Of a stretch of 64,000 nt of DNA, positions 1 through 64,000 are shown piece by piece. The stretch comes from Noviherbaspirillum massiliense JC206. Its GTDB lineage: Bacteria > Pseudomonadota > Gammaproteobacteria > Burkholderiales > Burkholderiaceae_D. A program made the translations under genes and the position numbers. Each line of letters starts with the position of its first letter. Within the stretch, counting starts at the first letter, position 1. The notes beneath the pieces are model-generated. The model ran no database searches. It saw nothing but the letters and a program-made list of their open reading frames with translations, and was not told the DNA's origin. Location: positions 739,940-803,939 of the forward strand of contig NZ_HE978634.1 of assembly GCF_000312045.1 (NCBI RefSeq), given 5' to 3'.

Positions 1-2
1 TC

Positions 3-581
3 GTCGAGTGCATCGGTCAGCCGGAACATCTGCGAGCGCGCATGGTGGATCTGCTGTGTGCCACCAGGGTGGTCGGCCTGTACCATGGGCGCAGCGAATT
101 CGGACCGCGCGCACTCGGGCATCGCAGCATCCTCGGCGACCCGCGGCATGCCCATGTGCGCGACTGGATCAACGCCAGGGTCAAGGAGCGCGAATGGTTC
201 CGCCCGCTGGCGCCGGTAGTGCTGCTCGAACGCGCGGAGGAATTCTTCGACATCCGCCGCCCCTCGCCCTTCATGCAGTTTGCCGCACCGGTGCGGCCGC
301 AGGCGGCGCATCTCATTCCGGCAGTGACCCATGTCGATTGCACTGCGCGCCTGCAGACGGTCGGCGAACAGGACGATCCCTTCCTGCGCGCGCTGCTGCA
401 AGCCTTCGAAGCGCGCACCGGCGTGCCCGTGCTGCTGAACACCTCCTTCAACCGCAAGGAAGAGCCGATTGTGGAAACCCCGTCCGAGGCGCTCGCATCC
501 TTCCGCCGCACGCCGATGCACGCGCTCGCGATGCCGCCTTACCTGGTGCGCAAGCGGGTGGAGCCGGAGCCGGTTTCCTGA
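3..581 (+). CDS. Carbamoyltransferase, C-terminal part (5' end outside window)
   Basis: This is the 3' end of a gene that begins before the window; the frame is open from base 3 and 192 residues are visible. It carries the hallmark of the NodU/CmcH carbamoyltransferase C-terminal domain, EFGPRALGHRSIL, followed by a conserved WFRPLAP and later LNTSFN. Enzymes of this family transfer a carbamoyl group from carbamoyl phosphate, via an adenylate, to a hydroxyl on a sugar or natural product. The Kae1-like N-terminal domain is missing only because of the window edge. The next gene starts 12 bases downstream and probably shares the transcript. The substrate cannot be read from this fragment. Confidence 0.85.
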   Translation, partial: VECIGQPEHLRARMVDLLCATRVVGLYHGRSEFGPRALGHRSILGDPRHAHVRDWINARVKEREWFRPLAPVVLLERAEEFFDIRRPSPFMQFAAPVRPQAAHLIPAVTHVDCTARLQTVGEQDDPFLRALLQAFEARTGVPVLLNTSFNRKEEPIVETPSEALASFRRTPMHALAMPPYLVRKRVEPEPVS

Positions 582-593
582 CGCGGCGCAGCC

Positions 594-1940
594 ATGATCC
601 AGGGCTATCCCGCACGCGCCAGCGTTGCGCCCGGCGAGCGCCTCGTGCTGCACGTCTCCACCGATGCGCCGCGCTTTCGCGTGGCTTTCCATCGCTGGGG
701 CGAGGGCTTCATCCGCATGCAGGAAAGCGGCTGGCTGAGCGGCAAATATGCAGCGCCGCGCGGTGCGGCGGAAGACTGGCAGTGGCCGGCCTATGCATTC
801 ACGATTCCGCAGGACTGGCCTTCCGCCGTGTATGTCGCGCACCTGATCGAGCCGGAGGCTGCAGTGCTGGGCGCGGCGATGGAGAGCGCTGCCATCCTGT
901 TCGTGGTGCGTGGCGCAGGGCAAAGCCGCCTGCTCTACAAGATCCCGCTCGCCACCTACCACGCCTACAACTGCAGCGGCGGCGGCTGCTTCTATGTGAA
1001 TCCGCCGCGCTCCCTGACGCCGCCCGGTGCCAGGGTATCGCTGCAACGCCCGGGCGGCGGCATCGGCGGCCAGACCTGGGGCGCGCTGGACTACTACGAC
1101 CTGAACTCGCCGCGCCAGACCTTCGCCCACTGGGATGCGCGCTTCATCCGCTGGCTGCTGCGCGAAGGTTTCGCGCCCGAGTTCTGCACCGACTCCGATC
1201 TTCATGAAGACAGCGCACTCTGCGATCGCCATCGCCTGCTGCTCAGCGTCGGGCATGACGAATACTGGAGCGAAGCCATGCGCGACCGGGTGGAAGCATT
1301 CGTCGCAGGCGGCGGCAATGCCGCCTTCTTCGGTGCGAATCTCTGCTGGTGGCGCATCCATGTGGTCGACGAGGGCAGGGCCATGGTCTGCCATCAGGGC
1401 GGCCCGCAGGGTGCGCATGACCACTGGTGGCCGCCCACCGGGGCAAACCGGCCGGAGGACAGTCTGACCGGCGTCAGCTACCGCCATGGCGGCGGCTGGT
1501 GGGATGGGCCGCGCAGCACCGCCGGCTTCATCGTGCAGGATGCGGAGCACTGGGCATTCGCAGGTACCGGCCTGCGTCGCGGCGAAGCCTTCGGACAGGA
1601 CAGTGCGCCGCCGCTGGTGGGTTATGAATGCGATGGCGCGCCGCTGGCAAGCTTCGACAGTGAAAGCGGCATCGCGGTCCTGGCGCCCGACGCACAGGAC
1701 ACAGGCACGCCGCCCGGATTCCGTATCCTGGCTGCCGGCCTGCTCGATGGAGGCTGGCAGGAGCGCCCGCCGCGCGAAAGGCATGCAGCCGACGCAGGTA
1801 TTCATTCTGCAACCATGGGCATGTATTCGCATGGAGGTACGGTGTTCACGGCGGGCACCACCGACTGGGCACAGGTGCTGGGGCAGGACAGGCGGGTCGA
1901 TATCATCACGCGCAACGTGATCGAGCGCTTGCTGTGCTGA
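594..1940 (+). CDS. N,N-dimethylformamidase beta-subunit-like protein
   Basis: The 448-residue protein resembles the large-subunit C-terminal region of N,N-dimethylformamidase (DmfA2-like, DUF6605). Typical signatures are the central YDLNSPRQTF stretch, LLSVGHDEYWS and FFGANLCWWR, followed by a long Trp- and Gly-rich C-terminal half. The characterised enzyme hydrolyses an amide using mononuclear iron, but many relatives sit in polysaccharide or secondary-metabolite clusters with unknown substrates. There is no clear ribosome site; the start lies 12 bases after the carbamoyltransferase stop, so translational coupling is likely. It has no signal peptide. The family call is good; the reaction is not established. 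Confidence 0.7.
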   Translation: MIQGYPARASVAPGERLVLHVSTDAPRFRVAFHRWGEGFIRMQESGWLSGKYAAPRGAAEDWQWPAYAFTIPQDWPSAVYVAHLIEPEAAVLGAAMESAAILFVVRGAGQSRLLYKIPLATYHAYNCSGGGCFYVNPPRSLTPPGARVSLQRPGGGIGGQTWGALDYYDLNSPRQTFAHWDARFIRWLLREGFAPEFCTDSDLHEDSALCDRHRLLLSVGHDEYWSEAMRDRVEAFVAGGGNAAFFGANLCWWRIHVVDEGRAMVCHQGGPQGAHDHWWPPTGANRPEDSLTGVSYRHGGGWWDGPRSTAGFIVQDAEHWAFAGTGLRRGEAFGQDSAPPLVGYECDGAPLASFDSESGIAVLAPDAQDTGTPPGFRILAAGLLDGGWQERPPRERHAADAGIHSATMGMYSHGGTVFTAGTTDWAQVLGQDRRVDIITRNVIERLLC

Positions 1941-2186
1941 GGATTGCTCTTTCCATGCTCGCAAGAACCAATGCATGCATTTCGGATCTAGCCTGATGAT
2001 GCTGCGACTTGCCGAAGTCGGGCTCTTATTGATCGAATGCAACGCGGAAAATGGCCACTGCGGGATACTTGGGTGAACAGCCTGTCATCCAGCCAACTCA
2101 TGATTGATTTTTCTTCCGCGCCTATGCATTCGGAGCCTTGGTCGCGGCTTATGGCCGGCAGCACGGCTCACGAGGACAAGTGAATC

Positions 2187-3422
2187 ATGGCGCGCCAATG
2201 GACTGACGGAAACAAGTTCACGCTCCTCGAAAATGGCGAGGCATTCTACCCGCGGGTGTTCGAGGTCATTGCCGCTGCCCGGCATGAAGTGCTGCTCGAA
2301 ACCTTCATCCTCTACGAGGACAAGGTGGGCCTGCAATTGCAGGCTGCGCTGGTGGCAGCGGCGCAGCGCGGCGCGCAAGTCGATATCACCATCGACGGCT
2401 TCGGCTCGCCCGACCTGTCGGAGGAATTCATTGCCACGCTCACTACTGCCGGGGTGCGGGTGCATATCTTCGACCCCGCGACCAAGCTGTTCGGCCAGCG
2501 CCTGAACTGGTTCCGACGGCTGCACCGCAAGCTGGTGGCTGTGGATGGCGTGATCGCTTTCATTGGCGGCATCAATTATTCGGCCGATCACCTGGCGGAT
2601 TTCGGCCCGGAAGCCAAGCAGGATTATGCGGTGGAAGCCGAAGGGCCGATCGTTGCCTGCATCCGGGATTTCATGCGCACCGCAATCGAGAAAGGCAAGC
2701 CGGGCTGGCGCTGGCCGCACTGGCGCCGCACCAGGCCCGTCCCTGCGGCATTGCCCCGGGCGGGCGATGCGCGCGCGCTGTTCGTCTGGCGCGACAACCG
2801 GCGCCACACCAACGACATCGAGCGCCACTACCGGCTGGCGATCCGTCTCGCGCGCAGGCGGGTGATGATTGCCAATGCCTACTTCTTCCCGGGCTACCGC
2901 TTCCTCAAGGAGTTGCGCAAGGCGGCGCGGCGCGGCGTGGAAGTGTCCCTGATCCTGCAGGGCAACCCAGACCTGCCCATCGTCCAGACGGCTGCCGCGA
3001 TGCTGTACCACCATCTGCTGCGCGCCAACATACATATCTATGAATACCTCGAGCGTCCGCTGCATGGCAAGGTTGCCGTGGTCGACGAAGACTGGGCAAC
3101 GGTGGGTTCGAGCAACCTCGACCCGCTCAGCCTTTCGCTCAACCTGGAAGCGAATGTGTTCATCCTCGACCGCGGGTTCAACCAGCAGCTCGCGGACAAT
3201 CTCGAAGGCCTTATCAAGCACAGTTGCAGGAAGGTCGAAGCCGCCGACCTGCGCGAATCGAGCTTGTGGCGACTGGTGCGCAGCTTCTTCCTGTTCCACT
3301 TCCTGCGCCGCTTCCCGACCTGGGCCGGCTGGCTGCCTGCCCATGGGCCGCGCCTGACCTCGGTGCCGCCGCCTGCGCTTCCCGAGGGCGCGGATCGCGT
3401 GAACCGGACGGCCGGTTCATGA
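2187..3422 (+). CDS. clsB: Cardiolipin synthase ClsB-like (phospholipase D family)
   Basis: This 411-residue enzyme has two phospholipase D HKD motifs: H113-x-K115-x4-D120 in RLHRKLVAVDG, and H293-x-K295-x4-D300 in LHGKVAVVDEDW, each followed by a Gly-Gly or Gly-Ser segment and Asn. It lacks the two N-terminal membrane helices of ClsA, which places it with ClsB. ClsB makes cardiolipin from phosphatidylglycerol, in E. coli also using phosphatidylethanolamine, at the inner membrane. The next gene overlaps by ATGA and encodes a YbhN-like membrane protein, the same pairing as E. coli ybhN-clsB. The call is firm at the family level. Confidence 0.88.
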   Translation: MARQWTDGNKFTLLENGEAFYPRVFEVIAAARHEVLLETFILYEDKVGLQLQAALVAAAQRGAQVDITIDGFGSPDLSEEFIATLTTAGVRVHIFDPATKLFGQRLNWFRRLHRKLVAVDGVIAFIGGINYSADHLADFGPEAKQDYAVEAEGPIVACIRDFMRTAIEKGKPGWRWPHWRRTRPVPAALPRAGDARALFVWRDNRRHTNDIERHYRLAIRLARRRVMIANAYFFPGYRFLKELRKAARRGVEVSLILQGNPDLPIVQTAAAMLYHHLLRANIHIYEYLERPLHGKVAVVDEDWATVGSSNLDPLSLSLNLEANVFILDRGFNQQLADNLEGLIKHSCRKVEAADLRESSLWRLVRSFFLFHFLRRFPTWAGWLPAHGPRLTSVPPPALPEGADRVNRTAGS

Positions 3423-4435
3423 GCGAGACGCCGGATTCCAGAGGTGCGCTGCCTGCGATGAGGGGCAAGCCTGCCCTCAGGCGTGGCATTGCCGCGCGGC
3501 CGTGGTGGCCATGGGCCAGGCGGCTGGCCAGCCTGGCGTTCTTCGTGCTGGTCGCCAGTCTGCTGATCACCCAGGCGCGCTCGGTGCAGTGGGAGGAAGT
3601 GTTCGCCGCCATGCGCGGGTATCCGCTGCCGGGCCTGCTTGCAGCGAGTGCGCTGGCAGCCGCAAGCTACGCCCTGTACAGCTGCTTCGACCTGATTGGC
3701 CGCCATGTCACCGGCCATCCGCTGCGCTGGCAACAGGTGGTCAGGGTCAACTTCATCAGCTATGCCTTCAACCTCAACCTCGGATCGCTGATCGGCGGCG
3801 TGGCTTTCCGCTACCGGCTCTATTCGCGGCTGGGCCTGGATGCCGAAACGGTGACCCGGGTGGTCGCGATGAGCATGCTGACCAACTGGCTGGGCTATCT
3901 GCTGCTGGCGGGGCTTGTCTTCGTCTGGCGGCCGATTCCCTTGCCCGCTGGCTGGAAGCTCGATGCCATGGGCCTGCAGGTACTGGGCGCGGTACTGCTC
4001 GCCGCTGCGATCGCCTATGTATTGCTGTGCGCGCTGTCGCGGCGGCGCAGCTGGAGCATCCGGAGGCATGAATTGAGCCTGCCTTCACTGCGGCTGGCCT
4101 TGCTGCAGCTGGCGATGTCCTCGACCAACTGGCTGCTGATAGCAGGCGTGATCTTCATGCTGCTGGAGCAGGAGATTGCCTTTCCTGTGGTGCTCGGGGT
4201 CATGCTGGTAGCCGCGATTGCCGGCGTCATCACCCATGTCCCGGCCGGCCTCGGCGTGCTCGAAGCGGTGTTCCTCGCGCTGCTGTCCCGGCAACTGCCG
4301 GAAAATCAGTTGCTGGCGGCGCTGCTCACATATCGCGCCATCTATTACCTCGCGCCGCTGGCGCTGGCGACGCTGCTGTACCTGCTGGTGGAAGCACGTG
4401 CAAGACGTGCATCCCCTGGCTCCCCAGGGGACTAG
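3419..4435 (+). CDS. YbhN/UPF0104 family integral membrane protein (LPG synthase TM-like)
   Basis: The 338-residue protein begins at an ATG that overlaps the clsB stop (ATGA), chosen over the much longer upstream-open frame because that extension lies inside clsB. It has a hydrophilic Arg-rich N-terminus (about 30 residues) and then about eight hydrophobic segments. Conserved family features include the NFISYAFNLNLGSL region and the late THVPAGLGVLEAVFLALL segment characteristic of lysylphosphatidylglycerol-synthase transmembrane domains. E. coli YbhN has been linked to phospholipid trafficking or regulation. The operon with clsB supports a role in envelope lipid handling. Confidence 0.82.
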   Translation: MSETPDSRGALPAMRGKPALRRGIAARPWWPWARRLASLAFFVLVASLLITQARSVQWEEVFAAMRGYPLPGLLAASALAAASYALYSCFDLIGRHVTGHPLRWQQVVRVNFISYAFNLNLGSLIGGVAFRYRLYSRLGLDAETVTRVVAMSMLTNWLGYLLLAGLVFVWRPIPLPAGWKLDAMGLQVLGAVLLAAAIAYVLLCALSRRRSWSIRRHELSLPSLRLALLQLAMSSTNWLLIAGVIFMLLEQEIAFPVVLGVMLVAAIAGVITHVPAGLGVLEAVFLALLSRQLPENQLLAALLTYRAIYYLAPLALATLLYLLVEARARRASPGSPGD

Positions 4436-4731
4436 AACGAATTTCAATACGTCATAGGGAGGCATGGTGCGTCGCACGCCATGCCATCGCGGTGCCACCC
4501 TACGTTCTTTCCCTTTCGGCTTTGTGCACGCTGCACCAGCCCATCCTGCAAAAACCTCAATCCTTCCTGTCAAGGCTTTGCGCCGCTTGATTGCATCCCT
4601 TGCACTTTTGCGCGCAGATCGCCGCATCTTTCATTGCTTTGAGCGAATTTGGCGTTCCCGGTGGGAACCTTTTCCATGCGGAATTCTCAGAATGGACTAT
4701 GCCACTTATTGTTGCGAAGCAATTTGGAAAG
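4436..4731. other. Intergenic region with a degenerate REP-like palindrome
   Basis: No convincing gene is seen. At about 4455-4503 there is a decayed inverted repeat (ATAGGGAGGCATGGTGCG, then GGTGCCACCCTAC) that resembles the window's REP family, and the flanking bases match those beside the element at 56.2 kb. It is too diverged to be sure. Confidence 0.3.
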
Positions 4732-5058
4732 ATGAAATTTTTGAAGCACACCTCGACTACGAACAGAACCCTGACATCCTTGCTGGCATCCGCTTGCGCC
4801 GCTGTCATTCTGAGCGCATGCGGCGGCTCTCCGCTGGAAGGGGATGCAACACAAACTTCAGGCGCAAGCACCGGCACGACCTCTGCTTCCGGCACGGCCA
4901 CTGGCACACAGGCAACAGTTGTTGCGCCTCCGGCCTCTTCCGGCGCGTCCTCGGGCGACTTCAATCCTGACATCTGGGACAAGCACGAGTGGTATGAATG
5001 CGACTGCGGAAGGAATGCATCCGCCCCGGAGAGCACGCCGTGGAAGGCGGCTCGCTGA
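4732..5058 (+). CDS. Small Ser/Thr/Ala-rich lipoprotein, possibly truncated
   Basis: A 108-residue product starting at MKFLKHTST has a lipoprotein signal with lipobox LSAC near residue 28. After the cysteine follows a low-complexity stretch of Gly, Thr, Ser and Ala typical of a surface linker, then only about 30 further residues (PDIWDKHEWYECDCG...). The linker would normally precede a globular domain, so this may be a truncated or decayed secreted enzyme. The frame is also open upstream, but a start at 4591 would bury the signal peptide. The ribosome site (GGAAAG immediately upstream) is poor. No family is recognised. Confidence 0.45.
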   Translation: MKFLKHTSTTNRTLTSLLASACAAVILSACGGSPLEGDATQTSGASTGTTSASGTATGTQATVVAPPASSGASSGDFNPDIWDKHEWYECDCGRNASAPESTPWKAAR

Positions 5059-5120
5059 ATGGTCCGTCACCCTCTCTAGAGTCCACTCCGCGGCCGGCAG
5101 CCACGGCGTCAGCAAAGCCG

Positions 5121-6050
5121 TCACTCTTCCAGCGCCAGCCGCGCCATTTCCCTGATTCCCTCGTACGACCGTGCCGCGGCGATGAAGCGCTTGTTGTGGC
5201 AGAACACCGCATCCGGCACGCCGGTCACGGCCGCCAGATCCGCTTCCCGCAATCCCGCCCACGCCGCCGGCAAATCCTTGCGTGCCTCGAAGGTCTCCGG
5301 GTTTGCCGGGACCGCGTGGAGCGTGTAGCGCTGCTCGGCGGCGTTGCGGCCAATGACGAACAATACCTTCGGCATCTGGTTGCGCACCAGCGTTGCCCAA
5401 GGCAGGGCGCCGTTTTCCAGGAACAGCACCCGTCCGTCTTCCAGCAGCGTCGACTGCTTCACCTGTTGCACCGCGAGCAATCCGCCGACCCGGTACCTGA
5501 CGGCATTGACGATGATGTCCGCCATGAAGGCCATCGCGCGCCGGAACTGCTGCAGCCGTAGGTCTTCGGCCGCGGCGCCTGCCGCCTGCTCATCGATCCA
5601 GGTCGGGTTGAAGCCGGAGATCACCGCCGACAAGCCATAGCCGCCGGGCGCGTTGCGCGCCGCGCCGTTGTCCGCCATGTCCAGGTATTGCACCAGGTCG
5701 CCATCGATCGCATAGGCGATCTCGCGCGCCTGTTCCTCGGTGATCTCGTAGCCGGCATGCATCTCTGCGATGCGCTTCACGCAGCGCGCCCCATGTTCCT
5801 TCCACACCAGCCCGGCGCTGGCATAGGTCACGCCCGACAGGCGCGCGCCGTCGAAGCCTTTCTGATGATGGTCGAAGCGTCCCGCCTGCGGATCCCAGAT
5901 GCCGCCCACGTCGACGGCGAAATCCGAAGCGGCGATGATCTCGGGGTCGCGGCTGCGCACCAGTTCGCAGCCGGGAAAGACGATGTCGAGGACCGCGACT
6001 GCCCACACGTCGTCGGCATGGAATTTTCCTGAATGGGTGGCGATGATCAT
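5121..6050 (-). CDS. MYG1 family protein (UPF0160, predicted phosphohydrolase/exonuclease)
   Basis: The 309-residue protein opens with ATHSGKFHADD, the family's N-terminal metal site, and has FDHHQKGF at residues 59-66 with the DHH signature. Downstream blocks (YASAGLVWKEHG, YAIDGDLVQYLDMADN, SAVISGFNP) match the MYG1 family across its length. Eukaryotic MYG1 is a 3'-5' RNA exonuclease acting in nucleus and mitochondria; bacterial members are uncharacterised. It is monocistronic here, transcribed divergently from nothing close by. The assignment to family is strong, the substrate is inferred only. Confidence 0.9.
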   Translation of the reverse strand: MIIATHSGKFHADDVWAVAVLDIVFPGCELVRSRDPEIIAASDFAVDVGGIWDPQAGRFDHHQKGFDGARLSGVTYASAGLVWKEHGARCVKRIAEMHAGYEITEEQAREIAYAIDGDLVQYLDMADNGAARNAPGGYGLSAVISGFNPTWIDEQAAGAAAEDLRLQQFRRAMAFMADIIVNAVRYRVGGLLAVQQVKQSTLLEDGRVLFLENGALPWATLVRNQMPKVLFVIGRNAAEQRYTLHAVPANPETFEARKDLPAAWAGLREADLAAVTGVPDAVFCHNKRFIAAARSYEGIREMARLALEE

Positions 6051-6089
6051 GGCGCTGGCAAATGTTGAATGGAAGGCGGACCCGCCATT

Positions 6090-6929
6090 CTACTGGCTTG
6101 CGCCGTCGCCTTTGCGCTCGTCCGGAATCGCCGCGGTCCAGTGCGCCGTGTCCTGCTCCGTCATGTTCCCGATCGGGATCAGGCGGCCGTCTTCCAGCCC
6201 CTGCCGCTCGATGTCGTTGAGGTACTGCTCGCGCGACAGCAGGGTGCCTAGGCAAAGGCTGTCCCGGGGCGGCGGCGCATGGGTTTCCTGCTTCAGTCGT
6301 TCGATCAGTTCATCCATCAGCCATGCCGGCACCCGGTCGCGATCGGAGGGATAGATGAAGCCGAACAGCGTCAGGTGGCTCAGCAGCACCCGCCAGTGCT
6401 CGCCGAAGCGTGCCAGGAGCCGTCGCCAGTCGAGCCGGTCGCCGAGCGCCTGGATCAGGTGCATGACATCGGCGCCATCAAAGCGTTCGCGCTCCATGAC
6501 GAAGGCCTTGGACCAGATCATTTCCTCTGCCGGACTGATTTTCGTTTGCACGCCCAGCACTTCCGTAGCAGGGGCGTATTCGAACCAGGCATCGTCCACT
6601 TCGGCGATGCCGTTTCCCGAACTGAAGATCAGGTCGATGTAGGTATCGTGCGCATGGATCTTGCCGAGCCAGTGCGGAAAGGTCAGCTCGGTTTCGTAAC
6701 CGGCGCGCCGCATCGCTTCACTGATGCCTTCGAAGTCGCTGCGGCGGATGAAGATGTCGAGATCCTTGGTATTGCGGTTGATCCCGGTATACCGGTTGAA
6801 GGCATAGGCGCCGCCCACGAGATAGGGCAGGCCGGCGTCGTTCAGGATGTGCAGGATCTTCTGGTAGAAGGCAATGGTGTCGGCGTCGAGCGCGCCGTCG
6901 GCTGGCGACGTCAGGATGGTATCTGGCAT
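6090..6929 (-). CDS. Nucleotidyltransferase-fold protein
   Basis: The start chosen is the ATG of MPDTILTSP at 6929, preceded by GGAAG at good spacing. The frame stays open far upstream, but that stretch has no signal and would overlap the divergent metallophosphoesterase gene. The 279-residue product has AGLPYLVGGAYAFNRYTG near residue 35 and NTKDLDIFI soon after, the GG...DLD pattern of minimal nucleotidyltransferases of the pol-beta superfamily. A helical C-terminal half follows. The ligand is unknown; antitoxin-like MNT proteins are shorter and have an HEPN partner, which is absent here. Confidence 0.65.
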   Translation of the reverse strand: MPDTILTSPADGALDADTIAFYQKILHILNDAGLPYLVGGAYAFNRYTGINRNTKDLDIFIRRSDFEGISEAMRRAGYETELTFPHWLGKIHAHDTYIDLIFSSGNGIAEVDDAWFEYAPATEVLGVQTKISPAEEMIWSKAFVMERERFDGADVMHLIQALGDRLDWRRLLARFGEHWRVLLSHLTLFGFIYPSDRDRVPAWLMDELIERLKQETHAPPPRDSLCLGTLLSREQYLNDIERQGLEDGRLIPIGNMTEQDTAHWTAAIPDERKGDGASQ

Positions 6930-7076
6930 GTCTGGCTTCCGAAGGAAATGACATGAAGAACAGCAAAACTTATGCCACGGATTGATGGTCTGTATGGGAG
7001 CAGGAACGCGTCTTGCTCGCATGCAGCACAAGAATGCATAGATTCCACAGTTTCGAAATCCAGAAAGGAGCACATC

Positions 7077-7829
7077 GTGTCGCCCCAAGAAAACGTCCGC
7101 TTCGCAGCCGTTGGTGATATTCATTGCACGAAGGAATCGGGAGGAAGCCTGCGCGGCTTGTTTGCGCAAGCGGCCCAGATGGCGGATGCACTCCTGTTGT
7201 GTGGCGACCTGACCGATTACGGCTTGCCCGAGGAAACGGAAGTGCTGGTGGAAGAATTGTCGGCCGCCCGGGTGCCGGTGGTGGCAGTGCTTGGCAACCA
7301 TGATTATGAATCGGGGCGGGAGGAAGATGTGTGCCGCATTTTGCATGAAGCCGGCGTGCGGGTGCTCGATGGCGAGGCTTGCGAAATCCATGGCGTGGGC
7401 ATTGCCGGCGTGAAGGGATTTGCCGGCGGTTTCGGCCGGCGCACGCTCGGTGCCTGGGGCGAGAAGACGATCAAGCAGTTCGTCAATGAAGCGATACAGG
7501 AAGCGCTCAAGCTGGAATCGGCATTGGCCAAGCTGCGCACCAGCGAACGCATTGCGCTCATGCATTATTCGCCGATCGAGGCGACGGTGCAGGGCGAGCC
7601 GGTGGAAATATTTTCCTTCCTCGGCACCAGCCGGCTTGAAGATCCCTTGCTGCGCTATCCGGTGAGTGCGGTACTGCACGGTCATGCGCACCGCGGCTCT
7701 CCGGAAGGAAGGACGGCGAACAACATCCCGGTGTACAACGTCGCCAAGCCGCTGCTGCAGCGGACTTATCCCGAACGCCCGCCATTTCGGATCATCGAGG
7801 TGCCGAAGTCCGTGCCCGAAACTGGCTGA
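7077..7829 (+). CDS. Calcineurin-like metallophosphoesterase
   Basis: The GTG start is set by AAAGGAG six bases upstream. The 250-residue protein has the full metallophosphoesterase motif set: GDIH near residue 14, CGDLTD, GNHDYESG, MHYSP and HGHAH near the C-terminus. Such enzymes hydrolyse phosphomono- or diesters with two metal ions. The central insert GFGRRTLGAWG is shared with YfcE/UPF0046-like relatives of unknown substrate. It is transcribed divergently from the nucleotidyltransferase-like gene and ends before a hairpin shared with the convergent MliC-like gene. There is no signal peptide, so it is cytoplasmic. Confidence 0.85.
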   Translation: MSPQENVRFAAVGDIHCTKESGGSLRGLFAQAAQMADALLLCGDLTDYGLPEETEVLVEELSAARVPVVAVLGNHDYESGREEDVCRILHEAGVRVLDGEACEIHGVGIAGVKGFAGGFGRRTLGAWGEKTIKQFVNEAIQEALKLESALAKLRTSERIALMHYSPIEATVQGEPVEIFSFLGTSRLEDPLLRYPVSAVLHGHAHRGSPEGRTANNIPVYNVAKPLLQRTYPERPPFRIIEVPKSVPETG

Positions 7830-7859
7830 GGAGGGCTGAGGCGGGCCATGAAACAAAAA

Positions 7860-7882
7860 CGGCTGCGGGGTTGCCGCAGCCG
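7860..7882 (-). terminator. Hairpin between convergent genes, terminator for the minus-strand gene
   Basis: A perfect 9-bp stem CGGCTGCGG / CCGCAGCCG with a 5-base loop is followed on the minus strand by GTTTTTGTTT, giving a rho-independent terminator for the MliC-like gene. It may also stop the plus-strand metallophosphoesterase transcript, although the T-tract is only on the minus side. Confidence 0.8.
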
Positions 7883-7908
7883 TCGCAGGAAGAAAACGGG
7901 TCAGCCGT

Positions 7909-8328
7909 TCAAGCCTTCATCTGCTGAGGATTCTTGCACTCGTTGGCAAGCGGGCGGCCTTTCTTCGCATCGAGCAGCATGCTCTTGGCAGGGATGCCGA
8001 TCCATACCAGGCCGCTCTTCTTGTCTTCGAAGCGGTTGGCGCCGGTGGTCGTGTCCACGCGCGTCAGTTCATGCAGCTTCTTGTTCCAGCGCAATCCGAT
8101 GCGCTTGTTGTCGTTCGGATGCTCGTAGACGGTGATCTGGTTGCCGAGGTCGCATTTGTAATCGACGCGGGAAAGGCCTTTGACATCGATCTGGTCCGCC
8201 TGCTCGGCCTTCTTTGCCACTTTCTTCACCGGCTTGTGATGCGATGCGGCAGTTTCCGCCGATGCCTGGGGAAGCGCGAACGCCAGGCCGGTGCCGAGAA
8301 GTGCCAGGATGGATAAGCACTTTTTCAT
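7909..8328 (-). CDS. MliC-like periplasmic C-type lysozyme inhibitor domain protein
   Basis: The start is the ATG of MKKCLSILALLGTG, preceded by GGGAGAG. A signal peptide of about 25 residues ends near ASAETA, without a lipobox cysteine, so the mature protein is likely periplasmic. After a Lys-rich linker, VDYKCDLGNQITVYE and later GANRFEDKKSGLVWIG with a C-terminal ANECK follow the MliC/PliC pattern YKC...G..Y....LVWW...C. MliC proteins block C-type lysozymes of hosts or competitors. The divergence (ELTRVDTTTGANRF) leaves this as a family-level call. The upstream region carries paired palindromic sites. Confidence 0.65.
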   Translation of the reverse strand: MKKCLSILALLGTGLAFALPQASAETAASHHKPVKKVAKKAEQADQIDVKGLSRVDYKCDLGNQITVYEHPNDNKRIGLRWNKKLHELTRVDTTTGANRFEDKKSGLVWIGIPAKSMLLDAKKGRPLANECKNPQQMKA

Positions 8329-8723
8329 TAGATCTCTCCCTTGATTGTTGCGCCCTCGATGAAATATTCCATGCGATTCGCGCTGTGTTTCATAAGAAGC
8401 AGCCATGCGTGCTGAGGACAGGGCTGCTGATGTGCAACTTGGTAAAGTGCGAGCCCATATTAACGAACAACAACAAAAAATTGCTGTAACAAAAAACGCT
8501 TTGTTGTAACAACCCAACTGCTTCGGCACCCATGCGTGCACACACATGCAGAAATGGCAAGGCCGGCTTCGTTCATGCGCGTCCGCAGGAACGCGCTTCG
8601 GATCGAGAACCCTGCCGCGCCTGTCGAATCCAATCAGCCCCGCCGCAAGTCATGCGCGATCGGCAAGCCATCCTTCGCCGCGCTTGCGTGGTCGAAGGCT
8701 TCGAAGACAACGAGAGGATGAAC
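8329..8723. other. Divergent intergenic region (395 bp)
   Basis: The region separates the MliC-like gene from the PhaC-like hydrolase and holds the promoters of both. Apart from the paired palindromes at 8481-8512 and a surrounding A-rich run, nothing specific is seen. Some open frames here lack ribosome sites and codon bias. Confidence 0.5.
8481..8512. promoter_or_regulatory. Paired palindromic operator-like sites, 20 bp apart
   Basis: Two near-identical 12-mers, TTGCTGTAACAA at 8481-8492 and TTGTTGTAACAA at 8501-8512, lie in an unusually A/T-rich patch. The second is a perfect palindrome (TTGTT-GT-AACAA). Their 20-bp period, two helical turns, would place two dimers on the same DNA face. 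They sit between divergent genes, about 150 bp from the MliC-like start and 210 bp from the PhaC-like start. The regulator is not known. Confidence 0.5.
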
Positions 8724-9860
8724 ATGCTGCAACCGGACAGCGTCCACCCCGCAAGAATGCTGTTCGCACGCATGGACAAGGTCCGGCAGCGCCAGGGCGC
8801 GCTGCTCGATGCTGCAGGCTTCGGGCCCGAGGAAACGCCATGGCGCAGCGTGCATGCCGAAGCCGGGGTGCGCCTGCGCCAATATGGCGAGGCTTCCGCT
8901 GAAGGACCCGTGCTTTTCATCGTCCCGGCCCCGATCAAGCGGCCCTACATCTGGGACCTCGCGCCGGAAGTCAGTGTCGTGCGCCGTTGTCTCGCACAAG
9001 GCATGCGCGTCTATCTGGTGGAATGGACGCCATGCGCCAAAGCGGATGTCGGCCTGGCCGACTACGGCGACCGCCTGCTCAAGCTGTGCTTCGATGCGAT
9101 CGCGGCCGATAGCGGAGAAGGGGAAGTCATCCTCGCCGGCCATTCGCTGGGCGGCGTGCTGGCTACGCTGTTTGCATGCCTGTATCCGCAGAGGGTGCGT
9201 GCCTTGCTGCTGCTGGAAACGCCATTGCATTTCGGCCCCGAGGCGGGGGATTTTGCGCCGCTGGTGGCAGCCACGGCCGATGCATCGCTGGTGGCACACG
9301 CATTCGGCACGGTGCCCGGCTCCTTTCTCAGCTTTGTCAGCACGGCAGCCGCGCCGCATGCATTCCAGTGGCAGCGCTGCATCGACTGGTGGCTGTCCGC
9401 GGCCCATCCCGATGCGCTTGCCACCCACATGCGGGTCGAACGCTGGGCCTGCGATGAATTTCCCTTGCCCGGCAGGCTCTTCGCCGAAATCCTTGAATGG
9501 CTGTACCGGGATGACCGACTGATGAAAGGCAATCTGCTCCTGGGAAGCCGGCCGATCGGACCGCGCGATCTGCGGGCACCACTGCTCAATGTGATCGACC
9601 CGCGCAGCACCATCATTCCGCCGCAATCGATACTGCCCTTCCATGATGCCGCCGCCAGCACGGCAAAGAAAGTGCTGCGCTATGAAGGCGACATCGGGGT
9701 CGGCATCCAGCATGTCGGCGCACTGGTCGGGAGCAGGGCGCATGCCAGGCTCTGGCCGGCGATCTTCGACTGGCTCATGACTGCAGGAGCGATGCGCAGA
9801 GGCAAGGACCGCACTGCTGGCCGCGCCATACCTAGCCGTTTTCAGGGGCAGCATAGTTGA
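8724..9860 (+). CDS. PhaC-like alpha/beta hydrolase
   Basis: The start chosen is the second ATG of a close pair, seven bases after GAGAGG; a longer upstream frame has no ribosome site. The protein (378 residues) follows the PHA synthase fold: VPAPIKRPYIWDLAPE near residue 70, then the strand-turn ILAGHSLGGVLA with the nucleophile at residue 141, and a late GDIGVGIQHVG holding the catalytic His. In true PHA synthases the lipase box has Cys as nucleophile; here it is Ser. That points to a hydrolase or depolymerase-like acyltransferase rather than a polymerase. No phasin or phaAB gene is nearby. Confidence 0.72.
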   Translation: MLQPDSVHPARMLFARMDKVRQRQGALLDAAGFGPEETPWRSVHAEAGVRLRQYGEASAEGPVLFIVPAPIKRPYIWDLAPEVSVVRRCLAQGMRVYLVEWTPCAKADVGLADYGDRLLKLCFDAIAADSGEGEVILAGHSLGGVLATLFACLYPQRVRALLLLETPLHFGPEAGDFAPLVAATADASLVAHAFGTVPGSFLSFVSTAAAPHAFQWQRCIDWWLSAAHPDALATHMRVERWACDEFPLPGRLFAEILEWLYRDDRLMKGNLLLGSRPIGPRDLRAPLLNVIDPRSTIIPPQSILPFHDAAASTAKKVLRYEGDIGVGIQHVGALVGSRAHARLWPAIFDWLMTAGAMRRGKDRTAGRAIPSRFQGQHS

Positions 9861-9996
9861 CAGGGAAGCCTGCGCAGCGCGCAGGAGCCAGGCCGCATGC
9901 TTCGATCCGTAACTTTCCGTTTGTCATATAGGTGTACAATCCTTTGTCCCCCCTAAAGCTTTATTGCCTGTTCCAAAGATTTCCTTTAGGTATTGC

Positions 9997-11916
9997 ATGG
10001 ACAAACTATCCCACACCCATGTTTCGAGAATGAGCGACAGCGAACAGCTGCGTCTGCTCCTCGCCAGCATTACCGATTACGCGATTTTCATGCTGACGCC
10101 GGAAGGCAATATCAGCACCTGGAATACGGGCGCGCAACGTATCAAGGGTTATACGACGGATGAAATCATCGGCCAGCATTTCTCGCGTTTCTACACCGAA
10201 GAGGACAGGGCCGCCGGCGTTCCGGCGAGAACGCTGGGGACTGCGCTCGAGCAGGGGAAGTTCGAAGGGGAAGGCTGGCGCGTGCGCAAGGATGGCAGCC
10301 GGTTCTGGGCGCACGTGGTGATCGATCCGGTTCGTGACGATGAAGGCCGACTGATCGGCTTTGCCAAGATCACGCGTGATTTCACCGAGCGCAAGCAGAC
10401 GCAGGAAGCGCTGATGGAAAGTGAGGAGCGGTTCCAGCTGCTGGTCCAGGGTGTGACCGATTATGCGATCTTCATGCTCACGCCGACCGGCGAAGTCCGG
10501 AACTGGAATGCCGGCGCCCAACGGATCAAGGGTTATACCCAAGATGAAATCGTCGGCTCCCATTTCTCGCGCTTTTATACCGAGGAAGATCGCGCCGCGG
10601 GATTGCCGAAGAAAGTCCTCGATATCGCCGTACGGGAAGGGCGTTTCGAACAGGAAGGCTGGCGCGTGCGCAAGGATGGCACGCGGTTCTGGGCGCATGT
10701 GGTGATCGACCCGATCTATAGCAACAAGGGCGAGCTGATCGGCTTTGCCAAGGTCACGCGCGACATCACCGAGCGCAAGGAAGCTGCAGAAGCCCTCGAA
10801 AGCGCCAGGGAGGCGCTGGTCCAGTCGCAAAAGCTGGAGGCGCTCGGCAAGCTGACCGGCGGCATCGCACACGACTTCAACAACCTGCTCGCGGTGATCG
10901 TGAGCGGAATGGAACTGCTGTCCCGGGAAGTGCACAGCCCGGCCTGCATGAAGATCATCGACAGCATGCAGCGCGCCGCGACGCGCGGTGCCAACCTGAC
11001 CCAGCAATTGCTGACCTTTGCGCGCCGCCAGCCGGTACGCCAGGAAAAGCACAACCTGAACCAGGTGATCAGCGCCTTCGAGGCAGTGCTGCGGCGCGCC
11101 TGCAATGACCTGACGACCTTCGACCTGCGCGCCGCCTCGGATCTCGCTCCCGTCATGGTCGACGCCACCCAGTTCGAAGCCGCGCTGCTGAACCTTGTCA
11201 CCAATTCGCGCGACGCGATGCCGGAAGGCGGCACCCTGTCCATCATCACGGAAAACGTCTATCTCGACGAGCACCAGGTCCCCAATGTTTCCGCCGGGCG
11301 GTATGTCAGGGTAACGGTCCGGGATACCGGTACCGGGATGCCTGCCGACGTTGCCGGCCGGGCGATCGAACCTTTTTTCACCACCAAGGAACCGGGCAAG
11401 GGCACCGGCATGGGCCTGAGCCAGGTGTACGGCTTCGTGCACCAGTCCGGCGGCGAGATGGTGATCGAGAGCGCGGTCGGGGAAGGCACGTCGGTAACCC
11501 TGTACCTGCCGGCCATCGCCGGAGGGGATGAGGATGCCGTCCCCCCTCAGGCGTCGCCCAGCAGCGGCGACAAGGCACTGATCGTCGATGACCAGGCCGA
11601 TGTGCTCGACATGGCGATCGAGCTGTTCCGCAACATGGGATATGAAGTCCTGTCGGCCAACAATGGCATGGATGCCATCGAGATACTGAAGCGCACGCCA
11701 GACATCGATGTGCTGTTCACCGATGTCGTGATGCCCGGCATGGATGGCATCGTGCTCGGGCAGGAAGCGCGCAAGCTCGTGCCCGGCATCCGGGTCATCC
11801 TGGCCTCGGGCTATCCCGCCCCGGCGGTGGGCAGCGCAAAATCCGGGCTGCGCGAATTTTCCTTCGTCAAGAAGCCTTACCGCATGTCGGAAATCATGAA
11901 AACGCTGCGTCAGTGA
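9997..11916 (+). CDS. Hybrid histidine kinase with duplicated PAS domains and C-terminal receiver
   Basis: The ATG at 9997 is preferred to a TTG 33 bases earlier. Domain order in the 639 residues is PAS (about 22-135), PAS (about 150-262), HisKA with H292 in GGIAHDFNN, HATPase (N-box NLVTNSRDAM, G-boxes DTGTGM and GKGTGMGL), and a receiver with phospho-acceptor D576 in LFTDVVMP. The two PAS domains are unusually alike: both contain HFSRFYTEEDRAAG and EGWRVRKDG. There are no transmembrane segments, so it senses a cytoplasmic cue such as redox or a ligand. No response-regulator gene adjoins, so the output partner is unknown. Confidence 0.92.
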   Translation: MDKLSHTHVSRMSDSEQLRLLLASITDYAIFMLTPEGNISTWNTGAQRIKGYTTDEIIGQHFSRFYTEEDRAAGVPARTLGTALEQGKFEGEGWRVRKDGSRFWAHVVIDPVRDDEGRLIGFAKITRDFTERKQTQEALMESEERFQLLVQGVTDYAIFMLTPTGEVRNWNAGAQRIKGYTQDEIVGSHFSRFYTEEDRAAGLPKKVLDIAVREGRFEQEGWRVRKDGTRFWAHVVIDPIYSNKGELIGFAKVTRDITERKEAAEALESAREALVQSQKLEALGKLTGGIAHDFNNLLAVIVSGMELLSREVHSPACMKIIDSMQRAATRGANLTQQLLTFARRQPVRQEKHNLNQVISAFEAVLRRACNDLTTFDLRAASDLAPVMVDATQFEAALLNLVTNSRDAMPEGGTLSIITENVYLDEHQVPNVSAGRYVRVTVRDTGTGMPADVAGRAIEPFFTTKEPGKGTGMGLSQVYGFVHQSGGEMVIESAVGEGTSVTLYLPAIAGGDEDAVPPQASPSSGDKALIVDDQADVLDMAIELFRNMGYEVLSANNGMDAIEILKRTPDIDVLFTDVVMPGMDGIVLGQEARKLVPGIRVILASGYPAPAVGSAKSGLREFSFVKKPYRMSEIMKTLRQ

Positions 11917-12236
11917 AGGCGGTGTTTCAGATTTGAAATCGCATCGTGCGCCTGGCGCACGGCATTTTCCACCTGATCGTCGACTTTCACCGAGGCGCAT
12001 GCGTGTACCACCCGGTCGCCGAGCTTGTCCAGCCGATCCAGGCATTGCCGGATCCGGTTGTCGTTCGCTTCCTGTTCGAAGACCCGCACCGCCTCATTCG
12101 CTTCCCGGTCCAGTTCTCCCACGCGATCACGCACATTGTCCGGCACCTCGGCGGTGATCTGGCAGAGCTGCGCAGCCTCATCGATGCGTCGTTTGACACT
12201 GGGGAAATATTCCTTCACTTGGCTTGCTTGCATCAT
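11910..12236 (-). CDS. Small charged helical protein of unknown function
   Basis: The 108-residue product, rich in Asp, Arg and Ala, is predicted to be almost entirely helical (for example DRVGELDREANEAVRVFEQEAND). The start is one of two adjacent ATGs after AAGGGG. Its end overlaps the last seven bases of the convergent histidine kinase gene. It has two cysteines (residues about 25 and 63) and no signal peptide. No family is recognised; the strong ribosome site and codon use support a real gene. Confidence 0.6.
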   Translation of the reverse strand: MMQASQVKEYFPSVKRRIDEAAQLCQITAEVPDNVRDRVGELDREANEAVRVFEQEANDNRIRQCLDRLDKLGDRVVHACASVKVDDQVENAVRQAHDAISNLKHRLH

Positions 12237-12555
12237 GATCCCCTTCTATAGTGGACATGATTGAGTTCTGTTCCCCGGCACGGAGTTCCCTCCCGCTTTG
12301 GTTCGGCGGGACGCCGACAAGAGGCAAAGCTCGACCTTGACATAGATCACAAATTCTTAAGCGGAAAGCCGATCTTGTTCGAACCGATGCTGTCACTAGA
12401 GAACATAAGAGCGCGGCGTGAAGCGACACACCGGATACGGCATGCGATTGGCCCAGACGCATGGCACTTGCCGCCCGGGATGTGCTTTGGCATGCGACAA
12501 CAACCATAGGAGTAGCGATCAGGGAGTTCTGCAATCGCCAGTTGGCAAGGAGTAG
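12237..12555. other. Divergent intergenic region (319 bp) with an FNR-like site
   Basis: No gene with a ribosome site is seen; a short open frame at 12261-12509 is not convincing. The region holds the promoters of the helical protein (minus) and the 83-residue protein (plus), plus the FNR/Anr-like site noted separately. Confidence 0.4.
12337..12350. promoter_or_regulatory. FNR/Anr-like site
   Basis: TTGACATAGATCAC fits the FNR-type half-sites TTGAT-N4-ATCAA at eight of ten positions. It lies about 206 bp upstream of the gene at 12556. TTGACA could instead be a sigma-70 -35 element, so this is tentative. Confidence 0.35.
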
Positions 12556-12807
12556 ATGATGGACAAAGCACCCGAATCACTAGTCGGCGAAATGAGCATC
12601 ATGGATAGGTCGGGCCACAAGCAGTTGACGTGGAACATGGACAAGCTGGAGGAGATAGCGGCGGCGAAGGAAACCTTCGACACCCTGGTCAAGCAGGGAT
12701 ATTCCGCCTTCGGTTCAAAGACCAAGACGGAAGCCAAGCACACGGTCAAGGAATTCGATCCGACCATGGAAGAAGTGGTCATGGTGCCAAGGACGGTCGG
12801 GGGCTGA
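12556..12807 (+). CDS. Conserved-looking small protein, function unknown
   Basis: The 83-residue protein starts at one of two adjacent ATGs after a strong AAGGAG. The sequence is charged, with SGHKQLTWNMDKLEEIAAAKETFDTLVKQGYSAFG in outline an amphipathic helix, and ends EEVVMVPRTVGG. The tandem 'Tyr-Ser-Ala-Phe' and Lys-rich segment are seen in phage-derived accessory proteins, but no phage gene is nearby. The following gene begins one base after this stop, so the two are translationally coupled. Confidence 0.62.
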   Translation: MMDKAPESLVGEMSIMDRSGHKQLTWNMDKLEEIAAAKETFDTLVKQGYSAFGSKTKTEAKHTVKEFDPTMEEVVMVPRTVGG

Positions 12808-12808
12808 C

Positions 12809-13396
12809 GTGCCCGCCCTGAACGGAGCCTGGCGCGCGATCTGCCGCTTCCTCGCCGGCGGACGCGCGCCGGCTTCTTCCGACTCCGACACTGGCGGCAA
12901 TGCCACGCCCGGGCGTAATGGTGCCGGGGCGGGCACGCCAGCCGGAAGCAGCCGCCTGCACCGGCTCTACGAGCTGGCCCGGGAACAGATGCTCGAAGCC
13001 CAGCGCAACAACCGGCTGACCATGTATGAGGAGATGCGCACCAACCGCCAGGCGCGGCGGCGGGCGCTCGGCCTCCTCGTCAGGTTGATGAGCCAGGAGC
13101 AGCGCGAGGAATTCCGCAGGTCCGGCCAGTTCCATGTCATTGGCGGCAGCAGCGGCACCCATTACCGGATCCGGGTCGCCATGTTCGCCAACATCGATGT
13201 CCTGCATCCGGATGGCAGGGTCAAGCATCGCTTGTGCGCCCATCCCGCAGGCGATGTGCCGGTGTATGACGTGATGGCGGCACAGATGCTGCACCTGCAG
13301 GACCCGACGACCGAGCATCGCTTCCTGCAGCAGGCAAACATCCATCCGGCCCTCTCCGAAGACCGCGTGCGCTCCAGGTCCCTCTGGACCGCGTGA
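12809..13396 (+). CDS. Hypothetical protein with conserved RIR/AN motif region
   Basis: The GTG start lies one base after the stop of the 83-residue gene. The 195-residue protein has a Gly/Ala/Asn-rich linker (residues 20-48), a helical Arg-rich block (MTRNRQARRRALGLL-like, near 70-90), and a compact C-terminal domain with GTHYRIRVAMFANIDVL, a CAHP segment, PVYDVMAAQMLHLQ and a final ANIHP. The C-terminal layout recurs in short uncharacterised bacterial proteins, but no function is known. Coupling with the preceding gene suggests a two-protein unit. Confidence 0.6.
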   Translation: MPALNGAWRAICRFLAGGRAPASSDSDTGGNATPGRNGAGAGTPAGSSRLHRLYELAREQMLEAQRNNRLTMYEEMRTNRQARRRALGLLVRLMSQEQREEFRRSGQFHVIGGSSGTHYRIRVAMFANIDVLHPDGRVKHRLCAHPAGDVPVYDVMAAQMLHLQDPTTEHRFLQQANIHPALSEDRVRSRSLWTA

Positions 13397-13793
13397 GACG
13401 CGCAGGCGGCATCGGCGCATCTGCGCCCGCATTGTCCTGAAGACCTGCGGGCGTGCCATGTCTTGTGCAACGCATCGGCCACATTGCCCGAGGCACTCTC
13501 CCCACGCCATACCGGGCCGCGGACGGCTGCTTGCGCCGCGAAAAGCGGCATTGTGCCAAAGGCAATACAAGAGCCCCATTCCTCCGGATTTTGAGGAATG
13601 TCAAAAGTCCGTCCCTCCACCCCCGGAACGCGGCTCCGGAACCGTGCCTCTCAGCCATCCGGCAAATCAACGGGTTCGTTCCGGAACATGCGCTTTTCTC
13701 GCGGCTGCAGAGGACATCTCAAGGTCTGCTTGCCGTGCAATGCCGGGTGCGCGCGCTTGCATGGCCTGAGCGGACCTTGATCGGAGTCCCAAG
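13397..13793 (+). other. Intergenic region (397 bp)
   Basis: The stretch lies between two plus-strand genes and contains several overlapping open frames without ribosome sites. No repeat, hairpin or recognisable promoter stands out. It presumably carries the promoter of the DUF4142 lipoprotein. Confidence 0.4.
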
Positions 13794-15236
13794 ATGAAAA
13801 AAGTAATGACGATCTCTTTCATGGCCGTTCTGGCCGGTTGTGGCGGCCAGGGCGATGGAGGCGGTGCGGACAGTTTCCAGGGCAACGCGACGGTTGCCCA
13901 GACCGGGAACGCTTCATCCACTCCATCCTCATCCTCTTCTTCCACTGCGGCGCAAAGCAGCAGTTTTCTCGCCAGCGCATTCCAGGACGGGGCCGGCGAG
14001 ATCGCCCTCTCCAGGCTTGCCCTGCAAAAAGCTTCGGACGCAGACGTGAAGGCATTCGCGCAGAGGATGATCGATGACCATACCCAGGCCAACAATGAAA
14101 TCAGACAGCTGGCCCAGGCCAAGGGCATCACGCTGCCGACGACCACTTCAGCCGAGGACCAGGCCGCGCTCGACCGCCTGTCCGGCCTGTCCGGCACGAT
14201 CTTCGACCGGACCTACATGGACCACAACGTCACGGTGCACGACAAGGATGTGACCCTGTTCAGGCAGCAGGCGCTTTCTGCGACAGACGCCGATGTGCGT
14301 ACGCTGGCCGGCAATATCCTGCCCGCGCTGCAAGTACACCTGCTGGCGGCGAAAGCGATCAACGGCAAGGTCGCGCCCTCCGCTTTCCTCACGAATGCCT
14401 TCCAGGATGGCAGGGCGGAGACCCTTCTGGGGAACCTGGCGCTGCAGAAGAGCAGCAATGCAGCTGTGCGTGCGTTCGCGCAGAGGATGATCGAAGAGCA
14501 TACGGCGGCGAACAGCCAGATCGCGCAGCTCGCCCAGGCCAAGGACGTCAGCCTGCCAAGCGCCACCGGCGCGGAACACCAGTCCGTCCTTGACGACTTG
14601 TCAGGCATGTCCGGCGCGGATTTCGACACGGCGTACATGAATCACAACGTGATCGTGCACGGCGTGGACGTGTTCCAGGCGATCACGCAGGCAAACAGCG
14701 GAACGGACCCGGAGATCAAGGCTTTTGCCGCCACCGTCCTGCCGGTGCTCGAGAGGCACCTGGAGACAGCGGTCACGATCAATGCAGTCCTGGAGCCGAG
14801 CCTGCTGTTTGCGGCTTTCCAGGACGGCAAGGGAGAAATCCTGTTGTCCAAGCTGGCGCTGCAAAAAGCCACGGATGCCGAGGTACGCCAGTTCGCGCAG
14901 AGGATGATCGACGACCACACGGCGGCGAACAATCAGATCATGCAGCTCGCGCAACAAAAAGGCATCGCACTGCCGAACGAGCCTTCGGCCGAGAATGCGC
15001 TTGCCTATGTGCGCCTGTCGCAGTTGTCCGGCGCGGCGTTCGACCGGGCCTACATGAGCCGCAATATCGATGTCCACGCCCAGGATGTCGGGCTTCTCAG
15101 GACGGCGTCCGTGAGCGAGCAGGATGCGCAGATCCGGGCATTCGCGACCGCGCAGCTGCCGGTCATACAGGCTCACTTGACCACGGCCCAGCAGATCGGC
15201 AATCGCCTGAACGCCGCTGCACAGCAATCGCAGTAA
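13794..15236 (+). CDS. Lipoprotein with three tandem DUF4142 (ferritin-like) domains
   Basis: The 480-residue protein has a lipoprotein signal with lipobox LAGC at residue 16, a Ser/Thr linker to about residue 55, then three copies of a DUF4142 unit at about 57-193, 196-333 and 336-475. Each copy contains AFQDG..E, LALQK, FAQRMI..HT.AN and a HN.. VH motif, consistent with a four-helix ferritin-like bundle. DUF4142 proteins normally have one domain and are exported, with some linked to stress survival. The metal-binding role is inferred from the fold class. The tripling is unusual and clear in the sequence. Confidence 0.88.
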   Translation: MKKVMTISFMAVLAGCGGQGDGGGADSFQGNATVAQTGNASSTPSSSSSSTAAQSSSFLASAFQDGAGEIALSRLALQKASDADVKAFAQRMIDDHTQANNEIRQLAQAKGITLPTTTSAEDQAALDRLSGLSGTIFDRTYMDHNVTVHDKDVTLFRQQALSATDADVRTLAGNILPALQVHLLAAKAINGKVAPSAFLTNAFQDGRAETLLGNLALQKSSNAAVRAFAQRMIEEHTAANSQIAQLAQAKDVSLPSATGAEHQSVLDDLSGMSGADFDTAYMNHNVIVHGVDVFQAITQANSGTDPEIKAFAATVLPVLERHLETAVTINAVLEPSLLFAAFQDGKGEILLSKLALQKATDAEVRQFAQRMIDDHTAANNQIMQLAQQKGIALPNEPSAENALAYVRLSQLSGAAFDRAYMSRNIDVHAQDVGLLRTASVSEQDAQIRAFATAQLPVIQAHLTTAQQIGNRLNAAAQQSQ

Positions 15237-15248
15237 GCATGGCAGGCG

Positions 15249-15268
15249 GGGAGGGCTGCGGCCCTCTC
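15249..15268. terminator. Hairpin between convergent genes
   Basis: An imperfect inverted repeat, GGAGGGC and GGCCCTCTCC around a TGC loop, lies 12 bases after the DUF4142 gene and faces the minus-strand gene ending at 15303. It lacks a clear T-tract on either side. Confidence 0.4.
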
Positions 15269-15302
15269 CCTGCTGCGCACGTCCCTGTGCCGCGGTGCCG
15301 CT

Positions 15303-15500
15303 TCAGTGTCTTGCGGAGATGTCGTCTTCGAGGAACAGCACATAGCGGCCTTCGGCATCCGGCCCGCCAAACGACTTTGCCACGTATTGCCGCTGGTCCA
15401 GCTGAAAGGCTCCGCCGATCGGCGGGAGGTCATTCAGCTTGCGGATGCCGAGCATCGTTTGTGTCCCGTCGGGTTGCCGGTAAATGACTTCTACGTCCAT
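15303..15500 (-). CDS. Small hypothetical protein
   Basis: The start ATG at 15500 (MDVEVIYRQPDG) follows GGAG eight bases upstream; a longer open frame would place the ribosome site inside the gene. The 65-residue product looks like a small beta-rich fold (MLGIRKLNDLPPIGGAF, QYVAKSFGG, GRYVLFLEDD). It is acidic, without a signal peptide or cysteine. No family is recognised. Confidence 0.6.
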   Translation of the reverse strand: MDVEVIYRQPDGTQTMLGIRKLNDLPPIGGAFQLDQRQYVAKSFGGPDAEGRYVLFLEDDISARH

Positions 15501-15703
15501 GTTCTTTCTCCATGTAAGCATGGGTCTGGGTAGAGTGCGAATTGTGCAAACAGTTCAGCACCTGTCCCGGCGCTGCCTGCCGCGGCCCTTGCAGGCGCGA
15601 TGCAATCTTCCCGCAACTTGTGGGTCAACTTGTGTTCTGAAGTGTCATGCAAATCGCTCTCGCGTCCGCCCTGCGCGGTTCATGGAACACAAGGAGGTTC
15701 ACC

Positions 15704-16864
15704 ATGGCAATGATTCAGCAATCCATACAGATCAGGGTGCCGGTGCAGGTTGCCTACGACCGGCTTGCCCGTTTCGAAGACTATCCGCAGTTCATGGAAG
15801 AAGTCGAGTCGGTGCAGCAGATCGATGACAGACACCTGCACTGGAAGACGATCATGGCCAACCGCGGCGTCGAATGGGACGCGGAAATCACCGAGCAGGA
15901 ACCCGGCCGCTGCATCGCCTGGCACAACACCAGCGGCCCGACCAATACCGGCAAGGTGGAGATGCAGCCGGTGGATGGAGACACCTCGCTCGTCACCTTC
16001 ACCCTGCGTGCCGAGCCGCAACAGGTGCCGGGCTCGATGGCCGGCAATACCGAGCGAGACATGCAGCTGCGCCTGAAGATGGACCTGGCGCGCATGAAGG
16101 ATTTCATCGAAGGGCAGGGCGCGCAAGCCAGATCCACATCGACCGGCAGCGAAGCCGGCCAGGAAACCGGACCGGTCGCCGACCTGGGCGTTTCCCGCGG
16201 AACCGGACAGTCGGGCGACAAGTCGGCCGGCATCGGTGTCGACCAGGTGGCAAGCCTCGGTACCGAGGGAACGAGCCGGGGCGCGAACCGGCCACAGGAG
16301 GCCGCGCCATCCGCACAAGGAGGGCAGGCGGCTTCCGAACATGCACCGGCAGCGAGCGATACCGCCGGGACGGAAATCTGGTCTTACGATGAAGGTGCCG
16401 GCATGCCGATGCCGGAAGTGCGCCGCACCGTTGCCGCGCTGCGGAATGATTCGGCAGGGTCGGTGTCGCCTCGGCAGAATCCGCCGCAGTCTGTCGAGAC
16501 GGAATCGCGCAATCCGCAAGCGGGCAAGTCGACCCAGTCCGACAATTCGCTTTCCAGGGCATCCTCCCGCGGCGGTGCCGGCGATGGCCGCTACTCCGTT
16601 GCAGAGGAAGTGAACCTCGACCAGCAATCCGATGCCATGCGCCACGTGGGCCAGATGCCGCAGGACACCGGCGGCGAACTCCAGGGAGAAATACCGACCT
16701 CGGATTCGGTGGGAAAGGCGATGCAGCAGGGGATGAGCCAGGATGCGGAGCAACAGCAGGTGAAGCAGCAGACGCAACAGCAGGGAGCCCAGCAGGAGAT
16801 GCCGGACACCAAGAGCGACGAGGAATTGCAGAAGTCGATCAAGCGCTCGGTGCCCCCTCTGTAA
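15704..16864 (+). CDS. SRPBCC (polyketide cyclase/START-like) protein with long disordered tail
   Basis: A near-perfect AAGGAGG lies seven bases before the ATG. Residues 1-145 form an SRPBCC domain: MIQQSIQIRVPVQVAYDRLARFEDYPQFME, a central WDAEITEQEPGRCIAW, and a C-terminal helix MKDFIEGQG. These folds bind hydrophobic ligands; close relatives are called coenzyme-Q-binding or membrane-stress proteins. The remaining 240 residues are low-complexity (Gly, Ser, Gln), ending in a Gln-rich run near residue 350 and KSDEELQKSIKR. The protein precedes the CBS gene by 69 bases, so co-transcription is likely. Confidence 0.78.
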   Translation: MAMIQQSIQIRVPVQVAYDRLARFEDYPQFMEEVESVQQIDDRHLHWKTIMANRGVEWDAEITEQEPGRCIAWHNTSGPTNTGKVEMQPVDGDTSLVTFTLRAEPQQVPGSMAGNTERDMQLRLKMDLARMKDFIEGQGAQARSTSTGSEAGQETGPVADLGVSRGTGQSGDKSAGIGVDQVASLGTEGTSRGANRPQEAAPSAQGGQAASEHAPAASDTAGTEIWSYDEGAGMPMPEVRRTVAALRNDSAGSVSPRQNPPQSVETESRNPQAGKSTQSDNSLSRASSRGGAGDGRYSVAEEVNLDQQSDAMRHVGQMPQDTGGELQGEIPTSDSVGKAMQQGMSQDAEQQQVKQQTQQQGAQQEMPDTKSDEELQKSIKRSVPPL

Positions 16865-16930
16865 GCCTTGCAAGAGGCCCGATTGGCGGGCAGGCGGCGC
16901 GAAGGCGCATGCCTGGATTGGAAGGAGTAA

Positions 16931-17104
16931 GCCATGCAGATGGTTTCGCAAGTGATGACGCGCGACGTCAGGTTCGTGTCGCCGCAGGAAAGCCTGCAGC
17001 GCGCGGCGCAGATGATGGATGAGATGAATGTGGGGGCGCTGCCGGTGTGCGATGGCGACCGCCTGGTGGGCATGGTCACCGACCGCGACATCACCATACG
17101 CGGC
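16931..17104 (+). repeat. 174-bp block identical to 30569-30742
   Basis: The first 171 coding bases of this CBS gene, plus three bases before the ATG, are identical to those of the CBS gene at 30572. The two genes diverge sharply on both sides. This indicates recent duplication or gene conversion restricted to the first CBS motif. Confidence 0.9.
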
Positions 17105-17584
17105 ACGGCGGCCGGCAAGGCGCCGCAGGATTGCCATGTGGATGAAGTGATGAGCAGCGACGTGCGCTGGTGTTTCGAAGACCAGTCGCTGGATGATGTG
17201 ATGCAGCGGATGGCGGACACGCAGATCCGGCGTGTGCCGGTGGTGTCGCATGACGATGCCCACCGGCTGATCGGCATCGTGTCGCTCGGCGACGTGGTGA
17301 CAAAGGCGTCGGGTCGACCCGAGGACGTGGACCGCACCATGGAAAAAATCTCCACGCCTTCCGAGCCTGACCGCTCGCCGGCCGGCACCGGCGGTGGCAG
17401 TCCTGCTGCCGGTGCGGCGGCAGCGGGCGGCACAGGACTGGGCTCGGCGGCAGACGCAGGCGATACCCGCGCTCCGGAGATCGGAACCCCGGCCGGCACC
17501 GATGCTGCCGGCGCGAGCGGGGCCTCCGGCGGAACAGCAAGCACGACAGGCACATCCGGCCCGCGTACGGGACCGAGGCCGTAG
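16934..17584 (+). CDS. CBS-pair domain protein with disordered C-terminus
   Basis: An AAGGAG seven bases upstream sets the start. Residues 1-140 contain two CBS motifs: MTRDVRFVSPQESLQRAA to MVTDRDITIRG, and MSSDVRWCFEDQSLDDVM to GIVSLGDVV. CBS pairs bind adenosine nucleotides and often sense energy state. The remaining 75 residues are Gly, Ala, Thr and Pro rich. Paralogues lie at 30572 and 50121, and the first 174 bases match the former exactly. It follows the SRPBCC gene and is followed by a REP element. Confidence 0.88.
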   Translation: MQMVSQVMTRDVRFVSPQESLQRAAQMMDEMNVGALPVCDGDRLVGMVTDRDITIRGTAAGKAPQDCHVDEVMSSDVRWCFEDQSLDDVMQRMADTQIRRVPVVSHDDAHRLIGIVSLGDVVTKASGRPEDVDRTMEKISTPSEPDRSPAGTGGGSPAAGAAAAGGTGLGSAADAGDTRAPEIGTPAGTDAAGASGASGGTASTTGTSGPRTGPRP

Positions 17585-17591
17585 TGAGGAA

Positions 17592-17744
17592 GTAGGGTGC
17601 GCCGTGCGCACCGGAAGTACAGGGTGCACTGCGCGCCCTGCCGCTCATGGCAGATTAGAATTCACCCCAGGGCAGCTTGCACGCGCAGGAAAGCAGGATG
17701 CGTCACACGTAGCGGGATGGCATGGTGCGCGCGGCGTACCCTAC
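17592..17744. repeat. REP/BIME pair (153 bp)
   Basis: The head GTAGGGTGCGCC (17592) and its inverted copy (ending 17744) flank an interior that includes another GGGTGC/GCGCCC palindrome. The element fills the gap between the CBS gene and the convergent PEBP gene. Confidence 0.85.
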
Positions 17745-17780
17745 TTCGCCTTCAAAGGAGTAAGGGCTTCCACCTGCCGG

Positions 17781-18331
17781 TCATTTGCTCTTCTGATACA
17801 GCCCCACAAGTTCGGCCTGTCCGATGACATGGCCCTGGATTGCTTTTTCCAGCGCGGCCCTGTCCGGCTTGCCGAGGTCGGGCAGCACGGTATCCAGCGC
17901 ATACAGCCGGTGGAAGTAGCGATGGCGACCGATCGGCGGACAAGGTCCGCCATAGCCCGTCCGCTTCCAGTCATTCACGCCTTCATGGGTGCCGGGCGGC
18001 AGGTCCTTCGCATGCATGCCCTGCGGCAGGCCGCTTGCGTTCGGCGGAATGTTGTACAGCATCCAGTGGGTCCAGATGCGCTGCGGCTTGGCGGGATCGG
18101 GCGCATCGGGATCGGTGACGATCAGCGCCAGGCTCTTCGTGCCATCCGGCAGGCCGGACCAGGACAGGGGCGGCGAGAGGTCCACGCCCTCGCAGGTATG
18201 GATGGCGGGAATGCCGCCGTTGGCCTGGAATGCGGATGAAGTAAGGGTCATCGCCATTGCATCGCTCCTTGTTGCAAGCCCGCACAGCATGGCTGCCGTC
18301 GCGAGCATGGTTCTGGTACAGGCGCCGCATG

Positions 18332-18335
<4 letters not shown>
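17781..18335 (-). CDS. YbhB/YbcL family Raf kinase inhibitor-like (PEBP) protein
   Basis: The start overlaps the lon stop by ATGA, which argues for this 184-residue form rather than a shorter one from MAMTLTSS. A signal peptide of about 28 residues precedes the domain. PEBP hallmarks are present: [10 protein letters not shown] with DPDAP, then [30 protein letters not shown], the ligand-site GPCPP..HRY.F signature. Such proteins bind phospholipid or phosphate headgroups; bacterial roles are unclear. It lies third in an hsp20-lon operon. Confidence 0.88.
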
Positions 18336-20760
<2,425 letters not shown>

Positions 20761-20764
<4 letters not shown>

Positions 20765-21165
20765 CCAAGCTTGTTGAGGGTCAGGATCAGGCAACCGTCC
20801 TTCAGCAGGCGTTGCCCGACCTGGAACTGGCCGGGCGGCAATTCAACCCGCCGTTCGAACTGCCCATACGGAATCTCGAGGCGCCGGATCATCGCGGTTT
20901 CGCGCGGTAGCGGCATGGCGCGCTGGCCGCGGATCACTACCGCCGGGCCTTCGATGGTGACGGCGAGCTGCTCGGCAGCCACGCCGGGCAGGGCAGTAAT
21001 GATGACGAGTTCCAGTTCCGTCTCGAACACATCCACCGGTGGTTCCCAGGTCGGCGTGCGGCCTTGATGTTCAAGCTGGAAAAACTGGCGGTGCAAGCGG
21101 TCGGCGCGCTCCAGCATGTCCAGCGCTTCATCCCATATCGATATCGTCGGGTCGCGCCATTTCAT
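20761..21165 (-). CDS. Small heat-shock protein (Hsp20/alpha-crystallin family)
   Basis: The start at 21165 (MKWRDPTIS) follows AAAGG. The 134-residue protein has an N-terminal helical arm, then an alpha-crystallin domain: PPVDVFETELELVIITALPG, the IEGPAVVIRGQR strand pair and the C-terminal GQRLLKDGCLILTLNK. The usual I-x-I anchor is present as LILTL. sHSPs hold unfolding proteins for refolding or degradation, a fitting partner for Lon, whose start overlaps this stop. A candidate heat-shock promoter lies upstream. Confidence 0.88.
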
Positions 21166-21280
21166 GGATTGCCTTTCACATGCGAAAGTGATTGGGGGGC
21201 AATGCGTCTGTCGATAGACCGGATTCCTCAGGTGGTGTTCCAACCGGGCGGGCATCCTGTTTCCTGTACTCAGTGCCTTG

Positions 21281-21310
21281 CAATACTGAGTGCAGCTTAT
21301 AAACTTCAAG
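21281..21310 (-). promoter_or_regulatory. Candidate sigma-32 (heat-shock) promoter for hsp20-lon-PEBP
   Basis: On the minus strand CTTGAAG (21310-21304) precedes CTCAGTATTG (21290-21281) with 13 bases between. The -35 fits the sigma-32 consensus CTTGAA; the -10 is a weak fit to CCCCAT-T. The setting before hsp20-lon supports it. Confidence 0.35.
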
Positions 21311-21363
21311 ATCGGAAAGCCGGATTCCAGACCGGCTCTTGCATTGGCGAGAAGGAGACACAG

Positions 21364-21870
21364 GTGGATACGGATTTCGATGCGCGCCGCAGAGGCGAAT
21401 TTCCGGTGGATGCACCGATCGAGGCGCTGAAGACGGATCACGCGCTGGTACGCCAGCTGTTCGATCGCTATTTCCAGGCGAAGGACATGAATGAAAAGAA
21501 AGACATCGGCCGCCGCCTGCTGGTCGTGCTGGAGGAACATACTGCCCTTGAGGAAGGTGCGTTCTATCCCCGCGTGCGCACTGTCGATCCTTCCCTCGTC
21601 GACCAGTGCGAGCAGGAACATGAAAAGGCACAGCAGCTGATGGACAGGTTCAAGATCACGGATGAGAGCGACCCGCGGATCGATCAGCTGTATCGCCAGC
21701 TCGCCGATGCCATCCTCGCGCATGTCGACAACGAGGAGCAGCATCTGTTTCCGAAAATCGAGAACGCGCAGCTTGATCTTGGCGCCATCGGACGCGAGAT
21801 GCAGACCTTCGAAATCAGCATGATCGCCGACCGCCTGCAAAAACCGATCGCGCCGGGTTTAAGAGTGTGA
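21364..21870 (+). CDS. Hemerythrin/HHE-domain protein
   Basis: A GTG start follows AAGGAG. The 168-residue protein holds paired helical His motifs: DHALVRQLFDRY, EEHTALEEGAFYP, EQEHEKAQQL and EEQHLFPKI. These give the five-His, two-carboxylate set for a di-iron centre. HHE proteins sense or buffer O2, NO or iron. It is divergent from the hsp20-lon operon. A charged C-terminal tail follows the last helix. Confidence 0.82.
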   Translation: MDTDFDARRRGEFPVDAPIEALKTDHALVRQLFDRYFQAKDMNEKKDIGRRLLVVLEEHTALEEGAFYPRVRTVDPSLVDQCEQEHEKAQQLMDRFKITDESDPRIDQLYRQLADAILAHVDNEEQHLFPKIENAQLDLGAIGREMQTFEISMIADRLQKPIAPGLRV

Positions 21871-22068
21871 CGTTCGCCGCGCCGCAGGCTTGCCGGGAAA
21901 TCCTGCCGTGACGTTTGCCTCGCAGGACGCCGTTGAAGTGGCAGCGGGTGGCGGGAGCGCGCCCTGGCAGCAGACTGATTCTTGATAAGACTTTGCGGAC
22001 GACCCGGCAGTCCCTTTCGGCGAGCCCGGCGATGCGTCTTCGCATGAACAATCAAAATGGAGCGAATC

Positions 22069-23028
22069 ATGATGCAACCCAGTTCCCCCGGCAATGCGTC
22101 GCGTCCCGAGCACTGGCCCGCTCTTGATTTCAAGTCATGGAAGGATACCTATGCGACGCTGCACATGTGGACGCAAATCGTCGGCAAGATCCGGCTCGCC
22201 TGCAGCCCGTGGACCAATCACTCCTGGCATGTTCCCCTGTATGTAACCGTGCGCGGCTTGACCACCTCTCCCATTTCCCATGGCGCGCGCGCATTCCAGA
22301 TCGATTTCGATTTCATCGAACACCAATTGGTAATCCAGACGGATGACGGCAGGTGCGAAACCTTGCCGCTTAAGCCGCAGCCGGTCGCCGACTTTTACCG
22401 GGAAGTGTGCGGCAGGATGGCGCGGCTCGGGCTCGACGTGACAATCAACACCACACCGAACGAAGTTGCCGATGCCATCCCGTTCGAGGAAGACCGCGTC
22501 CATGCGTCCTATGATGCGGAGGCGGCGCACCGCTGCTGGCGTGCCATGCTGCAGGCGGACCGCGTGTTCAAGGAATTCCGCGCCCGCTTCATCGGCAAGT
22601 GCAGCCCGGTGCATTTTTTCTGGGGAAGCTTCGATCTCGCCGTGACGCGCTTTTCCGGGCGCCCGGCGCCGGAACATCCGGGAGGCGTGCCGCATCTTCC
22701 GGACTGGGTGGCGCGCGAAGCCTATTCGCACGAGGTCAGCAGTTGCGGGTTCTGGCCGGGCAGCGCGGCATTGCCGTCTCCGGTGTTCTACTCCTATGCC
22801 TATCCCGAGCCGGAAGGATTCAACGCAGCGCCGCTGCTCCCGGGCAGGGCAGTCTATGACAGCACGCTTCGGGAATTCATCCTGCCGTACGAGGTGGTGC
22901 GGCGGGCGGAGTCGCCGGATGCGACATTGCTCGATTTCCTGCAAGGCAGTTTCGATGCGGCGGCCCGGCTCGCACACTGGGACAGTTCAGTCTTGAGGGG
23001 GCCTGAACTGTCTCCCCATGCATCGTAA
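22069..23028 (+). CDS. DUF5996 family protein
   Basis: The start at 22069 has GGAG six bases upstream; an earlier in-frame ATG overlaps that site. The 319-residue protein has the family's hallmarks: DFKSWKDTYATLHMWTQIVGKIRLA, PWTNHSWHVPLYVT, a central FFWGSFDLAVTRFSGR and later EVSSCGFWPGS with ...SYAYPEPEGF. The family is uncharacterised and has no predicted active site. It is cytoplasmic and monocistronic here. Confidence 0.85.
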   Translation: MMQPSSPGNASRPEHWPALDFKSWKDTYATLHMWTQIVGKIRLACSPWTNHSWHVPLYVTVRGLTTSPISHGARAFQIDFDFIEHQLVIQTDDGRCETLPLKPQPVADFYREVCGRMARLGLDVTINTTPNEVADAIPFEEDRVHASYDAEAAHRCWRAMLQADRVFKEFRARFIGKCSPVHFFWGSFDLAVTRFSGRPAPEHPGGVPHLPDWVAREAYSHEVSSCGFWPGSAALPSPVFYSYAYPEPEGFNAAPLLPGRAVYDSTLREFILPYEVVRRAESPDATLLDFLQGSFDAAARLAHWDSSVLRGPELSPHAS

Positions 23029-23054
23029 CGCCGGTTCCCGGCCGGCAAATCCCG

Positions 23055-23927
23055 CTAGCGCTGTTCCTTGGACAGGGCGGCGCCGCAATCCTTGCAGAAC
23101 TTGGCGTCGGCTTCGTGGCCCTCGCTGCGGCATGCGGCACAGACGCGCATCGAGGGTTGCCGCCCCATGCGCCGGTACGCCATCTCGGCCGTCACGATCC
23201 CGGTTGGAACGGCGAGCGTGCCCCAGCCCAGCATCATCATCAGCGAAGCGATCATCTTGCCGGTGTTGGTCTGCGGCGTGATGTCGCCATAGCCGACCGT
23301 GGTCAGCGTCACGATTGCCCAGTACACCGACTTCGGTATGCTGGTGAAGCCATGTTCCGGCCCTTCGACCACGTACATCACCGTGCCCAGGATCAGCACC
23401 ACCATCATGACGAACAGGATGAAGACGAAGATCTTGCGCTGGCTCGCGCGCAGCGCGGCCATCAGGGCCTGGTATTCCGCGACATACAGGGTCAGCTTCA
23501 GGATCCGGAAAATGCGTAGCAGGCGCAGGATGCGCACGTCCAGCAGGGCATGCACCTCCGGTACCACAAGGGCGAGATAAGTCGGCAGGATCGCCAGCAG
23601 GTCGATGATGCCGAACACGCTGGTCATGTAGCGCAGCGGGTGTTTCACGCAGTAAATCCGGGCAAGGTATTCGATCGTGAACAGGATGGTGAATCCCCAT
23701 TCGAGCACGTCGATTGCGGTGCCGTAGCGGTCGCCGATGGCATGCACGCTGTCCATCATTACGACCAGGATGCTGAACAGGATGACCGCGATCAGGGTGA
23801 GATCGAAGCGCTTTCCGGCTTTCGTGTCGGATTCGAAAATGATGCTGTACACGCGCCGCCGCAGGCCGCCTTCCGGCTTGCCGAATTCTTCGGTCGAGGG
23901 CACAGCAATCGGTTGGGTCTGGTCCAT
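23055..23927 (-). CDS. Voltage-gated-type potassium channel (ion transporter family)
   Basis: The start at 23927 (MDQTQPIAVP) gives 290 residues. Six transmembrane segments are visible: S1 around 42-58, S4 with Arg at 132, 135, 138 and 141 in RILRLLRIFRILKL, and a pore loop with TVGYGD at 210-215. The TVGYGD filter marks K+ selectivity. Unusually, the C-terminus has a Cys pair set (C263, C266, C278, C281) typical of a zinc ribbon. It sits with no obvious partner genes. Confidence 0.9.
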   Translation of the reverse strand: MDQTQPIAVPSTEEFGKPEGGLRRRVYSIIFESDTKAGKRFDLTLIAVILFSILVVMMDSVHAIGDRYGTAIDVLEWGFTILFTIEYLARIYCVKHPLRYMTSVFGIIDLLAILPTYLALVVPEVHALLDVRILRLLRIFRILKLTLYVAEYQALMAALRASQRKIFVFILFVMMVVLILGTVMYVVEGPEHGFTSIPKSVYWAIVTLTTVGYGDITPQTNTGKMIASLMMMLGWGTLAVPTGIVTAEMAYRRMGRQPSMRVCAACRSEGHEADAKFCKDCGAALSKEQR

Positions 23928-24208
23928 CTTCGTGGCAGGAGACTGGATGCTGCCATGCCGCAGGACTGCTGCTCGGAACTTGGCATGGCGGGAATGATGA
24001 CAGCAAGATAACGTAATCGGATCAATGCGTCCAGCAGGGTCCCGGCTTCGACGGCATCGAGCTTCGCCTGCGGGCAACATCGGCCGTGAGGCTGGGCGGC
24101 TTGCGCCATCAGGTGATGGAAAGGCCCAGGGCTTTCGCCGATGCGAACTTCAATCGTGGCCCGTCAGGGCGAATCTCGCGAACGGCCTGAAAGCGCCGAT
24201 GCCTGGTC

Positions 24209-24559
24209 CTACTTCACGGCCTGCTGCACCTTCGCACCGGCTTTCCCGAGCGCCTCGCCGGTTTTTTTCGCACCCTTCCTGACGCCCTTGTCAAAGTGAT
24301 GCGCGCCTTTCTGTATGCCGTTGCCGGCATGATGCGCGCCCTTCTCAAGTCCCGGGCGGGCCTTGCTGGCGCCCTTGTTGATGCCTTCGCCCGCCTTCGT
24401 GATCCCTTTCTCGATGCCCATGCCGGCCTTCTGGGCCACTTCGCCGACTTTTTGCGCGGCATTCTCGATGGCATTGGCATGGGCTGCGGGAAGGAGGACG
24501 GCGAGGCTCAGGATGCCGGCCGCGCATGCCAGGGTCAGACGCAGGGATGGCTGGATCAT
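24209..24559 (-). CDS. Secreted repeat-rich amphipathic helical protein
   Basis: The 116-residue protein has a signal peptide (LSLAVLLPAAHA) and then an 11-residue-like periodic sequence, with units such as GIEKGITKAGEG, INKGASKARPG and IQKGAHHFDKG. Lys, Gly and Ala dominate. The regular spacing suggests amphipathic helices as in LEA or apolipoprotein-like proteins, so membrane or desiccation protection is possible but not shown. The downstream region is transcribed away from it. Confidence 0.62.
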   Translation of the reverse strand: MIQPSLRLTLACAAGILSLAVLLPAAHANAIENAAQKVGEVAQKAGMGIEKGITKAGEGINKGASKARPGLEKGAHHAGNGIQKGAHHFDKGVRKGAKKTGEALGKAGAKVQQAVK

Positions 24560-24657
24560 TCTTGGGCTCGTTGTTGAAATGCGGAAAACCGAGTGTAGTC
24601 CAATCCGTCGCCAAATGATGTCAAAATCACAGCTTGTTGCAAAAACGGGGAGAAATC

Positions 24658-25020
24658 ATGCCTTACATGCTGCTGATCCTTGAGCCGCCCGAGCAGAGGC
24701 TTACCCGCTCCGAGGCGGAAGGCAATGCCGCCTACGAGAGCATGCTGCGCTTTGGCGACGACCTGCAGGCCAGGGGCTTGCTGCTGGCCGCCGAGTCTCT
24801 CGGCTCGCATGCCGGTGCGGCGCGGGTCCGCGTGCGCAGCGGCCAGACACATGTGCTCGACGGCCCGTTCGCGGAAGCGAAGGAAATGGTGGGCGGTTTC
24901 TTCCTGCTCAATTGCGAGACGCGGGAAGAAGCGATCGACATTGCTGCGCGCTGCCCGGCAGCGGAATGGTGCACGGTGGAAGTGCGCAACCTGGCACCCT
25001 GTTACGAAGACCGGGCCTGA
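24658..25020 (+). CDS. YCII-related (DGPF domain) protein
   Basis: The 120-residue protein starts after GGGGAG. It shows the YCII/DGPF pattern: MPYMLLILEPPEQ at the N-terminus, LDGPFAEAKEMVGGFFLLNC in the centre, and RCPAAEWCTVEVRNLAP. The DGPF domain often pairs with ECF sigma factors, none of which is seen here. The fold is ferredoxin-like with a His/Asp active site in YciI; the biochemical role here is unknown. Confidence 0.85.
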   Translation: MPYMLLILEPPEQRLTRSEAEGNAAYESMLRFGDDLQARGLLLAAESLGSHAGAARVRVRSGQTHVLDGPFAEAKEMVGGFFLLNCETREEAIDIAARCPAAEWCTVEVRNLAPCYEDRA

Positions 25021-25108
25021 GCCGCCTCAAGGCGCAGTCGCCTCACGTGGCATGCCGGCAGCGCCGGGCCGATAATGGAATCCGGCGCACTTCGATCGAG
25101 AGCATGCC

Positions 25109-25531
25109 ATGGCACAAGCACAAGCCTCCCAGGACGTCGTCGCGATACGGCCCGAACAGGCGGTCGTGACGCGGCAGCGCCTGCCTTATTTCATTGGCAT
25201 TTCCGGAAACACCGCCGGCAGCAGGGGGCTGTCCATGCATATCGTCGTGATTCCCCCCGGAGCGGCGGCCGAGCCCCATTTGCATGAAGGCTACGAGACC
25301 GGCATCTATGTGCTCGAAGGCCGGGTCGAAACGCGTTACGGGGAAGGCCTGGCCGAGTCGGTGGTCAGCGAGGCCGGCGACTTCCTGTTCATCCCGCCTT
25401 CGATGCCGCACAAGGCGATCAACCTGAGCAGCACCGAGGCCGCCCGCGCCATCGTGGCGCGCAATGATCCGGATGAACAGGAACGGGTCATTCCTTATTC
25501 CGTCCGGCAGGACAAGGATCGGCCCGCATGA
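25109..25531 (+). CDS. Cupin-domain protein
   Basis: The 140-residue protein has two cupin motifs: HLHEGYETGIYVLEGRVETRYG (first motif, H-x-H...E...G) and a second with FIPPSMPHKAINLS. These form the beta-barrel and metal site. Small cupins range from isomerases to sensors; the substrate is unknown. It lies 88 bases after the YCII gene in the same direction and may be co-transcribed. A strong hairpin follows. Confidence 0.88.
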   Translation: MAQAQASQDVVAIRPEQAVVTRQRLPYFIGISGNTAGSRGLSMHIVVIPPGAAAEPHLHEGYETGIYVLEGRVETRYGEGLAESVVSEAGDFLFIPPSMPHKAINLSSTEAARAIVARNDPDEQERVIPYSVRQDKDRPA

Positions 25532-25575
25532 AGAAAACGGGCCGCCCGGTCAAGAGACGGGGCGGCCCGGTGAAA
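25531..25575 (-). terminator. Rho-independent terminator of the MFS gene
   Basis: A 10-bp perfect stem, CGGGCCGCCC (25538) and GGGCGGCCCG (ending 25569), is followed on the minus strand by TTTTCTT. It lies between the convergent cupin and MFS genes and fits the minus-strand transcript. Confidence 0.85.
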
Positions 25576-25594
25576 GGTGGAGGGATCGCGCTTC

Positions 25595-26770
25595 TTACTT
25601 GAGCATGTTCGCCCTGGCGGACACGAAGGCGATCGCGACGCTCAGCAGGCCGATGAAGCCGATGGCGACCTGGATACCGAGGTGGTCGGCCATGGTGCCG
25701 ATCACGGGCGGGCCCATCAGGCCGCCGATGTTGCATACCGTGGCCACGCTTGCGGTAGCCATGGGACCTTCCCGGCCGGCCGCGCTGTAGATGAACGGAA
25801 ACAGCAGCGACAAGCCCATGCCGGCAAAGGCAAAGCCTGCGAGGGCCAGAGGCGCACTCGGCGCGAACACTGCGAGGAACAGGCCGCTCGCGGCAATCAC
25901 GGCGCCGGACGATACCAGGCGGCGCGCACCATGCTTTTCCTTCAACCGGTCGCCCATCAGGCGCGACACCAGCATCATGACCGTGAAGGCAGACAGGGCC
26001 AGCGGCGCCACGCCCGCCGACACATTGAAGTGGTCTTTCAGATAAACACCGCTCCAGTCCGCGATGCTGTTTTCCGACATCGCACCGCAAAAGCCCAGTA
26101 TGCCCAGCACGGCCAGCGGGCCGCTCGGCAGGGCGAAGGCCTTTTTCTCGATCACTTCGCCGCCTTCATCGGCTTCCAGCATCTGGCAGCTGAGCCACAT
26201 CAGGAGTGCGACAGGCAGGGCCACCGCGATGAAGTGCATCGATGGCTTGATGCCCATGCCGGCCACGAAGCTGCCCAGCAGTGCGCCGCCCAGCGAACCG
26301 ACGCAGCCCAGGGCATGCAGCCTCGACATCTTCGACATCCCGGCAGCCTTTTCAAATCGTGCCGCCACTGCATTCAGGCCGACGCCGAAGCAGCCGCCGC
26401 TCACGCCCAGCATCAATACCGCGAGCATCAGCAGGGGCACGCTGGGCGCCAGGCCGATGGCCGGCAGCACGGCGCTCAGTCCGAGCCCGGCGTAAAGAGT
26501 TGTCCTTCTGCCGCCGAAATTCGCCATCAGGCGCGAAGCCAGCGGATAAGAAATCACTGCACCCAGGCCGCCGCACAGCAGCACGAAGGACAGCATCGAA
26601 TGGGAAATCTGCAAGCCGTCGCGCAAGGCCGGAATGCGGCTTGCCCAGCTGCCCATGAGCAGGCCGGACAGGGCAAACACTGTGGGCAAGGCAATGTGCT
26701 GAACATTGGGAAATGTCAGCCGAACGGGAAGAGCGGAAGCTTGAACGGGAAGGGTGGAGGCAGTTTGCAT
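25595..26770 (-). CDS. MFS transporter (YbjJ-like)
   Basis: The 391-residue protein has about 12 hydrophobic segments. FALSGLLMGSWASRIPALRDGL and GLGAVISYPLASRLMANFGGRRTTL match the YbjJ-type MFS subfamily, with a repeated motif near the half-way point (MMLVSRLMGDRLKEKHGARRL). Substrate is unknown; YbjJ-like members are usually annotated as inner-membrane permeases without assay. It ends at the terminator shared with the cupin gene and is monocistronic. Confidence 0.87.
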   Translation of the reverse strand: MQTASTLPVQASALPVRLTFPNVQHIALPTVFALSGLLMGSWASRIPALRDGLQISHSMLSFVLLCGGLGAVISYPLASRLMANFGGRRTTLYAGLGLSAVLPAIGLAPSVPLLMLAVLMLGVSGGCFGVGLNAVAARFEKAAGMSKMSRLHALGCVGSLGGALLGSFVAGMGIKPSMHFIAVALPVALLMWLSCQMLEADEGGEVIEKKAFALPSGPLAVLGILGFCGAMSENSIADWSGVYLKDHFNVSAGVAPLALSAFTVMMLVSRLMGDRLKEKHGARRLVSSGAVIAASGLFLAVFAPSAPLALAGFAFAGMGLSLLFPFIYSAAGREGPMATASVATVCNIGGLMGPPVIGTMADHLGIQVAIGFIGLLSVAIAFVSARANMLK

Positions 26771-27077
26771 TGGTGTCGAAGGGCAACGTTTCTATCACGT
26801 AACGGGCTCTTCGATACTGCACCTCAGAAATAGTTTCCCCTCAGCAGGGGTAATTCCAAATTATTTTTCAGCGGGCAAAAATTGTTTGCGCGCAAGCATG
26901 CAAACCGTTCAAGGCCGGCGGTCGAAAGAGGGGATTCGCGTGCAGGAAGGCATTGCCGCTCATGCACCTGCAGAGGACTGGCGATGGAAGGATGTCACGC
27001 AGGGAAGGGGATGCTGGACTGGAGAAAGCGGGACTGCTGCGGGCGCAGTCCGCTGCTGTTTCAAACAGCGGGGAAGG
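26771..27077 (-). other. Intergenic region (307 bp) before the MFS gene
   Basis: No gene is convincing. A small CCCCTCAGCAGGGG hairpin at about 26836, followed by an A/T-rich run, may end the transcript of the downstream minus-strand gene or form part of the MFS leader. Nothing else is seen. Confidence 0.35.
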
Positions 27078-27371
27078 CTACTCGCGGGTCATCAGGTCGA
27101 GCTTGTCGATCTCGGCTGCCGCCCATTCGATGAACGCGCGCAACTTCTCTTTCAGGTCGTCGAAGGCGGCATCATCGTCGAGCGGCTTCATGCAGCTCAT
27201 GGCGAGGTTCAAGGCGGTCGCTGCCTGCAGGAGATTGCCCAGGATTTCATGCCTGTTTTTCATGAGGTAAAGCCGGAATCCATCGGTCATCGGTACCTGC
27301 AGGTCGGTCGAGTTGCGCCACATCTCCAGCATGGCCTGCATCTTTTCAATGTCCAGTTCGACTTTCATCAT
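27078..27371 (-). CDS. Small helical hypothetical protein
   Basis: The start is one of two adjacent ATGs at 27371/27368 after GGAG, the second at better spacing. The 97-residue product is helical and acidic (LDIEKMQAMLEMWRN; LLQAATALNLAMSCMKPLDDD). It has no signal peptide or known motif. It stands alone upstream of the MFS gene. Confidence 0.6.
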   Translation of the reverse strand: MMKVELDIEKMQAMLEMWRNSTDLQVPMTDGFRLYLMKNRHEILGNLLQAATALNLAMSCMKPLDDDAAFDDLKEKLRAFIEWAAAEIDKLDLMTRE

Positions 27372-27808
27372 GGGCTCCATCTGATTGATTGCACAACTGC
27401 CGGGTGCAAGCGGGCCGGTCCGGCGTTTGCATGATCCCGGGCTTCCCCGCGCCCTATGGGTTCATGCCGGCTTCGTGGGGCCAGGCTGACGAACATGGGC
27501 GTACATGCATGAAGTGCGGCCGCAAAGGAATACCCGTTCAGACATTCGCGGTCAAGCATCGTGCCGGAAGTCATATGCAATTGAGCCGCACGGGCTTCTC
27601 GGGGTACCGCATGAATGCGCGGGACGCCGGGCGTTCCCGACTGGAATGAAGAGTGTTTCCTCGAAGAAGTTTCCTGGTGGCGCAGAAGGCATGCCCGCTT
27701 TGCCCATCCGATAATTTCCTGTCGCCGTTTATAAACTCTGGAGCAAGAAAGCGGTCACATTCAAGCCGTATGTTTGTGAAACCGGTTCTAACTGACAAGG
27801 AGAAAAGA
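27372..27808 (+). other. Intergenic region (437 bp)
   Basis: The long gap between the minus-strand helical gene and the YtxH-like gene shows no convincing coding sequence. A candidate promoter, with TTTATAAAC about 60 bases before the YtxH-like gene, is the only feature noted. Confidence 0.35.
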
Positions 27809-28084
27809 ATGATGAATGAGGACACAACAAGCACGTCGCCCTTCACCTGGCTTCTCGGCGGTATTGCACTGGGCGCCCTTGCCATGTTCCTGCTCGACCC
27901 CGAGCAGGGAAACCGCCGTCGTGCGCTGGCGCGCGACAAGCTCTACAGCGCGGGCACCAAGGCGCGCAAATCCATGGATGCAGCCTCGCGCGATCTGGCC
28001 AACCGGGCACAAGGCATGCGCTCCGAAGCCAGCCGCATGGTGTCGGACATCAGCGATTCTGTCGGCAGCAAGACCCTGCAATAA
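27809..28084 (+). CDS. YtxH-like membrane-anchored helical protein
   Basis: A strong AAGGAG precedes two adjacent ATGs. The 91-residue protein has one hydrophobic segment at 14-30 (LLGGIALGALAMFLLDP) and then a Lys/Arg/Ala-rich helix (RRRALARDKLYSAGTKARKSM). This is the general pattern of YtxH-type stress-related membrane proteins. A stable hairpin follows. Confidence 0.68.
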   Translation: MMNEDTTSTSPFTWLLGGIALGALAMFLLDPEQGNRRRALARDKLYSAGTKARKSMDAASRDLANRAQGMRSEASRMVSDISDSVGSKTLQ

Positions 28085-28092
28085 GCCGGCTG

Positions 28093-28118
28093 GCGACCCG
28101 CCTCCCGGGGCGGGTCGC
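28093..28118 (+). terminator. GC-rich hairpin after the YtxH-like gene
   Basis: A perfect 10-bp stem GCGACCCGCC / GGCGGGTCGC with a 6-base loop starts eight bases after the stop codon. The following T-run is only two bases, so it may work as an intrinsic stop or an RNA 3' protector. Confidence 0.6.
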
Positions 28119-28271
28119 TTGCCTGTGCCTGGCCGTCGGGCGGCAAGGCAGGGGAGGTCGTCAGCGTATTCAGCAGGAACGGGCTTGAGGACAGCAGGCA
28201 GGAGTTGATTCGTCCTTGTGCCGGCAAGGGCGGACGGGAGCTCATGGACCTGTCCGCCCTGCCAGCACGGT

Positions 28272-28871
28272 TTAACGGCGGCGCGGGTTGTTGGTCAGCA
28301 GCCGGTCCACATCATCGCTCAGCATGGCGATATCTCGCTGCAGGATGTTGTGCTCCCCCTTGCTGAGCTGGCCATCCGACCGGAATGCCGCTTCCTGCCG
28401 CTGGAGCTGGCGCTCCTTCGCAAAGAGATTGTCTGCTTCCCGCGGCGTGATCAGGCCGGATGCGATGCCATTTTCTATCCGGGCATGGATCTTCCGCTGT
28501 TGCCCCTCGAAGCCGGGACCGTGGGTTTCGTAGGATACGGCCACCTGCCGGTTCGCCAGTTTGCGATCCACTTCCGCATTCAGCTTCGCCAGGTCCTGGC
28601 GCAATTGCTGGCGCTCGTTGCGCGTGGCAACGCCATCACGCTTCATCCTGGCTTCGCGCAACTCGATTTCGCGCTCGCGCTGCCGCAGCTCCTGCGCCTC
28701 GCGCGCGGTGAGATCGCCCGAAGCGACGCCCGCCTGTATCCGGGCATGGACCTGCCGCTGGACTTGGTCGATGCCGGGCGTGTCGTCCGGCTGGGCCATT
28801 GCCGGCGCGATCATGGCGCAGCTGAGCACGCTGGAGGCAATGAGGGAGAGTGCGAAGGTTCTGGCTTTCAT
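28272..28871 (-). CDS. Exported protein with duplicated helical/EF-hand-like unit
   Basis: A signal peptide (about residues 1-26, ending AMAQPDD) precedes two repeats of about 75 residues. Both share the pattern QR..HARI..G.ASG..T.REA..L...E, then a DG-containing loop (KRDGVATRNE; RSDGQLSKGE) and L..D.A.L..DVDR.L.N. The DG...GE loop resembles an EF-hand half site. Internal duplication is clear, function unknown. A second small lipoprotein gene with a calcium-loop sequence lies immediately downstream-in-order on the same strand. Confidence 0.65.
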   Translation of the reverse strand: MKARTFALSLIASSVLSCAMIAPAMAQPDDTPGIDQVQRQVHARIQAGVASGDLTAREAQELRQREREIELREARMKRDGVATRNERQQLRQDLAKLNAEVDRKLANRQVAVSYETHGPGFEGQQRKIHARIENGIASGLITPREADNLFAKERQLQRQEAAFRSDGQLSKGEHNILQRDIAMLSDDVDRLLTNNPRRR

Positions 28872-28961
28872 GTTCTGCTTCCTTTTGATCGGCGTCGTCC
28901 CGCAGCCGTGCTGCCGGGAAGACGCGCTCGATGGGTTCCTGCTCGCCTTGCGAGCACGGGT

Positions 28962-29165
28962 TTAGTAGCGGTAAGGATTGCGCGGCCGCCGGTCATACCG
29001 GTTCGGCACGCCGTCGCCGTCACTGTCCCGCATGGCGCGATAGCGCGGACCGTCGCTGGCGTGAACGGTGGCCGAGACAGATACCCCGGGATCCGCGACC
29101 GGTACCGCGACACATCCGGTCAGGAAGCTGCAGGCTGCAGCGAGAGGGACGATGAGTGATTTCAT
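28962..29165 (-). CDS. Small lipoprotein with thrombospondin-3-like calcium loop
   Basis: The 67-residue product has a lipoprotein signal with lipobox LTGC at residue 18. The C-terminus has DSDGDGVPNRYDRRP, the DxDxDG loop of thrombospondin type-3 / EF-like repeats, known to bind calcium. GGGAG precedes the ATG. It precedes the duplicated-unit protein at 28871 in transcription, with a 90-bp gap, so a shared transcript is plausible. Confidence 0.68.
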   Translation of the reverse strand: MKSLIVPLAAACSFLTGCVAVPVADPGVSVSATVHASDGPRYRAMRDSDGDGVPNRYDRRPRNPYRY

Positions 29166-29468
29166 TGAATGCTCCCATGTGAGGAGGCCGCGTCATTCGC
29201 GGCCGGGTGACAGTGCATCAGGCAAACTGTCATGGCTCGTATTAAATACGAGCGCCCAGGGAGCGCCTAGGCAAAATCGGTAAGACGGGTTACGAGATGT
29301 ATGTATCGCAATGTACGCCTGATACATGGCGCGCAAAGACATCCGCAGCCTGGCTACATTTCGCAACAGCTTCAACAGGCTTCCGTCCGAATTTATGCAG
29401 CCGGACCAATGCCAGAAGATATACTTTCGCGGGCAATATCTGCCTACCCACCCGTTGAAAGGAACCCA
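29166..29468. other. Divergent intergenic region (303 bp)
   Basis: The region separates the small lipoprotein from the OMP gene. An AAGGA site sets the downstream start. No repeat or strong promoter is recognised. Confidence 0.35.
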
Positions 29469-30188
29469 ATGCATTTCCGTCATCTCGCCGCCCTGAGCCT
29501 GCTCGCCGTCATGCTGCCGGTGCGGGCCGCCGACAATATCGACAGCCTTGGCAGCCTCAGCCAGTCCGACTTCCGGCTGCTGTCGGAAGACCTGGGCGCA
29601 GCGCTCAGCTACAAGCCGCTTACGCCAGCGGAGCCGACCGGCGTGCTTGGCTTCGACCTGGGCGTGGAGGTGACGGCAACCCGGCTGGCGCATTCCGAGG
29701 TATTCGACCGCGCCGTGTCCGGCGGCGCGCCTGACACGCTGCTCGTGCCCAAGCTGCATCTGCACAAGGGCTTGCCATTCGGGATCGACATCGGCGCTTC
29801 CTATGCCGCCGTACCGAACAGTAATATCAAGCTGCTGGGTGCCGAAGTTCGCTATGCACTGCTGCAAGGCGGGATCGCCACGCCGGCAGTCGGACTGCGC
29901 GCAAGCTACAGCACAATGAGGGGCGTCAGTCAGCTCGACCTGGATACCACCGGGGTCGACCTGTCGATTTCCAAGGGCTTTGCCTTCTTCACGCCGTATG
30001 CCGGTGTCGGCCTCGTGCGGGTCAGCAGCACGCCGAACGATGTACCCAACCTGCGCAAGACCAGCTTCACCGACAACAAGTATTTCGTCGGCGCGAACTT
30101 CAACTTCCTGCTGATGAATATTGCAGTCGAAGCCGACCGCACCGGCGACACCACCTCCTACGGTGCCAAGCTGGGCTGGCGCTTTTAA
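29469..30188 (+). CDS. Outer-membrane beta-barrel protein
   Basis: The start at 29469 follows AAAGGA. A signal peptide (LLAVMLPVRA, cleaved near residue 20) precedes a 215-residue mature protein with alternating hydrophobic beta-strand patterns (GFDLGVEVTATRL, GIDIGASYAAVPNSNIKLLGAEVRYAL) and a C-terminal Phe in AKLGWRF, the outer-membrane insertion signal. No pore or enzyme role is recognised. It is monocistronic. A long hairpin follows. Confidence 0.78.
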   Translation: MHFRHLAALSLLAVMLPVRAADNIDSLGSLSQSDFRLLSEDLGAALSYKPLTPAEPTGVLGFDLGVEVTATRLAHSEVFDRAVSGGAPDTLLVPKLHLHKGLPFGIDIGASYAAVPNSNIKLLGAEVRYALLQGGIATPAVGLRASYSTMRGVSQLDLDTTGVDLSISKGFAFFTPYAGVGLVRVSSTPNDVPNLRKTSFTDNKYFVGANFNFLLMNIAVEADRTGDTTSYGAKLGWRF

Positions 30189-30571
30189 TAAGCGGCGCTT
30201 TCCCGATGCCGTTCAGGCCGCCGCCCGGCGGCCCGGGCTAAACCCTGCCGCACTGGTTGCTGCTGATTACCGAGAGCGGCAGCAGTCTGCGGCAGGGTAT
30301 GTCTGTCGACCGGTCCCCATCCTTTCGCGTTGCTGAAACAGAATTTCCTTGTGAGAGCCAGATCCGGCAGCGTCTCAGTTGCACGAGGACTGCGGGCAGG
30401 CATCAAAAAATAATCCCGCCGTCCCGCCGGTCGGCATGAAAACATTTCCATCGTTTGCAGTCTTAGCTGCTTCAACCGGATGTGCGCGGCCCGCCATCGA
30501 GGGTCTCCATGCAGTTTTGGCGAAATCATGGCGCCGTGCATGTTTGTCCTTTGCAAGGAAAGGAGATGGCC
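30189..30571 (+). other. Intergenic region (383 bp) with a long hairpin
   Basis: The region between the OMP and CBS genes holds a hairpin at 30243-30297 and otherwise no gene. The CBS ribosome site AAAGGAG is at its end. Confidence 0.4.
30243..30297 (+). repeat. Long imperfect inverted repeat
   Basis: CCCTGCCGCA and TGCGGCAGGG pair over 10 bp, with an inner TTGCTGC / GCGGCAGCA pairing. The element is 55 bases and lies 55 bases after the OMP stop. No T-run follows, so it may stabilise the mRNA end or be a decayed repeat. Confidence 0.55.
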
Positions 30572-30742
30572 ATGCAGATGGTTTCGCAAGTGATGACGCG
30601 CGACGTCAGGTTCGTGTCGCCGCAGGAAAGCCTGCAGCGCGCGGCGCAGATGATGGATGAGATGAATGTGGGGGCGCTGCCGGTGTGCGATGGCGACCGC
30701 CTGGTGGGCATGGTCACCGACCGCGACATCACCATACGCGGC
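30569..30742 (+). repeat. 174-bp block identical to 16931-17104
   Basis: This is the second copy of the CBS first-motif block described at 16931. Flanks differ, so the identity reflects recent exchange and not a whole-operon duplication. Confidence 0.9.
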
Positions 30743-31291
30743 GTGGCGGCGGGACGAACGCCCGGCGATGCCCATGTGGATGAAGTGATGAGTACCGACG
30801 TGCGCTGCGTGTTCGAGGACCAGCCCTTCGAGGATGTGATGATCCAGATGGCGGACAGCCAGATCCGCCGCGTGCCCGTCGTCTCCCATGACGAGCAGCG
30901 CAAGCTGGTCGGCATCGTGTCGCTCGGCGATGTGGTGACCAAGGGGCCTGCCGGCCAGCGACAGGAGGCGGAGGAAATGGTGGAAATGGTCTCGTCCCCG
31001 TCCGAACCGGGTCACCCGATGGGCAATGTGACGAAGGCCGCGGGCCGCACCGCTGAAGTCGGGGCAGACGCCGGAAGGCGCGGTTCGCAATCGGAGCAGC
31101 CGGCAGGCACCGATGTGCCGCGTGCAGGACAGAGTGGCATCGGCGCTGCCGGGGCATCAGGCGATCCCGGCACCAATGCGACCGGCGGTGCGCACGGCGA
31201 TGCCGCCACGGGCGATCCGCGCCGCAATTATGGCGTCGGGGGACAGGACATCACGGGCGGGGGATTGCCGCCAACCGGACGGCGGGGATGA
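30572..31291 (+). CDS. CBS-pair domain protein with disordered C-terminus (paralogue)
   Basis: AAAGGAG is six bases before the chosen ATG at 30572; an in-frame ATG at 30566 abuts the ribosome site and is rejected. The 239-residue protein has CBS motifs at about 7-57 and 73-125, as in the 16934 gene, and then a Gly/Thr/Asp-rich 100-residue tail. The two genes share 174 identical bases at their start and then diverge. It is flanked by a hairpin and a small convergent gene. Confidence 0.88.
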   Translation: MQMVSQVMTRDVRFVSPQESLQRAAQMMDEMNVGALPVCDGDRLVGMVTDRDITIRGVAAGRTPGDAHVDEVMSTDVRCVFEDQPFEDVMIQMADSQIRRVPVVSHDEQRKLVGIVSLGDVVTKGPAGQRQEAEEMVEMVSSPSEPGHPMGNVTKAAGRTAEVGADAGRRGSQSEQPAGTDVPRAGQSGIGAAGASGDPGTNATGGAHGDAATGDPRRNYGVGGQDITGGGLPPTGRRG

Positions 31292-31328
31292 TGCGGGACA
31301 CAGCGGCGTAATTTAGTGGCGCAGGCGG

Positions 31329-31357
31329 CGCACCCTGCCGGTCAAACGCAGGGTGCG
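31329..31357. repeat. REP-like palindrome, inverted orientation
   Basis: CGCACCCTGC and GCAGGGTGCG pair around a 9-base loop. The arms match the REP head of this window but are arranged inside-out relative to the BIME pairs. It lies between convergent genes (CBS and the 81-residue protein). Confidence 0.65.
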
Positions 31358-31377
31358 TCCTGCCGGTCCCAGCTTCT

Positions 31378-31626
31378 TCATTTCTTGCGCGAATTCTCCG
31401 GGCCGGCCTCGGGGTCTTTTTCGCCGGGAGGCACGCCCAGGCCGGGGCCGCCGACATTGTCGATCACGTTTCCCGGCGCGCCGCGCGTCACGGACGTGCC
31501 GTTTTCATCCACCTTGGCGCCGCCATTCAGCACATCGGGGCCCTTCGGATACTTCGTCTGCGGGGTGGGCGGATTGTGTTCTCCCGCCCGGTTCTCATGC
31601 CGCTCTTTCGAGCCGTCGTTTTGCAT
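31378..31626 (-). CDS. Small disordered hypothetical protein
   Basis: GAAGGAG lies seven bases before the ATG. The 82-residue product is highly polar (QNDGSKERHENRAGEHNPP, KGPDVLNGGAKVDENGTS, GEKDPEAGPEN) and likely disordered. It has no signal or known motif. It converges on the CBS gene with the palindrome between them. Confidence 0.55.
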   Translation of the reverse strand: MQNDGSKERHENRAGEHNPPTPQTKYPKGPDVLNGGAKVDENGTSVTRGAPGNVIDNVGGPGLGVPPGEKDPEAGPENSRKK

Positions 31627-31869
31627 CGTGATCTCCTTCGTTCAGGCAATTGAAACGTGACTGATGCCGCCTGCTGTCCGTAAACAGTGCGGCCGATAGT
31701 CGGATGACCCGGCAAATCTGCGATCGTTCACCTTCGGGCAAATAAGAAAGCTGCTCCACGGATCCGCGAAGCAGTGCAGGCCTCGGGCATAATGGCAGGC
31801 GGAGCGATTCGCATCCATCCTTCGATCCCGTCAACCGAAAACCACGACTACCCGGACAAGAGGTCTGTA

Positions 31870-32604
31870 ATGAAAGCAATTCTTACCGGACATACCCGCG
31901 GCCTCGGCGCCGCCATCGCGCAGGAACTGCTCGCACGGAACATCGCCGTGCTCGGCGTGGCGCGCAAGAGGAATGCCGAACTCGAAAAGAATTTCCCGGC
32001 GCTGCTGCAGCAGGCGGAAGTCGATCTTGCCGATTCTTCGGCGCTTGCGCACTGGCTTGCCGGTGGCGCGCTGCAAGGCTTCATGGCCGGCAGCAAGGAA
32101 ATCCTGCTCGTCAACAATGCCGGAATCGTGCAGCCGGTCGGGCCGATCGACACGCAGGATCCAGTCACCATTGCGCAGGCAGTGAGCCTGAACGTGGCAG
32201 CCCCGCTGATGCTGGCGGGTGCTGTGGCCGCGGCCAATCGGGGCACGGGCGGGCTGCGCATCCTGCATGTGTCCAGCGGTGCGGCACGCAATGCCTATCC
32301 CGGCTGGAGCGTCTACTGCGCAACGAAGGCGGCGCTCGACCACCATGCCCGCGCCGTGGTGCTGGACAAGACGCCGAACGTGCGCATATGCAGCCTCGCC
32401 CCGGGCGTGATCGATACCGACATGCAGGCGCAAATACGCGCCACGCCGGTCGAGCATTTCCCCCTGCGCGAACGATTCGAAGGCCTCAAGCGTGAAGGCC
32501 AGCTGACCAGCCCGGAAGACTGCGCCAGGCGGCTGGTCGATTACCTGCTCGACGCGAAGTTCGGGCAGATGCCGGTTGCCGACATTCGCGAGATCGACCG
32601 GTAA
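31870..32604 (+). CDS. Short-chain dehydrogenase/reductase (SDR)
   Basis: The start at 31870 follows AAGAGG. The 244-residue protein shows an SDR layout: a nucleotide-binding Rossmann start TGHTRGLGAAIA, a NNAG segment in VNNAGIV, and catalytic Y..xxK in YCATKAAL (residues about 156-160) after a Ser in VSSGAA. An APGVIDTDM follows. NAD(P)H-linked alcohol or keto reduction is expected; the substrate is unknown. It is monocistronic. Confidence 0.9.
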   Translation: MKAILTGHTRGLGAAIAQELLARNIAVLGVARKRNAELEKNFPALLQQAEVDLADSSALAHWLAGGALQGFMAGSKEILLVNNAGIVQPVGPIDTQDPVTIAQAVSLNVAAPLMLAGAVAAANRGTGGLRILHVSSGAARNAYPGWSVYCATKAALDHHARAVVLDKTPNVRICSLAPGVIDTDMQAQIRATPVEHFPLRERFEGLKREGQLTSPEDCARRLVDYLLDAKFGQMPVADIREIDR

Positions 32605-32746
32605 GGCGGTGCTGCATACGGGCCAGGACGCAGTTTGACAAGCGTAGCGAGCGGTCCGGATGTTGGCCGAGGAGCGCACGCGTACGCAGGTACGCCGGAC
32701 ACCGCAGGCCGAAAGCCGGATCGCGCAACAGCTTTGCTCACCAAGC

Positions 32747-33580
32747 CTAGGCGCGTATCGCTACTACTTCAAGATACTCGGCATCGACCTCGGTGGTGGC
32801 GCCGTCGCGCGCGCGGTTGTTGCGCGTCCAGAGCTGCACCAGATCGTCGCGCAGCGCGGCCTGCCCGGCGGGATCGAGTGCAGACAGCGCGCGCAGCGTC
32901 GGTCCATAGTATTGGAAGAAGAAGTCGGCTACCTCGGCCGGCGGGAAGGGGTAGCGCATCGGGTACATGCGCTTTTCGGTGGTGATGCTCGCCGTGCCTT
33001 CCCGCAGCCGTTCGCGCACGGTCGCTTCGTCACCCCATTTCACGGGAGAGGCCATCAGCGGCGGGGGCGGCACGTGCTTGCCGACGATCTTGAACATCTG
33101 CCCGACGTGGCCTTCCGGCGTCCAGTTCGCCATCGCGATGCGACCACCCGGCCGGCATACGCGCACCATCTCGGCTGCCACTTCCTCGGGGCGGGGCGCG
33201 AACATCGCGCCGATCAGGCTCACCACCAGGTCGAACGAATCATCCTGATAGGGCAGCATCTCCGCATCGCCTTCGTCGAACTGGGCACGCACGCCCTCGG
33301 CCCGGGCGCGCTCCCGCGCCCGTTCGATCAGGTTGGCGGCAATGTCGATGCCGGTCACCTGCACGCCGGCACGGGCGGCGGGAATTGCGATCTGACCCGC
33401 ACCGCAGCCTATATCCAGCATGCGCGTGCCCGGTTCCACGGCCAGGCGCTGCAGGAACTCCAGCGCGCCGGGTTCCAGGTATTGGGAAAAGTGTGCGTAA
33501 TCACCCGACATCCATGTCGCCTTGAGGCGATCCTTGAGCGCTTTCATGTCTGGGGTCATCTCGGTGGTCATCTCGGCCAT
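32747..33580 (-). CDS. Class I SAM-dependent methyltransferase
   Basis: The 277-residue protein has the SAM-binding motif [13 protein letters not shown] (about residue 55), then an acidic loop [12 protein letters not shown] and [21 protein letters not shown]. It belongs to the methyltransferase 11/25-type group. The acceptor is unknown. The gene is on the minus strand convergent with the SDR gene; no partner is evident. Confidence 0.85.
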
Positions 33581-33953
33581 GATTTCAGCTCCTCGGCGGT
33601 AACAACGTGAGGCTGCCCGCGTTTAATGGTCCGGGCGCAACCGGATGAAGCCGGAAGGGCGGGGCGGTCAGCAGGCAGACGTGTGGAGTGTTCGCCTGCT
33701 GCCATGAGGTGTCAACGCCATGGCAGAATACTTGTCGCCGGCTGTTTGATGATGCTCAAGGAGTCTCGGGTTCGGCAATCCAGCCTGCAACTTGAGATGC
33801 CGCCACCGTGCATGGCATCAAGGATGATGACAGGCATTGCGCTTCGACGAAGTGGTCGATTTCTGCTCGATGTGAAGTTCGGGCTGACGCTGGCGCCTGA
33901 TATTCGAGACGCCGGCAGGGCAGGAGAACCGGCAATTAACGGCTCGGTCCTGC
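33581..33953 (-). other. Intergenic region (373 bp)
   Basis: Lies between the methyltransferase start and the end of the DsbA-like gene, both minus strand. A plus-strand frame is open but has no ribosome site or motif. Nothing else is recognised. Confidence 0.4.
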
Positions 33954-34493
33954 TCAGTGCGTGCCCGCGCTTCGCCTCAGCGTTTCAATTGCTGCCGCCA
34001 GCGATGCCAGGTCGGAGTCGCCCTGGTAACGGTGTCCATTGATGAAGAAGGTGGGTGTACCCTCGACGCCGCTGCGCAGCCCACCTTCGATGTCAGCCTC
34101 GATCTTCGGATCGCAGGCGCCGCCGACAAGGGCTTGTTGCAAATCCATGCGGGACAGGCCGAGCTGCCTGAAGATTTCCGCATACAGGGGCAGGCCGAGC
34201 AGCGCCTGGTTTTCATAAAGCGCATCATGCACATCCCAGAAAGGTCCCTGTGAGCCTGCGAACTCGGCCGTTTCGGCAGCGGCTGCGGCTTCGGGATGAA
34301 GCTCCGTCAGGGGAAAGTTCCGGTACACGAATCGCAGATCCTCGCCGAAGCAATCCTGCAATTGCCGGACGATGACATGAGCCTTCGCACAGTAGGGGCA
34401 CTGGTAGTCGCCGTACTCGACAAGCGTGATCCTTGCGGAAGGATTGCCCTGAGCGTGATCGTCTGGCGTAACAGGAACATTGAGGTCGGGCAT
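33954..34493 (-). CDS. Cytoplasmic DsbA-family thioredoxin-fold protein
   Basis: The 179-residue protein has YGDYQCPYCAKAHVIV with active site C32-P-Y-C35, then FVYRNFPLTELHPEA, and the cis-proline VEGTPTFF near residue 150. This is the DsbA/FrnE-like fold. With no signal peptide it would act in the cytoplasm, as do FrnE-like disulfide oxidoreductases. It is monocistronic. Confidence 0.9.
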   Translation of the reverse strand: MPDLNVPVTPDDHAQGNPSARITLVEYGDYQCPYCAKAHVIVRQLQDCFGEDLRFVYRNFPLTELHPEAAAAAETAEFAGSQGPFWDVHDALYENQALLGLPLYAEIFRQLGLSRMDLQQALVGGACDPKIEADIEGGLRSGVEGTPTFFINGHRYQGDSDLASLAAAIETLRRSAGTH

Positions 34494-34643
34494 GATATTG
34501 GCAGTACGGATAGGAGGCTATCGCGCTTGGAGTAGCGCCTCCGGGATAGGTTCTATCCCGATCCGGCCCATTCTTTCGCCGGAACGAGCTGTCCTCGTCA
34601 GTATGCGGCGCGCAGGGCGGATATGCCTTTCCTGACCAACACT

Positions 34644-35060
34644 TCAGGCACCAAGCACCGTGACTACCACCTTGCGCTGCTGCGCACCGGTGCGATGCTC
34701 CCAGAGAAAGATGCCCTGCCATGTGCCGAGCAGCAGACGGCCTGCGCCGACGGGAATGGTGAGTCCGGGGCCGGTCAGCACGCTGCGCGCATGCGCGGCC
34801 ATGTCGTCCGGTCCTTCGAGATCGTGGCGGTAGGCGGGATCGCCGTCGGGAGCAAGGCGTGCGAGGAGGGTGTCAAGGTCGCGCCGCACATCGGGATCGG
34901 CATTTTCCGTGATCGTCAGCGAGCAGCTGGTGTGCTGCACGAAGACATGCGCAATCCCGGTCTGCACGCCGGATGCGGTCACGATGCGCGCGACCGCTTC
35001 AGTGATGTTGCGGGTGCCGCGCCCGGGTGTCGCAAATTCGAGGATGGATTGATGGTGCAT
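34644..35060 (-). CDS. YjbQ/UPF0047 family protein
   Basis: The start at 35060 follows GGAG. The 138-residue protein has the family's conserved IAHVFVQHTSCSLTITEN and LLLGTWQGIFLWEHRT with paired His residues. Some members have secondary thiamine-phosphate synthase activity in vitro; the physiological role is unclear. It precedes psd in transcription order only in part, with a REP palindrome in the gap. Confidence 0.92.
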   Translation of the reverse strand: MHHQSILEFATPGRGTRNITEAVARIVTASGVQTGIAHVFVQHTSCSLTITENADPDVRRDLDTLLARLAPDGDPAYRHDLEGPDDMAAHARSVLTGPGLTIPVGAGRLLLGTWQGIFLWEHRTGAQQRKVVVTVLGA

Positions 35061-35082
35061 CGCTTCTCCATCAAGAGAATAG

Positions 35083-35107
35083 GTAGGGTGCGCATGACGC
35101 ACCCTGC
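35083..35107. repeat. REP-like palindrome (single element)
   Basis: AGGGTGCG and CGCACCCT arms with a short loop form a tight palindrome between the YjbQ start and the psd stop. It shares the REP head sequence of this window. Confidence 0.65.
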
Positions 35108-35138
35108 GTCTCATCGCAGTTTCATCGCAGCCCGGCAA

Positions 35139-36002
35139 TCACGTCGGCTTGTGTCCCATCGCTTCGCCCAAACGGATCGCGCGCTCGGCCAGCCACTCCG
35201 GATTGAATTCGATCACGCCGCGCGGAAACAGCATCACGACGGTGGAGCCGAGCAGGAAGCGGCCCATTTCCTCGCCTTTCTTCAGCACGATGTCCTGGTC
35301 CTTGTAAGTCCACTCGCGCACGGTGCGCAAGCGCGGCGGATTGACCACGCCATGCCATACCGTTGCCATGCTGCCGACGATGGTGGCGCCGACCAGCACC
35401 AGCGCGAAGGGGCCGAACGGCGAGTCGAACACGCACACGACGCGTTCGTTGCGTGCGAACAGGCCCGGCACGCCGCGTGCAGTGGTCGGGTTCACCGAAA
35501 ACAGCGAGCCCGGCACATAGATCATGCGCGTCAGCCTGCCGTCGCAGGGCATGTGGATGCGGTGGTAGTCGCGCGGGCTGAGGTAGAGCGTGGCGAAGCT
35601 GCCGTGCTCGAACATTGCCGCCAGCTTCGTGTCGCCGCCAACCAGCGCGGTAGTGGAATAGCGGTGGCCCTTGGCCTGGATGATCTGGTCATGCTCGATG
35701 GCGCCGAACTGGCTGATCGCACCATCGACCGGGCAGATGAAATCGGCATTGGCCAGCGGGCGGGCGCCTTCGCGCAAGGCCCGGGTGAAGAAATCGTTGA
35801 AGCTCTTGTAGCTGGACAGGTCCGGATTGAGCGCTTCCTGCATGTTGACGCCATAGCGCTTCACGAACCAGCGGATCAGCTGCGGCGTGAAGCGTCCATC
35901 CTCCGCACCCGCCACCCGCCCGGCAAACACGGTCAGGGCTTGTTTCGGAAGCACGTATTGATGGAGCACGGACAAACGCTTTTTCGGCACGATCGATCTC
36001 AC
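35139..36002 (-). CDS. psd: Phosphatidylserine decarboxylase
   Basis: The 287-residue proenzyme makes phosphatidylethanolamine from phosphatidylserine and cleaves itself to expose a pyruvoyl group. The LGST site is at residues 251-254, so cleavage lies between G252 and S253. Conserved D93 in CPVDGAISQ and H148 in YHRIHMPCDG complete the active site. A hydrophobic N-terminal approach to the membrane is present. It is not followed by pssA here. The call is firm. Confidence 0.95.
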   Translation of the reverse strand: MRSIVPKKRLSVLHQYVLPKQALTVFAGRVAGAEDGRFTPQLIRWFVKRYGVNMQEALNPDLSSYKSFNDFFTRALREGARPLANADFICPVDGAISQFGAIEHDQIIQAKGHRYSTTALVGGDTKLAAMFEHGSFATLYLSPRDYHRIHMPCDGRLTRMIYVPGSLFSVNPTTARGVPGLFARNERVVCVFDSPFGPFALVLVGATIVGSMATVWHGVVNPPRLRTVREWTYKDQDIVLKKGEEMGRFLLGSTVVMLFPRGVIEFNPEWLAERAIRLGEAMGHKPT

Positions 36003-36111
36003 GGAAAAGAATAGGGCCAGATTATAGCCGTAGTGGATTGGCGAGGTGGGGCGGCCAGGGCCGGCTCCGCCCTCGCGGATCGCCCGGCAACGGCATGGGA
36101 TGGCGGGTGTT

Positions 36112-37044
36112 TCAGCGCATCGGCAAGTACGCGCTGAGAGCCTCGACCAATGCCAGCGGATAGGGAATGCCCGGATTCAGGTGATGGCAGGCATTGTCGA
36201 CATACCTCGGCTGTATCTCGGGGTTTTCGCTGCGCAACAGATCGGGCAATGAATTCATCGCGCCGAACCAGTCCAGCTCGCCGATGATCTGAACCGTTCG
36301 TTTGAATTTGCGTGGCACGCCCACCACGGCGCTGACGGTGACGACATGCAGTTCGTCGTAATAGGGATCGGGACGTCCGTCCATCTGTTCCACGAATTGC
36401 TCCAGTACAAAATCGATCAGCAGGGCACCCTTGCTGTGGCCGACCAGCAGCTCCAGGTTCTTCGGCCGCGCCCTCAGGATATCCAGCAGGGTGCCGGAAT
36501 CAAGCTCGCGCGGAAGCAGCTTGTTGCGCGGGTCGATGCCGAACCGGAGCGCGCTGCTTGCGTCGTCCAGGGCTTCCGAAGGGAACCATCCCGGACTCTT
36601 TTCCACCAGTATTTCCAGGTAATGACGAAGCCGGTCCAGGTATCCGTAAAAGAACCAGCCTCCCATGGCTTCGGTCATCAGATCGACGGCTCCGTATCCG
36701 GACACGATGCCTGCCACGTCGAATCCATAGGTATCCGCAACGTTGCGGGCAAGGGCTGCCGTGCCCACGATCGAGCTGCCGACACCGGCAATGGCCACGC
36801 CGCGGATATTGTCGCGCTCCCGCTTCAGCATCTCGGTCGCGTTCCTGTAGTGACGGATTCCTTCATCGTGCTTGCTTGGAGCGACCACGATCACCGCGCC
36901 TTCATGGTCCGATGCCGTGGACAGTTCCGACAGTTCATCCCGCGACAATGCCTCGATGTCGTAAAAGTACGCATCCAGAAGGATATTGCGCGCCCTCGCC
37001 AGAGGCTTGGCTGGTGCGCCGAGCAGATCGTTTTTGGAAATCAT
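36112..37044 (-). CDS. Alpha/beta-hydrolase-fold protein with GHSKG elbow
   Basis: The ATG at 37044 is preferred over an upstream GTG because AAAGG spacing is better. The 310-residue protein has LELLVGHSKGALL, a G-x-S-x-G nucleophile elbow, preceded by an extended N-terminal Rossmann-like region (GVAIAGVGSSIVGT). A family is not recognised; lipase-like or acyl-ester function is inferred only. It is divergent from the downstream lipoprotein gene. Confidence 0.55.
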   Translation of the reverse strand: MISKNDLLGAPAKPLARARNILLDAYFYDIEALSRDELSELSTASDHEGAVIVVAPSKHDEGIRHYRNATEMLKRERDNIRGVAIAGVGSSIVGTAALARNVADTYGFDVAGIVSGYGAVDLMTEAMGGWFFYGYLDRLRHYLEILVEKSPGWFPSEALDDASSALRFGIDPRNKLLPRELDSGTLLDILRARPKNLELLVGHSKGALLIDFVLEQFVEQMDGRPDPYYDELHVVTVSAVVGVPRKFKRTVQIIGELDWFGAMNSLPDLLRSENPEIQPRYVDNACHHLNPGIPYPLALVEALSAYLPMR

Positions 37045-37257
37045 TACCCGCACCTTTCCGATGGATTCGTTTGCCTGCCTTCAGTGTAGGCGGCGTCCGC
37101 CATGGACTGTTTCCGGCATTGGGCATCGCTGAGCGATATCAATGCCGGTCAGCGCCGGCACGCGAGGCTGGCACGCCTCCTGCAACGGAACTGTTACCGG
37201 TTCGGACGGTACATATCAGCATCGTCCATCACCGTATCTCCAGGAGGAAATCCAGCC

Positions 37258-37815
37258 ATGCGCACCATCCTCGTTTCCCTTCTGACGACTCTTCTGCTGT
37301 CGGCCTGCGCTGTCTGGAGTGAAGCCGGCAAGCGGGAATCGGTTCTGTTTGCCGAAGACGACAACGAACTGACGAAGCCGCAAGCCGTGCTGGCGCCCTA
37401 CGAGGACTTCCCCTTGTCGATCCAGTTTTCCTGCCCGATGAAACGGGCGACCGCGATGAGCTGGTATTTCTTTCCCCTGCCGCCCGTGATTCCGGTCGGG
37501 TTTCTCAATGAACATGTTTCCTACCTTCGCATCAAGGTGCCGGAAGATGCGCAGCACACCATCGGGAAAATCCAGGTGCAGACCGGGGAGGGGCAGCAGG
37601 TTTCGCTTCCCGAGCAGCCGGAATCCAGGCGCGTCACCGACAATGGAAAAACCGTGGAAACGACTTACGAACTGAAAAAGGATTGCGAAACGCTGGATGG
37701 CGGATCGCTGCAGGTGGCGAGCTTTTCTTACAAGGACAGGGAATATCCGCCATCGGAAGCCCAGCTGAAGCTGGATTCCAAGCCCAAGCTGAGCATTCGG
37801 TATGCACCGTTCTGA
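37258..37815 (+). CDS. Lipoprotein of unknown function
   Basis: CAGGAGGA lies before the ATG at 37258. A lipoprotein signal ends at LLSAC (residue 17). The 185-residue protein has no recognised domain; a beta-rich C-terminal half (YLRIKVPEDAQHTIGKIQVQ) is expected. It converges with the EamA gene. An outer-membrane location is inferred from the residue after Cys (Ala). Confidence 0.65.
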   Translation: MRTILVSLLTTLLLSACAVWSEAGKRESVLFAEDDNELTKPQAVLAPYEDFPLSIQFSCPMKRATAMSWYFFPLPPVIPVGFLNEHVSYLRIKVPEDAQHTIGKIQVQTGEGQQVSLPEQPESRRVTDNGKTVETTYELKKDCETLDGGSLQVASFSYKDREYPPSEAQLKLDSKPKLSIRYAPF

Positions 37816-37846
37816 ACGAGCCGGGACGCTGCCCGCATGCCCGATG

Positions 37847-38722
37847 CTATGAGGCCGGTCTCCGCGCCTTGTGGGTCAGCACCAGGGCGATGCCCCCGAG
37901 GATTGCCACCGAGGCGGTCGCCAGGCGCGGCGTAATGGTTTCCGACAGGAGCGCCACACCGCCAAACGCAGCAATCAGCGGGACCGACAGCTGCACGGTG
38001 GCCGCGCGCATGGCAGAAAGCTTGCGCAGCGCCGCGTACCAGACCACGTACCCGAGGCCGGACGTGATTGCCCCGGAAGCGATGGCCAGGGCAATGCCGG
38101 GCGCATCGGCCCTGGCCTGAGTGATGAACAGCAGGCTCAGCAGGAGGGAGAGCGGCGTTGCCAGCGCGAAGTTGCCCGCTGTCGCGGATAGCGGATCGGC
38201 CACGCTGCGGCCGCGCAGGGAGTACACGCCCCAGGCCACGCCGGCAATCGCCATCAGAACGGTCCCCGTGAGCGATGGTGCAGCGATGCCGGGCGACACC
38301 AGATAGACCAGGCCGGCGACAGCCAGGGTGAAGCCGAGCCAGGCGACGGGACTGAATGCTTCCCCGGCGCGCAAGCCGGCGCTGAACATCGTCAATTGCA
38401 CCGCGCCAAACAGGATCAATGCGCCCGTGCCTGCCGACAGGCTGAGATAGGCGAAGGAGAAGAAGCCGACATAGGCAAACAGCATGGCTGCGGAAAGCCA
38501 GTCGGCGCGGCGCGGCGCGGGCTGCTTCGCCCTGAAGCGCAGGATGAGCGCAAGCGCGGTTGCCCCGGACACCAGCCTGATGCTGGCAAAGCTTGCCGGA
38601 TCGATGCTTTCCTGCTGCAGCGCGAGCCTGCACAACAGCGAATTGGCCGCGAAGGCCAGCATGGCCAGTGCGGTGAGGGCGATCGTGTTCAGTGCCGGGC
38701 GGTCGCCTCGCTCTTCACGCAT
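37847..38722 (-). CDS. EamA/DMT family exporter
   Basis: The start ATG at 38722 overlaps the DUF2182 stop by eight bases. The 291-residue protein has ten hydrophobic segments in two EamA halves, with the second-half motif GWLGFTLAVAGLVYLVSP and PLIAAFGGVALLSETITPRLA. DMT members export metabolites or amino acids; substrate unknown. It is the third gene of the DUF1326-DUF2182-EamA operon. Confidence 0.87.
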   Translation of the reverse strand: MREERGDRPALNTIALTALAMLAFAANSLLCRLALQQESIDPASFASIRLVSGATALALILRFRAKQPAPRRADWLSAAMLFAYVGFFSFAYLSLSAGTGALILFGAVQLTMFSAGLRAGEAFSPVAWLGFTLAVAGLVYLVSPGIAAPSLTGTVLMAIAGVAWGVYSLRGRSVADPLSATAGNFALATPLSLLLSLLFITQARADAPGIALAIASGAITSGLGYVVWYAALRKLSAMRAATVQLSVPLIAAFGGVALLSETITPRLATASVAILGGIALVLTHKARRPAS

Positions 38723-39530
38723 GGCCGACCACCATGACGAGCGCCCAGGACAGTAGCATGACGCCAAGCGGCGCGCTCAGGCGCCGGCCCCAGGGGACAT
38801 TCTTTTCGATGGACATGACGGCGGCAAGCAGGAGCATCCAGCCGAGGCTGCCGGTGCCGACCGCAAACATCAGCAGCATCAGTGCCCAGCAGCAGCCGAC
38901 GCAGAACAGGCCGTGATGCGCGCCAAGCGTGAATGCATGCCAGCCTTGCGTATGTCCGCGCCAGTGCTGGATGACGAAGCTTAAAGGAGTGCGGCATTTT
39001 TCCAGGCACTGGTACTTGAGCCGGCTGAACTGGAATGCGCCGGCCAGGGCAATGACCGCGGCGCCGATCAGCCAGCCATGCCAGGCGAGCGCGGGCATGC
39101 TGGCGACCAGGGCCAGCACTGCAGTGTGCAGTCCATGCGCCAGCAGCCCGAACGCACCCCATGCCGCCATGTAGCCCAGGCCGAGCAGCATCAGCAGGCG
39201 ACCGTGGTCCGGGCGGCCTCCCGTCAGCCGGTCAAAGGCATCGAACAGGGGCAGGGTGGTGGGCAGCATCATGGCGGCCGTCATGAGTATCCAGGCGGCG
39301 GCGTAGAGCAGCACGGGTACGATCACGTCGCCGGCGGGAAGAGTACGGCACAAAAACGCCGCCGGTCCCGACGCCGTCCAGTCTCCGTGATCGAGATAGC
39401 GGCCGTAGGGGCTGCGCGCCCATGCCCATAACGCCACCCATGCGAGCGCAACCAGCGCGGCCAGGACCGGCAGGAAGACGCGGCGGTGGCGCGAGGTGCC
39501 AGGCAGTGACAGGCCTGACGTCAAGCTCAT
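38715..39530 (-). CDS. DUF2182 membrane protein, predicted metal-binding
   Basis: The 271-residue protein has about seven hydrophobic segments. It holds AAMMLPTTLPLFDAF and the C-terminal HHGLFCVGCCWALMLLMFAVG typical of DUF2182; the His/Cys cluster suggests metal binding. The start overlaps the DUF1326 stop by ATGA. The two families travel together in many genomes. Transport or metal-handling roles are inferred only. Confidence 0.87.
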   Translation of the reverse strand: MSLTSGLSLPGTSRHRRVFLPVLAALVALAWVALWAWARSPYGRYLDHGDWTASGPAAFLCRTLPAGDVIVPVLLYAAAWILMTAAMMLPTTLPLFDAFDRLTGGRPDHGRLLMLLGLGYMAAWGAFGLLAHGLHTAVLALVASMPALAWHGWLIGAAVIALAGAFQFSRLKYQCLEKCRTPLSFVIQHWRGHTQGWHAFTLGAHHGLFCVGCCWALMLLMFAVGTGSLGWMLLLAAVMSIEKNVPWGRRLSAPLGVMLLSWALVMVVGHA

Positions 39531-40129
39531 GCGTCGAAGACGAAGGTGCTCTGCAGCGCGTTATGGTTCTTGATGTCGAGGTCGATCCCGATGGCCTCGT
39601 TCCTGGACCGATAGGTCGGCGCCTTGCCGACGAACACCGGCGCGCCCGGCACGGTCGAGAACACCGTATCGGAGAGCGTGGTCTGGCCGCCCGTCGTGCC
39701 GAGATAGGGCTCGAGCTCGGCATAGTAGTTGGTGCCGATTGCGAGTTCGCCTTTGCCCTCGTTCACGGTGAAACGTATCGGCGCCCGCTCCACCGACACG
39801 ACCTTGCCGATCAGCTTGGCCAGGTCGGCAACCGGTCCGCCGGCCTCGCCGGTATAGACCTTCAGCATCGCCTGCTCCTGCTCCTTGGAAGCGTGCTCGT
39901 CGATAAAGATTGCGGCGGTCCAGTTGCCCTCCAAAATGTTGCCAGGCACATGGGCCACGGCCGCGATGGTGTTGCCGCTCACGTCGACGCCGTCGACCGT
40001 GCCCTTGTCGATGCGCCACGCGACAATGGTGTCGCAGGTGCCATGGTCAGGGTCTTCGCCGATCCAGCAGGGGCACAAGACTTTGCAGTTGCAAACTTCG
40101 AGCAGGCGGCCTTCTAAGTGATAGCTCAT
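39527..40129 (-). CDS. DUF1326 family protein
   Basis: The start at 40129 (MSYHLEGRLLEVCNC) has GGAGG six bases upstream. The 200-residue protein carries VCNCKVLCPCWIGEDPDHGTC, a Cys-rich N-terminal segment that is the family's probable metal site, and a beta-rich rest. It is the first gene of a three-gene operon with DUF2182 and EamA. Its function is unknown. Confidence 0.88.
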   Translation of the reverse strand: MSYHLEGRLLEVCNCKVLCPCWIGEDPDHGTCDTIVAWRIDKGTVDGVDVSGNTIAAVAHVPGNILEGNWTAAIFIDEHASKEQEQAMLKVYTGEAGGPVADLAKLIGKVVSVERAPIRFTVNEGKGELAIGTNYYAELEPYLGTTGGQTTLSDTVFSTVPGAPVFVGKAPTYRSRNEAIGIDLDIKNHNALQSTFVFDA

Positions 40130-40537
40130 AGGAACCTCCGATGAAGCTATATGGACATGCCGCCACGACTCCGGCGGCAAGGACATTGCGGATTCTGCGG
40201 TCGTCCCAAGGACAAAGCGGTTCTGCCTCGAGATCGCGGATGGAGGCTTTTCACATCCACGGTTTCACTATGGTTCGCCGCCTCTTGAGCCGCAATGGGG
40301 CGCACCTGCCGCAAGAGATCAAGCTTTGAGCCAAGTCAAAATGACAATGATTACGGAAGAAGTCCGATACTTTCACGACATTTCCTTAGTCAGCCGGTTA
40401 TCCCGCATTGCCAGTCATCGGTATCCACGCCGGCGCGCTGGCATGCACTGCAGCCTGTCGCTGCTTGCATGTATGACATAATTTTTGAATCTGCATCGAC
40501 GAGGCCGTGCCGGCCTCCAAATCTTCAGGGAGAAATA
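40130..40537. other. Divergent intergenic region (408 bp) before mscL
   Basis: The region holds the promoters of the DUF1326 operon and mscL. An FNR-like imperfect palindrome, TTGAG-N4-GTCAA, is at 40326-40339, about 200 bases before mscL; this is weak. Nothing else is seen. Confidence 0.35.
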
Positions 40538-40963
40538 ATGAGCATCATCAGCGAATTCAGGGAGTTTGCCGTCAAGGGCAATGTGATGGACCTTGCGGTA
40601 GGTGTCATCATAGGCGGCGCCTTCAGCAAGATCGTCGATTCCCTGGTCGGCGACATCATCATGCCGGTGGTGAGCAAGCTGTTCGGCGGCCTCGATTTCA
40701 GCAACTATTTCATTCCGCTTTCGGGCCAGTACGCCTCGACGCTGGCCGACGCCCGAAAGGGAGGCGCGGTGCTCGCCTACGGCAACTTCCTCACGGTCAC
40801 GCTCAACTTCATCCTCCTTGCCTTCGTCATCTTCCTGATGGTCAAGCAGATGAACCGATTCAGGACGGAAAAGCCAGCCCCGGGTCCGGCCCCCGTGCCC
40901 GAAGACATCGTCCTGTTGCGCGAAATCCGCGACAGCCTAAGAGTAAATAGCTTCCAAAAATAG
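40538..40963 (+). CDS. mscL: Large-conductance mechanosensitive channel
   Basis: The 141-residue protein has the N-terminal [35 protein letters not shown] (in outline helix 1 and the pore-lining TM1), the IIMPV segment at the end of TM1, TM2 around [21 protein letters not shown], and a charged C-terminal helix [13 protein letters not shown]. MscL opens under membrane tension during osmotic downshock. It is monocistronic here. Confidence 0.97.
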
Positions 40964-41192
40964 GCTCCAAGCCGGCTCGTTGTGTGCAGGAACATTGTTT
41001 CGTAGATGGGGCATTCCGCCTGTCCAGCCGCAGGCACGGGGGAAATCCACGCCATTCGGCCGAAAATGGCCTTTTTCCCCGCCCGCCCGTTGAATTTTCG
41101 GCCGCGCCGGAAACCGCCCGGACCATGACGCCAGGGTATTCTTGGTTCATAATGCTGCTGCATTTCAATTTCCGGATAGCAAAATAAACAAC

Positions 41193-42320
41193 ATGTATCG
41201 CGCCATTATCAGCGGCACTGGCCTTTTCACGCCGGAGCACATCATCACCAACGCAGAGCTCGTCGAATCCTTCAATAAATACGTCGCGCTGTACAACGCG
41301 CGCAATGCGGAGCGCATCGCCGCCGGCGAAATCACCGCGTTGCAGGAATCGAGCGTGGAATTCATCGAGAAGGCATCCGGCATCAAGCAGCGCTACGTGC
41401 TTGAAAAGACCGGCGTGCTCGACCCGGAGCGCATGTACCCGCGCTTCACCGAGCGCCCCGATGATGAACTGTCGCTGGAGGCGGAAATCGCCGTGGCTGC
41501 CGCGCGCGAAGCACTGGCTGCCGCCGGCAAAACCGCGGCCGACATCGATGGCGTGATCTGCGCGGCAGCGAACATGCAGCGCGCCTATCCGGCGATGGCA
41601 ATCGAAATCCAGCAGGAACTCGGCATCAACGGCTTCGCCTTCGACATGAACGTCGCCTGCTCGTCGGCCACCTTCGGCATCCAGCAGGCGGCCGATGCGG
41701 TGCGCTGCGGCTCGGCACGCGCGGTGCTGGTAGTGAATCCGGAAATCACCTCCGCCCACCTCGAGTGGCGCGACCGCGACTGCCACTTCATCTTCGGTGA
41801 TGTCGCCACCGCGGTCGTGGTCGAGCGCGCCGAACTGGCCTCGCCCTCGGCGGCGCAGAAATGGGAAGTGCTGGGCACCAAGCTCGCGACCCAGTTCTCC
41901 AACAACATCCGCAACAACTTCGGCTTCATGAACAGCGCCGAAGACAGCGACCCGAACGCGCGCGACAAGAAATTCCGCCAGGAGGGCCGCAAGGTATTCA
42001 AGGAAGTGGTGCCGATCGCCGCCGCGCACATCGAGGGACATCTGGATACCCTCGGCATCAAGCCGACCGATGTGCGCCGCTACTGGCTGCACCAGGCCAA
42101 CCTCGGCATGAACCAGCTGGTTGGCAAGAAACTGCTCGGCCGCGAGGCAACCGCCGACGATGCGCCGATCATCCTCGACGAATTCGCCAATACCGCTTCC
42201 GCCGGTTCGGTGATCGCCTTCCATCGCCACAACGCCGACCTGGCCGCCGGTGACCTCGGCGTAATCTGCTCCTTCGGCGCCGGCTATTCCGTCGGCAGCG
42301 TGGTGGTGCGCAAGCTGTAA
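41193..42320 (+). CDS. Beta-ketoacyl-ACP synthase III (FabH-like, long form)
   Basis: The 375-residue enzyme has the Cys-His-Asn triad: C156 in [10 protein letters not shown]300 in [10 protein letters not shown]333 in ANTASAGS. It is about 50 residues longer than housekeeping FabH and resembles the 373-residue class used to start unusual fatty-acid chains. It would condense an acyl-CoA with malonyl-ACP. It is followed 94 bases later by a thioesterase gene in the same direction. Its start at 41193 is weakly supplied with a ribosome site. Confidence 0.92.
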
Positions 42321-42413
42321 CGGCATCGCGTACGACAGGACAGGCCGCCCTCATGCGGCCTCATCGCGGCCTGCTCCTGTAGCCTGATTCCCTTCCCATA
42401 GGAGCCTCTCCGC

Positions 42414-42860
42414 ATGTGGGACTATCCCCATCCTCATACACTTTCCGTCAGCCCGCAGCCGGGCGACATCGACGGCCTCAACCACACCAACAACGCCGTC
42501 TACGTGAAATGGTGCGAGCAGGTCGCCTGGTCGCATTCCGAACATCTCGGCCTGACTCTCGACGACTATCGCCGCCTCGACCGCGCGATGGCGATCCGTC
42601 GCAGCGAATACGACTATCTGCTCGCCACCTACCTCGGCGAGCCGCTCACCATCGGAACCTGGCTGGTCGCCAGGGGAGGGAATGCAGGCAGCGCCAGCAT
42701 GGAGCGCCGCTTCCAGATCGTCCGTTCCTCGGATGGCGCGACCGTCTTGCGCGGGCGCTGGGAACTGGTCTGCATCCAGCTGAGCAATGGCCGCGTGCGC
42801 AGGATGCCGGAGGAATTCGTTGACGCTTATGTGTCCGCTGTGGTGTCTGACGGAAGCTGA
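42414..42860 (+). CDS. Acyl-CoA thioesterase (hotdog fold, 4HBT)
   Basis: The 148-residue protein has a hotdog-fold start, SPQPGDIDGLNHTNNAVYVKWCEQ, with Asp and Asn positions of the YbgC/4HBT group, then a central helix and strands to VRRMPEEF. It hydrolyses acyl-CoA thioesters. The neighbouring KAS III suggests a shared fatty-acyl pathway. The ATG lies after an AGGAG-containing leader. Confidence 0.87.
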   Translation: MWDYPHPHTLSVSPQPGDIDGLNHTNNAVYVKWCEQVAWSHSEHLGLTLDDYRRLDRAMAIRRSEYDYLLATYLGEPLTIGTWLVARGGNAGSASMERRFQIVRSSDGATVLRGRWELVCIQLSNGRVRRMPEEFVDAYVSAVVSDGS

Positions 42861-42875
42861 TTCGAAAAGCAGCCA

Positions 42876-43001
42876 GTAGGGTGCGCCCCGCGCATCGTCA
42901 AACCATCGCAGCAGATCCGCCAGACTCCCGTCATCCGAGTGCGTTCCGTTACGGCCTATCGCGACGCTGCTGCATGAAATGGTGCGCGCAGCGCACCCTG
43001 C
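42876..43001. repeat. REP/BIME pair (126 bp)
   Basis: The head GTAGGGTGCGCC starts at 42876 and an inverted copy ends at 43001. It fills the gap between the thioesterase and the convergent cysM gene. Confidence 0.85.
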
Positions 43002-43028
43002 GCACGCTGCATCAGCGGTCGACCGCGG

Positions 43029-43982
43029 TCAGCCTTGAACGTCGCCCGGCTTCCACATCCCCGTTGAAACATACCGCTCGCCGGTATCGCTCAATACGGT
43101 CACGATGCTGCGGTACCTCCCGCTTGCCGCCAGCCTGATGGCCCCATGCACGAAAGCGCCCGAGGAAGGCCCGACGAACAGGCCGTGCAAGGCCAGGCGC
43201 CGCGACATGGCGAGGGCTTCGTCAAGCGTGACGCCGATGCGCTCGTCGATCAGCGACTGATCGAGCAGGGCGGGGACGATGTCGCCGGGATGGCCGAGCG
43301 GCTTCAGGCCTTCGATGCCGGGAAAAGTTTCCGGAATCACGGCCGCCACATGCAGTTTGGTGCCACGCTCGCGCAGGCGCCGCGCAACGCCGGTGAGCGT
43401 GCCGCCGGTCCCCACGCCGGCAACCAGCGCGTCGGGTGCGGCTCCCGTGTATGACGCCAGCTGCTCCAGCATCTCGCTCGCCGTTTCTTCATAGTGAACC
43501 TGCCAGTTGTCGGCATTGCCGTACTGGTCGCAGTACCAGTAGCGGTCCGGCTGCTCGGCCGCGAGGCGCTGTGTGTGGCGAATCGCGAAGTCGTAGCCTT
43601 CCACCGGATCGGTGAGTATGAGTTCGGCACCATGCGAACGGATGCGCTGCAGGCGTTCGGCGCTCGCATTGCCCGGCACCACCAGTGTCACCGGCACACC
43701 CAGCGCCGCACCCAGCATGGCGTAGGAAATGCCGGCATTGCCGGACGAGGAATCGAGCAACCGGCGTCCGCCCGCGAATCGTCCCGCCGCAATGGCGCGG
43801 GTGAGCATGCGTGCTACCGGCCGGTCCTTGATCGAGCCGCCCGGATTCACGCTTTCCAGTTTCGCAAACAGCCTGGTCCCGGACGCGACCTCACGCACCA
43901 GCGGGATCTCGACCAGTGGCGTGTGACCGATGGCGGCAAGCAGCGCCGGTGCGCCGGAGGAAATGGCGGCTTCGTTCTTCAT
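43029..43982 (-). CDS. cysM: Cysteine synthase (O-acetyl- or O-phosphoserine sulfhydrylase, CysM-like)
   Basis: The 317-residue PLP enzyme has K52 in NPGGSIKDRP as the Schiff-base lysine, SSSGNAGIS for the substrate loop and GVGTGGTLTG for the PLP phosphate. The start overlaps the rhodanese-MoeB stop by ATGA. In the mycobacterial CysO pathway, CysM takes sulfur from thiocarboxylated CysO. Its operon partners here (CysO-like, MoeB-like, JAMM) point to that use. Confidence 0.93.
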   Translation of the reverse strand: MKNEAAISSGAPALLAAIGHTPLVEIPLVREVASGTRLFAKLESVNPGGSIKDRPVARMLTRAIAAGRFAGGRRLLDSSSGNAGISYAMLGAALGVPVTLVVPGNASAERLQRIRSHGAELILTDPVEGYDFAIRHTQRLAAEQPDRYWYCDQYGNADNWQVHYEETASEMLEQLASYTGAAPDALVAGVGTGGTLTGVARRLRERGTKLHVAAVIPETFPGIEGLKPLGHPGDIVPALLDQSLIDERIGVTLDEALAMSRRLALHGLFVGPSSGAFVHGAIRLAASGRYRSIVTVLSDTGERYVSTGMWKPGDVQG

Positions 43983-45151
43983 GCCGCCGTCCGCGCGCAG
44001 AATTGTTCATAGTCCACGTATGCAATTTCCTGTGCCGCGTCGCCGCAATAAGGGCAGGCGGGATCGCGCAGCAGCGCCAGTTCGGCAAAGCGTGTCTTGA
44101 GCGCATCGTAGGTCAGCAGTCGGCCCACCAGCGGATCGCCGATATCGAGCAGGAGCTTGATGGTTTCGATCGCTTCCAGCAGGCCGATCACGCCCGGCAG
44201 CACTCCCAGCACGCCGGCATCGGCGCAGGAGGGCGCCATCTCGGGCGGCGGCGGCTCCGGATACAGGCAGCGATAGCACGGGCCGCGGCGCTTCGGATAG
44301 CGCGGCCAGAACACCGTCGCCTGGCCCTCGAAGCGATAGACCGAGCCGTGCACGTTCGGCTTGCCGAGCTTGACGCAGGCATCGTTGACCAGATAACGCG
44401 TGGGGAAATTGTCGGAGCCGTCGACCACCACGTCGAAACCGGAAAAGATTTCTTCCACGTTGCCGCTGTGCAGGCGCGTTTCGAAACCCTGCACCTTGAT
44501 GGAAGGATTGAGCGCTTCCAGTGCCTGCCGTGCCGAAGCCACCTTGCTCATGCCGATGCGCGCATCCGCATGCAGGATCTGGCGCTGCAGGTTGCTGCGG
44601 TCCACCACGTCATGGTCGACGATGCCGAGCGTGCCGATGCCGGCAGCGGCAAGATAGAAAGCAGCGGGAGAGCCGAGCCCGCCGGCGCCGATCAGCAGCA
44701 CCTTGCTGTTGATCAGCTTCATTTGCCCGGCTTCGCCCACTTCCGGCATCATCAGGTGGCGCGCATAGCGTTCGCGCGCATGCGGGTCGAGCCGTTGCGG
44801 CGTTTCGAAGGGCAAGCCTTCGTTCTTCCAGCGCGAGAAGCCGCCGGCCATCGAATACAGCTGGCGATAGCCGAGCTTCTGCAATTCCTCGGCGGCAAAC
44901 AGCGAGCGCACGCCGCTATTACACATCGTCACAACCGGTTGGTCGTGGTCCGGCACGCTGTCCTCGACGCGCAATTCCAGGAAGCCGCGTCCGAGCCTAT
45001 GCGCGCCGACCGGGCTGCCCTGGGCAATCTCATCCGCTTCGCGCACGTCGACCAGCGCCGCGCCCCTGGCTTGCAGGGCCATTGCTTCTGCCGGCGTCAC
45101 CTCGGGAATGGCCGCCTTCAGTTCAGCCAGGCGGCGGTCCTTGCCTTTCAT
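43979..45151 (-). CDS. Rhodanese-MoeB/ThiF fusion, sulfur-carrier activating enzyme
   Basis: The 390-residue protein has an N-terminal rhodanese with the active Cys in TMCNSGVRS (about residue 82), then the E1-like domain: GAGGLGSPAA ATP site, IVDHDVVDRSNLQRQ, and zinc CxxC pairs CYRC and CPYC. It would adenylate and thiolate the C-terminal Gly of the carrier encoded just upstream. Rhodanese is at the N-terminus, not the usual C-terminus of MoeZ. Its ribosome site AGGAGG lies inside the carrier gene, overlapping it by 29 bases. Confidence 0.92.
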   Translation of the reverse strand: MKGKDRRLAELKAAIPEVTPAEAMALQARGAALVDVREADEIAQGSPVGAHRLGRGFLELRVEDSVPDHDQPVVTMCNSGVRSLFAAEELQKLGYRQLYSMAGGFSRWKNEGLPFETPQRLDPHARERYARHLMMPEVGEAGQMKLINSKVLLIGAGGLGSPAAFYLAAAGIGTLGIVDHDVVDRSNLQRQILHADARIGMSKVASARQALEALNPSIKVQGFETRLHSGNVEEIFSGFDVVVDGSDNFPTRYLVNDACVKLGKPNVHGSVYRFEGQATVFWPRYPKRRGPCYRCLYPEPPPPEMAPSCADAGVLGVLPGVIGLLEAIETIKLLLDIGDPLVGRLLTYDALKTRFAELALLRDPACPYCGDAAQEIAYVDYEQFCARTAA

Positions 45152-45434
45152 GATCGATTCCTCCTGCGACGGCGGGAATGATCGAAACGATATCCCCGTC
45201 GGCCAACGGGGTTTGCATGCCGTCCACCGCGCGGATGTTCTGGCTGCCCAGATAGATATTGACGAACTGGCGCAGCTCGCCGCTCTCATTCAGTATGCGC
45301 GGCAGCAGGCCTTCGTGCTGCGTGCCGAGCGCATGCAGGGCATCCGCGATGCTGGACGCGTCGACACGAACTTCGTCCGCGCCTTGCGTGTAGGAACGCA
45401 ATGGGGTTGGGATGCGTATCGTCACCGTGCTCAC
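45123..45434 (-). CDS. MoaD/CysO-like ubiquitin-fold sulfur carrier with C-terminal extension
   Basis: The 103-residue product has a beta-grasp pattern (TVTIRIPTPLRSYTQG, DGDIVSIIPAVAGG) and ends with Gly91-Gly92 followed by an 11-residue tail, IDHERQGPPPG. Sulfur carriers normally end at GG, so proteolytic trimming is needed; the overlapping JAMM peptidase is the natural candidate. GTG start overlaps the JAMM stop (GTGA). The tail overlaps the rhodanese-MoeB start, so it may partly reflect gene compression. Confidence 0.85.
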   Translation of the reverse strand: MSTVTIRIPTPLRSYTQGADEVRVDASSIADALHALGTQHEGLLPRILNESGELRQFVNIYLGSQNIRAVDGMQTPLADGDIVSIIPAVAGGIDHERQGPPPG

Positions 45435-45850
45435 GATTGAATCACCTCCTCGTCGAACACTTGTGCCTTATTCAGGCGCCATGAACGCAGGTCGCGCACG
45501 CCGCCGTCCGTCACCTCGAGGATGACGTAGGACCATTCCGGCCACGCGGCAAGCCGGTCGGTTTCGGAAGGGCGGGCCGGATGATCGGGATGCGTATGCC
45601 ACACGCCCAGTACTTCCAGTCCCTGCGCACGCGCGGCATTGTCGGCGTCCAGAAGGTGTTGCGGGTCCAGTTCGTAACGGTCGCGGGCGCGTTCCAGGTT
45701 AAGGTTGCGAGCCTGCGTCACGCGCCGGACCACATGGTCCGCTGCTGCACGTTCGCCAATCAGGAGGCCGCAGCTTTCATGGGGGTAAGCCGACTCTGCC
45801 CACGATGCAAGCGTGGTCCGGCAATCGCCTGGAAGATACAGCGTCGGCAT
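45431..45850 (-). CDS. JAMM/Mov34 metallopeptidase (Mec+-like)
   Basis: The 139-residue protein has the JAMM motif complete: E25 in HESCGLL, then H85-x-H87-x7-S95-x2-D98 in GVWHTHPDHPARPSETD. Bacterial Mec+ cleaves cysteine from CysO. It is the first gene of the operon and its stop overlaps the carrier's start. A possible extra role is trimming the carrier's C-terminal tail. Confidence 0.93.
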   Translation of the reverse strand: MPTLYLPGDCRTTLASWAESAYPHESCGLLIGERAAADHVVRRVTQARNLNLERARDRYELDPQHLLDADNAARAQGLEVLGVWHTHPDHPARPSETDRLAAWPEWSYVILEVTDGGVRDLRSWRLNKAQVFDEEVIQS

Positions 45851-46196
45851 GCGTCAATCCGCCATTTCCTTCAAATGAGATTCGCTTTTTGCGGAATTGT
45901 TCTTCCTTCGCGCTGATTCTGCAGGGATCAGCGTTATAGTCGAAAGCCCACGTCAGATTCGTGTGGCGAGGAAAGTTTCTTCTGCAATACGGAGGCGAGG
46001 TGGAAAAGGTTAGAGAGGAAAGTGAATGTGACCCGGTGAGCAAGAGTGTGTCGAGTCCACCGGAGCGCAATGCCTGATGCCATGCAGAGTGGCGCAAGAG
46101 TGAGACGTATCAGGTGGCTGGCGCCGGGCTGAGGGAGCGTGCAGGCGCAGCGAAGAGCATGTGGCGGCAGAGGCCGGTCACGTAGCAATTCTTGAA
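45851..46196. other. Unexplained purine-rich intergenic region (346 bp)
   Basis: The gap carries the promoter of the JAMM operon and the 3' region of the lipoprotein gene at 46197. On the plus strand, 45960-46170 is strongly purine-rich (GAGGAAAG, GGAGGCGAGG, GAGAGGAAAG). It is not a recognised RNA: RNase P motifs are absent. It may be decayed DNA. Confidence 0.35.
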
Positions 46197-48074
46197 TTAA
46201 CCACCGACACTGAAAGTTCTGCCTTCGTATCCACCCTGAAAGACATTGATGCCTTTCCCTGTCCACCGTATCGTTTCCCGGTTGAGTGCATTGTATTCAG
46301 GGCTATCGAGTTTATAAGCGTAGCTGCTCCCGGTCCTGATAACACGGGCTGTACCGGCTCCGACAACATCGGATGGATAATATCCGGAGACCATGACTGC
46401 CGAGAGCTTTGCGCCAGGCTCGGAAATCAGTGACCAGCGCACAGGCTCATAAGAGCTGAGCACCAGAACCAGGGGTTTCGCCGAGCGGCGGATGCGGACT
46501 TCGACATGCCCCATTCGGCGTCCCGCGGCCATGGATTGAGCACCGCTTGATCCTTGGTAAACCCCAACGGCTTCCACTTGCGCTTCGCGAGCAAGGTCGG
46601 CGATCGGACCGGATGCAGGTCCATACGAAAGGGGCGCAGACGGGGCAGCGGCTGGCATGCCTCGAAAGCTCCCGTTGTACGCATCGGCAGCCCGTGCCTC
46701 TTCTTGCGCCTTGAGCTTGGCCAGCTGGCGCTCCAGGTTGAAAGCAGCCAGTAATTCGTCCAGAGGCTTGGCGTCGCCCGCTTGTACCATGTCTCCGAAC
46801 CACATCCCGTTGTATTCCCTGCGCATATAGCCGGTCCGCCCTGCCAGTGGCGCGAGGATGCCCGCATTGCCTTCCCTGGTTTCAACGGGAGACAGTGTGG
46901 ATTTCTCTATGTCGAATACCCACGGTTTGGTACCAGTCCCACCCGCCTGGTAAGAGTCGACCAGGAGCGTAGTTTCGCCGAGCTTGCCATATTGATTCAC
47001 TAAAAATTCGGCAGTAGGCCACAAAGCTTCGTTGCCGGATTCCAGGTCGACTGCCATGAAGTCTCGCGAGGAAATGAAGACAATCGCTTTGCCCTCTCGC
47101 ATCAGGATGGGCGGCGAAGAAGTCACGCCTTGCCCCTGCTTGATGCTGAATTCCTTGATGGCTGTGCCTTTGATTCCTTCCGGTGCACGCTCATGTTCGA
47201 CGAGCGAAAACGCCCTTTGCGATCCAAGCAGGACGCGCGATGGCGAACTGCTTACGGACAGCCCCCAGGTCTGGCGACGAAGTTCAATCGGGTGAGGTTC
47301 GATTTTCCCCTTCTGGAAATCGACATATACGAGCGAGCCATTCTTCTGCTCATTCGCCAGAGCGGCCGAAATCTCTGGCAGCCATGCGAGAAATTGAGTA
47401 ATTTCCTTGGCATTCCAGAGTGTTGCGCCGGTTTCCGTATCGATGAAGGCGACTCGGCTGTTACTGATCTGGATTGCCGCCACGCGCCCGTTCGGTGACA
47501 GAAGCACATGATGCGAGGCTTCCGGCAGCGAAGGCAGGCTGGCGATCTTCTTGCCGCCGGGGATTTCGATTGAAGCAAACTCGCCGCTCGTACCGCGCAG
47601 CACGGCAACACCAGCATTCGCAGCAGCAGCGCCCGAGTAGATATTCGCAATGCTTCGTACCAGAGCAGGAGAGCCGAGCGGCTGCTTCGGACGCAGGGGA
47701 GGTTGCGCAATAAGGAGGGCAACCTGCCGGATGCCCAGGAATTGCAGCAATTGGCCGTCCTGTGCGCTCAGGCATTCACGACTAAGAAGGCCTTTGACCT
47801 TCGCAACAGTATCGAAACGTCCTATCGATATTCCCTGGCTGCAGGTTAATGCACGCAACTGGAGTCGCGAGGCATACTGCTCTTCAAAGGATTTCAACGC
47901 GGCTTCGTTGTCTTGGAGACGCGCCCGCAGGCTTTCCTCTGCAATCCTAACCTCTGCATTTGGCGGGAATGCCTTGTTCACTTTTTCGTGCGGCGGCAGG
48001 AAGATCTCCTGTAATTGCGTGCAGCCCGAAACTGAAACGCATAACACCAGGACGACGAATGCGGCACGAAACAT
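46197..48074 (-). CDS. Large lipoprotein with beta-propeller-like central region
   Basis: GGGAG lies six bases before the start at 48074. A lipoprotein signal ends VSVSGC (residue 18). The 625-residue protein has a helical segment (30-80), a region around 160-430 with WD/PQQ-like strand periodicity (VAVLRGTSGEFASIEIPGG; GRVAAIQISNSRVAFIDTETG), a proline/alanine linker, and a C-terminal beta domain. It lies alone on the minus strand. Function unknown. Confidence 0.7.
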   Translation of the reverse strand: MFRAAFVVLVLCVSVSGCTQLQEIFLPPHEKVNKAFPPNAEVRIAEESLRARLQDNEAALKSFEEQYASRLQLRALTCSQGISIGRFDTVAKVKGLLSRECLSAQDGQLLQFLGIRQVALLIAQPPLRPKQPLGSPALVRSIANIYSGAAAANAGVAVLRGTSGEFASIEIPGGKKIASLPSLPEASHHVLLSPNGRVAAIQISNSRVAFIDTETGATLWNAKEITQFLAWLPEISAALANEQKNGSLVYVDFQKGKIEPHPIELRRQTWGLSVSSSPSRVLLGSQRAFSLVEHERAPEGIKGTAIKEFSIKQGQGVTSSPPILMREGKAIVFISSRDFMAVDLESGNEALWPTAEFLVNQYGKLGETTLLVDSYQAGGTGTKPWVFDIEKSTLSPVETREGNAGILAPLAGRTGYMRREYNGMWFGDMVQAGDAKPLDELLAAFNLERQLAKLKAQEEARAADAYNGSFRGMPAAAPSAPLSYGPASGPIADLAREAQVEAVGVYQGSSGAQSMAAGRRMGHVEVRIRRSAKPLVLVLSSYEPVRWSLISEPGAKLSAVMVSGYYPSDVVGAGTARVIRTGSSYAYKLDSPEYNALNRETIRWTGKGINVFQGGYEGRTFSVGG

Positions 48075-48498
48075 GGACTCTCCCAAAGTTTGCGGTGTGG
48101 ATGAATAAGCCTTGCGGTGGTCCAAGTCGGCGGGATCAAAGGATTTAAAGAAATTGTTTTACGGGCTGGCGTCTTGCCCCTTTCGGGCCCTATGGAGAAA
48201 TGCCGGTACCTAGATTTAACTGGCGGTAATCTTAACGAATTTTCCATAATGAAAACAGTTATTCGGGCACCGGGACCAGAAGGGCGTCTCGCCCGGAAGA
48301 CAGGTCGTGCACCAAACCTGCATATTCACAGGCGAATCAGGATCGGGCCTGCGGGGTTGGTTTTCTGATAAGCCGGGCTATGTTGAAAGAAGGAGCGCAG
48401 TGCGGTCCGGCTTACTGGCCGGAATTCCTCATGCTGCCGCTTCGTGCCCGCCCGGCGCGCCGTGGCGGCAATTCAACAGGTTACGCGAGGAGACAACC
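48075..48498. other. Divergent intergenic region (424 bp) before the glutamine synthetase
   Basis: The region separates the lipoprotein and glnA genes. A GAGGAG ribosome site precedes glnA. No convincing sigma-54 site (GG-N10-GC) was found. A low-GC run at 48200-48270 may hold promoters. Confidence 0.4.
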
Positions 48499-50004
48499 AT
48501 GCCCACGCACAGCACCAGTACCACTCGTCCATCCATGGTGTCCGTCCAGCCCGGCTCCTTTCAGGTGAACCGGCCGAGGAGTCCGGACGACGTGATAGAG
48601 ATGATCACGGAAAACAATATCGAAATCGTCGATCTGCGCTTCACCGACCTGCCCGGGCTCTGGCAGCACTTCTCGCTCACCTTGCCCGAGATAAATCCCG
48701 GCCTGTTCAGCGAGGGCGCCGGCTTCGACGGCTCTTCGATCCGGGGCTTCCAGGAGATCCATGAATCGGACATGCTGCTCAAGCCCGATCCCACCACTGC
48801 CTTCATCGACACCGAGTACGACGTGCCGACGCTGGCGATGATCTGCGACGTGTTCGATCCGGTGCAGCAACGGCCTTACTCGCGCGATCCGCGCTACGTC
48901 GCGCGCAAGGCCGAGTCCTACGTGACCCAGAGCGGCATCGCCGACATCTGCTACTTCGGGCCGGAACTGGAGTTCTTCATCTTCGACTCGATCCGCTACG
49001 CACAGGACCAGCATTGCGGCTACTACTTCGTCGAATCCGCCGAAGGGGAGTGGACCTCGGGACGCGACGAAGGCGCCTACGGTGGCGGCAACCTCGGCTA
49101 CAAGCCGCGCTACAAGGAAGGCTATTTCCCGGTGCCGCCGCACGACACGCTGCAGGACATCCGTTCCGAGATCGTGCTCGAACTGATGGAAGCCGGCATC
49201 CAGGTCGAGATCCATCACCATGAAGTCTCCACCGCCGGCCAGAACGAGATCGACATGCGCTTCGCCCCGCTGCTGCGCATGGCAGACAACGTAATGATCT
49301 ACAAGTACATCTGCAAGAACGTCGCGCGTCGCTTCGAGAAGGTGGCGACCTTCATGCCCAAGCCGATCTTCGCCGACAATGCAAGCGGCATGCACTGCCA
49401 CCAGAGCCTCTGGCAGGAAGGCAAGAACCTGTTCTTCGATCCCTCCGGCTATGCACTGACGTCCCAGATGTGCCGCTGGTACATCGGCGGCCTGCTGCAG
49501 CATGCGCCGGCGCTGATGGCCTTCTGCGCGCCCACCACCAATTCCTACAAGCGCCTGGTGCCCGGCTACGAAGCGCCGGTGAATCTCGCCATGTCCCAGC
49601 GCAACCGCTCCGCCGCGGCACGCATCCCGATGTATTCCGAGGCCGCCAATGCCAAGCGCGTGGAATTCCGCTGCCCCGATCCTTCAGCGAATCCCTACCT
49701 CGCCTTCGCGGCAATGCTGATGGCCGGCATGGACGGGGTCGAGAAAAAGATCGACCCGGGCGAGCCGCTGGACAAGAACATCTACGACCTGCCGCCGGAA
49801 GAGGCGCGGAAGGTGAAGCAGGTGCCGGGTTCGCTGGAAGAATCACTGCAGGCACTGGAAGAGGACCATGCCTTCCTGCTCAAGGGCGATGTATTCACCC
49901 GTGACGTCATCGACACCTGGATCGAGTACAAGCGCAAGCACGAGATCGACCCGGTGCGCCTGCGCCCGCATCCCTGGGAATTCCATCTGTACTTCGATAT
50001 CTGA
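48499..50004 (+). CDS. glnA: Type I glutamine synthetase (alternate start/long form)
   Basis: GAGGAG lies six bases before the ATG. The 501-residue enzyme makes glutamine from glutamate, ammonia and ATP. It has an extra N-terminal arm of about 30 residues (THSTSTTRPSMVSVQP), then DLRFTDLPG, the FGPELEFF metal site, and the adenylylation-site tyrosine Y429 in NIYDLPPEE. The usual ntrBC genes are not adjacent, so this may be a second GS. A long in-frame upstream extension is not supported by a ribosome site. Confidence 0.92.
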   Translation: MPTHSTSTTRPSMVSVQPGSFQVNRPRSPDDVIEMITENNIEIVDLRFTDLPGLWQHFSLTLPEINPGLFSEGAGFDGSSIRGFQEIHESDMLLKPDPTTAFIDTEYDVPTLAMICDVFDPVQQRPYSRDPRYVARKAESYVTQSGIADICYFGPELEFFIFDSIRYAQDQHCGYYFVESAEGEWTSGRDEGAYGGGNLGYKPRYKEGYFPVPPHDTLQDIRSEIVLELMEAGIQVEIHHHEVSTAGQNEIDMRFAPLLRMADNVMIYKYICKNVARRFEKVATFMPKPIFADNASGMHCHQSLWQEGKNLFFDPSGYALTSQMCRWYIGGLLQHAPALMAFCAPTTNSYKRLVPGYEAPVNLAMSQRNRSAAARIPMYSEAANAKRVEFRCPDPSANPYLAFAAMLMAGMDGVEKKIDPGEPLDKNIYDLPPEEARKVKQVPGSLEESLQALEEDHAFLLKGDVFTRDVIDTWIEYKRKHEIDPVRLRPHPWEFHLYFDI

Positions 50005-50042
50005 AGGCGCCGCATGAAGGGCATGAAGCGCGCAGAGGAAAG

Positions 50043-50076
50043 AAGGCGGCGGGCCAGGAGAATGGCCGCCGCCTTT
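50043..50076 (+). terminator. Rho-independent-like terminator of glnA
   Basis: AAGGCGGCG-GGCC pairs with GGCCGCCGCCTT with one bulged base, followed by TTT and then mixed sequence. It is 39 bases after the glnA stop, converging on the CBS gene. Confidence 0.7.
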
Positions 50077-50120
50077 GAATCCACCGGCCCGCTCAGCGGC
50101 AAGGGGGAAGACCAAAAATC

Positions 50121-50582
50121 CTAATGCCGGGTGGTCGGCTGCCTTCCGGTGCTGGGCCGGTCCGGCGCAATCGGCGCGGAGATATCCTCCAGTGCGCTGT
50201 CGGTTGACGCCGTCTGGCGCGTGGCGAGGTCGCCCAGCGAAACCACGCCCGTCAATTCCATGTTGCGGTTGATCACCGGGATCCGCCGGATCTGCTGTTC
50301 ACCCATCTGCTGCAATACCTCGCCCACGGTCTGGTCCTCGTAGCACCACAGCACCTGGTCGCTCATCACATCCGAAACGCGGCAATCGGCTGGCGCCTTG
50401 CCATCCGCTACGGCGCGGATGGTGATGTCGCGGTCGGTAATCATGCCTACCAGCTTCTTGCCATTGCATACGGGAATTGCGCCAATGTTCTGGTCGCGCA
50501 TCCGCTGCGCTGCCTGCTGCAGATTATCGTCCGGGGAAATGACGGTTACGTCATGGCTCATGACTTCGGAAATCGCTTGCAT
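50121..50582 (-). CDS. CBS-pair domain protein (third paralogue)
   Basis: The 153-residue protein has two CBS motifs, MSHDVTVISPDDNLQQAA to MITDRDITIRAVADG and MSDQVLWCYEDQTVGEVL to GVVSLGDLA. The tail is short. It is a diverged relative of the 16934 and 30572 proteins and lacks the shared 174-base block. It converges with glnA. Confidence 0.9.
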   Translation of the reverse strand: MQAISEVMSHDVTVISPDDNLQQAAQRMRDQNIGAIPVCNGKKLVGMITDRDITIRAVADGKAPADCRVSDVMSDQVLWCYEDQTVGEVLQQMGEQQIRRIPVINRNMELTGVVSLGDLATRQTASTDSALEDISAPIAPDRPSTGRQPTTRH

Positions 50583-50861
50583 GTTCGCCTCCTCGATTCA
50601 ATCCGGTCACCTGTCGGACTCGTTTGGAGACCGCCATGGCTATAGAGTTTCCCGCAGCGCGTCGATGTGGGACGCGCGACGTTTCATATTCGACGGATCG
50701 CTTTGAGGGGTGTGTCCGGAATGGCATGCCAGCAGCGGCAGTGAAGCGGAAACCGAACATATCCTGTGTTTGCGAGGCGATGCGAAAACAAGCATGAACC
50801 TTGCGCGGCACGGCAGGACTAATGGGTTTGATGCAGTTGATTCTTTTTGAAAGGAAATTCC

Positions 50862-51026
50862 ATGGCCGCGAACACAAAGAACAAGTATCCCGCAGACAAA
50901 GCAGGAACGAGGTACGCCGAATTCAAGAACACCAAGCGCGTGCCGCCCGGCAAGACACGTGCGGAACGAATGGGAAAGCAGCCCAGCGGCAGCGCAGCCG
51001 CCCAGCCGCCGGCCAAGCAATCCTAG
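50862..51026 (+). CDS. Small basic hypothetical protein (54 residues)
   Basis: A 54-codon gene beginning MAANTKNKYPAD after AAAGGAA. It is Lys/Arg and Pro/Ala rich (FKNTKRVPPGKTRAERMG; QPPAKQS) and may be a DNA- or membrane-associated peptide. No family is recognised. It is too short for many gene finders. Confidence 0.5.
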   Translation: MAANTKNKYPADKAGTRYAEFKNTKRVPPGKTRAERMGKQPSGSAAAQPPAKQS

Positions 51027-51354
51027 CGCCGGCGCACCGGCCGAAGAATGTCCGGCCGCGTAAAGCATCGACGGAGCCGGAAGCTGAACGGCGCATGCAG
51101 CACAAGCTGGGCCAGCTGCATGAGAGCCGATCGCTGCAGCCGGCCCTTTTCCACTTCATACATCTCCCGGTGTCCGCTGCTGTCGGTTCGGGCCTTCGTT
51201 CCCGCAATTCATGGGTCCCATACGCGGAGAGGCGATGCCAGACTTTCGTCCTGCAGAGCCGGTTTTTCCGGCATTGGGACGACTAAATGACGACACGGCG
51301 CTTTCATCCGGGCCGGGGATGAAAGCGTCGCCTTCCTTCAAGCGGCCCCGCTGT
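51027..51354. other. Intergenic region (328 bp) with a hairpin
   Basis: Between the 54-residue gene and the convergent lysine-rich gene. It holds a strong hairpin at 51299-51327 and no credible gene. Confidence 0.4.
51299..51327. terminator. GC hairpin between convergent genes
   Basis: An 11-bp perfect stem CGCTTTCATCC / GGATGAAAGCG with a 7-base loop lies 28 bases from the end of the minus-strand gene. No T-run is present on either side, so termination is tentative. Confidence 0.55.
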
Positions 51355-51897
51355 TCAGTGCAGCGTGGTGGAAGCTGTCATCGCCCGATTCCGGCCCCGG
51401 GGCGTTCTCTTGGTGGCGCCGCCTTTTCCCTTCGCGGCCTTCGGAGCGGGCGCCTTGCCGGACTTGGCTGCCGCCTTGTTCGCCATTTTCACGCTCGCCT
51501 TGCTCTTTGCCTGGGCGCCGCTTTTCGCGGCACCGCTCTTCTTGCCCATCTCGTTCCTCTTGAGCTTCACGGCGTCTGCCTTCATGCTGTCGCTGCCGTT
51601 GACCTGCGCAGTCCGGCGTTCAAACCGTGCCAGCGTTTCCTCGAAAAGCCTCTCCTTCGAGATCACCTCTTTCAGGTTGGCCGCCGGCGCAGCACCACGC
51701 CGCGAGCCGGACGCAGCCTTGCCCTGCTGCCGTTCCACCTGCATGTGATACCTGTCACGCGCCTTGCGTGCCCGCTCCATGCGCTGCAGGAGTCCCTTGC
51801 CGCTCAGGTTGCCCACCAGCGGCGGAAAACTCTCGTTGATCAGATTGAACTCGGTTTCGGAAACCAGCTTTCTTGCTGTCGTTCGAGGAATGGCCAT
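51355..51897 (-). CDS. Lysine/alanine-rich protein with histone-H1-like tail
   Basis: The ATG at 51897 is preferred, six bases after GGAG; an upstream ATG abuts that site. The 180-residue protein has an N-terminal helical region (TTARKLVSETEFNLINES), then a basic tail rich in Lys, Ala and Gly (KKSGAAKSGAQAKSKASVK). Such tails bind DNA non-specifically in bacterial H1-like proteins. It is adjacent to the 54-residue basic gene. Confidence 0.62.
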   Translation of the reverse strand: MAIPRTTARKLVSETEFNLINESFPPLVGNLSGKGLLQRMERARKARDRYHMQVERQQGKAASGSRRGAAPAANLKEVISKERLFEETLARFERRTAQVNGSDSMKADAVKLKRNEMGKKSGAAKSGAQAKSKASVKMANKAAAKSGKAPAPKAAKGKGGATKRTPRGRNRAMTASTTLH

Positions 51898-52139
51898 CTC
51901 CATCTCCTTTCATAAAAATATGAATGAGATAAGCGGCAAGCATGAAAGTTTCCCTTTTTGAATGCAGTGCATACACTGCTGGGACATGCGCGTGCGCTGT
52001 TTTTACACATGCCGCGCTCATGAACGTAGAATTGCGGCGCCATCGCAAAACGCCTGGCATGCCCTTCACACTGATGGCGGCAAAGGTCGATTGGAAACTC
52101 GGGATCGGGAGCCGAACGAATAGGGGGCTGCGAATTCGC

Positions 52140-52928
52140 TTACTGGAGTGGAGTCAAGCCGCTTGTATACCGGCAAGAAGGAAACTTCGCGCATCCCATG
52201 AATTGCTTGCCTGCGTTGACTCCGGACTTCACCGTGCGGGAGACCAGCTTGCCGCCGCATTTCGGGCATGCATCCGGATCAGCATTGGCGGCCACGATGC
52301 TCTGTACATGCCTGACGTGCTCACGGTGCGTTCTAAGCGATGCCGGCCGCCTGCCGGTTCGGATGCGTTCGATGACGTCCGTCACTTGCCGGTTGTCGAG
52401 AACGGTCTGGTTCTTCGACTTGATGTAGCGGATATAGCCGCCGGCTTGCGTGACGTTCTCAGGCATGGGTGTCTTGAACGTGCTGTCACCCACAAAAACA
52501 ATCACGGAGTGGATGGCCGCGCTGTCCAGTTCAAGAAGCGCTTCAAGCGCTTTGACATGCTTGAAGTTCTGGTGCAGCGGATTCTGGAATTTCGTGCTGT
52601 GCCTGTAGATCTTCTGCGTCCAGGTCTTTTGCCGGGCATCGCCGAAGATCCAGCCCTTCATGTTCTTGGTCTCGATCACGAAAACGCCGAAGCGTGACAC
52701 GATGACGTGATCGATCTGGGTCGTGCCATCCTCGACCGGCAAAGTGACGTTTTTGATCAGGTGGTACTCGTTGCGATCCAGCAGAAATTTTGCCGACAGG
52801 TTGACGACCGCTTCTCCAAGCATGCCCTTGAACCACGCCGATTTTGCGATGGCCGCAAGGAGCAGGAGCGGAATCAGGTACCAGAGATTGGCGAACAGTT
52901 GGGCGAGCAGGGAAGGCAGATTCACCAT
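52140..52928 (-). CDS. NERD-domain protein with topoisomerase-type zinc finger
   Basis: The start is taken at MVNLPSLLAQLF (52928); the frame is open upstream. One hydrophobic segment is at residues 5-25. A NERD nuclease-related domain follows, with LPVEDGTTQIDHVIVSRFGVFVIETKN. At the C-terminus a topoisomerase-I-type zinc finger, CPKCGGKLV...GCAKFPSCRYT, is clear. The start site is uncertain because the ribosome site is weak. Confidence 0.75.
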   Translation of the reverse strand: MVNLPSLLAQLFANLWYLIPLLLLAAIAKSAWFKGMLGEAVVNLSAKFLLDRNEYHLIKNVTLPVEDGTTQIDHVIVSRFGVFVIETKNMKGWIFGDARQKTWTQKIYRHSTKFQNPLHQNFKHVKALEALLELDSAAIHSVIVFVGDSTFKTPMPENVTQAGGYIRYIKSKNQTVLDNRQVTDVIERIRTGRRPASLRTHREHVRHVQSIVAANADPDACPKCGGKLVSRTVKSGVNAGKQFMGCAKFPSCRYTSGLTPLQ

Positions 52929-53052
52929 GAAATTTGCGATATCGAAAGCATATCGCCCGGCATGATCGAGCCGGGCATATGAGTGGCGCTGGCTTTTACA
53001 ATCACCTGCATGTCGGGCCTTGCCTGCTCGCCTTGGAGCGAAGTGAGTCGCC

Positions 53053-53565
53053 CTAGCTGCGAAGACTGTCGCTCGTACCGTATTTCTTGCACGCCTTGAT
53101 AGGTACCGGTTCCAGCATTTTCCAGTTGGAAGTTCCTTGCCGTGCCTCGCGCATGACGACGTTATAGATGCCTTTGTCGTAGCTCGCCTGTACGTCGTAG
53201 ACAAAACCCGGCCTGGCGATGAACAAGGTGCCGTAACGTATTGTGCTGCTGCTTGAGGAGAGAAACCGCTTCCGGGCGAAGATAAATTCCAGGTAGCGTA
53301 ATTCGCCCGTCGTCACGCCCACCTGGGCAACGCCCGGCTCCAGTTCAATGCGCCCGATATGCTCAGGCGTGCACTCGGATGTGACGCGGTGAATATCCAG
53401 GTCGGCCCAGATATTGGTCATCTTCGATCCCGAATCCACCTGGGTCCGGACCGTAAGATTCCTGGGTGCGGTGTCGGGATAAGTGGGGATGCCAGAGCAG
53501 CCTGCCAGTGAAACGATCAGCATGCTCAAGCCTAATCCACAGCCGGTCAATCGTGATTTCATCAT
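53053..53565 (-). CDS. Hypothetical lipoprotein
   Basis: The 170-residue protein has a lipoprotein signal with SLAGC (residue 23). A mature beta-rich region follows (RNLTVRTQVDSGSKMTNIWADLD, YGTLFIARPGFVYDVQASYDKG). It lies after the lipoprotein at 53584, 18 bases away, so the two likely share a transcript. No family is known. Confidence 0.65.
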   Translation of the reverse strand: MMKSRLTGCGLGLSMLIVSLAGCSGIPTYPDTAPRNLTVRTQVDSGSKMTNIWADLDIHRVTSECTPEHIGRIELEPGVAQVGVTTGELRYLEFIFARKRFLSSSSSTIRYGTLFIARPGFVYDVQASYDKGIYNVVMREARQGTSNWKMLEPVPIKACKKYGTSDSLRS

Positions 53566-53583
53566 TGGCTCTTATGCGGCTAG

Positions 53584-54093
53584 TTAGAAAATTTGACTCG
53601 GGTCCGGGCAGCCCATGTTGTCACCAGAGGCCCAGCCTTTCATTGCCGTGTCGATCAGGTCGACGCCGCGCCAGTACATGTCGACTTTCGTCCGGTCTTT
53701 GGCTACCGGATAAACGTCCGCAACGAAGTAATACCAGCCATCCTTGGGAATAGGGCCGACCGGGTTGTCCCATCTTTTCTGGAACGTGACTTCCGCTTTC
53801 CCGCCGGATGTTACGACGGCTGCCTTCGAGGTGTCGCCTACCTTGGTAGTGGAGCTGCCAAAGCCAATGGTCGGGCGCCTGGTGGAATAGATGTCGTAGG
53901 TGAGACACTCGGGCACTTTCTTGCTGAGTGTTTTGGTGACTTCGGCGAAGGAGCGCTTCACTTCGAAGCTTTCCTTCGAATAGGAGCTGCTGCCTTTCGC
54001 GATTTCCTTATATTCCGCAGGTGTCATCGGAACGGTGCCGCATGCCGACAGCAGGACTGCCGTGCCTGTCACTGCGATCATCTTTACTATCAT
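53584..54093 (-). CDS. Hypothetical lipoprotein
   Basis: The 169-residue protein has lipobox LLSAC (residue 18) and a mature domain with EVTFQKRWDNPVGPIPKDGWYYFVADVYP, a beta-rich pattern. It is the first of two lipoprotein genes. No family is recognised. Confidence 0.65.
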   Translation of the reverse strand: MIVKMIAVTGTAVLLSACGTVPMTPAEYKEIAKGSSSYSKESFEVKRSFAEVTKTLSKKVPECLTYDIYSTRRPTIGFGSSTTKVGDTSKAAVVTSGGKAEVTFQKRWDNPVGPIPKDGWYYFVADVYPVAKDRTKVDMYWRGVDLIDTAMKGWASGDNMGCPDPSQIF

Positions 54094-54236
54094 CTTCAGT
54101 CTCCCAAGTGATTCGGACAGGCAGCGAGTCTACCGACGTCATTTATTTGTGTCTATTTTGCAAGGTCGGAATGTCTCATTACTGTGACAAGCCATTCATG
54201 AAACGAGTGGGCAGGGTGAAATCCAAGTCGCGGACG

Positions 54237-54275
54237 CAAAAAACCCTGAGAGCCTTCTCGCCTCTCAGGGTTTTT
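54237..54275 (-). terminator. Rho-independent terminator
   Basis: A stem CCCTGAGAG / CTCTCAGGG with a 10-base loop is flanked by runs of A (54238-54243) and T (54271-54275). It can act in both directions, so it may end the metallo-beta-lactamase transcript and the region beyond. Confidence 0.8.
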
Positions 54276-54363
54276 CATGCAGCATGAAGCCTGCCGCTAT
54301 CGCAACCGCCTATTGATTCAGCCCGATCTGCGCATCGTTGAAGCGCTGATTGGGAATGGATCC

Positions 54364-55092
54364 CTACTGCGCAAGCCGCCGGCCCAACGCGCGCAGCAAT
54401 GCCGCGCCGTCACCTTTCCAGGCGCTGCCGTGCATGCATGCCAGGGTGGCGGGCGCTTCACTGGCCAGCTTCTCGATCAGGGCGCCGGCATGTCTGGTAT
54501 GCGAGAAGTAGTCCATCGGCTGGCGGAAAGCCTCGCTCGGTTCCAGGATGTCGTCTTCCGTCACTGCCAGCTTTCCCGCGCCGCCCTGGGTAAACAGGTC
54601 GCCGCAGAGCAGCGTGCCCGTGCTGGTCTCCATGAGATAGCCGGTTTCCCAGCCATGCGGCAGATGCGGCGCATCGAGCCACTTGACTTGGTGGTTGCCG
54701 AGGGCGAGCGTTTCGCCGTCCGCCATTGCCTGCGGCGGGCGGTCGGCAATGTCTTCGATGGAGACGAGCGCCGCGATCTGTCCGCACAGGGGAACGGCCT
54801 TCGGCGCCGCGGCCAGCCATGCGTTGAGGGAGCCGCATTCATCGGCTTCATAATGGGAGAAGCTGATGAAGCGCAGCCGGCAGGCGGGCATCACGCTTTC
54901 TACCGCCTCGCGCACCCAGGGGAACAATTTTCTCGGGCCGGTGTGGAACAGGAGAGGCTGTTCGTCGGCAACGAGATACTGGTTGAAGGAAAAGCCGCCG
55001 GGAACGGTGCCGACGGGCGTGTTGATGCGATAGATCCCGTCCGAGATTTCTTCGATGTTGGTGCCCAAAGCGTTGTTGGTGATACCCATCAT
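54364..55092 (-). CDS. Metallo-beta-lactamase-fold protein, ODP (flavodiiron) type
   Basis: The 242-residue protein starts MMGITNNALG. It has the MBL signature in FSHYEADECGSLN (H80, E82, D84, with E85 where His is usual), a CGDLF Asp, and a CMHGS. This HxExDx pattern marks oxygen-binding diiron relatives of flavodiiron proteins. The Asp-His to Asp-Glu change may alter metal binding. No flavodoxin domain is fused. Confidence 0.78.
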   Translation of the reverse strand: MMGITNNALGTNIEEISDGIYRINTPVGTVPGGFSFNQYLVADEQPLLFHTGPRKLFPWVREAVESVMPACRLRFISFSHYEADECGSLNAWLAAAPKAVPLCGQIAALVSIEDIADRPPQAMADGETLALGNHQVKWLDAPHLPHGWETGYLMETSTGTLLCGDLFTQGGAGKLAVTEDDILEPSEAFRQPMDYFSHTRHAGALIEKLASEAPATLACMHGSAWKGDGAALLRALGRRLAQ

Positions 55093-55463
55093 TGCCTCCC
55101 GTCATGAACAGGGGAAAGCCGGAATTCATCGCGCCATCTTTCCGCAGAATCGGGCCGCGCGCGCATTTCCGGCCGATACTGTTTCAGCTTCTGCTACTTC
55201 GCGGCTTGCGGTTTGATATTGCTTAAGGATGCATCGCCAATGCCCGCGGGGCTTTGATGCAGGGCGTACTGTCGAAGATGATGTCCGTTAGTATCAATCG
55301 CAATGCCGGATCGTTGATCCGGCTATCCCTGGAGTGACTTCGACACGCCCAAAAGAAAAGGGCGTAGGGTGCGCCGTGCGCACCATCCAATTCCGGTGCG
55401 CGCGACGCACCCTACTTCTCCGTGGCAATTTGAGATCCGCTCCAGGAGAATGGAGGCAACCCC
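55093..55463. other. Intergenic region (371 bp) with a REP element
   Basis: Between the MBL gene and the endonuclease III-like gene. It contains the 52-bp REP pair and no gene. Confidence 0.45.
55364..55415. repeat. REP/BIME pair (52 bp)
   Basis: The head GTAGGGTGCGCC (55364) and its inverted partner (ending 55415) are ten bases apart. It lies between the MBL-fold and endonuclease III-like genes. Confidence 0.85.
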
Positions 55464-56129
55464 ATGGACAAAAGGCCGTTCGATATCGACCTGGCATTCG
55501 AGCGCATTGAACCGGCCATCCGCCCATGGCCGAAGGCGGCGCTGTTTCAGCTGGCCGAGGAAGGTTTCGCCTCTGCGTTCGAGCAGCTGGTGGCCTGCAT
55601 CATTTCCATCCGCACCTATGACGAAGTCACGCTGCCGGTGTCACGCGCGCTGTTCGCACGCGCCCGCACGCCAGCCGCGATGAACGAATTGCACTACGAG
55701 GAACTGGATGGCTTGATCAGTGCGAGCACCTTCCATGAGCGCAAGGCCAGCCAGATCCTGGCCATTGCGCGCCGCGTGGCGGAGGAATTCCAGGGCAATC
55801 TTCCCTGTGATCGCGAGGTGCTGCTCTCGTTTGCCGGCGTCGGCCCCAAGTGCGCCAATCTCGTGCTGGGCATCGCCTGCGGCGAGCCTTTCATCAGCGT
55901 GGATGTGCACGTGCATCGCGTGACCCAGCGCTGGGGCTATGTGCACGCTTCCACACCCGAGAAAACCCTGGTGGCGCTTGAAGCGCAACTGCCGCGCCGC
56001 TACTGGATCGAGATCAACCGCTTGCTGGTCCCCTTCGGCAAGCACATCTGCACCGGCAATCTTCCTCATTGCTCGACCTGTCCGGTACTGGACATGTGCC
56101 GGCAGGTTGGGGTGGAGGCACATCGCTAG
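55464..56129 (+). CDS. Endonuclease III-like DNA glycosylase
   Basis: The 221-residue protein has the helix-hairpin-helix catalytic unit FAGVGPKCANLVLG with K129 and D147 in SVDVHVHRV, and the iron-sulfur Cys set CTGNLPHCSTCPVLDMC at the C-terminus. In classic endonuclease III a Gln precedes the first helix; here R50 in IISIRTYDE replaces it. The enzyme family removes oxidised pyrimidines. It is monocistronic. Confidence 0.85.
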   Translation: MDKRPFDIDLAFERIEPAIRPWPKAALFQLAEEGFASAFEQLVACIISIRTYDEVTLPVSRALFARARTPAAMNELHYEELDGLISASTFHERKASQILAIARRVAEEFQGNLPCDREVLLSFAGVGPKCANLVLGIACGEPFISVDVHVHRVTQRWGYVHASTPEKTLVALEAQLPRRYWIEINRLLVPFGKHICTGNLPHCSTCPVLDMCRQVGVEAHR

Positions 56130-56155
56130 GGGTTATTCTCGTCCGCGGCAGGGAA

Positions 56156-56207
56156 GTAGGGTGCGCCGCGCGCACCATGCAATCCCGGTGCGCATGGCGC
56201 ACCCTAC
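56156..56207. repeat. REP/BIME pair (52 bp)
   Basis: The same 52-bp geometry as at 55364, beginning at 56156 and ending at 56207, between the endonuclease gene and the ABC-transporter operon. Confidence 0.85.
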
Positions 56208-56296
56208 CTTCTTTCGCTTTCGGGCTTGTGGAAACGCTTTACGCGAGACTCACTCTCGTATTGGGAAGCCGGTACGCGGCATGCCCTTTAACGGAC

Positions 56297-57055
56297 TCAT
56301 AACGCGAGGTCGAGAAAGGCACGCGTTCTGGGGTGCTGCGGATTGGAGAACATCGCCGCCGCGCTGCCGGCCTCCACGATTTCACCCTTGTCCATGAAGA
56401 TCACGCGGGTCGAGACGTCGCGCGCAAAGTTCATTTCATGGGTGACGACCAGCATGGTCATCTGCTCTTCGGCCAGCTGGCGCATGGCGCGCAGGACTTC
56501 GCCGGTCAGCTCGGGGTCGAGCGCCGAGGTAGGTTCGTCGAACAGCATCAGGTCGGGCTCCATCGCGAGGGCGCGGGCGATGGCGACACGCTGCTTCTGT
56601 CCGCCCGAGAGTTGCGAAGGATAACTGTCGCTCTTGTTCAGCAGGTCGACCTTGCGCAGCAGGGCTTCCGCCTTGGGTACGATTTCATCGCGGCGAATGC
56701 CTTTCACCGTCATCGGCGCCTCGATGATGTTTTGGAGGACGGTGAGGTGGGGGAAGAGATTGAAGTGCTGGAACACCATGCCCATCCTGCTGCAGATGCG
56801 GCGCACTTCGGCGATCGGTGCATAGCGGCAGCTGCCGTCGACGCCGGTCGTGGCCAGCGTCTCGCCTTCAATGGCGAGATGGCCGCTGTCGATCTTTTCC
56901 AGGTGATTGAGGCAGCGCAGGAAAGTGCTCTTGCCCGAGCCGGAAGGGCCGATCAGGGCGACCACGTCGCCTTTCCTGACATCCAGCGAGATGCCTTTCA
57001 ATACTTCCAGGTCGCCGAAGCGCTTGCGTATGTCGCGCGCCTCGATCATCAGCAT
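56297..57055 (-). CDS. Amino-acid ABC transporter ATPase
   Basis: The start at 57055 ([13 protein letters not shown]) gives a 252-residue ATPase; the frame is open upstream and an alternative start at 57088 overlaps the permease end. It has Walker A GPSGSGKS, signature LSGGQ, and Walker B LMLFDEP, the HisP/GlnQ polar-amino-acid pattern. It is the last gene of the SBP-permease-ATPase operon. Confidence 0.93.
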
Positions 57056-57068
57056 CGCTTCCACGGCA

Positions 57069-57722
57069 TCATCCTTCATAGACGGCATAACGTTTTTCCA
57101 GGCGATGGAAGCCCCAGGTCAGCACCAGGGTCATGAGCAGGTAAAACGCGGCGGCGACGACGAAGGGCATGGTGGTGAAGTCGCGCTGCACGATGCCGCG
57201 CGCCGCGCGCAGGAGGTCGTTCATGGCCAGCACGTAGATCAGGGAAGTGTCCTTGACCAGTGTAATCGTTTCATTGCTGACCGGCGGCAGGATGCGCTTG
57301 ACGACCTGCGGCAGGATGATGCGGCGCATGGTCTGCACATAGTTCATGCCGAGCACCTGCGAGGCCTCGTACTGCCCGCGGTCGACCGACTGGATGCCGG
57401 AACGGAAGATCTCGGCGAAATACGCCGCGTAATTGAGCGTGAACGCGACGATGGCGGCGGGAAAATCCGGCAGGCGCACGCCGACGACGGGCACCAGCGG
57501 CAGCGCGAAATAGATGAACAGCATCTGCAGCATCAGCGGCGTGCCGCGCATCAGCCAGATGTAGCCGCTGACGAGGCCGCTGGCGAAACGGAAATGGGAA
57601 ACGCGTATCAGCGCCAGTACGAGGCCCAGCGGCACCGAGAGCACCAGCGTGATGAAGAAGACCTTCAGGGTGACCACGCTGCCGTCCAGCAGCGGGCCGA
57701 TGATTTCAAAGACGTAGTTCAT
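57069..57722 (-). CDS. Amino-acid ABC transporter permease
   Basis: The 217-residue protein has five hydrophobic segments with the EAA loop [22 protein letters not shown]. It is the GlnP/HisM type, with an N-terminal [21 protein letters not shown] helix. It overlaps or adjoins the ATPase gene and follows the solute-binding gene. Confidence 0.93.
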
Positions 57723-57788
57723 ATGGCCGATGACCCGGTGCAGGCCGGGTCATGCAGGAAGCAAGGCTCAACCGTAGTACAGGCAGCC

Positions 57789-58580
57789 TTATTTGACGAT
57801 GTTCTTGCCGAACCACTGGGTGGAAATCTTTTCGGCGGTGCCGTCCTTCTTCATGTCGGCGAGCGCCTGTTCCAGCTTGCCCAGCAGAGCCGCGTCGTCC
57901 TTGCGCACGCCGACGCCGTACTCTTCGGTGCCGAAGTGGTCGTCCAGCACGACATATTCGCCCGGCCGCTTGGCAGTGTAGTAGCGGCCGACCACTTCAT
58001 CGACCACCAGCGCATCGAGGCGGCCGTTGCTCACGTCCATCAGGGCCGCGACATTGTCGCCGAACTTGCGCAGTTCCTTCAGATTCTTCGCAACCGGATC
58101 CTTCTCGACGGCCTCGACGGCGCTGCTGCCTTCCTGCACGCCGACGACCTTGCCGGCCAGGTCAGCCTTGCTCTTGACCGGCGACTTGGACGTCACGATG
58201 ATGATCTGGCGGTTTTCCAGGTAGGGCGAGGTAAAGGCGATCTGTTCCTTGCGCTTCTCGGTGATGGTCAGGCCGTTCCACAGGGCGTCGACGCGCTTGC
58301 TGCTCAGCTCGGCTTCCTTCGCATTCCAGTCGATGGGCTTGAATTCGACAGTCGCGCCAAGGCGCTTGCCGGCCTCGCGCGCCAGGTCGATGTCGAAGCC
58401 GACCAGCTCGTTCGACTTGCTGTCACGAAAACCCATCGGCGGAAAGTTGTCATCCAGACCAATCACTATCTTGTCGGAGGCGGCCGGCGCCGAAGCAGCC
58501 GGTGCAGAAGCCTTGTCGCAAGCCGACAGGAATACGCCCGCAACGAGGGCGGCAGAAACCATCAAAAGCGCTTTTTTCAT
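57789..58580 (-). CDS. Polar amino-acid ABC transporter substrate-binding lipoprotein
   Basis: The 263-residue protein has a lipoprotein signal with LSAC (residue 21), a short Ala/Ser linker and the SBP fold: IVIGLDDNFPPMGFRDSKSNE, a ligand loop FDIDLAREAGKRLG, and DVSNGRLDALVVDEVVG. It binds an amino acid for the permease and ATPase downstream. Ligand cannot be fixed by eye. Confidence 0.93.
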   Translation of the reverse strand: MKKALLMVSAALVAGVFLSACDKASAPAASAPAASDKIVIGLDDNFPPMGFRDSKSNELVGFDIDLAREAGKRLGATVEFKPIDWNAKEAELSSKRVDALWNGLTITEKRKEQIAFTSPYLENRQIIIVTSKSPVKSKADLAGKVVGVQEGSSAVEAVEKDPVAKNLKELRKFGDNVAALMDVSNGRLDALVVDEVVGRYYTAKRPGEYVVLDDHFGTEEYGVGVRKDDAALLGKLEQALADMKKDGTAEKISTQWFGKNIVK

Positions 58581-58840
58581 GGGAAGTTATCTGGAATCAA
58601 GTTGGCAAACGGTGGATTATTCCACAAAATCAGGCACTTTCATCGAGATTGGGATGCTTGCGCGGGGTGGCGAAGGCTGTGAGCTTGTTAATTCTGCATG
58701 CTGTTCTGGATCGGAAGACGCTTGAGCCGGAGCCCGGCCGGTCCGGTGCCGGACATATGCCGTCAGACCGGTGTGAAGGCGCATGCCTGGAATATTTGGC
58801 TCGTCGATAACCCGGTAATTTTCGCCAGATGGCAGACAAG

Positions 58841-58928
58841 GTAGGGTGCGCCCTGCGCACCGATTCGGCAAAAAACCTTGGGTTGGCATGACAGGGTTTG
58901 AGAGGGCGGTGCGCACGGCGCACCCTAC
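58841..58928. repeat. REP/BIME pair (88 bp)
   Basis: Head at 58841, inverted partner ending 58928. An A-rich loop (GGCAAAAAACC) separates the arms. The 88-bp form is the predominant one near the RAYT gene. Confidence 0.85.
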
Positions 58929-58972
58929 GCTATTTCCGGTGACACAATTTGATACGAATCGGTGCGCGGGTT

Positions 58973-59062
58973 GTAGGGTGCGCCATGCGCACCGTTTCGG
59001 CAAAAAGACCGCGCCTCGGCATAACGGGAATCGAGGGGGATGGTGCGCATGGCGCACCCTAC
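58973..59062. repeat. REP/BIME pair (90 bp)
   Basis: Head at 58973 with GCCAT centre, inverted partner ending 59062, separated by GGCAAAAAGACC-like sequence as in the element just upstream. Confidence 0.85.
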
Positions 59063-59092
59063 GTCTAGCTACGCCTAGCACCGAATCAATGT

Positions 59093-59113
59093 GTAGGGTG
59101 CGCCATGCGCACC
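59093..59113. repeat. Single REP head
   Basis: A lone head, GTAGGGTGCGCC then AT then GCGCACC, lies 13 bases before the RAYT stop codon. No inverted partner follows within 60 bases. Confidence 0.8.
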
Positions 59114-59125
59114 ATTCTCACGCCA

Positions 59126-59671
59126 TCATTCCCCAACCCCCATATCCGCCACCTCTGACGCCGCCAGTCCCCAATCCGGTCGATACACGCCATCCCGCAC
59201 AAAGCGATGAAAGGTCGAATGCGGCCAGTCCGCCGCGCGAGCCACCAGGCCGTGCTTCACCGGATTCCAGTGGATGTAATCGACGTGGCGCGCGAAATCG
59301 GTTTCATCGCGAATCTGATGTTCCCAGAACCGCCGCTGCCACAGGCCGGATTCCTTGCGCTTGAGACGCGATGCGGAAATTTCGTCCATGCCGAATGCAT
59401 CGGCGCATCGTTGGGATACCAATCGCTTGATCCGCGACCATCGCATCGAAAAGTCCGCATCGCCACACGGTAGCGTCCAGATGCAATGCAGATGGTCCGG
59501 CAACAGGACCCATGCATCGACCTCGAATGGAGCGAGCAGGCGCGTTTGCCGAATCGCTTCCCGCAATGCCTCGCGCACCGGCGCCTCGGTGAGCACAGGT
59601 CGGCGGTGCAGCGTATTAACGGTGAAGAAATACGTGCCGCCCGTTGTATCGGCTCGACGATAATTCGGCAT
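59126..59671 (-). CDS. REP-associated tyrosine transposase (RAYT)
   Basis: The 181-residue protein is a Y1-type HUH transposase of the RAYT group: HUH residues H60 and H62 in LLPDHLHCIW, catalytic tyrosine Y132 in HVDYIHWNPVKHGLV, and the RAYT-typical N-terminal NYRRADTTGGTYFFTVNTL. RAYTs process REP palindromes in single-stranded DNA. It is flanked on both sides by copies of the REP family, as expected for a REPtron. It is intact; activity was not tested. Confidence 0.93.
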   Translation of the reverse strand: MPNYRRADTTGGTYFFTVNTLHRRPVLTEAPVREALREAIRQTRLLAPFEVDAWVLLPDHLHCIWTLPCGDADFSMRWSRIKRLVSQRCADAFGMDEISASRLKRKESGLWQRRFWEHQIRDETDFARHVDYIHWNPVKHGLVARAADWPHSTFHRFVRDGVYRPDWGLAASEVADMGVGE

Positions 59672-59683
59672 GGCTACAAGGCA

Positions 59684-59804
59684 GTAGGGTGCGCCGCGCG
59701 CACCGGTTCGGGAAAAGGGATGCGCGCCAGTATAAAGGAGGCGGGGTGAATAGTGCGCGCCTGTATAAGAGAGACGGGTAAATGGTGCGCACGGCGCACC
59801 CTAC
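59684..59804. repeat. REP/BIME pair (121 bp), immediately upstream of the RAYT gene
   Basis: Head at 59684 (13 bases before the RAYT start) and inverted partner ending at 59804. With the lone head at 59093 it brackets the RAYT gene. Confidence 0.85.
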
Positions 59805-59837
59805 GTCCGCTTATAGGCGCAAGTGCCACGAGAAAAC

Positions 59838-59902
59838 GTAGGGGGCGCCGCGCCCACCGTTCCGGAGCGGGAAACCCAGTGGTAGGGTGCGCCGTGCGCA
59901 CC
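59838..59902. repeat. Two REP heads in direct orientation
   Basis: A variant head GTAGGGGGCGCC at 59838 and a standard one at 59882 face the same way, 44 bases apart. They lie between the RAYT-flanking pair and the EF-G stop codon. Confidence 0.75.
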
Positions 59903-59923
59903 GCTGCAGAGCAACAGACCCCT

Positions 59924-62041
59924 TCAATGGGACGAAAGATCGCCCCGCATGACAATCCCCAGCCTGGCCGCAGCAAGATCGTCCGGCACGTCGCCGTAGC
60001 GCTCAAATTGCATGGTATAGCTGGCATGCCCGTGCGTCAGCGAGCGCAGCGTGGTGGCGTAGCCGAACATTTCGGACAGCGGGACTTCCGCCCGGATCGT
60101 CCTGCCGCCCGGCGCATCGTCGGCTGCCTGGATCTCGCCGCGCCGCGCCGACAGGTCGCCGATCACATCCCCCATGCCGTCTTCCGGCGTCGTCACTTCC
60201 ACCCGCATGACCGGCTCCAGCAGCATCGGCCCGGCCTTGCGGCAGCCATCCCGGAACGCGATGGACGCGGCGATGCGATATGCATTCTCGTCCGAGTCGA
60301 CTTCATGATAGGAACCCGAGAGCAGCGTCGCTTTCACGTCCAGTACCGGATACCCGCCCAGCACGCCTGCCGGCAGGCTGTCGCGGATGCCCTGTTCGAC
60401 TGCAGGAATGAAGTTGTGCGGTATCGTGCCACCCTTGATGGTATAGACGAATTCGAAACCCTTGCCGCGCGGCCGCGGTTCGATCTTCAGCACTACGTGG
60501 CCGTAGTGCCCGCGTCCGCCGGATTGCCGGATGAACTTGCCTTCGCTCGATTCGCAAGTGCGACGAATGGTCTCGCGATAGGCGACCTGCGGCTTGCCGA
60601 CGCTGGCATCGATGTTGAATTCCCGGCGCATCCGCTCGACCAGGATTTCGAGGTGCAGTTCGCCCATGCCGGAAATGATGGTCTGTCCTGAATCCGGGTC
60701 GATCCTGACCTGGAACGACGGATCTTCGCGGGCCAGCCGGGCCAGTGCCGTGCCCATTGCATCCTGGTCGGACTGATGCTTCGGTTCAATCGCCTGCGAG
60801 ATTACCGGCTCCGGATACACCAGGCGCTCATAGCGGATGACGGCGGACGGATCGCACAGCGTGTCGCCGGTGGTGATGTCCTTCAATCCGACCACCGCCG
60901 CAATATCGCCCGCGTAGGCTGCGTCGACTTCGGTGCGGTGATTGGCATGCATCTGCAGCAGGCGGCCGATGCGTTCCTTCCTGCCCTTGCCGGCGTTGGT
61001 GTAAGTGCCGCCGGCCGTCATCACGCCCGAGTAAATGCGGAAATAGACCAGGTCGCCCGCGAAGGGATCGGCCATCAGCTTGAAGGCAAGCGCAGAAAAC
61101 TTTTCCTCGTCGCTGGCGCGGCGCTCCGCCGGCTTGCCATGCTCGTCGTAGCCGGCGGCAGGCGGGATGTCGACAGGCGAGGGCAGGTAATCGATCACCG
61201 CATCGAGCAAGGCCTGCACGCCGCGGTTCTTCACCGCGCTGCCGCACAGCATGGGCACGATCGTGCCGGCAAGGGTACGCTCGCGCAGGGCGCTCTTGAT
61301 CTCCGCCTCGCTGAACGCTTCATCGTTCAGGTATTTCTGCAGCAGTGCCTCGTTCGACTCAGCCGCCGCCTCGATCATGCGTGCGCGCCACTGCAACGCG
61401 GTTTCCATCAATGCCGCGGGGATTTCCCTGACCTCGAACTTTACGCCCTGCGATGCATCGTCCCAAATGATTGCCTTCATCCGGATCAGGTCGACCACGC
61501 CGTGGAAGTCCTCCTCCGCGCCCAGGGGAATCTGCACCGGCACCGCATTGCTCTTGAGCTGTTCGCCGATCTGCCGCTGCACCATGAAAAAATCGGCGCC
61601 TACCCGATCCATCTTGTTGACGAAAGCAATGCGCGGCACCCGGTACTTGTCGGCCTGGCGCCAGACCGTTTCCGACTGCGGCTGCACGCCGCGCACCGCA
61701 TCGAAGATCACGCAGGCGCCGTCCAGCACCCGCATCGAGCGCTCGACTTCGATCGTGAAATCGACATGCCCCGGCGTATCGATGATGTTGATCCGATGCA
61801 GCGGATGGTCGCCGGCCATGCCGCTCCAGAAGCAATTGGTCGCGGCGGACGTGATCGTGATGCCGCGCTCCTTTTCCTGCTCCATCCAGTCCATCGTCGC
61901 CGACCCTTCATCCACTTCGCCGAGCTTGTGGCTGACGCCGGTGTAGAACAGGATGCGTTCCGTGGTCGTGGTCTTGCCGGCGTCGATATGGGCGCTGATG
62001 CCAATGTTGCGGTAACGCTCGATAGGGGTTTTGCGAGGCAT
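59924..62041 (-). CDS. fusA: Elongation factor G (second, unlinked copy)
   Basis: The start at 62041 follows GGGAGGAGAG. The 705-residue GTPase has G1 AHIDAGKT (residues 17-24), G3 DTPGH, G4 NKMD, domain II, and the domain IV HGH-type region ending at [16 protein letters not shown]. It translocates tRNAs or recycles ribosomes. It is outside the str operon, so it may be a paralogue such as FusA2. Flanked by REP clusters. Confidence 0.92.
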
Positions 62042-62476
62042 GGCTCTCCTCCCTGCGAATGCTTGCAGGCAATGCACGCATGGCGCGTGTGCCAGATCAT
62101 TATAGGAAAGGAGCGCGGCAGCGAACTCCTGCGCCGTCAGACGTTCACGGAAGGTAGGGTGCGCCATGCGCACCAGTTATCGGGAAGGGCTGAATCAGCT
62201 ACCTGAACCGAAAGAGGAATGGTGCGCATGGCGCACCCTACACTGTCGGGTCGCAGCTAACGCGCACGGTGAGATGTTGGATCTGGCCCAACCCACGAAC
62301 GCCAAATTCTGCCGACATGCCAGGCGATGTTCGGCTTTTTGTCCTTCATAAGGCGCCTACATGCCGGTTTATGCACTGAACCGGGACTGGCATGCGCATT
62401 GCTCAATACCTTCCCGAACATGGCGACATGTTCGATGTGAACCACCAACCATTCATTTACTTTCAGGAGAAGCACG
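62042..62476. other. Intergenic region (435 bp) with a REP element
   Basis: Between the EF-G start and the small peptide gene. The 88-bp REP pair occupies 62154-62241. Otherwise only promoter space for the two divergent genes. Confidence 0.5.
62154..62241. repeat. REP/BIME pair (88 bp)
   Basis: Head at 62154 and inverted partner ending 62241. The inside sequence (GCTGAATCAGC...AACCGAAAGAGGAATGG) matches the pairs at 62821 and 62975, so these are one subfamily. Confidence 0.88.
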
Positions 62477-62653
62477 ATGACTACGCTCGTAATCAAGGAT
62501 CTGATCAAGCACGAGGAACTGGACCACGAGGCGATGATTGCCATTCGTGGCGGGATCATAGGCGGCTGCGGCTATTTTTACGGAGGCATGACGGTACAGG
62601 AAGCCGTTGAAACGTTTGTCTGCCGCGCCGGGCAAGCGAGCCACAGCCGCTAA
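62477..62653 (+). CDS. Small double-glycine-leader peptide, bacteriocin/RiPP precursor-like
   Basis: The 58-residue gene starts at 62477, seven bases after CAGGAG. It has a leader (MTTLVIKDLIKHEELDHEAM then IAIRGG) ending at Gly25-Gly26, the LD..AM..(V/I)RGG form of Burkholderiales double-glycine leaders. The core (27-58) is small, Gly-rich and has Cys31 and Cys49, which could form a disulfide or be modified. No transporter or maturase is adjacent, so export partner is unknown. It sits between REP pairs. Confidence 0.62.
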   Translation: MTTLVIKDLIKHEELDHEAMIAIRGGIIGGCGYFYGGMTVQEAVETFVCRAGQASHSR

Positions 62654-62666
62654 TGGCAAAGCAGTC

Positions 62667-62753
62667 GTAGGGTGCGCCGCGCACACCGCTGCCGAGAAAG
62701 GCTGCAGCGACGCAGGGGTTTGAAAGAGAAATGGTGCGCATGGCGCACCCTAC
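62667..62753. repeat. REP/BIME pair (87 bp)
   Basis: Head at 62667, 14 bases after the peptide stop codon, with the centre changed to GCGCACACC. The inverted partner ends at 62753 and starts the tandem array. Confidence 0.85.
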
Positions 62754-63056
62754 GCCCCCTTATGAATGTTCACGCCGTAGCGTGGGGATGGTGGAGAAGG
62801 CCGCCAAACGTTCATGGAACGTAGGGTGCGCCGCGCGCACCGGTATCGAAAAAGGCTGAATCAACACTGCGAACCGAAAGAGGAATGGTGGGCATGGCGC
62901 ACCCTACGCCCCCTCATGAATGTTCATGCCGTAGCGTGCGGATGGTGGAAAAGGCCGCCAAACGTTCACGGAACGTAGGGTGCGCCGTGCGCACCGGTAC
63001 CGGTATAGGCTTAATCAACACAGCGAACCGAAAGAGGAATGGTGCGCACGGCGCAC
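62749..63056. repeat. Tandem duplication of a 154-bp REP-containing unit
   Basis: Two adjacent 154-bp copies, 62749-62902 and 62903-63056, each contain a spacer (CCTACGCCCCCT, ATGAATGTTCA) and a REP pair. They differ at only about 14 positions, so the duplication is recent. Confidence 0.88.
62821..62907. repeat. REP/BIME pair (87 bp), first tandem copy
   Basis: Head at 62821, inverted partner ending at 62907. The right arm has GGTGGGCATGG where other copies have GGTGCGC, one change. Confidence 0.85.
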
Positions 63057-63061
63057 CCTAC
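62975..63061. repeat. REP/BIME pair (87 bp), second tandem copy
   Basis: Head at 62975, inverted partner ending at 63061. It ends 21 bases from the metallohydrolase stop codon. Confidence 0.85.
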
Positions 63062-63081
63062 GCCCACCGACTCCCCTTGCT

Positions 63082-63861
63082 TCAAACCGCGAATTCCAGC
63101 GTTTCCCCGTCCGCAGGAATCCGCAGGCGGTCGTCCACGCCCGCATGGGCCGCAGCACTCCTGAGTTCCGTCCGTTGCACCGGGCAATGACTCAGCGCTT
63201 CCAGGTGATTCGCCACGGTGATGCCTTGCGCGGCCCGGGCAAACGCGAGGACTTCCGTCGTGCCCATGATGATTTCATGTCCGACCTCAAACCGCGCGCC
63301 GCCGGCCGGGACCACGGAAATGTCGGGCTGATGACGCGCGAGGAATGCAAGCACCTCTGGCGTCAGTATGGTATCGCCGGACAGGTACAGGCTCGGCTCC
63401 CCCGGCATCTCGATAAAGTAGCCGACGCCGTGTTCCATCAGCAGGCCGACCATGCCCCTGCCATGCCTGCATGTCACCGTCCTGATCCGTCCGCCAAGGA
63501 AAGGCTGCGGTTCATGATGCTGCTCCGGCAGCGGCAGCACGTTCAGGCCGCGCTGGCGAAGATGGCCGGCATCGTGCGGCGTGCAGATGACCGGGATTTG
63601 CCTGCCGCGCAGCCAGTGCTTGCCCGCGCGGTCGAGATGGTCGAAATGGCCTTTCTGGCAATGCGTGATCAGGCAATGGGTCACCGTGTCCAGTGCCGCA
63701 TCGGCCTCCGGCGGCAGATCGACGATGGGATTGCGCTCGCGCTGACTTAAAAACTTCAAGGGCGGCAGTGCGCCTTTGGGCGCCAGCATCGGATCCACGA
63801 GGATCCGGTAAGCGCCGATCTCGATGATGGCCGTGGCATTGCGGAGCTGGGTGATTTTCAT
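63082..63861 (-). CDS. Metallo-beta-lactamase-fold hydrolase (UlaG-like)
   Basis: The 259-residue protein has a metal-binding cluster in ITHCQKGHFDHLD (H67, H72, D74, H75), with a three-residue insertion between the first two His compared with the usual THxHxDH. A DPML loop, YLSGDT Asp and NHLEALSHC His complete the site. It belongs to the UlaG/L-ascorbate-lactonase-like branch; substrate unknown. It is divergent from a possible gene at the window end. Confidence 0.82.
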   Translation of the reverse strand: MKITQLRNATAIIEIGAYRILVDPMLAPKGALPPLKFLSQRERNPIVDLPPEADAALDTVTHCLITHCQKGHFDHLDRAGKHWLRGRQIPVICTPHDAGHLRQRGLNVLPLPEQHHEPQPFLGGRIRTVTCRHGRGMVGLLMEHGVGYFIEMPGEPSLYLSGDTILTPEVLAFLARHQPDISVVPAGGARFEVGHEIIMGTTEVLAFARAAQGITVANHLEALSHCPVQRTELRSAAAHAGVDDRLRIPADGETLEFAV

Positions 63862-63953
63862 GGTCTATCCTTTCTGATGGGATGACGCATTGTGCTCTGG
63901 GCAGTGGCCAGCTTAGAATGGCTAAAATTGACATAAAACAACCATTTCCTGCC

Positions 63954-64000
63954 ATGCCTGCATCGCGTCCCTTGCCACGCTCCTCTTCAAGCCCTTCGCC
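63954..64000 (+). CDS. Possible start of the next gene (truncated by window)
   Basis: An ATG at 63954 opens a frame MPASRPLPRSSSSPSP that runs off the end. Sixteen codons are visible and no motif is seen. Divergent placement beside the metallohydrolase fits a regulator, but this is a guess. The frame is Ser/Pro rich. Confidence 0.25.
   Translation, partial: MPASRPLPRSSSSPS

What the first reader, a model, noticed from the sequence alone, without database searches (positions are those of the whole stretch)
45123..45434. CysO-like carrier with an 11-residue tail after Gly-Gly
Sulfur carriers must end in a free Gly-Gly. This one has IDHERQGPPPG beyond Gly92. The adjacent JAMM peptidase has the complete E, H-x-H, S, D set, so it could remove the tail as well as release cysteine. 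This parallels carriers whose C-terminal extension is trimmed by a JAMM peptidase in thiocarboxylate pathways, but the tail here is longer.
Basis: partly seen in the sequence, partly recalled or inferred. Interest (0 to 1): 0.75.

Follow-up and report, generated by a model that had tools for sequence, protein, structure and literature searches.

The report
Capped sulfur carrier overlapping its activator
This bacterial sulfur-carrier protein is made with eleven extra residues that hide its working end because its gene runs on into the next gene; the metal protease encoded beside it most likely trims them off, a known kind of maturation that in related bacteria seems to go as far as fusing the carrier to its activating enzyme.

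Summary
In detail: the carrier at 45123-45434(-) ends PAVAGG-IDHERQGPPPG, next to a JAMM protease with all five motif residues. Its closest solved relatives are CysO proteins; the operon is type 4c of Iyer et al. 2006. The tail is read-through: the Gly-Gly codons GGAGGA double as a likely ribosome-binding site of moeB, whose ATG lies 7 nt on, and the carrier's stop lies inside moeB. Over these 11 codons the cap keeps 3 residues and MoeB 8 in a same-genus relative; caps are no more alike than shuffled. Among carriers followed within 250 nt by an E1, 24 of 24 with a JAMM in the locus are capped or fused to the E1; without one, 4 of 6 are bare. Capped carriers lie in JAMM-positive genomes in 69 of 70 cases, bare ones in 44 of 87. 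New are long arbitrary caps made by gene overlap, and in-frame carrier-rhodanese-E1 fusions at 10 loci. Trimming is inferred, not shown.

The parts
45431..45850 (-). JAMM/Prok-JAB metalloprotease (139 aa); its stop overlaps the carrier's GTG start (GTGA)
   Evidence: Prok-JAB E 4.9e-26; E25, H85, H87, S95, D98 invariant in 11 aligned sequences (window's included); junction TCGTGAGC.
45123..45434 (-). Ubiquitin-like sulfur carrier, CysO-like, 103 aa with cap
   Evidence: A3 profile hits CysO chains 4n6e_B and 3dwg_C first; AlphaFold core mostly over 90 pLDDT, best Foldseek hits are CysO.
45159..45164 (-). GGAGGA: codons of Gly91-Gly92 and, at the same time, likely ribosome-binding site of moeB
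   Evidence: Sequence GCAGGAGGAATCGATC-ATG. Its use as ribosome-binding site is inferred.
45126..45158 (-). 11-residue cap IDHERQGPPPG after Gly92
   Evidence: pLDDT below 50 at residues 91-99.
43979..45151 (-). N-terminal rhodanese + ThiF/MoeB activating enzyme (E1), 390 aa; overlaps the carrier gene by 29 nt; its stop overlaps the next ATG (ATGA)
   Evidence: (NF006444/PRK08762, 619 bits, cut-off 449).
43029..43982 (-). Divergent cysteine-synthase-like PLP enzyme (317 aa)
   Evidence: PALP, TIGR01136 267.7 bits under the cut-off 344; the genome has a separate cysteine synthase over the cut-off.

Best explanation
A CysO-type sulfur-transfer operon whose carrier is translated as a precursor. 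Shown by sequence: carrier and moeB overlap by 29 nt, so the carrier runs 11 residues past Gly-Gly before meeting a stop inside moeB. Inferred steps: (1) the flexible cap blocks adenylation of Gly92; (2) the operon's JAMM protease binds the ubiquitin-like core and cuts after Gly92 whatever follows; (3) MoeB adenylates the free glycine and its rhodanese domain supplies sulfur, giving a thiocarboxylate; (4) the cysteine synthase joins it to an activated serine; (5) the same JAMM releases cysteine, as Mec+ does for CysO. Because the JAMM trims whatever follows, the stop codon is free of selection: caps drift in length and sequence, genes overlap, and in relatives carrier and E1 are fused in frame and would have to be separated by the same cut.
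For: Domain ends at Gly92. JAMM motif complete. Carrier followed within 250 nt by an E1: 24 of 24 capped or fused with a JAMM in the locus; without one, 4 of 6 bare, p 5e-4. Of 157 carriers labelled by a linked JAMM or a genome search, capped ones are JAMM-positive in 69 of 70, bare ones in 44 of 87; counted by genome 47 of 48 and 43 of 86 (tallied). Caps are not conserved. In-frame carrier-rhodanese-E1 fusions at 10 loci, all with the JAMM gene directly upstream; in the one fused protein modelled, the Gly-Gly junction is the only inner stretch below pLDDT 50. Precedents: PtmS1, whose loss stops product formation; DRJAMM cuts MoaD-MoaE; Mec+ releases cysteine from CysO.
Against: No cleavage was observed or could be. 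A JAMM does not entail a cap: 7 of 33 JAMM-linked carriers end in bare Gly-Gly (none of the 7 is directly followed by the E1), and the M. tuberculosis CysO chain 3dwg_C ends where the profile ends, so the JAMM may serve only cysteine release in some. L211 is bare although its genome has Prok-JAB matches elsewhere. Among E1-linked carriers (within 1.5 kb), linkage alone does not predict a cap (26 of 33 against 27 of 32), because capped f247 carriers lack a linked JAMM. The tree-corrected pair test had only 4-6 usable pairs and shows nothing. One capped carrier lies in a genome without a Prok-JAB match (L061, a metagenome assembly). In the Streptomyces precedent, losing one capped carrier (PtmS2) did not stop product formation, which the authors put down to redundancy.
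Confidence: 0.82

Rival explanations
1. The cap is removed by general cell peptidases and the JAMM serves only to release cysteine from the carrier, as Mec+ does.
For: JAMM-linked bare carriers exist (7 of 33), so the JAMM has another job; the cap is predicted disordered and thus open to any peptidase.
Against: Capped carriers are almost confined to JAMM-positive genomes (69 of 70); carriers followed by E1 without a JAMM in the locus are mostly bare (4 of 6); fused forms need a precise cut after Gly-Gly.
Confidence: 0.1
2. The cap is a functional pro-segment, for example a lock that keeps the carrier inactive until the JAMM is charged with zinc or sulfur is needed.
For: Caps would block activation in principle; every carrier collected in JAMM-carrier-E1 order has a cap or a fusion (23 of 23).
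Against: Caps share no sequence beyond shuffled (p 0.23, 9 caps) and follow MoeB's frame (3 of 11 against 8 of 11 identical); lengths run from 2 to 28 or a whole enzyme. A lock by mere presence is not excluded.
Confidence: 0.12
3. The carrier is decaying or not used for sulfur transfer; it stays capped.
For: The operon's carrier is patchy (2 of 15 genomes of the genus), and the genome has another MoeB-type E1 and another cysteine synthase.
Against: Core 74% identical (68 of 92) to the same-genus relative with Gly-Gly kept, against 3 of 11 in the cap; JAMM, rhodanese and ThiF domains intact.
Confidence: 0.04

Closest known systems
CysO-CysM-Mec+-MoeZ cysteine pathway of Mycobacterium tuberculosis (PMC3227635, passages)
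   Same: CysO-like carrier (best PDB matches), JAMM, rhodanese-E1 and cysteine synthase, here in one operon.
   Different: CysO chain 3dwg_C ends at Gly-Gly; this carrier has an 11-residue cap; rhodanese is N-terminal to the E1 here, C-terminal in MoeZ.
Capped sulfur carriers PtmS2 (cap MV) and PtmS3 (cap C) with JAMM PtmS1 of Streptomyces; QbsD precedent (PMC6006322, passages; Godert 2007 not held, not read)
   Same: Residues after Gly-Gly and a JAMM, clustered with PtmS2, said to uncap.
   Different: Caps there 1-2 residues; here 11, formed by overlap with the E1 gene.
Operon type 4c of Iyer, Burroughs and Aravind 2006 (PMC1779556, passages)
   Same: ThiS/MoaD-like protein, JAB, rhodanese-E1, cysteine synthase; the authors also suggest that JAB may cut ThiS or MoaD off fusions.
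   Different: The passages seen mention neither caps nor carrier-rhodanese-E1 fusions; the ThiF fusions they name (Campylobacter) carry a Ub-like domain distinct from ThiS.
MoaD-MoaE fusions: DR2607 cut by DRJAMM (PMC8832034) and MoaX cut after Gly82 by an unidentified protease (PMC4326299), passages
   Same: Fused carrier released by cutting after Gly-Gly.
   Different: The partner there is MoaE, the other subunit of molybdopterin synthase; in relatives here it is the activating E1.
BilABCD (review PMC11354881, passages)
   Same: A JAMM exposes the reactive C-terminal glycine of a ubiquitin-like protein.
   Different: A conjugation system with an E2; no E2 is among the four genes identified in the operon here, but an E2 was not searched for in the genome.

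Membership tests
CysO-type sulfur carrier | ThiS/MoaD beta-grasp fold nearest to CysO | tested here: met
   Pfam ThiS; profile and Foldseek best hits 4n6e_B and 3dwg_C. NCBIfam matches (SAMP1, MoaD family) stay under their cut-offs.
CysO-type sulfur carrier | Gly-Gly at the end of the domain | tested here: met
   ThiS match ends at Gly92.
CysO-type sulfur carrier | Gly-Gly is the encoded C-terminus | tested here: not met
   11 residues follow. It would work like CysO only after trimming.
CysO-type sulfur carrier | Thiocarboxylate formed and cysteine released | not testable with these tools
   Needs biochemistry.
Capped sulfur carrier with JAMM | Residues after Gly-Gly and a linked JAMM gene | tested here: met
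Capped sulfur carrier with JAMM | JAMM removes the cap | not testable with these tools
   Only comparative support.
JAMM/Prok-JAB protease | E, H-x-H, S, D zinc motif | tested here: met
   E25, H85, H87, S95, D98 invariant in 11 aligned sequences.
Mec+ | Orthologue of Mec+ that hydrolyses CysO-cysteine | tested here: inconclusive
   Linkage to carrier and cysteine synthase fits; no sequence named Mec+ was compared; PDB relatives 2kcq, 2kks, 5lda.
Iyer 2006 operon type 4c | ThiS/MoaD-like, JAB, rhodanese-E1 and cysteine synthase genes together | tested here: met
   definition read.

The most novel reading that the evidence does not exclude
One JAMM serves as maturation protease for carrier-E1 precursors: carrier and activating enzyme are made together, by overlapping genes here and as a true polyprotein in relatives such as Aromatoleum diolicum, and separated after Gly-Gly. 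The same JAMM would thus cut three bonds: cap, carrier-E1 junction and carrier-cysteine. This would be a bacterial counterpart of ubiquitin-fusion precursors inside cysteine biosynthesis.
Probability: 0.45. Interest if true: 0.65.

Novelty: new variant of a known kind. Interest (0 to 1): 0.47.

Why it matters
Precursor processing of ubiquitin-like proteins by a JAMM protease is usually told as part of conjugation systems. Here a plain sulfur-transfer operon and its relatives show several stages side by side: bare carrier, cap of a few residues, overlap with the E1 gene, fusion with the E1. That suggests how ubiquitin-type precursors can arise: once a protease trims the end, the stop codon is released from selection. 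It also warns annotators: carriers with residues after Gly-Gly, and carrier-MoeB fusions, are probably real genes rather than frame errors when a JAMM is present.

Tried and rejected
Linkage of JAMM within 1.5 kb as sole predictor of caps: association overall (26 of 33 linked against 64 of 167 unlinked capped, p 3e-5), none among E1-linked carriers, because one group keeps its JAMM elsewhere; genome-wide presence was then used. The E-value cut of 1e-10 for a strong Prok-JAB was set after seeing the scores; with Pfam's own cut-off the result holds (47 of 48 against 51 of 86, p 1.5e-7). Among the genomes, largely Actinobacteria and Chloroflexi by their record titles, nearly all have a strong JAMM whether capped or bare (21 of 22 and 23 of 27), so they add little.

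Tree-corrected independent pairs: too few supported pairs, shows nothing. Fused forms as one clade: rejected (p-AU 0.004, at least 4 changes), but L212 is a long branch and the direction (fusion first or overlap first) is unresolved.

Rows dropped, not fetched or not labelled: searches gave about 30 loci each, best matches first, and searches added 40 chosen stretches, so many weaker or redundant matches were never read for their ends. 3 of 203 carriers whose match does not reach Gly-Gly were set aside. Of the 200 left, 43 had no JAMM label and were left out; among these are capped f247 carriers and two bare ones (L225, L226) of G746, a JAMM-positive genome. L091 was not held. One search was given 50 of the 80 loci: the 23 capped ones with no JAMM match beside the carrier and 27 bare ones chosen by me. 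The 23 JAMM-carrier-E1 rows were picked by hand; re-derived them from all loci then held. Start codons inside fused forms: none among the first 15 codons after Gly-Gly in L057, 20 in L230, 33 in L212; the other fused loci of this order have ATG, GTG or TTG codons sooner; internal initiation is not excluded for any of them. Specificity of the PLP enzyme (O-phosphoserine or other) was not tested.

Full report
Observation. The reported ORF is there as described: 45123-45434(-), 103 aa, ending AVAGG-IDHERQGPPPG. The ThiS domain ends at Gly92. The upstream neighbour is a Prok-JAB protein with E25, H85, H87, S95 and D98 invariant in 11 aligned sequences, its own included. Downstream come an N-terminal rhodanese plus ThiF/MoeB protein (NF006444, 619 bits) and a divergent cysteine synthase.

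Anatomy. All four genes overlap: JAMM and carrier by GTGA, carrier and moeB by 29 nt, moeB and the cysteine synthase by ATGA. The codons of Gly91-Gly92, GGAGGA, lie 7 nt before moeB's ATG and look like an excellent ribosome-binding site (inferred from sequence). The carrier is in another frame than moeB, so it reads through moeB's first codons until TGA, formed by moeB's Ala-Glu codons. The cap is therefore a by-product of overlap. A same-genus genome shows the same arrangement with cap VAHESERPADC; over these 11 codons the cap frame keeps 3 residues and the MoeB frame 8, while the carrier core keeps 68 of 92.

Setting. The genome has its own MoaD and ThiS, both ending in bare glycine, another full ThiF/MoeB-type E1 and a cysteine synthase above its curated cut-off. 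The operon's carrier is found in 2 of 15 genomes of the genus; a third match there is weak and belongs to another carrier group. In the family sample, 18 of 195 genomes had any match at E 0.001, 11 of them weak matches to that other group.

Relatives. I searched 195, 399, 369 and 398 genomes of family, order, class and phylum and took 80 loci from species-wide contigs. Only part of the matches was fetched (about 30 loci a search, plus 40 stretches). After removing identical copies, 200 carriers could be read to the Gly-Gly. Thirty carriers are followed within 250 nt by an E1. The 24 with a JAMM in the locus are all capped or fused (23 with the JAMM just upstream, L074 with it 1.8 kb downstream). 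Of 6 without, 4 are bare and 2, both in one Chloroflexi locus (L072), are not, but that genome has a JAMM elsewhere. Of the four bare ones, two lie in genomes without a strong Prok-JAB (L213, L214), one (L211) in a genome with Prok-JAB matches elsewhere, and one is a Rhizobium plasmid cluster whose genome was not searched (L239).

Genome-wide JAMM. Capped carriers are JAMM-positive in 69 of 70 cases, bare ones in 44 of 87; by genome 47 of 48 and 43 of 86. So a cap nearly always goes with a JAMM, but a JAMM does not entail a cap. The 7 JAMM-linked bare carriers all have other gene orders, with the JAMM between carrier and E1 or the carrier last. The rows are related to each other, and the tree-corrected test had no power, so p-values overstate the case.

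Fusions. At ten loci with the order JAMM, carrier, E1 the carrier is fused in frame to rhodanese-E1 (L023, L026, L027, L054, L057, L133, L134, L135, L230, L212), including the named isolate Aromatoleum diolicum (L057); a cysteine synthase was not found next to all of them (for example L054). Chloroflexi loci L072 and L074 have carrier-E1 fusions without rhodanese. In L212, L230 and L057 no start codon lies among the first 33, 20 and 15 codons after Gly-Gly; the others of this order have one sooner. A concatenated tree gives at least 4 changes between fused and separate and rejects a single fused clade; which state came first is open. In a predicted structure of the fused L054 protein (23 sequences in the alignment), Gly-Gly lies in the one inner stretch below pLDDT 50 (residues 89-93). 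The window's carrier is predicted with a firm core and a loose cap, and its nearest solved folds are CysO proteins.

Literature, passages only. Operon type 4c and the idea that JAB may cut fusions: PMC1779556. Capped carriers PtmS2 (MV) and PtmS3 (C), with loss of product when the JAMM gene is removed, though not when ptmS2 alone is removed: PMC6006322. DRJAMM cutting MoaD-MoaE: PMC8832034. MoaX cut after Gly82: PMC4326299. CysO, CysM, Mec+ and MoeZ: PMC3227635. Eight answered searches of this library listed no paper whose title or shown start of abstract reports a carrier-rhodanese-E1 fusion; most subscription papers are not held, so this is weak evidence of novelty.

Conclusion. This is a CysO-like carrier with a long cap, most likely removed by the adjacent JAMM. 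The class is known; the long overlap-made cap and the series up to carrier-E1 fusions are the new variant. Cleavage, thiocarboxylation and cysteine release are inferred.

Noticed in passing
L239 (Rhizobium leguminosarum plasmid NZ_CP030762.1, 75879-82282): YcaO-like gene, a 355-aa protein with a C-terminal ThiS domain ending in bare Gly-Gly, rhodanese-MoeB, methyltransferase and LanM in one stretch: a peptide-modification cluster with its own sulfur carrier; no JAMM match in the 6.4 kb fetched.
   Followed up: partly
L191-L210 (group f247 and kin): Carrier - cysteine synthase - E1 operons whose carriers mostly end in Gly-Gly plus one or two arbitrary residues (often C, K or R), with the JAMM gene elsewhere in the genome.
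   Followed up: partly
L072, L074 (Chloroflexi): Several ubiquitin-like carriers in one locus, one of them in each fused directly to a ThiF-type E1.
   Followed up: partly
L011-L021: A distinct bare-Gly-Gly carrier group followed by a gene that in L012 begins MNDRALIATRKGLFE; possible conserved pair of unknown role.
   Followed up: no
L055:5277-5300: The E1 frame shows ATA where its relatives have the ATG start; either an unusual start or an assembly error.
   Followed up: no
window 46197-48125 (-): 642-aa ORF with, by eye, a lipoprotein-signal-like stretch near its start and a weak PQQ/BamB repeat match under the curated cut-off.
   Followed up: no
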